A DNA stretch of 26,391 nucleotides from a virus, in the IMG/VR virus record IMGVR_UViG_3300035698_003859, positions 1 through 26,391 of that record; one strand, given 5' to 3'. The translations under genes were made by a program, and so were the position numbers. The notes under the pieces were generated by a model. That model was not told the origin of the DNA, ran no database searches, and saw only the letters and a list, made by a program, of their open reading frames with translations. Of this stretch, positions 1 through 26,391 are shown one piece after another (the stretch's first letter is position 1; the number at the start of each line of letters is the position of its first letter).

Positions 1-468
1 TCCAATATCAATTTTATCTAAATTTTCACATATGAATTCCTCTGATAATGTTTGACACCTCGAAATACCATCCCAACTAACTTCATCTTTAAATTCTTTC
101 ATAAATTCTTCTGATAATTTTTGATACCATGAAATATTATTCCAAAAAACTTTATCTTTAAATTCTCTAATAAATTCTTCTGATAATGCTTGATAATATG
201 AAATCCAAGTCCAATCTAATTTATCTTTAAATTCTCTAATGAATTCTTCTGATAATGTTTGCCATGATGAAACTGAATACCAATTAATATAATCTTTAAA
301 TTCAATAATGAATTCTTCTGACAATTTTTGATGCTTAGAAACAAGAAACCAATTAATAAAATATTTAAATTTATCAATATCAAATCCATCATCCGTTATA
401 CATTTATCATAAATATTTTCTTTTCTACTTATTTTAATACATTCATCATAAATTTGATAATTCAACAT
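1..468 (-). CDS. 23-residue tandem-repeat protein (partial, C-terminus outside window)
   Basis: Reads to the left edge without a stop, so the C-terminus is missing. After an N-terminal cap resembling the three paralogues at 17.2-18.5 kb (an ECIKIS-type segment), it carries five copies of a 23-residue unit of the form W-x-x-[IV]-S-x-x-Q-x-LSEEFI-x-EFKD-x-[VIL]-[ND]. It then enters the family's C-terminal cap (SEEFICENLDKI). I know no named domain with this pattern; two short helices per unit (a solenoid) is an inference. GGAGG at 471-475 lies 2 nt from the ATG (468) and 5 nt from the next codon, TTG (465). The paralogues favour the 5-nt spacing, so TTG 465 may be the true start. Function unknown. 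Confidence 0.8.
   Translation of the reverse strand, partial: MLNYQIYDECIKISRKENIYDKCITDDGFDIDKFKYFINWFLVSKHQKLSEEFIIEFKDYINWYSVSSWQTLSEEFIREFKDKLDWTWISYYQALSEEFIREFKDKVFWNNISWYQKLSEEFMKEFKDEVSWDGISRCQTLSEEFICENLDKIDIG
30..375 (-). repeat. 69-nt direct repeats inside the left repeat gene
   Basis: The block containing ttcttctgataat recurs about every 69 nt (near 36, 105, 174, 243 and 312), one copy per 23-residue protein unit. The scaffold bases are nearly identical between copies, while the codons flanking IS differ. This suggests recent unit duplication with change confined to certain positions. Confidence 0.85.
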
Positions 469-470
469 AT

Positions 471-493
471 CCTCCAGTTTATTCAATCAACAT
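471..493 (-). repeat. Remnant of a repeat-family gene junction
   Basis: Read on the minus strand these 23 nt encode MLIE-stop followed by a spacer and GGAGG. They match 21 of 23 positions of the real junction at 17184-17206, where a repeat gene ends in MLIE and the next gene's Shine-Dalgarno follows. Here no repeat gene precedes it; the segment overlaps the 3' end of the unrelated 172-residue ORF, so it looks like a recombination scar. Confidence 0.6.
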
Positions 494-1005
494 ACCTCCG
501 TTAAAACTTTTGCTAAAAACATTAGAACTATTTTATTATATGTATCAATATCTAAATCATTATAACCAAATAAGCCTGTATATGTTTTGCTTCTTATTCT
601 TTTTATTTTTTTATCTATTATTAATGCAAACCCATTTTCTCTTCCAATTATGAAATTATCGATATTTTTGGATCTCAAAAATGAATTTTTTATATTAACT
701 ATACACTTTAATCTTGCTGATTTTTTGGAAACTTCATTTAATACTTTATATATTGATTCTATAATATAAATTGGTATTATCTTATTTTGAATAGATATCC
801 ATTTCCCTTGCATATGACTAAATCCAAATATAATATTTGGGGTTGTATCTATAATATACGTAACCCCAAATATATCAATAATTTCAATATCATTATATTT
901 TTCTAAAGATAACACGTATTTATCATTAGATAAGTTTATTTGTTTGTTTCTTTTCTTTAACTGGAAGTTCTTCTTCTGGTACATAAACGATTGTTTCAAG
1001 ATCAT
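487..1005 (-). CDS. Hypothetical protein, 172 aa
   Basis: I do not recognise a family. The body is a mix of beta-prone (GVTYIIDTTPNIIFGF) and basic segments, with no signal peptide or convincing membrane helix. The first ATG (1005) overlaps the end of the upstream 235-residue gene by 80 nt and has no clear Shine-Dalgarno. A second ATG eight codons in is no better, so the true start is uncertain and the first 25-30 residues, which are Lys/Gln/Asn-rich, may not be translated. The last codons overlap the repeat-junction remnant at 471-493, so the C-terminus may have been set by recombination. It sits between the 235-residue gene and the left repeat gene, in the same direction. Confidence 0.6.
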   Translation of the reverse strand: MILKQSFMYQKKNFQLKKRNKQINLSNDKYVLSLEKYNDIEIIDIFGVTYIIDTTPNIIFGFSHMQGKWISIQNKIIPIYIIESIYKVLNEVSKKSARLKCIVNIKNSFLRSKNIDNFIIGRENGFALIIDKKIKRIRSKTYTGLFGYNDLDIDTYNKIVLMFLAKVLTEVC

Positions 1006-1633
1006 ATTTAACTTCCTTAACTTCTAATGTTTTCATATATGCTGAATCTTTCCAAATATTAAAATTTGGGTCTAAATATTTTTGAACCATTAATGTCTGA
1101 ATTGAATTCATTAATAAATAATGTTGAACATCTACAACAGTGTCTCTTTTTTCAGCAAAATAATCATATGCTAGCATCATTTTTTTATTCCCAGGGTTAT
1201 TATCATATACCTTTTTTAAAGGTTTATATTTTATATCTATTAGATTCTGTATATCTGGGTCCAAATCTTCATTAAACATTTTCTCTGGAACTATTGGTAC
1301 ATTTGTAATTTGGATCATTATTTTTCTTAAATCATCCCTTAGTAATTTTTGTTTTATATTAAATTTATACATTATAGATGGGATCCTAAATGCCTTATCT
1401 AATATAAATATCTTAACTCTATTTTTTCTACATATAATATGACAATCCGCATCTCTATACAAAACATCTCTCATCCCACCAACTTTATAAAAATAACCCT
1501 TTTCCAAATTTGGAATAAACATATCTCTTGCTAGTTCTACCTCACTTTTTCCTATCTTAACTGTATTTTTAATTTTATCTATTTTTGGATACAACCTAGA
1601 ATAGTCTTCAGGTCTTTTAAAAAATATTTTCAT
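926..1633 (-). CDS. Hypothetical protein, 235 aa
   Basis: Soluble-looking protein with no motif I can assign. It is rich in Lys and Asp; its C-terminal 30 residues are charged and probably disordered (EEELPVKEKKQTNK). The start ATG at 1633 is preceded by GTAGGTAGG, a serviceable ribosome site. It lies 9 nt downstream of the WG-repeat gene. That gene stops at TAG in the same reading frame, with only three sense codons before this ATG, so suppression of that TAG would fuse the two proteins. Length and position give no functional hint. Confidence 0.75.
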   Translation of the reverse strand: MKIFFKRPEDYSRLYPKIDKIKNTVKIGKSEVELARDMFIPNLEKGYFYKVGGMRDVLYRDADCHIICRKNRVKIFILDKAFRIPSIMYKFNIKQKLLRDDLRKIMIQITNVPIVPEKMFNEDLDPDIQNLIDIKYKPLKKVYDNNPGNKKMMLAYDYFAEKRDTVVDVQHYLLMNSIQTLMVQKYLDPNFNIWKDSAYMKTLEVKEVKYDLETIVYVPEEELPVKEKKQTNKLI

Positions 1634-1642
1634 GATACCTAC

Positions 1643-2689
1643 CTACTCTTTAATTTTACATATAAACCTTGATTCATTTGACATAAACGAAAAAATTTTC
1701 TCTAATGCTTCTTCATATAAATATTTTTTAAAAAATATCACATTTTCATTAACAATTTTATTTTTAATATATGTATATTTTTTAATAAAATCAATTTGTT
1801 TTATTATTATGCATTTTCTTTTTATATCAAAACATTTTTTATTAATAAACAATAACCCAATCTCCTCGAAAAAATTATATTGATATTCTCCAATACCATC
1901 ACCAATATCCATTAATATTTCATTTTTTTTATTTATTATAAAATTTTTATTATCTTTTTTAACTTTAAATATTAAGTTTGAGATCCTAGTAATGCTATCA
2001 TATGATATATTGTTCATAATTATTTCATTCTTAAACATAAGAAATCCATTATTTTTATCTATTTTATAATGATAATAATCTGCATATATTTCATTTATAT
2101 CATAATAACAATCACTACAAATTTTTCCATCATCTAAATTTATATGATATTTTCTATTATTTTTTTTTACTATCACGTTTTTTTTAGACCAACAATAATA
2201 AACATCATCATATTCATCATCATTTATTTTTTTTAATTCTTTATCAACAATAATATTTTTTATTATACCTTTTTTATTTATTTTAATTATAGAATAATTG
2301 GAATTAAATAGTTTAGATTTTTTGAAAATGTTGCTTATATATTCATTCCCATTCTTATCACAAATTTCAAATTCTTTATTATTTTTTTTGCAATGAAATT
2401 GATTATTTATTAAATCTATTCCATTATATTTTGGGTCTATTATAATATTATTATTGATATCAATGATCCCTGATTTTCTATTTTTTCTAATATGAAACAG
2501 TAATGGATCTTTTTGTTTATTTGGTTTCCTTATTTTATATATTGATGTATATATAAATGGAACTAATTCATTAAATTTTTTATCAATTATTCCATATTTC
2601 CCATTAATTGTTAATATTTTATAATCCTTATTCCAAAACATATTTTTAAAAATATCCAATTTAGATAAATCAACTCCATTAAAATACAC
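1643..2689 (-). CDS. WG-repeat-like protein
   Basis: Contains degenerate WG/KWG-type beta repeats: GKYGIIDKKFNELVPFIY near residues 30-47, then a similar unit around KSGIIDINNNIIIDPKYNGI and further weaker ones (GIIKNIIVDKELKKI, FIINKKNEILMDIG). Such repeats form beta-sheet protein-binding surfaces in bacterial and phage proteins; no enzyme domain is visible. The frame is open upstream to 2809, but that part overlaps folE2 and runs through a strong hairpin (2699-2724). I prefer GTG 2689, 9 nt after AGGGG in the hairpin's 3' arm. ATG 2761 is the alternative and lacks a ribosome site. The gene ends in TAG. Composition is extremely AT-rich, with Asn/Ile/Lys dominating. Confidence 0.65.
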   Translation of the reverse strand: MYFNGVDLSKLDIFKNMFWNKDYKILTINGKYGIIDKKFNELVPFIYTSIYKIRKPNKQKDPLLFHIRKNRKSGIIDINNNIIIDPKYNGIDLINNQFHCKKNNKEFEICDKNGNEYISNIFKKSKLFNSNYSIIKINKKGIIKNIIVDKELKKINDDEYDDVYYCWSKKNVIVKKNNRKYHINLDDGKICSDCYYDINEIYADYYHYKIDKNNGFLMFKNEIIMNNISYDSITRISNLIFKVKKDNKNFIINKKNEILMDIGDGIGEYQYNFFEEIGLLFINKKCFDIKRKCIIIKQIDFIKKYTYIKNKIVNENVIFFKKYLYEEALEKIFSFMSNESRFICKIKE

Positions 2690-2691
2690 AC

Positions 2692-2724
2692 AAAAATACC
2701 CCTGGATATTATTATATCCAGGGG
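2692..2724 (-). terminator. Intrinsic terminator-like hairpin after folE2
   Basis: A perfect 11-bp stem (2714-2724 with 2699-2709) has a 4-nt loop and is followed on the minus strand by TATTTTTG. It begins 27 nt after the folE2 stop, which fits a rho-independent terminator. The 3' arm also contains AGGGG, the only plausible ribosome site for a GTG start of the WG-repeat gene, so the hairpin could sequester that site as well. Confidence 0.75.
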
Positions 2725-2750
2725 TTAATAAAAATATTAAGTGTATTAAA

Positions 2751-3587
2751 TCATAAATCATCACTACTAATATATGCGGAGGCATTGTGATGATGAATGC
2801 TTTCTTCACTGGTAGATTTAATTGAAAACCATTTTATATACTTATTATCTAAATATTTAGATTTAATATTATAAGCACAATCCCTTGCAATATCTTCAAC
2901 AAACTTTGAATTTTCATACATTTTTTCTGTTTGATATTTTTCATCAGCTCGTTTTAATACATTTCTAATTGGGCAACTAAATGATACTTCCATTAAATCA
3001 ATTACATCCTCAATCCATATTACTATATCAATATCATCTACCAAAATAATCTTAACTTTTAAATTGTTCCTTTGATTATGTGCCCCATATTTACTTATTT
3101 CTTTAGAGCAAGGGCAACAAGATGTCCCGGTTAACATTATTTCCATAGATACTATCATCACATCATTTTCATTTATACTACCTTTAAATCTAATATTGGC
3201 CGGTATAAAATTATGATATTTCGTAATAGGTGCTTCCCTGTCTAATAATATATCAAAATTAAAATCAACATACGCTTTTTCACTTTTTAATTTTAATTTT
3301 AAATTTTTTAAAATATTAGGAACAAGTTTAAATGTTAGTGGTGCATCTTTCAATTCATCATGTACCACTATACCAAATCTAGACATATTAACACCTTTAG
3401 AATGTTCTGAAAGGTTTACATATGCATTGAAAATTGAAATTGTATTGAAATCTCTACCATCTTTAGTTCTAAATGTTATTGGTGCTTTAAAGTTTTCTAT
3501 CCCAACCATATGTATTGGAATATTATGAAACCCATCTTTAGAATTTTGAATGTCTGGTAGATTTTTATTATATTTGTTATGTGTCAA
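2751..3587 (-). CDS. folE2: GTP cyclohydrolase IB (FolE2 type)
   Basis: FolE2 (COG1469) converts GTP to 7,8-dihydroneopterin triphosphate, the first step of folate and of 7-deazaguanine (preQ0) synthesis. Family signatures are intact: PDIQ (11-14), VGI (28-30), GVNMSRF (65-71), the metal-site segment CPCSKEISKYGAHNQR (158-173, with Cys160), LKRADEKYQTEKMYENSKFVED (211-232) and a C-terminal His-rich stretch (HHH 265-267). At 278 residues it is near usual FolE2 length. The start is TTG 3587, 10 nt after AAGGAG. With the Gat-QueC gene at 14807-16444 it points to phage DNA modification rather than folate supply. A terminator-like hairpin follows the gene. Confidence in the family is high. Confidence 0.93.
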   Translation of the reverse strand: MTHNKYNKNLPDIQNSKDGFHNIPIHMVGIENFKAPITFRTKDGRDFNTISIFNAYVNLSEHSKGVNMSRFGIVVHDELKDAPLTFKLVPNILKNLKLKLKSEKAYVDFNFDILLDREAPITKYHNFIPANIRFKGSINENDVMIVSMEIMLTGTSCCPCSKEISKYGAHNQRNNLKVKIILVDDIDIVIWIEDVIDLMEVSFSCPIRNVLKRADEKYQTEKMYENSKFVEDIARDCAYNIKSKYLDNKYIKWFSIKSTSEESIHHHNASAYISSDDL

Positions 3588-3610
3588 GAGTTAAAATCTC
3601 CTTAATTTAT

Positions 3611-4744
3611 TTATTCATTAATGAGTATAATTGATTCACCTTGTTTGATTTTTTTTCTGGTTGCATTAATTTCTATATACATTTTACCTAAGCCAGGGGC
3701 AATTCTATAACGGCCAGACTTATCAGTATGTTTTGATTTTGATACTTTAATAGAAGACATTTTTAATATTCTACTATTATCATCCTTAATAATTCTACAT
3801 ACTTTAAAATCTTGTTTTCTTTTAGTTACAGCATCAAATGGTGCAAATATCTTTCCATTAAAATCAGCTGGTAATATATTCTTAATGTTATTAAGATCTT
3901 TACCAAAATGAGTTATAATATTGAATTCATATTTTTCAATTGAATTTTTATTTAAATTTTTAAGGGATGACATTCCATTTGGACCATTATAAATTCTTAC
4001 CGTTATATCATTATTTTCTTCAATCTTTTTTCCAGTGAATATTTCTGAAGATATTGTTTCATTATTATATTTAATATTTTTAAATTTATTTTGATCTAAT
4101 GTTAAATTAATTAAAGATCCTTTTTGGTCTGCATCTGCTTTGAATGTTCCTTTACAAAACCATTCTTTTATTAATGTTTTAATTGATTTATTAATTGATT
4201 TAATTATATTCTTTTTTGTCCGGGATATTACAATACCTCTAATTACAATATTGCCATTAATTCTTGATATTTTAATTGAGTTATTAATTTTATTATATTT
4301 ATCATTTACACAATTTAAAAATATATTATTTTTAATTATTTTACTATTTTTATCAATTTCAATATCTACCTCATTAATGTTTGCAAATGCTTTTGAAGAT
4401 TTATTTTCATCATTACAAGATGCAATTGATTTTGCAAGAGATGCTAAAATTTCATTTTTAGCATTTTGACATTCGTCTAATGATACAGATTTTGTATCAT
4501 TATTATATTTTTTATTTATATATGACATACATGCACTTGTCGTTTTTTCTGTTATCTTCTTAATTGCATCTAATATCAAGTCTCTATAATTAAATCCTAT
4601 TTGAATGGATACATTAGTAGTGTTACCATTTCCAGATAAATAATCCATCACATGTAAAGAATCACCTGTTTTTAATCTTGAAATAAAGTTCTTACCAACA
4701 CTGGAAATATTCACATTCATACCATCTTTAAGTTTTAATGTCAT
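3611..4744 (-). CDS. Hypothetical protein, 377 aa, in the RNA polymerase cluster
   Basis: No family recognised. The N-terminal third looks alpha-helical with several Cys (CMSYINKKY, ECQNAKNE). The C-terminal half looks beta-rich and basic, with a conserved-looking end (GRYRIAPGLGKMYIEINATRKK) that could be a nucleic-acid or virion surface, though this is only an impression. The ATG start at 4744 follows GAGGTAATTAAA. It lies 24 nt downstream of the beta C-terminal half and 24 nt upstream of folE2, all in one direction, so it is probably co-transcribed with the polymerase genes. An RNA polymerase accessory role is possible from position only. Confidence 0.75.
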   Translation of the reverse strand: MTLKLKDGMNVNISSVGKNFISRLKTGDSLHVMDYLSGNGNTTNVSIQIGFNYRDLILDAIKKITEKTTSACMSYINKKYNNDTKSVSLDECQNAKNEILASLAKSIASCNDENKSSKAFANINEVDIEIDKNSKIIKNNIFLNCVNDKYNKINNSIKISRINGNIVIRGIVISRTKKNIIKSINKSIKTLIKEWFCKGTFKADADQKGSLINLTLDQNKFKNIKYNNETISSEIFTGKKIEENNDITVRIYNGPNGMSSLKNLNKNSIEKYEFNIITHFGKDLNNIKNILPADFNGKIFAPFDAVTKRKQDFKVCRIIKDDNSRILKMSSIKVSKSKHTDKSGRYRIAPGLGKMYIEINATRKKIKQGESIILINE

Positions 4745-4768
4745 TTTAATTACCTCGCTTTTTCTTTC

Positions 4769-6529
4769 TTAATCTTTTTTAATAGCTTTTCTTTTTAATC
4801 TAAACCCCATGGCTTTAAAATATGTCCTAAGCATTTCCGCAATAGTAGATTCTTGGTTCTTTGGAGTTTTTTCAGTACCATATTGAACAAGATTTTCAAT
4901 ATATTCCATTTTACTTTTAAACCCATCCGAGTGCATTATTAAAAATTCTTTTAGAAGATTGGGACAATTATGTGCTATCAATGCCCAAACTTCCATTTCA
5001 CCAAATCTTTGACCTCCTTTTATTTTTCTGCCAGCAGCTGGTTGCATCATTTTTTTACTATAACTTGCCAAGCTTCTTGCAGATAATTTAATTCTTGACA
5101 AATGTATTAATTTATTCCAATATTGAAAACCTACACCAATGTTTTTTATAGTTTTCTTAGAAAATTGTTCATATATATCATATTCACATTTAGTTCCTAA
5201 TAAATTACATAAATCAACTATATTTTTATATTTTGGTGATTCAAATGGCGGTGCCAATAATGAAAAGTTTGAAACATATTTATGAAAATCTTCATCTGAT
5301 AATGAGTTTATAAAACTACCCTCTTGCTTTGAGTACCATTTATTATAAGTTAAATCAATAAGATTTAAACATTTTCTTATTAATTTTCTTAGATCACTAG
5401 TATTCATTTTATAAGCATAACTTCGTATTTTATAAACATTCATTCCATCTGTTAATTCATATAATTGACCTGGGTTCATTCTTGATATAATACCCAATGG
5501 GTTTATTACTATATCTGCCATTCTGTCTAGTTCTTTAATTATTGGTAATTTATCGGATATCATTGATATGACACCTTTATTACCATGTCTGTTGCTTAAC
5601 TTATCTCCTGGGTCTAATGGGTATTGTGATTTTATTTTATAAGATATAAGTATATCTATTGTTTGGTTCTTAAATTTATATTTATCAAGTATCCCATGAT
5701 TCTTAAATATTATAAATTTCTTTTGCCAGTCTTCAAACTTTTCAATCTTATTTAATAATTCATCTCTTAATTTCTTTTTATTATTTAACATATCAGTTAT
5801 AAACATATCATAAACTCTTACATCTGAATTCCATCTATTTATATAAATAGAAATTTCACTTATTGTACCTGATACTTTTGATGAAACATCTTTTGGTCTA
5901 TTTAAAATAGAATATGTATTATTACCATCTGCATTTTTTAATGTTACCAAGGGATCACCTTTTTTAATACGGTCTCCAATATTTAAAAAAGGCTTGTATG
6001 AATTTTTACCATCCAAACTCAACAATATAGAATCCTTTGGTACCTCTATTACTTCTTTTACAACTTCCTCATGGGTGAACTTTTTGGCAACTTCTGAATT
6101 TACAGTAATTGCATCTTCATAATTCATACCATAAAATGGCATAATAACGGTTAATAAATTTAAACCAAAAGACATACATTCATCTTCATATGCAATGGTT
6201 TGATCTTTTTTTACAGAATCACCAACTTTAACCTTAATATTATAACCATCTTTAAGAAATTTAAGACTGGATCCTTCTTTATTTTCTATAACTATACAAT
6301 ATCTATCAATATACTTTACTTTTCCTTTAATATCTGACTTAACATACATACTTGTAAATTTTGGAAAATATGTTTCAAATCCACTCATAATATAAGGCGT
6401 TTCTTTATAAATACATTCTTTTACTTGCTTTTGTTGATTGACTGCCATCTGAAGTCTTGTCGGATCATCATTTTCCATAAATGGTACATTATTAACTAAT
6501 AAAGATGATATGACTAAATCTTTTTTCAT
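4769..6529 (-). CDS. rpoB: RNA polymerase beta subunit, C-terminal half (RpoB-like)
   Basis: Second half of a split beta subunit of a bacterial-type DNA-directed RNA polymerase. It begins at the region equivalent to E. coli PFLEHDD (here PFMENDDPTRLQMA, 16-29). It continues with YGMNYEDAITVNSE, the catalytic-site GDKLSNRHGNKG (308-319), NPLGIISRMNPGQLYEL, and the hybrid-binding C-terminal signature QRFGEMEVWAL (507-517), preceded by LSARSLASYSKKMMQPAAGRK. All expected blocks are present in 586 residues, so the half is intact. Start ATG 6529 follows GAAGGGATTCTAA. It lies 14 nt after the stop of the N-terminal half, so the two are surely co-expressed and must assemble. Confidence 0.95.
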   Translation of the reverse strand: MKKDLVISSLLVNNVPFMENDDPTRLQMAVNQQKQVKECIYKETPYIMSGFETYFPKFTSMYVKSDIKGKVKYIDRYCIVIENKEGSSLKFLKDGYNIKVKVGDSVKKDQTIAYEDECMSFGLNLLTVIMPFYGMNYEDAITVNSEVAKKFTHEEVVKEVIEVPKDSILLSLDGKNSYKPFLNIGDRIKKGDPLVTLKNADGNNTYSILNRPKDVSSKVSGTISEISIYINRWNSDVRVYDMFITDMLNNKKKLRDELLNKIEKFEDWQKKFIIFKNHGILDKYKFKNQTIDILISYKIKSQYPLDPGDKLSNRHGNKGVISMISDKLPIIKELDRMADIVINPLGIISRMNPGQLYELTDGMNVYKIRSYAYKMNTSDLRKLIRKCLNLIDLTYNKWYSKQEGSFINSLSDEDFHKYVSNFSLLAPPFESPKYKNIVDLCNLLGTKCEYDIYEQFSKKTIKNIGVGFQYWNKLIHLSRIKLSARSLASYSKKMMQPAAGRKIKGGQRFGEMEVWALIAHNCPNLLKEFLIMHSDGFKSKMEYIENLVQYGTEKTPKNQESTIAEMLRTYFKAMGFRLKRKAIKKD

Positions 6530-6543
6530 TTAGAATCCCTTCA

Positions 6544-8100
6544 CTAACCTAAAGAACTTATACTAAGAGTATCTACAAATTCTGGAATAGTTTTGTTTTT
6601 AGATTTTTTGGTACTATTTTCATCTATCTCATCTGCTTCATTTTTTTTATCTTTTTTAGTTTTTTTATCTTTTTGCAAATACTCAGGTATCTCTTCTATT
6701 ATTTCTGGGAGTTCAATCGGTATTAATGTAATTTTATCATTAAAATTAACAATTGGTTTATATATCATTCCAAGATCTCTTTCTTTAGACCCAACAACCA
6801 TATTCAGTATAACTCCACAATTCTCTCTATCAGGCGTGGCAACTGGACAGAATAGACTTCTTTGTGAGAAATGAATGTCTCTTTTTCTACCTTTAAAATA
6901 GTCTCTAATAAACCCTAATGGACCTATTTGTGTTATTTTAGTATATTCAGATAATTCAGTTAATGGGTTAAATTGATATTCATTTATGGATAATCTAGAA
7001 TTTACTACAAAATCATCTAGTTTAAATGTTTTTACATCATTTATATAATAAATTCTACGACCAAGCGATAAATTGACGTATAATGAATGCATGTATTTTA
7101 TATAATCAGATAACATATACTCAACACATCTTATTCTTTTATTTTTTACATCTAATTCATTATAAGGTTCTCTAGTTAACCCAAGTATCAATTCATCTTC
7201 TACACTTCCAGTTATCATATATTGAGATGTGAAAATATCAATTTTTGATAATGATGACATACATGCCTGAACATATTTAAAACTAGATCCTCTTTGATTT
7301 TCTTTTATATGTTTATTTATTTGTTTTTTCCAATACTCTGAACTGGAAACACTTTTATGTGTTCCACCATCATCACTAACATCATATTGCTTTATATCAA
7401 ATAAAGATGATACTAGCAGCTGTATTCTCCAATGAACATCACATTTCCATATGATTCTAACAGCATCCTGTCTTATAAATTCACCAATTGGTTCATCTGG
7501 TTTATCTATATCGAGTATGAATCCCAATTTTTCTTGGCATTTTTTTGGACCCCAAGTTGCCATTAAATATGACATAAAATGTAAAGAAGAATTTTTCATA
7601 AATGTTGTTTTTAAAGTAAAATCTTTTAAAAATAATTCCATTATATCAACATTACTCTGAAATCTTATTCTATCTTTTCTTACAACCAATGGTTTGTCTA
7701 TCAATTGAATACATGGTGTACTCTTGACACCATGTATTTTAAACATTGAATAATCATCCAAACATGGAAAATCTAAAAATATTGTTTGAATATGCCTCTT
7801 TTTTACTTCTTCGGGTTTCTTTTTATTTACTGGTACTTCTATTGTATTTTTTATATCTATTCTTATTTTTTCTAATAAACTATAGTCTATATCAGATGTC
7901 ATTACTTTTTCTTTGGAAATTCCATAATCCATATCAAAATCATTTTTAAAGTTTTGCAATATTAGGTCTATTATATTTGTTACCATTTTGTATTCATTCT
8001 TCTTCAAATTTAATACAAAATCTATATCATTGTAATCAAAATTTTCATTTACATACTCGTTTACAATTTGTTTAGAAATGTCTAAACTTTTCTTAATCAT
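6544..8100 (-). CDS. rpoB: RNA polymerase beta subunit, N-terminal half (RpoB-like)
   Basis: Contains the protrusion/lobe region and ends shortly after the fork/Rif-pocket region. NPLTELSEYTKITQIGPLGF (378-397) matches E. coli [20 protein letters not shown], and RDIHFSQRSLFCPVATPDRE (407-426) matches RDVHPTHYGRVCPIETPEG. The remaining 90 residues include a Lys/Asp/Glu-rich low-complexity tail (about 475-505), probably a flexible end at the split. I choose ATG 8100, preceded by GAAAGGATCTTTT; a TTG at 8121 also keeps the frame open but has no ribosome site. The stop is TAG followed immediately by TGA. It lies 17 nt downstream of the beta' gene. Confidence 0.94.
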   Translation of the reverse strand: MIKKSLDISKQIVNEYVNENFDYNDIDFVLNLKKNEYKMVTNIIDLILQNFKNDFDMDYGISKEKVMTSDIDYSLLEKIRIDIKNTIEVPVNKKKPEEVKKRHIQTIFLDFPCLDDYSMFKIHGVKSTPCIQLIDKPLVVRKDRIRFQSNVDIMELFLKDFTLKTTFMKNSSLHFMSYLMATWGPKKCQEKLGFILDIDKPDEPIGEFIRQDAVRIIWKCDVHWRIQLLVSSLFDIKQYDVSDDGGTHKSVSSSEYWKKQINKHIKENQRGSSFKYVQACMSSLSKIDIFTSQYMITGSVEDELILGLTREPYNELDVKNKRIRCVEYMLSDYIKYMHSLYVNLSLGRRIYYINDVKTFKLDDFVVNSRLSINEYQFNPLTELSEYTKITQIGPLGFIRDYFKGRKRDIHFSQRSLFCPVATPDRENCGVILNMVVGSKERDLGMIYKPIVNFNDKITLIPIELPEIIEEIPEYLQKDKKTKKDKKNEADEIDENSTKKSKNKTIPEFVDTLSISSLG

Positions 8101-8117
8101 AAAAGATCCTTTCAAAA

Positions 8118-10946
8118 TCAATCAAATTCACCTATAAGTATTCTATCAAAAAGACTTTCGCCTATTGGTTGCTCTATACCTTGTAGTAATTTATCTTTAA
8201 AATTATTTAATGCTGCACCAACCAACCAAGACTCACATCCAGGAACTGTTGTCATAGATACAGGTAAGAAATCTTTTTGGTCTTGTTTTAATCTATATTT
8301 ACTTTTCATATCTTTAGTCCAGAACAATTGACTTATAGGAACTTCAAAATGTAATGATTTTATTTTACCACCATATCTATCATGATTATATAAAAGATAT
8401 ATTTGTTTAAAATAATTATGTATTTCAGATGGTTTTGTTATATCTGGGGACTGGAATAGTTTTCTTACAATATTTAAGTCATTTACAATGTCTTCATTTT
8501 TACTTTTATTTTTCTTTTTACTTTTTGATTCAGTTGTTTTATCTTCTTTTAGTTTTGATTTAGTATCCATTTGAGCCACACCAGAATTATGAAAAACTCG
8601 TAAAACTAGTTGAGTGCTATGTTCACCAAGGCATTGGGCAGAAACGGTTCCTATATTTTTATTTTTTGTTGGGCAACATGTTTGACAAAATTCTTTAGAT
8701 TTACAAAATATCGGGCTTCTTAATTTTACAATTATTGTTTCATGTTCTTTCTTTGGTATAAACTTTTTACAATTATATTTTGTGATCTTCAACAATTTAC
8801 CATCATGTAAAATAAATCTACCAAATATATTTTTTACATCACCAAAGTGTCTTATTTCATATTCTAGATATTGATCCGAGCCACAGTCAACCATATCACT
8901 ACTTCTTGCAGTTATTCCCAAATATACCAGATATCTAGTTAATGTCCCAGATGTTGCGGTATTATCGGCTTGATCTACTAAACCTTTTCTAGTACCATAA
9001 CATGACGCAAAGAATTCAGTTGGATTTAATCCTTCCATTAAGTTTGATTTTATAAGATATGGAATTATATCACCAACGCAATTTGAAACATATCCTCTAT
9101 TAAGAACTAATTGTTTAGCTTGTGTCCAATCACCCCGGGCGCCAGATTCAATGATATCAATATATTTAAAATTATCTTTAAGCTTTGTATCTATAAGAAT
9201 ATTTTCTCTAGACATTACTTCCATTATTGATTCTTTATTATTTGGATCTATATCTCGCCATAATTCAGTTCTTTCACTTATAGGCAAAACACTCTCAGAA
9301 ATACCCTTTAAACTTAAAGTAAATCCATTAATAGTTCCATGTTTGAATCCAAGTTTTTTTATAATATCAAGAACTATAACTGCTCTATCTGGATCATTCT
9401 TACATAGTTCGGTTAATAATATTTTTAAAGTTTTCTTATTTAAAATATGACCCTGTAACTCAATTGGTAATAATTCAGGTTTATTTTTTGATAACCAAAA
9501 CAAACCTAATATAATATCTTGACCTGGCATATACATTAATTCTTCTGATGAGTCAAATAATAAATTAGACTTTGGTAATAAATTTTGTATTACTTCTTCT
9601 ATTGATTCATCACACATGGGAAAATATGCAGCCATTTGATCTCCATCAAAATCAGCATTAAATCCTTCACATGATAATGGGTGTATTTGTATTACTTTAA
9701 ATAATCCAACTTTTATATAGAACCCTTGTAATCCAGGTTTATGTAATGTTGGTTGTCTATTTAAACATACAGGTCTTCCCTCAATTATTTCTTCAACATA
9801 ATTTATTAAACAGAAATTCTCATTCTTTAAACATTCTTCAATAAAATTTTCTGCTTCATGGAAGAAATTAAAAGTGCCATTATTATTAGAAAGAGAAATT
9901 ATTTCATCTCTATAATCACCAGCAGTTTTTAATTCTCTATCCATTATAAGTTTTCTACTAATATGATATTTGAATATTTCCAAAAGAATTAAATAAGGAA
10001 TTCTACATTCATTTAAGGACAATGTTGGATCTGGTATTATAACACCTCTAGCACTAAAATCTATTCTCTTACCAAGAATATTTCCTCTCAATAAACCTTT
10101 CTTTCCAGATAATTTACTTATTATCTCTTTATATAATTCCATACAATCTTTTTGTAATGTTCTATATGAATGTTTTGTTATTGAGATATCTTCAAATAAT
10201 TTAAATGTATCATTTTTAAGTAAATTTATTTTGTTTATTATTACACCATATAATTTATTAATCTGATCACTTATTACAGTTTTACCTCTTTGTAACATTG
10301 GTCTTAAATCTGGAGGGATTACAATGACATCACTCATTATTGCATTATAAGAATATTCTTCCCATAACTTTTTAAGCTTTGCGGGTAAATTACCATTATC
10401 ATATACTACCATATAATCGATAACTTGTTTAGCTGCAACAGCACCCATAACAACTCTGTCACATATTTTTTTATTTTCTTTTAATTTGTCATATTCATCA
10501 ATAGCATGTAACTTATAACCCCAACTACCTTCACTAGATGGATCACCATCAATTTCAACGCATTTATTATAAAACATTAAATCTTTTACTAATTTTGTGA
10601 TCTTGGATGTTGATGAGAATGCTAACCAGAAAAATACTGGGTTAAATATTTGCACGGGGAGTTCAACTCTAGCGAACCTCGTTCTTCTTGAAATGCTATC
10701 AGTATATTCTATATTACATTTAGAACATTTTTGATTTTCTTTATCGTTTTTGTATATACCACATGAACATGTATAACTTTTATTTGGACCGAATATTTGT
10801 TGAGAGAATAGACCTTCTGGACAGAAACTTCCTTTTGATTTTGTAACCTTACTAGTTGTTATAACCGGTAATTTACTAATAAAGTCGTGAATATTAAAAA
10901 ATTCTAAAACAAATCCTTCAACATCCTTACTTTTAATTTTACTCAT
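8118..10946 (-). CDS. rpoC: RNA polymerase beta' subunit, single polypeptide (RpoC-like)
   Basis: Catalytic subunit with the Mg-binding NADFDGDQMA (430-439; Asp432, 434 and 436). It has an N-terminal zinc site (Cys60, 62, 74, 77) and GNILGKRIDFSARGVIIPDP (lid/rudder entry). The bridge helix/trigger-loop region starts near 618 (FFASCYGTRKGLVDQADNTA, then TSGTLTRYLVYLG). A second Cys cluster (FCQTCC) precedes QCLGEHSTQLVLRVFHNSGV (about 772-791), equivalent to the bacterial QSIGEPGTQLTMRTFH. At 942 residues it is compact (E. coli has 1407) yet reaches the C-terminal jaw/clamp end. A Lys-rich low-complexity insert follows residue 795. ATG 10946 has AGGAGG 4 nt upstream. Unlike phiKZ-type phages, beta' is not split here. 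Confidence 0.95.
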   Translation of the reverse strand: MSKIKSKDVEGFVLEFFNIHDFISKLPVITTSKVTKSKGSFCPEGLFSQQIFGPNKSYTCSCGIYKNDKENQKCSKCNIEYTDSISRRTRFARVELPVQIFNPVFFWLAFSSTSKITKLVKDLMFYNKCVEIDGDPSSEGSWGYKLHAIDEYDKLKENKKICDRVVMGAVAAKQVIDYMVVYDNGNLPAKLKKLWEEYSYNAIMSDVIVIPPDLRPMLQRGKTVISDQINKLYGVIINKINLLKNDTFKLFEDISITKHSYRTLQKDCMELYKEIISKLSGKKGLLRGNILGKRIDFSARGVIIPDPTLSLNECRIPYLILLEIFKYHISRKLIMDRELKTAGDYRDEIISLSNNNGTFNFFHEAENFIEECLKNENFCLINYVEEIIEGRPVCLNRQPTLHKPGLQGFYIKVGLFKVIQIHPLSCEGFNADFDGDQMAAYFPMCDESIEEVIQNLLPKSNLLFDSSEELMYMPGQDIILGLFWLSKNKPELLPIELQGHILNKKTLKILLTELCKNDPDRAVIVLDIIKKLGFKHGTINGFTLSLKGISESVLPISERTELWRDIDPNNKESIMEVMSRENILIDTKLKDNFKYIDIIESGARGDWTQAKQLVLNRGYVSNCVGDIIPYLIKSNLMEGLNPTEFFASCYGTRKGLVDQADNTATSGTLTRYLVYLGITARSSDMVDCGSDQYLEYEIRHFGDVKNIFGRFILHDGKLLKITKYNCKKFIPKKEHETIIVKLRSPIFCKSKEFCQTCCPTKNKNIGTVSAQCLGEHSTQLVLRVFHNSGVAQMDTKSKLKEDKTTESKSKKKNKSKNEDIVNDLNIVRKLFQSPDITKPSEIHNYFKQIYLLYNHDRYGGKIKSLHFEVPISQLFWTKDMKSKYRLKQDQKDFLPVSMTTVPGCESWLVGAALNNFKDKLLQGIEQPIGESLFDRILIGEFD

Positions 10947-10958
10947 CAACCCTCCTGT

Positions 10959-12689
10959 TTAGATAATGACAAAATCATTATCTTTATAAAATTTATATCT
11001 TATTTCCCACTTTCTTGTATTTTGAACAAAAGACACATCTACTATATCTATTACTAATGGATCTTTTTTATTTTTATTTATTCTGAGTATTCTTCCTACG
11101 CTTTGTTCAATTCCTACATCTGAGCCAGTTGGTGTTAACAATAATATTGTATCCTGTGTTGGTACATTTGTACCAGTACTGCACATTTGATAACTACTAA
11201 GAACAATTTTTTTATTTTTTTGTTCTTCTTGATTTTGTGAATTATTGTTTAATAATTCTTCAATTAAATCCATATCAAAATCATAAATATATGAATTTAT
11301 AGTTATCCATGTTTTATATGTGCTTATTTTCTTAGATTGCTTTAAATCATTTTTTCCAATAGTATATTTTCTATCATTTTTAGGTTTTGATTTTAAATCA
11401 TTATACATCTTTTCTAACGACATTAGATATTTATCATTTATATTATAATCTTTAAAAAATGTAAATAAATTTTTTATTTCATCAATTGGTATATTATTTT
11501 TTCCGCAAATATATTGAACCCACATTTTACCAGATATATAACTTTTTGGTAATTCTAATTTATTCTTTGGAATATCTTCTCTATTTTCCATAAATAATTC
11601 AAATGCATTTTTATATAATTCGCCTATTGGTGGTGTTGGTTGAAAAATTCCAATATCTGATGCTGGTATTTTAAATTTATTTATTAATATATCTTTAATT
11701 GGATCAAAGAAAGCTTTTCTTTCTGATAGTATTAATGTTTTGCGTCCTTTGTTATAACATTGTGATATAATTTTTGCTGCAAGTTCTTTATACCAAGGAA
11801 CATTTAAAAGCTTTTGTAAATATTTACTATTGTCGAATCTATTTCTATGACCCCAACCATATTTACCATTTATATAATCTTTATCTTTTTTATTTTTTAT
11901 CGATTCAATATTTATTTTTAGAACAGATGCTTTCAATTGATATTCTTTATGAATGAATTCTTCAGGACCAAGCCAAAAACGCATCAATTTGGTTTCCTTT
12001 TCAGTCCTTCTCTTTGGAGTAGCTGATAAACCAAGAATTCTTTGCGAAAAAATACACTTGGATGCCAATGTAAACGCCTCCGGTCCGACACATATATGAC
12101 ACTCGTCATATATGGTCAAACCGAAGTTAGCATCGTACATTTCTTTTATAAATTTATCTGAACCATCATGTGTTACTTTATAATAAATAGCTTGAACTGT
12201 TGTTATTATTATTTTTTTATTAAAATCATAATTAGATCCTAATAATGTACCAATATCTTCTTTTTTAATATCGGTAAATGTTAACAATTCCTTTACCCAT
12301 TGTTTATATAAATGATCTTTATGAACAATTATCAATGTTTTCTTTTTGGATCTTGCTATTTCAAATGAAGCTAAAACTGTTTTTCCCATACCTGGAGGTA
12401 ATGTCAATATTCCATTTTTGCATTTATTAATAAAATCAAATGCTTTTATTTGATTTTCTCTTAATTTATTTTCAATAACATTATCATTAACAACAATAGT
12501 TGGTCTTAAATTAATATCAATATCATCACCAAGTGTACTACAATCTTTAATATTATTTGATATTGGATAAAACTTTGGTAGTTCTAAATAACCAGTATCT
12601 TTATTAAAATTATAGTACTTATTAACCACAGTTTCTCCACTTTGATAATCAGTGGAGAATACTGTGAGTTTATCTTTAATGACGTTCAT
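10959..12689 (-). CDS. SF2 DNA helicase, vaccinia A18/XPB-like
   Basis: Superfamily 2 helicase. The region before motif I has the pattern of A18-like viral helicases (IKDKLTVFS, then YLELPKFY at 34-41). Motif I is LPPGMGKT (97-104), motif II DECH (195-198), motif III LSATP (221-225), and motif VI QSVGRILR (529-536) ends the second RecA domain. A18 itself is a transcript-release and transcription-elongation helicase, so the position 12 nt upstream of beta' suggests a role in transcription or DNA unwinding (inference). ATG 12689 has no Shine-Dalgarno. The frame stays open to 12776 and reads as further family sequence (GSLFIPKESVSFND), so the true N-terminus is probably upstream, perhaps at ATT 12761 behind GGGGAG. 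Confidence 0.9.
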   Translation of the reverse strand: MNVIKDKLTVFSTDYQSGETVVNKYYNFNKDTGYLELPKFYPISNNIKDCSTLGDDIDINLRPTIVVNDNVIENKLRENQIKAFDFINKCKNGILTLPPGMGKTVLASFEIARSKKKTLIIVHKDHLYKQWVKELLTFTDIKKEDIGTLLGSNYDFNKKIIITTVQAIYYKVTHDGSDKFIKEMYDANFGLTIYDECHICVGPEAFTLASKCIFSQRILGLSATPKRRTEKETKLMRFWLGPEEFIHKEYQLKASVLKINIESIKNKKDKDYINGKYGWGHRNRFDNSKYLQKLLNVPWYKELAAKIISQCYNKGRKTLILSERKAFFDPIKDILINKFKIPASDIGIFQPTPPIGELYKNAFELFMENREDIPKNKLELPKSYISGKMWVQYICGKNNIPIDEIKNLFTFFKDYNINDKYLMSLEKMYNDLKSKPKNDRKYTIGKNDLKQSKKISTYKTWITINSYIYDFDMDLIEELLNNNSQNQEEQKNKKIVLSSYQMCSTGTNVPTQDTILLLTPTGSDVGIEQSVGRILRINKNKKDPLVIDIVDVSFVQNTRKWEIRYKFYKDNDFVII

Positions 12690-12733
12690 ATCATTAAATG
12701 AGACAGATTCTTTAGGTATGAATAATGAGCCTT

Positions 12734-13060
12734 TTAAATGGCAAAATGTTTGGTTTCTAATTTTGACTTCTCCCCATTATCGGTTGTTGTTTTATAATAA
12801 CTTGAAGATTCTATTGTATCAGTTTCTTCATTATAATATATTTTAACTTCATGCATGAATAATTTATCTTCATTTTTTGTAGCTTTTTCAAAAACCCACA
12901 TTACAGTTTGAATGCCACTACCATCAATTTTATAACCATTTTTACTTTTTGCTTTTACTTCTTTTTTTTGTTGTTTTACATATTTCCATGAATCAGTTGA
13001 AACTTCGTACTGTTCCTCTATATTTGAAAAAAATTCATTAAACACTTCTGGTATTTTCAT
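12734..13060 (-). CDS. Hypothetical protein, 108 aa
   Basis: Small charged protein, no recognised family. The N-terminal part is acidic/helical (VFNEFFSNIEEQYE), the middle basic, and the end predicted beta-strand with many Thr/Ser. Start ATG 13060 follows AAGGAGATTTAAAAT, a good ribosome site. Its 3' end overlaps, in another frame, the probable N-terminal extension of the helicase, so the two may be translationally coupled. Position just before the helicase-polymerase cluster is the only functional hint. Confidence 0.75.
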   Translation of the reverse strand: MKIPEVFNEFFSNIEEQYEVSTDSWKYVKQQKKEVKAKSKNGYKIDGSGIQTVMWVFEKATKNEDKLFMHEVKIYYNEETDTIESSSYYKTTTDNGEKSKLETKHFAI

Positions 13061-13095
13061 ATTTTAAATCTCCTTATATATTTTTTATTTTTTTA

Positions 13096-13311
13096 TTATC
13101 TAGAAAGTACAGGTTCTAAGCCTGAAATATGACCATCCCTTTTTAATAAAATAACATTAAATGGTTGAGTATGTTTAAATTGGCCTTTACGTTCTTTCAT
13201 TTCAAATTCATTACCCATAGATTTTCTTATATAATCAATTGTAAAATGTTCAAGTAATTGATTAATTGACATAGATACCATTGTCTTGCTTTGGAATGTT
13301 GTGTTTTGCAT
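13096..13311 (-). CDS. Hypothetical protein, 71 aa
   Basis: Small basic protein (KSMGNEFEMKERKGQFKHTQ in the middle), no recognised family, no membrane segment. The ATG at 13311 follows GGAGAAAAAAA. It sits between two unknown genes in the same direction with short spacers (23 and 35 nt). Base composition is a little less AT-rich than its neighbours and the reading frame is clean, supporting a real gene. Confidence 0.65.
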   Translation of the reverse strand: MQNTTFQSKTMVSMSINQLLEHFTIDYIRKSMGNEFEMKERKGQFKHTQPFNVILLKRDGHISGLEPVLSR

Positions 13312-13334
13312 TTTTTTTCTCCATTATTTTTTTT

Positions 13335-14354
13335 TTAAATTAAACTTAAATATTTTATTAATTTTTTAAAAATCATACATGTTATAGGCTTATCAAGAAT
13401 ATATCTTTTAAAGTCTATATCATCATTATACTGTTTAAATTCCGAAAGATCAACATCATCTGTCGATATTTCTTGTATTTCTAGTGTTTTATTTGATATA
13501 TCTACACTTATCTTATCATATATGAAAGTATTCATCCAATAATCTTCCCAAATATTTATCCCACATCTTATATTTGGAATGCCCTTTGTATCTGATATTA
13601 TATTTTTTATCTTCATCATACTCTTAGATATCAATAAAACACCATTAACATATCCCATCGATATCTCATTGGGACCAAACCATGTATTTATATTTGAATT
13701 ATTTACTTCTTCAATGTGATAATTTCTAATATTTTCGTTTATATACCCATACCTATCCAATGTCATTTTATTAATAGGTGTTATTGAATACCGATCATGT
13801 ATTCCTGATGGTTCTGATTTTGTTATTGAATTAGGAAATGAACCCATCAAATATACCAACATATTTGATATTGGTTCATTATAAAATGATTTAATTCTAC
13901 GTTTATAATTCTTTGCCTGCATGATATGATTAATTACACGTTCCAAGTTATTATTTGGACCTGTATAATTAAAATCTACATTAATATTATCATAACCATT
14001 AAATTTTTTGATATTAATACAATCATAAAAATCAACAAAACTAACCATCCCAGATTCCTTATCTATGATTCTCATTTGTTTTTTTGGTAAAATATCTTCA
14101 TACCAAAGGTTCCATATATTATCAGTTAATTTCAAAATCTTATTATCATATAATGATTTTTTCCCAATGTATAAACCTATATCATTATGAAATGAATAAT
14201 ATAAATCTTCATAATTATTAATTACAAAATATTTATCTTTAGTTTCTATTACTCTATATGGTATTTTTTCATTTAATATTCTAAGTATTTCTTCTTCAAT
14301 GCTATAAATTAAAGGTTGCCACACTATTTCCAAATTAATATCAATATTTCTCAC
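13335..14354 (-). CDS. Hypothetical protein, 339 aa
   Basis: No family recognised. Mixed alpha/beta composition with many Asn, Ile and Tyr; no signal peptide or transmembrane segment. Blocks that may be structural are GIHDRYSITPINKMTLDRYG and NTWFGPNEISMGYVNGVLLI. It starts with GTG 14354, 6 nt after AAAAGGAGA, which decides the start. It has its own candidate promoter 17-41 nt upstream (14371-14395), so it probably begins a transcription unit that runs through the two small genes towards the helicase. Confidence 0.75.
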   Translation of the reverse strand: MRNIDINLEIVWQPLIYSIEEEILRILNEKIPYRVIETKDKYFVINNYEDLYYSFHNDIGLYIGKKSLYDNKILKLTDNIWNLWYEDILPKKQMRIIDKESGMVSFVDFYDCINIKKFNGYDNINVDFNYTGPNNNLERVINHIMQAKNYKRRIKSFYNEPISNMLVYLMGSFPNSITKSEPSGIHDRYSITPINKMTLDRYGYINENIRNYHIEEVNNSNINTWFGPNEISMGYVNGVLLISKSMMKIKNIISDTKGIPNIRCGINIWEDYWMNTFIYDKISVDISNKTLEIQEISTDDVDLSEFKQYNDDIDFKRYILDKPITCMIFKKLIKYLSLI

Positions 14355-14370
14355 TCACACTCTCCTTTTA

Positions 14371-14395
14371 CTTATATATTTTTATATTCCAAAAA
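14371..14395 (-). promoter_or_regulatory. Candidate phage promoter (motif copy C)
   Basis: Minus-strand TTTTTGGAATATAAAAATAT ending in ATAAG. It shares the T-run, GGAA, ATAAAA and AT-rich order with copies at 18548, 21855 and 26051, and lies 32-36 nt (measured from GGAAT) before a GTG start with a good ribosome site. It differs from the others by T for C in GGAAC. Confidence 0.5.
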
Positions 14396-14397
14396 TT

Positions 14398-14736
14398 TTA
14401 GTCATATAAATCACTACTAATATATTCTTCTGGTGATGCCATATCGATAATTTCTGGATCAAGAAACCCGATCTTTTCTAATTGCATTTTAAATTTATCA
14501 CTTTTCAAATATTCATCTGAATATTTAATAGGACGTTTATCTAATAATTTTAAAACAATTTTACATGAATCATCCATACATAAATATACAATTCCTTGAA
14601 TCAAGTCACTATAATTAGGATTACTAAAAAATAATTCATAGTCATTCAAATTTTCACAATTTTGAATGATTTGACCAATATGCGAATCCCCATGCTTATT
14701 TAACCATTCTTTAACAACATCTTCTGCTAATTTCAT
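14398..14736 (-). CDS. Hypothetical protein, 112 aa
   Basis: Small acidic, largely helical protein (KLAEDVVKEWLNKHGDSHIG at the N-terminus, SPEEYISSDLYD at the end). No family recognised. ATG 14736 is preceded by AAAGGAGATGT, a strong ribosome site. It lies just downstream of a terminator-like hairpin that follows the Gat-QueC gene, and upstream of a candidate promoter. It therefore depends on read-through or an unseen promoter. Confidence 0.75.
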   Translation of the reverse strand: MKLAEDVVKEWLNKHGDSHIGQIIQNCENLNDYELFFSNPNYSDLIQGIVYLCMDDSCKIVLKLLDKRPIKYSDEYLKSDKFKMQLEKIGFLDPEIIDMASPEEYISSDLYD

Positions 14737-14751
14737 ACATCTCCTTTCTTA

Positions 14752-14797
14752 TAAAAACCGGGAATTAAATGAGTTAATATACCCAAATAAATCCCGG
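14752..14797 (-). terminator. Terminator-like hairpin after gat-queC
   Basis: On the minus strand CCGGGA (14797-14792) pairs with TCCCGG (14763-14758) across an AT-rich loop, and the pairing extends by about two bases past a bulge. A TTTTTAT run follows. It starts 10 nt after the Gat-QueC stop. The stem is among the most GC-rich spots in this AT-rich region. Confidence 0.65.
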
Positions 14798-14806
14798 CTT
14801 ATTTAT

Positions 14807-16444
14807 TTATAATAAATTATCTGCATATTTTGCTTTTAAAACCATTTTAAGTTTATCACTAAGAACCAATCTATCAATTAAATCAGTTACTTTTGGAACC
14901 TTTTTATTCTTGATATCTTCTTCCGTGAACTTATCCACAAATTTATCTTCTTTTGCCAAATGAACATATGGGTTATTTAAAAATACTCTTGGATCTTCAA
15001 TACCGGAAAGTTTAGCTGCATTTCTGGAAAGTATTGTACTCCCACATTGGGAATCACAATTATACCAAGTTTCATCTTCGTTATTATAAGTAGGACAATC
15101 ACAACTAATGGTATATTTGAATAAGTCTAAGAACCCAAGATTCTTAGCAAGAACCCATTCTTCATGTTTCATTATGTTTCTAAGGACTGGTTGTGGCTGA
15201 ATCTTACCTGGAACTATAGTACCAGTTTTAAATAGGTCCATTAAACTTTCCATAAACCAAAAGGAATTATCTGGATAGAATCCTTCTTCTTCTAATTGAC
15301 AGAATCCAGCCGAGAAATATACTTTACTATACCCATGATCCAAAATCAATGATTCAGAATAAGCACCCATTATAGTACCCATTACCATATTCCTACCAGG
15401 TACCCATGCCGTAGTTGATTTAATATGATCCTCTGTACCAGTTCTAATCTCACTATCTTTATTCAATAATTCCGATTTAGAATTAAATGCACCATATATT
15501 GTATTTAAATCTAATATTTTGAATGGTACATTAAGTTCTTTACATATACGTTTAAAAGCTTGTTCTTCTGCTTCCATACCTTTAGCACCGTATAAGAAAT
15601 GTAAAGCTTCTACATCTGCACCGGCTGCTTTAAGTAATGCCATTGTCGTTATAGAATCAATTCCACCACTTGCCAATACCAAATGTTTTTCTTTATTATT
15701 CTTTATATCAACTGGGTATGTATATTTTGGATTAAATGTTATATCTTTTTCATTTGTAAGATGTGGTGCGTTTAATAAATCAAGTTCAAATGATCTAATT
15801 GTAAATTGTTTCATGGGTGTAGCCCCTTCAAATTCACAACTATTAATTTCTAAACTTATATCATCAAAAGGTTTCATATAGTATTTAACATATATCGGGT
15901 GATATTTATTACATACGTGTAATTGTTTTCTAACATTATCATGTAGTATGAATGCAAAGCCACCATCTATAGCCTCACATGTTTTCTTTATGTCACCATC
16001 AAAGTGTTTATAATATAAAGCAATTGCCTCAGAATCACACTCAGATTCAAATACATACCCAAGAGATTTGAGTTCTTTTATACATGAGTTACTAATGGCA
16101 CCATTATGTACTATTGATATATCTGGTTTGGTATTTGTTGGGTTATTAATATGTATGGGTTGCATACTTTTAACTGACGATACAGATTCAGTTTCCGGTT
16201 GAGCTCTTGAACATCCCATAATTGATGATGTTGGTATGATATTTTCAATATATGATTTACTGTATCCATTATTTTTCAAATCCATAAAATTATAAGATAA
16301 ATTCGAACCAAATTTATCCCATATATTTATACCCAAACCATCATCCCCTCTAGTTAATGCACGATCCACATGATCCAGTACTAATTTAATTCGTCCCATA
16401 TTATTTTTTATTTTGCTATTGTATATATAAAATATTCCACACAT
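14807..16444 (-). CDS. queC: Glutamine amidotransferase-QueC fusion (Gat-QueC, preQ0 synthase type)
   Basis: Residues 1-230 are a class II (Ntn-type) glutamine amidotransferase: catalytic Cys2 exposed after Met removal (MCGIF), GCSRAQP (77-83), VHNGAISN (112-119) and CDSEA (136-140). Residues 253-545 are QueC: the ATP-binding PP-loop SGGIDS (259-264), TTAWVPGRN (344-352), YPDN (390-393) and a Cys cluster (448, 450, 463, 467). QueC makes 7-cyano-7-deazaguanine (preQ0). Gat-QueC fusions are known in phages whose DNA carries a 7-deazaguanine, such as Campylobacter phage CP220 (7-amido-7-deazaguanine). The fused domain could supply ammonia from glutamine. ATG 16444 follows AAGGAG. FolE2 lies 11 kb downstream; QueD and QueE are not in the window. 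Confidence 0.93.
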   Translation of the reverse strand: MCGIFYIYNSKIKNNMGRIKLVLDHVDRALTRGDDGLGINIWDKFGSNLSYNFMDLKNNGYSKSYIENIIPTSSIMGCSRAQPETESVSSVKSMQPIHINNPTNTKPDISIVHNGAISNSCIKELKSLGYVFESECDSEAIALYYKHFDGDIKKTCEAIDGGFAFILHDNVRKQLHVCNKYHPIYVKYYMKPFDDISLEINSCEFEGATPMKQFTIRSFELDLLNAPHLTNEKDITFNPKYTYPVDIKNNKEKHLVLASGGIDSITTMALLKAAGADVEALHFLYGAKGMEAEEQAFKRICKELNVPFKILDLNTIYGAFNSKSELLNKDSEIRTGTEDHIKSTTAWVPGRNMVMGTIMGAYSESLILDHGYSKVYFSAGFCQLEEEGFYPDNSFWFMESLMDLFKTGTIVPGKIQPQPVLRNIMKHEEWVLAKNLGFLDLFKYTISCDCPTYNNEDETWYNCDSQCGSTILSRNAAKLSGIEDPRVFLNNPYVHLAKEDKFVDKFTEEDIKNKKVPKVTDLIDRLVLSDKLKMVLKAKYADNLL

Positions 16445-16458
16445 TCATTAATCTCCTT

Positions 16459-17178
16459 CTACATTCCGCCAATGATAAAACTAGCCAATGGATCTATATC
16501 CATTGAATTATCTAATATTTGGTCATCTTTTATTATTTCTTTTTTCGGTTCCTCTTTTGGTTCCTCTTTTGTTATTATAGGTTTTGGTTTATATTTTTGC
16601 TTATAATTATTATCTGTTTTATTATATTTAGTTGGTGGTGGTTTTTCACTATCATATTTTACAATAGTTTCATTACTAAGATTACTTTCTGATGTTTTTA
16701 TTGATTCTTTCATTAACGTAATGATATCATCATAACCAGGCGCTCTGGTAATAAATTCATTTAAATAATTCCTAAAAAGATGTAGATCACCACCATAAAA
16801 TGGAAATTCTATAAAATTAGTTGTATCATTCTTGCTAACTAGTTTCAGCCAAATTTTATTTTCTTCCTCATTATATGTAAATATAATATCATTTGGCTCA
16901 TTCTTATGCGTAAATCTTTTAATATATTCTTTTTTATCTAATTTAGTACATGCAATTTTTAATAACCAATTATATATATCAATTGCTTCTCCATAGTATA
17001 ATTGGCTATATTTATCATTAGACCAATCATATGCCTTTGTTCCTTTTGATATAGATCCTGGTTCTAATGTTGGGTCCATTGTTTTTGCCATTTTAATTGC
17101 AAATTTTAATTGTTTATTATTTGTTATATGGATATTTGTCTGTACTGCCGCATACTTTAGGTTAAAAAATTTGTTCAA
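16459..17178 (-). CDS. Hypothetical protein, 239 aa, acidic C-terminal tail
   Basis: The globular N-terminal part (about 1-150) is followed by a Pro/Lys/Glu-rich linker (EEPKEEPKKE) and an acidic tail ending MDIDPLASFIIGGM. A folded domain plus an acidic tip recalls single-stranded DNA-binding or scaffold proteins, but I see no OB-fold signature, so this is only a suggestion. The start is TTG 17178, 5 nt after GGAGG. A TTG at 17199 keeps the frame open but would put the Shine-Dalgarno inside the gene. The stop is TAG, followed directly by the ribosome site of Gat-QueC. Its own ribosome site derives from the repeat-gene junction upstream. Confidence 0.75.
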   Translation of the reverse strand: MNKFFNLKYAAVQTNIHITNNKQLKFAIKMAKTMDPTLEPGSISKGTKAYDWSNDKYSQLYYGEAIDIYNWLLKIACTKLDKKEYIKRFTHKNEPNDIIFTYNEEENKIWLKLVSKNDTTNFIEFPFYGGDLHLFRNYLNEFITRAPGYDDIITLMKESIKTSESNLSNETIVKYDSEKPPPTKYNKTDNNYKQKYKPKPIITKEEPKEEPKKEIIKDDQILDNSMDIDPLASFIIGGM

Positions 17179-17191
17179 AATTACCTCCAGG

Positions 17192-17599
17192 TTATTCAAT
17201 TAACATTTTTAATATTTTAAGTCCATCTTTAAATTCTTTAGTTATATTTATTTTTTTATTATAAGCTAAAAATTCAATATGAATATTATTTAAATTTTCA
17301 CATATGAATTCTTCTGATAATTTTTGATATTCCGAAACATTAGTCCAATTAACTCTATCTTTAAATTCTCTAATGAATTCTTCTGATAATTCTTGGAACC
17401 ATGAAATATCATTCCAATTAACATTATCTTTAAATTCTCTAATAAATTCTTCTGATAATGTTAGATGCCATGAAATTCTACCCCAATTCACATTACCTTT
17501 AAATTTATCAATATCAAATTTACCATCAGTCACATATGTATTATAAACACTCTGATATTTGCTTAATTCAATACATTCATTTAATATTTTATCATTCAA
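17192..17599 (-). CDS. 23-residue tandem-repeat protein, array copy 3
   Basis: Paralogue of the two genes upstream and of the gene at the left edge. It has an N-terminal cap, then three W-x-x-[IV]-S-x-x-[QL] units (NWGRIS, NWNDIS, NWTNVS), each followed by LSEEFI-x-E, and the family C-terminal cap (SEEFICENLNNIHIEF to KILKMLIE). The variable residues are GR/WH, ND/WF and TN/EY. I choose TTG 17599, 5 nt after GGAGG (17605-17609). An ATG at 17617 overlaps the previous stop as ATGA, but would place the ribosome site within the gene. Function unknown. Confidence 0.8.
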   Translation of the reverse strand: MNDKILNECIELSKYQSVYNTYVTDGKFDIDKFKGNVNWGRISWHLTLSEEFIREFKDNVNWNDISWFQELSEEFIREFKDRVNWTNVSEYQKLSEEFICENLNNIHIEFLAYNKKINITKEFKDGLKILKMLIE

Positions 17600-17613
17600 C
17601 AGATCCTCCAATC

Positions 17614-18021
17614 TCATTCGATTAACATTCTCAAAACCTTAATTTTATCTTTAAATTCTTTAGTTAGATTTATTTCAGAATTACCAAATAAATAATTAAT
17701 ATCAATTCTACTAAAATTATTACATATAAAATCTTCTGATATTTCTTGATATGATGCTATCCAATCCCAATTAACATAATCTTCAAATTTCACAATGAAT
17801 TCTTCTGATAATTCTTGCACAAATGAAATTCCAGACCAATCAAGTCTATCTTTAAATTCTGTAATGAATTCTTCGGATAATCTAATATGAAACGAAATCA
17901 AATACCAATTAACTTCATCTATAAATTTATTAATATCAAATTTAGAATCAATTACACACATATGGTAAATTCCACGCTTTATACTTATTTTAATACATTC
18001 ATCTATTAAATCTTGATCCAT
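17614..18021 (-). CDS. 23-residue tandem-repeat protein, array copy 2
   Basis: Same architecture as its neighbours with three repeat units (NWYLIS, DWSGIS, NWDWIA), then SEDFICNNF and the C-terminal cap ending RMLIE. It is more diverged than the others: IA replaces IS in the third unit, and KFEDYVN replaces EFKDxVN. ATG 18021 has GGAG (18028-18031) 6 nt upstream. The in-frame ATG 18039 overlaps the previous stop (ATGA) and lies before the ribosome site, so it is less likely. No known domain; a helical solenoid with a ligand surface formed by the variable residues is inferred. Confidence 0.8.
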   Translation of the reverse strand: MDQDLIDECIKISIKRGIYHMCVIDSKFDINKFIDEVNWYLISFHIRLSEEFITEFKDRLDWSGISFVQELSEEFIVKFEDYVNWDWIASYQEISEDFICNNFSRIDINYLFGNSEINLTKEFKDKIKVLRMLIE

Positions 18022-18035
18022 ACCATACTCCAATC

Positions 18036-18515
18036 TCATCCGATTAACATTTTCAAAACCCTAATTTTATCTTTGAATTCTTTGGTTAAGTTTATTTTAT
18101 TATTAATAAATAACCAATAAATTTCAATATTATCTAAATTTTCACATATAAATTCTTCTGATAATTTTTGATGTTCAGAAATACCAGACCAATTAACTTT
18201 ATCTTTAAACTCTATAATAAATTCTTCTGATAATATTTGATAGATTGAAATCTTATACCAAGAAATGTTATCTTTAAATTCTCTAATAAATTCTTCAGAT
18301 AATTTTTGCTTATAAGGAATCCAAAACCAATCCACTTCATTTTTAAATTCTTTAATAAATTCTTTTGATAATTTTTCATGACAAGAAATACCATGCCAAG
18401 GAATCATATATTTAAATTTATAAATATCAAATTTAGAATCAGTTACACACATATTATAAATTCTATGTTTTTTACTTATTTTAATGCATTCATTTAATAT
18501 TTTATCATTCAACAC
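18036..18515 (-). CDS. 23-residue tandem-repeat protein, array copy 1
   Basis: First and longest gene of the three-gene array: cap (LNECIKISKKHRIYNMC), then four units (PWHGIS, DWFWIP, SWYKIS, NWSGIS) and the cap ICENLDNIEIYWLF to VLKMLIG. Copy number of the unit differs between paralogues (3, 3, 4, and 5 at the left edge). The start is GTG 18515, 5 nt after GGGGG (18521-18525). It is divergent from the 3'-phosphoesterase gene, with a 78-nt spacer between start codons. A weak TATAAT (18531-18536, minus) could drive the array, but no good -35 is visible. Confidence 0.8.
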   Translation of the reverse strand: MLNDKILNECIKISKKHRIYNMCVTDSKFDIYKFKYMIPWHGISCHEKLSKEFIKEFKNEVDWFWIPYKQKLSEEFIREFKDNISWYKISIYQILSEEFIIEFKDKVNWSGISEHQKLSEEFICENLDNIEIYWLFINNKINLTKEFKDKIRVLKMLIG

Positions 18516-18547
18516 AATGACCCCCAGTTAATTATATAAATCAGTTA

Positions 18548-18572
18548 TTTTTTGGAACATAAAACATAATAC
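18548..18572 (+). promoter_or_regulatory. Candidate phage promoter (motif copy D, plus strand)
   Basis: TTTTTTGGAACATAAAAC followed by ATAATAC, in the plus orientation, 40 nt before the ATG of the only plus-strand gene. Its orientation follows the gene, which supports a promoter role for the shared motif. Confidence 0.6.
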
Positions 18573-18593
18573 ATTAAATGAAAGGTGTTTTTA

Positions 18594-18989
18594 ATGGAAT
18601 CAAAAAATGAAAAATTAAAATTTGTTTTACATGAACATGATGGGAGAACATCTGGAAAACATTATGATCTTAGATTTCAAAATCCAGATAACCCAAAAGA
18701 AATGCATTCATTCGCAATTCCATCTAAATACAATATAGAAAAAGATAAAAAATTGATTGTAATAAAAACAAGAATGCATGATATACATTGGTTAACATAT
18801 GAAAGTTATAGAGCCAAAATAATAGATACTGGTGATATAGAAGTACATAAAAGAAATAATAAATCATTCACAATAATATTACATGGCGAAAAATTAAAAG
18901 GGAAATTTGCTATGTTTAAATTAAAAAACACAAAAAGAGAAAATTGGATAATGATGAGACAATTTGATGGGTTACCAAAAAAAGATTAA
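18594..18989 (+). CDS. Stand-alone 3'-phosphoesterase domain (LigD PE type)
   Basis: All 131 residues match the phosphoesterase (PE) module of bacterial DNA ligase D: FVLHEHDG (10-17), HYDLRF (23-28), SFAIPSK (39-45), MHDIHWLTYE (61-70), LHGEKLKGKFAMFKL (96-110) and NWIMM (117-121). LigD PE trims 3'-phosphates and 3'-ribonucleotides at DNA ends with a His/His/Asp metal site; His15, His23 and Asp25 (with Arg27) and His62 or His65 are candidates. There is no ligase or primase domain. ATG 18594 follows GAAAGGTG; a GTG at 18585 also keeps the frame open. It is the only plus-strand gene, has its own promoter motif, and ends convergent with the next gene (stops overlap in TTAA). Confidence 0.85.
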   Translation: MESKNEKLKFVLHEHDGRTSGKHYDLRFQNPDNPKEMHSFAIPSKYNIEKDKKLIVIKTRMHDIHWLTYESYRAKIIDTGDIEVHKRNNKSFTIILHGEKLKGKFAMFKLKNTKRENWIMMRQFDGLPKKD

Positions 18990-19522
18990 TTAGTTTCTGA
19001 TAATTCTTTCTCAAAAATTATATCAGGATATACTTGGTCTATTTTATCTAATACTAATTCTATCGTTTTAATGGTATTTTGATTTGATATGATTAATTTA
19101 ATTAATGGGTCTTCTATATCCTTTATAAATAAGTTTATAAATTTTATTTTTTTCTTATGATCTTTATATATCAATTTAAATAAATCATAATTTTCTTTAG
19201 CTATTTTCTTTATATCGTTTAATATTTTTATCTCAAAATATTTTAACATTTTTATCATTTTATCAAATCCCCAAACTGTAGTATCTGGGAATATTATTTT
19301 ATATTGATTGGTTAAACCAATTTCGATATCAGAATTAATTCCTTCATATTCTTCAATACGGTCCAGATTCATTTCTATTCCTATTTTACTTTCTACGGTA
19401 TTTAAATTATCTAATATCATTTTAACCATGTATTTAGAGAGATTATCGCTTTCATAGTAGGTACCATCATTCATATCATATTTTATGACAATATCGTCAT
19501 AATTAACATCATCAATTTTCAT
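18986..19522 (-). CDS. Hypothetical protein, 178 aa
   Basis: Acidic N-terminal half (DDVNYDDIVIKYDMNDG), then a long helical, Lys/Ile-rich segment (about 85-150) that could form a coiled coil. No family recognised, no signal peptide. ATG 19522 is preceded by GAGAGG at a rather long spacing (about 10 nt). It lies downstream of the virion genes after a 141-nt spacer holding an inverted repeat. It converges on the phosphoesterase gene, so its 3' end marks a boundary between transcription units. Confidence 0.7.
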   Translation of the reverse strand: MKIDDVNYDDIVIKYDMNDGTYYESDNLSKYMVKMILDNLNTVESKIGIEMNLDRIEEYEGINSDIEIGLTNQYKIIFPDTTVWGFDKMIKMLKYFEIKILNDIKKIAKENYDLFKLIYKDHKKKIKFINLFIKDIEDPLIKLIISNQNTIKTIELVLDKIDQVYPDIIFEKELSETN

Positions 19523-19583
19523 TATAGTTTAGCCTCTCAATAAAAAAATAAGAAAAAAAAACTTTCAATTTAAATCAAATGCA

Positions 19584-19624
19584 TATTATTCTATACACCC
19601 AAAAAATGGATATATAGAATAATA
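19584..19624. other. 12-bp inverted repeat in the spacer before the 178-aa gene
   Basis: TATTATTCTATA (19584-19595) pairs perfectly with TATAGAATAATA (19613-19624) around a 17-nt centre. The minus-strand centre contains TTTTTTGGGTG, which resembles the T-run and GG start of the shared promoter motif. The spacer 19523-19663 has no gene; it also holds T-runs on the minus strand. A promoter/operator or a weak terminator after the 219-residue gene is possible. Confidence 0.45.
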
Positions 19625-19663
19625 GCAGTATATAATATATATAGCTGAAAATTACTTATATTA

Positions 19664-20323
19664 TTATGATATGAATGTATTTATAAGACCTCTTTTATGA
19701 TCAAAACACCCATCATAGAATTTTTTAGTAATTTCACCTAACTTTGAACTAGTTTCATTTAAAACATCTCCAACATTAGTTGTAAATATTTTCTTTTCTT
19801 GTTCAATAAAAACAAGATCCCTAACTACCTGTAAGTCCAACTTACAAACATCAGAATAAGAAATTCTAAGCATAACCTTGAAATAAATGGAGTTACCAAA
19901 ATGTGATTCTTCAACATTTTGAACTTCATATAAGGGCCAAATTCTTTCATCTCTCATAGTCCCTTCTGGAAATAATACCATATCATGTACAGATGGAAAA
20001 ACTCCATATGACTTTGGAAATACAATTGTGGTCGATAGACTTTCTGTAACACGTTCCTGTTCAGCAGAATAGTTTGGGTTTGTTGAATCTGAACCAAAGA
20101 TGGGAAAATCTGATATCTTTTCCCATCTATATCCAGATAATTCACCTATTACTCTATAAGACCCACCAGCAGTAGTATGCCCATCACTATAACCTTCTAA
20201 TACACTATCATCTAATGAGATACTATAATAAGTACATCTATATGAAGGAACATCATCAGAATAATATCTTTGAAAATCCACATACTCGTTTAAATAATCA
20301 AAATATCTTATACTTTTAGACAT
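19664..20323 (-). CDS. Putative virion protein, 219 aa
   Basis: No family recognised. The protein looks beta-rich with many Tyr, Ser and Asp (YFDYLNEYVDFQRYYSDDVP at the start, GGSYRVIGELSGYRW), typical of phage structural proteins. Its position directly after the gp25-like wedge gene (21-nt spacer) suggests a baseplate or neck component. It lacks the T4 gp53 pattern, so I do not assign it. ATG 20323 has GGAAGG 6 nt upstream. Composition is less AT-rich than the left-side hypotheticals. It is the last gene of the structural run before a 141-nt spacer. Confidence 0.75.
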   Translation of the reverse strand: MSKSIRYFDYLNEYVDFQRYYSDDVPSYRCTYYSISLDDSVLEGYSDGHTTAGGSYRVIGELSGYRWEKISDFPIFGSDSTNPNYSAEQERVTESLSTTIVFPKSYGVFPSVHDMVLFPEGTMRDERIWPLYEVQNVEESHFGNSIYFKVMLRISYSDVCKLDLQVVRDLVFIEQEKKIFTTNVGDVLNETSSKLGEITKKFYDGCFDHKRGLINTFIS

Positions 20324-20344
20324 AGATAACCTTCCAACTATATA

Positions 20345-20785
20345 TTATATATTTTCAGTATCAAGTAATGATTTCATTTTTATATATTCACTTAAATTTA
20401 AGACTAAAGTTGTATTTTCATCATTACTGTTTATAAATGAAATATTAAAATATAAAAATAATGTTTTACCACCATTTCCATATTTTGTAGTAATAGAATT
20501 TAAAATAACTTCATCTTCATATGAATTAAAAACATTTTCTAATTCACGTTTCAAATTTTCAGATAATTTTTTATTTGAATATTCAAAAATATATTTATGT
20601 AAATTAGTACCAATTTCTGGATCATCCATATATGTGCCTTTAGGTATTGATAATAAATTAAATATTCTTTTTAATTTAAGTTCTCTACCTGTAATTTTTT
20701 TTAAGTCACCTTGGACGCTTACATTAATAATATAACCGAAACTTAAATTTTTATATTTAAAAAACTTGGTTAACTTAGCTCCCAT
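20345..20785 (-). CDS. Baseplate wedge protein, gp25/GPW-like
   Basis: Member of the GPW/gp25 family, found in contractile-tail baseplates, where it forms part of the wedge next to the sheath. The diagnostic block is RIFNLLSIPKGTYMDDPEIG (40-59), followed by TNLHKYIFEYSNKKLSENLK, equivalent to T4 gp25 PKGTRVFDPDYGTDLYKYIF. The C-terminal half has the expected beta-strand pattern (TLFLYFNISFI). The 146 residues are near family size (T4 gp25 has 132). ATG 20785 overlaps the end of the previous small gene by 11 nt and has AAAGGC upstream, implying translational coupling. It identifies the phage as a myovirus-type particle. Confidence 0.9.
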   Translation of the reverse strand: MGAKLTKFFKYKNLSFGYIINVSVQGDLKKITGRELKLKRIFNLLSIPKGTYMDDPEIGTNLHKYIFEYSNKKLSENLKRELENVFNSYEDEVILNSITTKYGNGGKTLFLYFNISFINSNDENTTLVLNLSEYIKMKSLLDTENI

Positions 20786-20966
20786 TCAGTTTCTGCCTTT
20801 CTTTTAATTCTTTATTCATTTTTTCTGACTTCCAATGAATAAAATCATAAAAATCACATATTGGCATATTCATTATAGATTCCCACTGCATCCCAACATC
20901 ATCGATCATTTTAAATATTAATTCATTTATTGTTGCTTTAAATTCCGCAACAACCTTATAGTCCAT
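20775..20966 (-). CDS. Small tail-module protein, 63 aa
   Basis: Short helical protein (MDYKVVAEFKATINELIFKM at the start, then WESIMNMPICDFYDFIHWKS). The layout of a small helical protein with Trp, IM-x-MP and W-K-x-E between the gp26-like and gp25-like genes suggests a baseplate-hub assembly factor such as gp51, but similarity is not clear enough to name it. I choose ATG 20966, which overlaps the upstream stop by 11 nt; a TTG at 20999 would give 74 residues and a longer overlap. There is no clear ribosome site, so coupling to the upstream gene is likely. Confidence 0.65.
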   Translation of the reverse strand: MDYKVVAEFKATINELIFKMIDDVGMQWESIMNMPICDFYDFIHWKSEKMNKELKERQKLNGS

Positions 20967-21777
20967 TAATTGATCGAAAAAATTCAGAATATAAATCAAT
21001 ATCTATCACATCAGTTTCGGAACATGTCGTATTTGCGCAATTTATTTTTTTAGAAAAAGAATATCCATAATTTTTATATTTTTCAATATGGTCATCAAAA
21101 ATATTTTTATCCCTAACAGGTAATCTGGAAAAGACTTCTAATATATCACTTTTAACTGTTACAAGATTTACAACTTCATCAACCTTTTTTCCATCTTCAC
21201 CCTTAACAGTTTTTATAAGTTCAATTTTTGAAATATATATTATATCAGAAAAATTCTGCGAATCATCTGTTAATAAATTGGATATCTCTATCTCATCATT
21301 AAGGCTTGGAAATGGTTTGAGGTATATTTTAACATTACTATATTTCATTTTTTTCTCTGTTTGAACAATTAATGGATCGGACTTACCATCCCAATCTTTA
21401 ACATTTAATGAGTCACCTATATTTAAAGAAATTTTATGCTTATTTGAACAAACATTACAAGTTCTTTCTATTCTTATAAATGGGTCGTAACTCATTATAT
21501 AAAGACCATATAATAATGCGTCTCTATCTTTTATAGTTATAAAATTTAAAAAATCACTATATGTTTTAATTTTTTCTGGTTTTGATGTTAATGCATTAAA
21601 AACCACTCTATTTAAATGATCACTAATACTTGTAACATCAAGAAAACTACTTTTAAATCTTTTTTCTTCTGAAACTGTTAAACACCTAATTTTAAATTTA
21701 TCTTTAGTAATTGGTGTTATAATGTCTGTCTCTGGATACTGGATCTCTAGATTTGCAATTCCTGGCACATTGTACAT
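20956..21777 (-). CDS. Baseplate hub assembly protein, T4 gp26-like
   Basis: Resembles the T4-type baseplate protein family (gp26 and relatives): an N-terminal strand region with KIRCLTVSEEKRF, a helical middle (DALLYGLYIMSYDPF), and two Cys pairs, TCNVCSNKH (about 110-118) and CANTTC near the C-terminus. These pairs could form a zinc ribbon. The end (IDLYSEFFRSINGL) matches the family habit of closing with an acidic/aromatic stretch after the second Cys pair. ATG 21777 follows AGGAGGTACATATAAC. It heads an overlapping run with the small protein and gp25, and has a candidate promoter and a leader hairpin upstream. Family assignment rests on pattern only. Confidence 0.65.
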   Translation of the reverse strand: MYNVPGIANLEIQYPETDIITPITKDKFKIRCLTVSEEKRFKSSFLDVTSISDHLNRVVFNALTSKPEKIKTYSDFLNFITIKDRDALLYGLYIMSYDPFIRIERTCNVCSNKHKISLNIGDSLNVKDWDGKSDPLIVQTEKKMKYSNVKIYLKPFPSLNDEIEISNLLTDDSQNFSDIIYISKIELIKTVKGEDGKKVDEVVNLVTVKSDILEVFSRLPVRDKNIFDDHIEKYKNYGYSFSKKINCANTTCSETDVIDIDLYSEFFRSINGL

Positions 21778-21811
21778 GTTATATGTACCTCCTTTTTGAT
21801 TTTACTGTAAT

Positions 21812-21843
21812 ATAATATATACCAAAGTTTTTGGTCATATTAT
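21812..21843. other. Leader hairpin upstream of the gp26-like gene
   Basis: ATAATAT (21812-21818) and ACCAAA (21821-21826) pair with TTTGGT (21830-21835) and ATATTAT (21837-21843), giving 13 bp with a small internal loop and a 3-nt loop. It lies between promoter motif B and the ribosome site. No T-run follows on the minus strand, so a plain terminator is unlikely. Confidence 0.5.
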
Positions 21844-21854
21844 TACATATTTTA

Positions 21855-21881
21855 TTTTTATATATTTTATGTTCCAAAAAA
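21855..21881 (-). promoter_or_regulatory. Candidate phage promoter (motif copy B)
   Basis: Minus-strand TTTTTTGGAACATAAAATAT followed by more A/T, starting directly after the terminase stop codon and about 95 nt before the gp26-like start. Near-identical to copies at 18548 and 26051. Confidence 0.6.
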
Positions 21882-23606
21882 TTATAAAATATCAGATTTC
21901 TCTATATTCTTATTAAATCTTTCAATTTCTCTATTCATGTGATATGGATCGTCATCAACCTTTTTATCATAATCATCACCACTCGATCCCTCACCCCAGG
22001 TTTTATAAAAATTCCTTAAATCTTCGAGTTCACTAGTAGTAACATCATCTTTACCCATACGATGCATTTTTGCTAAATTTTCCTTTATACCATAATAAGC
22101 AAAGGCACTAGCCAATACTAAATCATCAGGATTGCCTTTCCATGTACCATCTGGTCTTTCTTTAAGACCAACAACTTCCATAAGCAATCTTTCAGATCTT
22201 ATACCATCACTTTTATATGTCATAAATGTATACAATGCTGAAAATACTTTTGGTCTTGTGATTGGTGTTGTGCTAAACCCTGGTTTCTCACCGGTCTGTA
22301 CATTACTTCTATCATATATTGGGGTATTATAAAATCTGTCCTTGAATACACTTTTTGCAAACATTTCACACATACCAATAGATAATGAGTTATTTTCCAT
22401 TATAATATAACTATTTTCATATAATTCAAAAATTTCTTGTAAAATATATTCATATTCACGTATTCCGATTTTTCCTTGGAACTCTGCTATTTGTCTCTCA
22501 TCCAATGCAGATATAATTGATAAGGTAGAAAAACAAGATCCATATGCAGTTGCAGTATCAACACCAATATAATAAAAATCATTTGGGTCTGGTTCTTCCC
22601 ATATCCAAAGAGTCGCCTTTCCCTGACAAAACTCAACCACTCTGGATGCTTCTTTTTTATGAAATGAATCTATATTAGTTATAACTTCTTCATCTAAGAA
22701 ACCTTTATGAATATCACCTGGTAAAAATACTAGGTCCAATTCTTGAGCTATTGCAGATTTATCATAGTTCAAGAATTTACATTGGTTGTTATACCATTCT
22801 GGTCTATCTGCAAATTCTGGTATATCTCTCCAATGAACTCTTAATAATTTATAATGTGAATCTTTGGCAAGTGCTCTTTGGACATTTTCATAAAACCATT
22901 TTCCTGTATTTATAGTTCTATTTGGTGTGCTCATTATAACAGTACCATAAGGAACTTGATTTTCTCTTGCAAATGCTTGGGCTGTTGCTAATGCTGGAAT
23001 TATACCAACATATGCATCTGCTATTTTAGATATAAATGCAGCCTCATCCACAACCAAAAAACATACAGATTTACCACGAAACAATGCTTCTGGTTTATTA
23101 AGGTTTACCTGTGCAGAATGGACTATTGAGTTTGTTTCTTTAAAACTAAATGATTGTTTATTATCTATACCAATTTCTGGTTTCAACCATACCGGTAAGT
23201 TCGACATCATATCCCTTGTTTTTCTTATAAAATCAGATGCTTCAGTACCATCTTTAGATACAACACCTACTATAACATTTTTATGAAACATACATAAAAA
23301 TATAATAAATGCTTGTATAATGGTTGATATACCAATCTGTCTAGATTTATTCACTATAAGTTGATTGTATTTTAATAATGCATCTAATACTTTCTTCTGT
23401 CCAATGTGTGGTATAAATGCTATTGTCTCACCTGGCATCTCTAGTTTCAAATAATTTTCAATGAAATATAATGGATTAATACGGCATCTTATTAATTCAG
23501 CTGCCGCCCATTCATTATGCATCATTGCCATTTCATCTGTTAATGGACCTTCGAAAGGTTTTCCTGGCATTCTATTTTTTTTTCTAACCCTATTATTTAA
23601 AGACAT
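21882..23606 (-). CDS. terL: Terminase large subunit
   Basis: DNA-packaging motor with both domains. ATPase: deviant Walker A KSRQIGIST (87-95, no Lys in the usual GKT place, a common terminase variant), Walker B CFLVVDEAAF (182-191; Asp187, Glu188) and coupling motif MSTPN (225-229). RNase H-like nuclease: first Asp in YIGVDTA (Asp350), IIMENN (Glu404) and NPDD (492-495). All acidic residues needed for cleavage are present, so it should be active. The 574 residues are near the T4 gp17 size (610). ATG 23606 follows AGGAGG and overlaps the upstream paralogue by 14 nt. The C-terminal 60 residues are acidic and probably flexible. A small terminase subunit is not seen in the window. Confidence 0.95.
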   Translation of the reverse strand: MSLNNRVRKKNRMPGKPFEGPLTDEMAMMHNEWAAAELIRCRINPLYFIENYLKLEMPGETIAFIPHIGQKKVLDALLKYNQLIVNKSRQIGISTIIQAFIIFLCMFHKNVIVGVVSKDGTEASDFIRKTRDMMSNLPVWLKPEIGIDNKQSFSFKETNSIVHSAQVNLNKPEALFRGKSVCFLVVDEAAFISKIADAYVGIIPALATAQAFARENQVPYGTVIMSTPNRTINTGKWFYENVQRALAKDSHYKLLRVHWRDIPEFADRPEWYNNQCKFLNYDKSAIAQELDLVFLPGDIHKGFLDEEVITNIDSFHKKEASRVVEFCQGKATLWIWEEPDPNDFYYIGVDTATAYGSCFSTLSIISALDERQIAEFQGKIGIREYEYILQEIFELYENSYIIMENNSLSIGMCEMFAKSVFKDRFYNTPIYDRSNVQTGEKPGFSTTPITRPKVFSALYTFMTYKSDGIRSERLLMEVVGLKERPDGTWKGNPDDLVLASAFAYYGIKENLAKMHRMGKDDVTTSELEDLRNFYKTWGEGSSGDDYDKKVDDDPYHMNREIERFNKNIEKSDIL

Positions 23607-24462
23607 TATTTCCTCCTATATTATCACAATCATCATGAAAATTAAGATTTAACTCTTGTGATATTGACATTTTATCATGACCCAATAACTCGCATTTGTC
23701 AGCATACCATTCTGGATCATCTGCATATTTTGGTATATTTTTCCAATGCATATTTATTAATTTAAATCCAGGTTCGACTGGATCAGTTGCCTTTACCACT
23801 TGATCATAAAACCATTTACCTTTTTTGGTTGTTTTATTTGGTGTACTCATGATAATAGTACCATAAGGGATATCATATTTCTTTGCGAACTCTTGTGCCG
23901 TTAATAAAGATGGTAATAATGCATCAAATGCGTCAGAGATTTTTGGTATGAATGCAGCTTCATTTATAATTAAAATGGATATAGCCTTACCGCAGAATAA
24001 TGTATGTGGAGCCATGATATTAACATTTGAGGAATGTACCGCTGAGTTTGAATATTTGAGTCTAAATGATTGAGCATTACTTATATCAAATTCGGGCTTT
24101 AACCATTCGGGTAAACCCTCAATCATGTTTTTCATTTTTTTAATAATATCAATAGATTCACTATCACTACTAGAAACAAATCCAGCTTGTACATTTTTAT
24201 TAAATATACATAAATATAAAATATATGCCATGATAATTGAAGATATTCCTATCTGTCTAGTTTTGTTTATTATAATATTATTCTCAGACACCAATGTATC
24301 TAATACTTCTAATTGACCACAATGAGGGGTAAAGTTTATAACACCACCAGGAACTTCTAATTTCAAATAGTTTTCTATAAAATATAAAGGATCCTTCTCA
24401 CACTTTACAACCTCGGATACACAAAAAATTGGATCAATTGTTTCATTATTTTTTAAAGACAT
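23593..24462 (-). CDS. Terminase ATPase-domain paralogue, nuclease domain absent
   Basis: Closely parallels residues 30-295 of the adjacent terminase: DPLYFIENYLKLEVPGG (24-40), NKTRQIGISS (66-75), MSTPNK (205-210) and GKWFYD (215-220). It ends where the terminase linker to the nuclease begins (SISQELNLNF), so it is an ATPase-only copy of 289 residues. Walker B reads ILIINEAAF (163-171): the metal-binding Asp is Asn167, while the catalytic Glu168 is kept. The frame is clean and the ribosome site good (AGGAG before ATG 24462), so it is not simply decaying. The last codons contain the terminase Shine-Dalgarno. Possible roles are a regulatory or non-catalytic motor subunit or a packaging chaperone (inference). 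Confidence 0.85.
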   Translation of the reverse strand: MSLKNNETIDPIFCVSEVVKCEKDPLYFIENYLKLEVPGGVINFTPHCGQLEVLDTLVSENNIIINKTRQIGISSIIMAYILYLCIFNKNVQAGFVSSSDSESIDIIKKMKNMIEGLPEWLKPEFDISNAQSFRLKYSNSAVHSSNVNIMAPHTLFCGKAISILIINEAAFIPKISDAFDALLPSLLTAQEFAKKYDIPYGTIIMSTPNKTTKKGKWFYDQVVKATDPVEPGFKLINMHWKNIPKYADDPEWYADKCELLGHDKMSISQELNLNFHDDCDNIGGNNVFK

Positions 24463-24483
24463 TATTTACTCCTATAAAATTAA

Positions 24484-26031
24484 TTATTGTTTATTAAAAA
24501 CACTTCCTGGAGTTGGAAAAAATGAACCAATAGCCCCATTTATTTTATCTATTGCTTCATTCTGAGAAGTGTTTAATATTGATGAAGGTTTATTATTAGT
24601 AACTTCCTTTTTAATATCAGCATTTGACATTAACGTACGACCCCTTGGCCTTCTTACTTCTGTTACAAATGATGCCATAAAAGTAAAACCACCCTTACCA
24701 TTTGGACCCCTAGTTATTGTTATTTCATGATTATAACTTAACCATTTCCCAGAATATTCCCAATTACTTAATGATGAAACTATATTAAATTTTATAGCAG
24801 AGGCACCAAATATATCCATATTTGTCAATGAAGGTATTTCTATTTTTAATTTTGACATATTATTTAAAGTCTTTGATAAATTTGAATCAATCCAAAGCCA
24901 TTCAGTTTCATCATCTGCATTTTTAACATCTAAATTATTAAAACCAGTTTCTTTATTTAATACACCTTTAACTTTTTTAATTGAACTATGAACATCCAAC
25001 TCATAAGGTTTAACATTCATTATAGTATTTTTTTTAAGCTTTTCATCTAATTTATATTCTTTATAAGTATAATGAGATTTTTCAGGTTTTTCTATTATTT
25101 TAACATCAAATGAATGTAAATCTACTCTAAAACTATCTTCATCAATTGCATGTAATGGTGATATTGTTGATAAAAATGTATCCTCATTTGATATATTTTT
25201 TCTTGGTATATCTTTCCTACCAAAAGATGTATCTAGTATCTCTTCTTTATATAATGTAGAACCTATATGTTCTACTGTCATTTCTTTAATATTAAATTCA
25301 GTGTTATTTGTATTTGTATTTGATATTAAAATCCAATCAGAATTTCCTTTAGTATTTGTGGAATTATATGTCATAAAGTCATATGTTTTTAAAAGTTCAC
25401 CATCATATATACCATAATAATGATCCATATAATCTATTAGCTCACCAAACCGTAATGGTGGTATAAATACGTTATATAATGGATCTTTATTTTTTGGAAT
25501 ATCTGTAAAGAAAGTTATAGCACCATCAGCATACTCTTTTGCGACCTTGGTTATAATATTTTCAATTGTTTCCTTATGGATAGTAAACCCAGGAACAAAT
25601 GAATTCATTATTTCATATCCTCTTTTTGGAACCAACCAAATTTTATACGGTATATAAAATACATTTTTAACATCAAACCTATGCTCACCATTATCTTCTT
25701 CAGCATTAGATACCATTACCTCATGACCCATATATAATAAATTTGCATATATTATTTTTTTTTCACTAGCACTATCATCTATTGTTTGTTTTTTTCTTGA
25801 TTCAGTCATAAATTCTTCAATTTTAAGTAAACAAGTTATAGGACTCTTATTTCCTTCTAATATTTTTAAAAATTTTTTATGTGGTATATTAAAATCAATT
25901 TCAAAATAAGGATAAGAAACTTCTCTATCTTGTTTTATTATTATTTTTTTAATAAACTCGGAATAATTATTCTCAGGTTTTTCACCATTAAAAAATAAAT
26001 CTATTCCAAATGTCAAATTTTGATTACCCAT
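24484..26031 (-). CDS. Putative baseplate hub or tail structural protein, 515 aa
   Basis: Large beta-rich protein in the virion module. A block around residues 165-210, with a predicted helix then FIPPLRFGELIDYMDHYYGI and a short aspartate/aromatic segment, resembles the layout of tail hub proteins (gp27/gpD type) in which a helix is followed by a Y-G turn. A second beta domain (ITITRGPNGKGGFTFMASFV near 450) and a flexible C-terminus follow. I could not match it to a named family with certainty. ATG 26031 has AAGGGGATATTT upstream; an ATG at 26094 keeps the frame open but lies before the promoter motif. It is the first gene of its transcription unit and precedes the terminase genes. Confidence 0.6.
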   Translation of the reverse strand: MGNQNLTFGIDLFFNGEKPENNYSEFIKKIIIKQDREVSYPYFEIDFNIPHKKFLKILEGNKSPITCLLKIEEFMTESRKKQTIDDSASEKKIIYANLLYMGHEVMVSNAEEDNGEHRFDVKNVFYIPYKIWLVPKRGYEIMNSFVPGFTIHKETIENIITKVAKEYADGAITFFTDIPKNKDPLYNVFIPPLRFGELIDYMDHYYGIYDGELLKTYDFMTYNSTNTKGNSDWILISNTNTNNTEFNIKEMTVEHIGSTLYKEEILDTSFGRKDIPRKNISNEDTFLSTISPLHAIDEDSFRVDLHSFDVKIIEKPEKSHYTYKEYKLDEKLKKNTIMNVKPYELDVHSSIKKVKGVLNKETGFNNLDVKNADDETEWLWIDSNLSKTLNNMSKLKIEIPSLTNMDIFGASAIKFNIVSSLSNWEYSGKWLSYNHEITITRGPNGKGGFTFMASFVTEVRRPRGRTLMSNADIKKEVTNNKPSSILNTSQNEAIDKINGAIGSFFPTPGSVFNKQ

Positions 26032-26050
26032 AAATATCCCCTTAACTGTA

Positions 26051-26080
26051 TTCTTTATATATTTATGTTCCAAAAAAAAA
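26051..26080 (-). promoter_or_regulatory. Candidate phage promoter (motif copy A)
   Basis: Minus-strand TTTTTTTTTGGAACATAAAT followed by ATATAAAGAA, about 37-41 nt (from GGAAC) before ATG 26031 of the hub-like gene. Same order of elements as the copies at 14371, 18548 and 21855. Confidence 0.6.
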
Positions 26081-26164
26081 TTTATATACCCCAAATCGAT
26101 ACTTTTTAGTTATAACGTTTTTTATGACTAAAATTTTGGGAACAATAAATGTATTGATTATTAT

Positions 26165-26184
26165 TTAACTGATTGCTCAGTTAA
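26165..26184 (-). other. 8-bp hairpin with GCAA tetraloop
   Basis: TTAACTGA and TCAGTTAA pair perfectly. The loop is GCAA (a GNRA tetraloop) when read on the minus strand, which suggests an RNA structure in transcripts running left. The spacer 26032-26311 has no gene beyond the possible read-through extension; it holds this hairpin, a larger one at 26256-26304 and a pair of imperfect direct repeats (26217-26255). Confidence 0.5.
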
Positions 26185-26255
26185 GTAACATCTTTATTTT
26201 ATATACTTAAGATTCCATTAAAAGGTTTCCTTGGTATTTAAAAGTTTTCTTTGGT

Positions 26256-26304
26256 TCTCGGAATAGATATTATTTTGGTATCTCGCCAAAATCATATCCC
26301 GAGA
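26256..26304. terminator. Long interrupted hairpin after the right-edge gene
   Basis: Three stacked stems pair in order: TCTCGG with CCGAGA, GATAT with ATATC, and ATTTTGG with CCAAAAT around a 7-nt loop. That is 18 bp with a 4-nt bulge. No T-run follows on the minus strand, so it is not a classic intrinsic terminator. Transcript-end processing, or stopping of a phage polymerase, is possible. The hairpin overlaps the read-through extension of the gene at the edge. Confidence 0.5.
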
Positions 26305-26311
26305 CATCACC

Positions 26312-26391
26312 CTAGTGATGGAAATATTGTTCTTCTGAATTGGCAGGAATTAGATCGACAAAAAAATCCATACCAAAATTCTTAGTACTAA
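26312..26391 (-). CDS. 3' end of a gene cut by the right window edge
   Basis: The frame read from 26389 gives 25 codons up to TAG (26312-26314), including GMDFFVDLIPANSEEQYFHH. These look like genuine protein with balanced composition and less A+T than the spacers. The same frame continues after TAG for 13 codons (GDVSGYDFGEIPK) to TAA at 26270-26272, and that stretch also looks coding. The start and the bulk of the gene lie outside the window, so no function can be given. It precedes the hub-like gene in the same direction. Confidence 0.55.
   Translation of the reverse strand, partial: STKNFGMDFFVDLIPANSEEQYFHH

Follow-up and report, generated by a model that had tools for sequence, protein, structure and literature searches.

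The DNA packaging motors of tailed phages are treated as homomeric rings of the terminase protein TerL. The Hp17 mutants of phage T4 are laboratory-selected mutants in which gene 17, encoding the T4 TerL protein gp17, is amplified; these amplification mutants were reportedly the work of Wu et al. in 1991 and 1995. According to passages in PMC9958956 and PMC3012670 that cite this work, the tandem amplification of gene 17 occurs at short homologies.

The T4 motor is able to accommodate inactive subunits. T4 subunits carrying the Q163A substitution co-assemble with the wild type, and one to three dead subunits are tolerated, with slower packaging that is interrupted by pauses (PMC8589836, PMC9958956). 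Motors containing dead subunits engage DNA less often, move at lower velocity and pause more (PMC8589836). The ATPase domain of D6E TerL, when isolated, assembles into pentamers, and its activity greatly exceeds that of the full-length protein (PMC5727402). Tandem TerL homologues have been reported in the Xanthomonas jumbo phages XaC1 and XbC2 (PMC11273794). Here we describe a viral locus in which a complete terL gene is accompanied by a second gene encoding a TerL ATPase domain without a nuclease.

A shortened terminase gene upstream of terL

The window analysed is the whole of IMG/VR record IMGVR_UViG_3300035698_003859, a 26,391-bp fragment, with a GC content of 26%, of a larger phage. The complete terL gene (21882..23606, minus strand) encodes a protein of 574 residues with an ATPase and an RNase H-like nuclease domain, which matches phrog_2 over residues 34-564 (E 2.6e-33) and T4 gp17 in a phmmer search. 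Directly upstream, on the same strand, lies a gene of 289 codons (23593..24462, minus) with an ATG start, an open frame devoid of internal stops and an intact ribosome-binding site, tataggagtaaataATG. The two genes overlap by 14 nt (23593..23606), such that the stop codon of the short gene falls inside the start of terL. Among the other genes are those for a helicase and T4-like baseplate proteins. Pieces of RNA polymerase beta and beta-prime are spread over three ORFs (4769-10949, minus), and their presence beside a T4-like baseplate and terminase is an unusual mix. A 545-residue, fusion-like protein (14807-16444, minus) combines an N-terminal glutamine amidotransferase with a QueC-like domain. 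There is also a second tandem gene family, made up of three ORFs in a row (141, 141 and 159 residues; 17192-18515, minus), each with a match to phrog_3532; around the start, two of the three are nearly identical in sequence.

Both terminase proteins match T4-type terminase families, and they share 51% identity and 73% positives over 275 residues (E 1e-104). The short copy is recognized as a gp17-type ASCE ATPase domain through phrog_5989 (E 3.5e-28), while its score against Pfam PF03237, 17.7 bits, lies below the 22-bit cut-off. An ATPase-domain HMM matches both proteins. With an HMM of the TerL nuclease domain, no match is found in the short copy, and the adjoining TerL scores 172.6 bits. The short protein ends at the linker, lacking the C-terminal RNase H-like nuclease of T4-type TerL proteins, and its end falls within a few residues of T4 residue 360, where the solved gp17 ATPase domain also ends. 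At the other terminus, some 25 N-terminal residues of TerL have no counterpart in the short copy. These results bear out the sequence-only reading of the locus, which had described an ATPase-only terminase copy with an intact frame and ribosome site beside a complete terL.

An AlphaFold model of the short copy has a mean pLDDT of 90.2 and a pTM of 0.88. It superimposes on the T4 gp17 ATPase structure 2o0j with a Z score of 26.5 and an rmsd of 3.0 over 258 residues, spanning gp17 67-360, and on P74-26 TerL (7ks4) with a Z score of 21.8. The short copy is therefore predicted to adopt the full T4-type ATPase fold with both subdomains. It resembles the gp17 ATPase domain (residues 1-360; 2o0j, 2o0h) in this fold, in the P-loop Arg and Gln, in the catalytic Glu and in the coupling motif. 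It differs from gp17 in having no nuclease, in carrying Asn for D255 and Cys for R245, and in having Ile at the position of K166.

The junctions of the two genes carry a trace of their origin. A 30-bp block covering the ribosome site of the short gene and its start (24447..24476, minus) recurs over the end of the short gene and the ribosome site and start of terL (23591..23620, minus). The two copies are identical at 28 of 30 positions, the next-best match on that strand being 20/30, and their flanks are unrelated (7/26 and 12/43). Tandem duplication would be expected to leave such a block at the short gene's 5' end and at the terL junction, and the arrangement points to the short gene having arisen by tandem duplication of terL. 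In phylogenetic trees the short copy and its own TerL are sisters with a support of 0.993, followed by the TerL of the nearest relative, L013. As in the T4 Hp17 mutants, terL would have been duplicated in tandem between short repeats. Unlike those mutants, which were selected in the laboratory and amplify gene 17, the window copy is natural, shortened and diverged.

Active-site residues of the short copy

Compared with T4 gp17, the short copy has kept the adenine-pocket Gln, the Arg and Gln of the P-loop, the catalytic Glu and the STPN motif. Its deviant Walker A, NKTRQIGISS (24238..24267, minus), contains the cis Arg69 and Gln70, which align with T4 R162 and Q163. The position of the T4 Walker A Lys (K166) is occupied by Ile, with a Lys located further upstream; as the Ile is present in both window copies, this change is not specific to the short one. 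The catalytic glutamate (T4 E256) is Glu168 (23959..23961, minus), and the STPN coupling motif, motif III, lies at 23836..23847 (minus).

Two substitutions are peculiar to the short copy. Its Walker B reads ILIINEAAF where TerL has FLVVDEAAF, so that the Asp-Glu pair of T4-type TerL proteins has become Asn167-Glu168, with the Asp gone and the Glu present. Asn167 corresponds to T4 D255 and is encoded by AAT (23962..23964, minus) in place of GAT; Asp is found here in 94% of the comparison TerLs. The second change is from Arg to Cys at residue 157 (23992..23994, minus), the site of the trans-arginine finger (T4 R245, P74-26 R139), where all 53 of 53 comparison TerLs have Arg. The finger-site Arg precedes the Walker B Asp by ten residues, and its equivalence to P74-26 R139 is taken from an alignment to 4zni with a numbering offset of five. 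P74-26 R139 is a confirmed trans-arginine finger (PMC5727402), and in the Walker B of T4 even conservative swaps between Asp and Glu abolish packaging (PMC9958956).

The catalytic consequences have to be judged against other terminases. A search of DNA for the INEAAFIP motif retrieved full-length TerLs of 405 residues with an INEAAF(IP) Walker B, belonging to a distant family (L217:1729-2946 and L220:235-1452). Judging by their sequences, Asn at the Walker B Asp position occurs in TerLs that are apparently functional. TerLs of huge phages, for their part, lack the finger Arg. Neither change therefore proves inactivity, and the ATPase of the short copy is best described as probably dead or impaired in hydrolysis. 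The Asp-to-Asn substitution and the retention of the catalytic Glu, the deviant Walker A (NKTRQIGIS) and MSTPN had all been recognized from the sequence, and each of these observations stands. What does not hold is the step from Asn to a proven dead ATPase, which is weakened by INEAAF in the distant full-length TerLs. The loss of the finger Arg had escaped that first reading.

Selection and parallel nuclease-free copies

Several measures give signs that the short copy is under purifying selection rather than decaying. Its identity with TerL is 67%, 77% and 54% at the first, second and third codon positions. The proportions of synonymous and nonsynonymous differences are 0.56 and 0.28, and the pairwise dN/dS is about 0.34, with dS nearly saturated. 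When neutral change was simulated to half the divergence, ~6 stops were expected and only 0.2% of runs remained stop-free (P about 0.002). By Tajima relative-rate tests with five outgroups (chi2 <=1.7), the short copy has not changed significantly more than TerL, although its maximum-likelihood branch is 1.5 times longer than that of TerL (0.56 and 0.37). Columns conserved in the family are kept at 35 of 49 positions, compared with 36 of 49 in TerL. With its frame intact and its rate not significantly different from that of TerL, the gene does not have the character of a pseudogene.

Orthologues of the short copy were found neither by protein search of viral_contigs nor by profile search of genome_contigs. 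The tandem pair was present in none of the 80 TerL loci kept from a profile search of viral_contigs, no second match was found in 14 related records, and the short copy was not found in L013. Searches with RNA polymerase or baseplate genes yielded no relatives of the window phage, and the INEAAFIP motif search of DNA produced no sibling of the short copy. Because no orthologue was found, the case for selection in the window lineage rests on a single pair of copies.

A search for genomes with a second TerL place nevertheless identified parallel cases. In the Emdodecavirus phages phiM12, phiM7, phiM19 and phiN3, which infect Sinorhizobium, a gene of ~194 codons lies between terS and terL; in phiM12 it is annotated as gp17.2. 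Like the window copy, gp17.2 is an intact, nuclease-free TerL paralogue directly upstream of a complete terL, with purifying selection and a change in a Walker motif. Between phiN3 and phiM12, gp17.2 shows 82% amino acid identity with a dN/dS of 0.225 and an excess of synonymous change (Fisher p 2e-10), compared with 99% and 0.047 for terL. Its Walker A, ERATGKT, has Ala at the position of T4 Q163, and Q163A is the dead subunit of the T4 doping experiments (PMC8589836). At 194 residues gp17.2 is shorter than the window copy, ending after motif III and thus without subdomain II. It also differs in that its change is Q163 to Ala in Walker A while its own Walker B and Arg are kept. The two do not form one paralogue family by descent: the window copy groups with its own TerL as sister (0.993), and gp17.2 occupies a separate, deeper branch.

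ATPase-only copies are also found in huge phages of 462-735 kb, namely LR756500, LR756501/LR756503 and LR756504, and in IMG/VR records L112 and L113. In LR756500 (462 kb), a copy of 270 residues lies just downstream of an interrupted terL and has DN for DE in Walker B, the catalytic Glu being replaced by Asn. The 390-residue copy of LR756501/LR756503 (735 kb) has Walker motifs that look intact and IMG/VR relatives at 83 and 69%, with a dN/dS of about 0.16; in LR756501 it is tens of kb from terL. The copy in LR756504 (636 kb; L211:2198-2863) is cut by the end of the record and has lost Walker A and the catalytic Glu, making it a candidate pseudo-ATPase on sequence grounds. LR756508 (484 kb) encodes a stand-alone TerL-type ATPase (L011:1363-2229, at ~185 kb) 43 kb from terL, with an intact Walker B, Lys at the finger site and an additional segment at the N-terminus which, on visual inspection, looks like a ribbon-helix-helix. 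LR756511 and LR756502 have one TerL each, with no second. The huge-phage copies resemble the window copy in consisting of the ATPase domain only, in being catalytically degraded in some cases and in coexisting with a nuclease-containing TerL in the same genome. They differ in forming a branch with their own TerLs and in their placement, downstream of terL in LR756500 and distant from it in LR756501. Loss of the finger Arg in these copies was initially taken as degeneration; this was dropped, as their own TerLs also lack it.

In the tree, the window copy, gp17.2 and the copies of huge phages fall in separate places, so that at least three origins of nuclease-free copies are probable. The statement in the sequence-only reading that no described phage motor was known to have an additional TerL subunit lacking the nuclease is too strong, given the annotation of gp17.2 and the report on XaC1 and XbC2. 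No described function for such copies was found in the open-licence literature and, as far as a limited library allows, their recurrence with independent active-site changes appears to be new. That reading had also taken a dN/dS near 1, or the presence of only broken remnants in related genomes, as signs against a function. The values are not near 1, at about 0.34 for the window pair (dS nearly saturated) and 0.16 and 0.22 for the parallel families. Short copies elsewhere are intact, a result that applies to these parallel families, relatives of the window phage not having been found.

Other candidates were set aside. The short ORFs L031, L047, L052 and L055-L057 look like split-intein or interrupted genes; in all of these except L031, terL is apparently split by an intein precisely where the ATPase domain ends, giving ORFs of ~290-305 residues. 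Two adjacent annotated terminase CDS in Salmonella SD-6_S16 look like one split gene, and RAS14 has a single TerL-matching CDS.

Possible roles of the short copy

We tentatively favour, at a probability a little short of even, the reading that the short copy is an accessory subunit of TerL type, impaired in hydrolysis, which tunes packaging and is kept by selection. On this proposal, terL was duplicated in tandem in the window lineage, the additional copy retaining no more than the leader and the ATPase domain. The product of the short gene would be a separate, folded TerL ATPase domain that probably still binds ATP, probably hydrolyses it poorly through the Walker B change, and would not supply the usual arginine to a neighbouring subunit. 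It may associate with full-length TerL or with partners such as the portal, the small terminase or DNA and, as an accessory subunit, could slow, time or license packaging, a role for which selection would retain the gene. As T4 motors accept dead subunits and the lone D6E domain is pentameric, one would expect packaging to be slowed or timed by an impaired ATPase domain pairing with TerL. The portal-contacting hinge, placed according to PMC9958956, is located at or beyond the end of the short copy, which argues against the short copy docking alone on the portal.

It is also conceivable, though distinctly improbable, that the short copy is a non-functional recent duplicate on its way out, a by-product of terL duplication like the T4 gene 17 amplifications. 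The flanking 30-bp direct repeats are the residue expected of unequal recombination, comparable to the short homologies used in Hp17 mutants according to the passages cited above, two conserved active-site residues have been lost, and the nearest relative, L013, yielded no short copy. However, 51% identity with TerL implies that the copy is old, its frame has stayed open (probability of no stop 0.002), its substitution rate is not significantly different from that of TerL, it has kept conserved positions, and the parallel copies elsewhere are intact. The retained catalytic Glu, Walker A and coupling motif, together with the Walker B Asn of full-length TerLs, would suit an active nuclease-free ATPase working away from the motor, perhaps as an enzyme that translocates or remodels DNA. 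Removal of the nuclease domain raised the kcat of the D6E ATPase from 7.8 to 458 per min (PMC5727402), and the stand-alone ATPase of LR756508, with its ribbon-helix-helix-like segment far from terL, offers a possible precedent. We consider this unlikely, as an active ring ATPase of the TerL family would not be expected to have lost the finger Arg together with the Walker B Asp, and the place beside terL suggests co-regulation with packaging.

A role in defence evasion is very unlikely, though some observations fit it. An inert TerL look-alike could act as a decoy or interfering protein by occupying Avs-type receptors that sense TerL: Avs3 has been solved bound to a phage terminase, that chain (8dgc) matches the short-copy model with a Z score of 20.1, and gp17.2 evolves much faster than terL (82% and 99% amino acid identity) in the manner of an arms race. 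The ATPase-only form might instead trigger the receptor, however, and the window copy is not significantly faster than TerL. Next to no credence can be given to an assembly artefact, or to the short gene being one half of a terL that is split or interrupted by an intein. The split-intein-like TerL ORFs described above do end at the same ATPase/nuclease boundary, but the adjoining terL is complete with its own nuclease, which already refutes this reading, and the short C-terminus, NFHDDCDNIGGNNVFK, lacks an intein start such as the C-x-GDT of those ORFs. Copies that are 51% identical cannot be one gene misassembled.

Returning to the accessory-subunit reading, T4 motors with dead subunits run in vitro but pause more (PMC8589836), and nature may use the same device. 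The existence of selected, nuclease-free, ATPase-altered TerL copies suggests a second type of subunit, or a dedicated regulator, in some motors. A more general version, in which unrelated large phages independently evolved a nuclease-free and often hydrolysis-impaired ring subunit, giving a heteromeric motor with a built-in means of braking, pacing or licensing, is rather unlikely. The accessory-subunit idea is directly testable in the cultured phage phiM12. A separate feature of that phage concerns synonymous sites, at which phiN3 and phiM12 differ more in gp17.2 (dS 0.45; L097:2333-2917, L100:4001-4591) than in terL (0.10) or terS (0.06); this raised divergence suggests allele replacement or a diversity hot spot.
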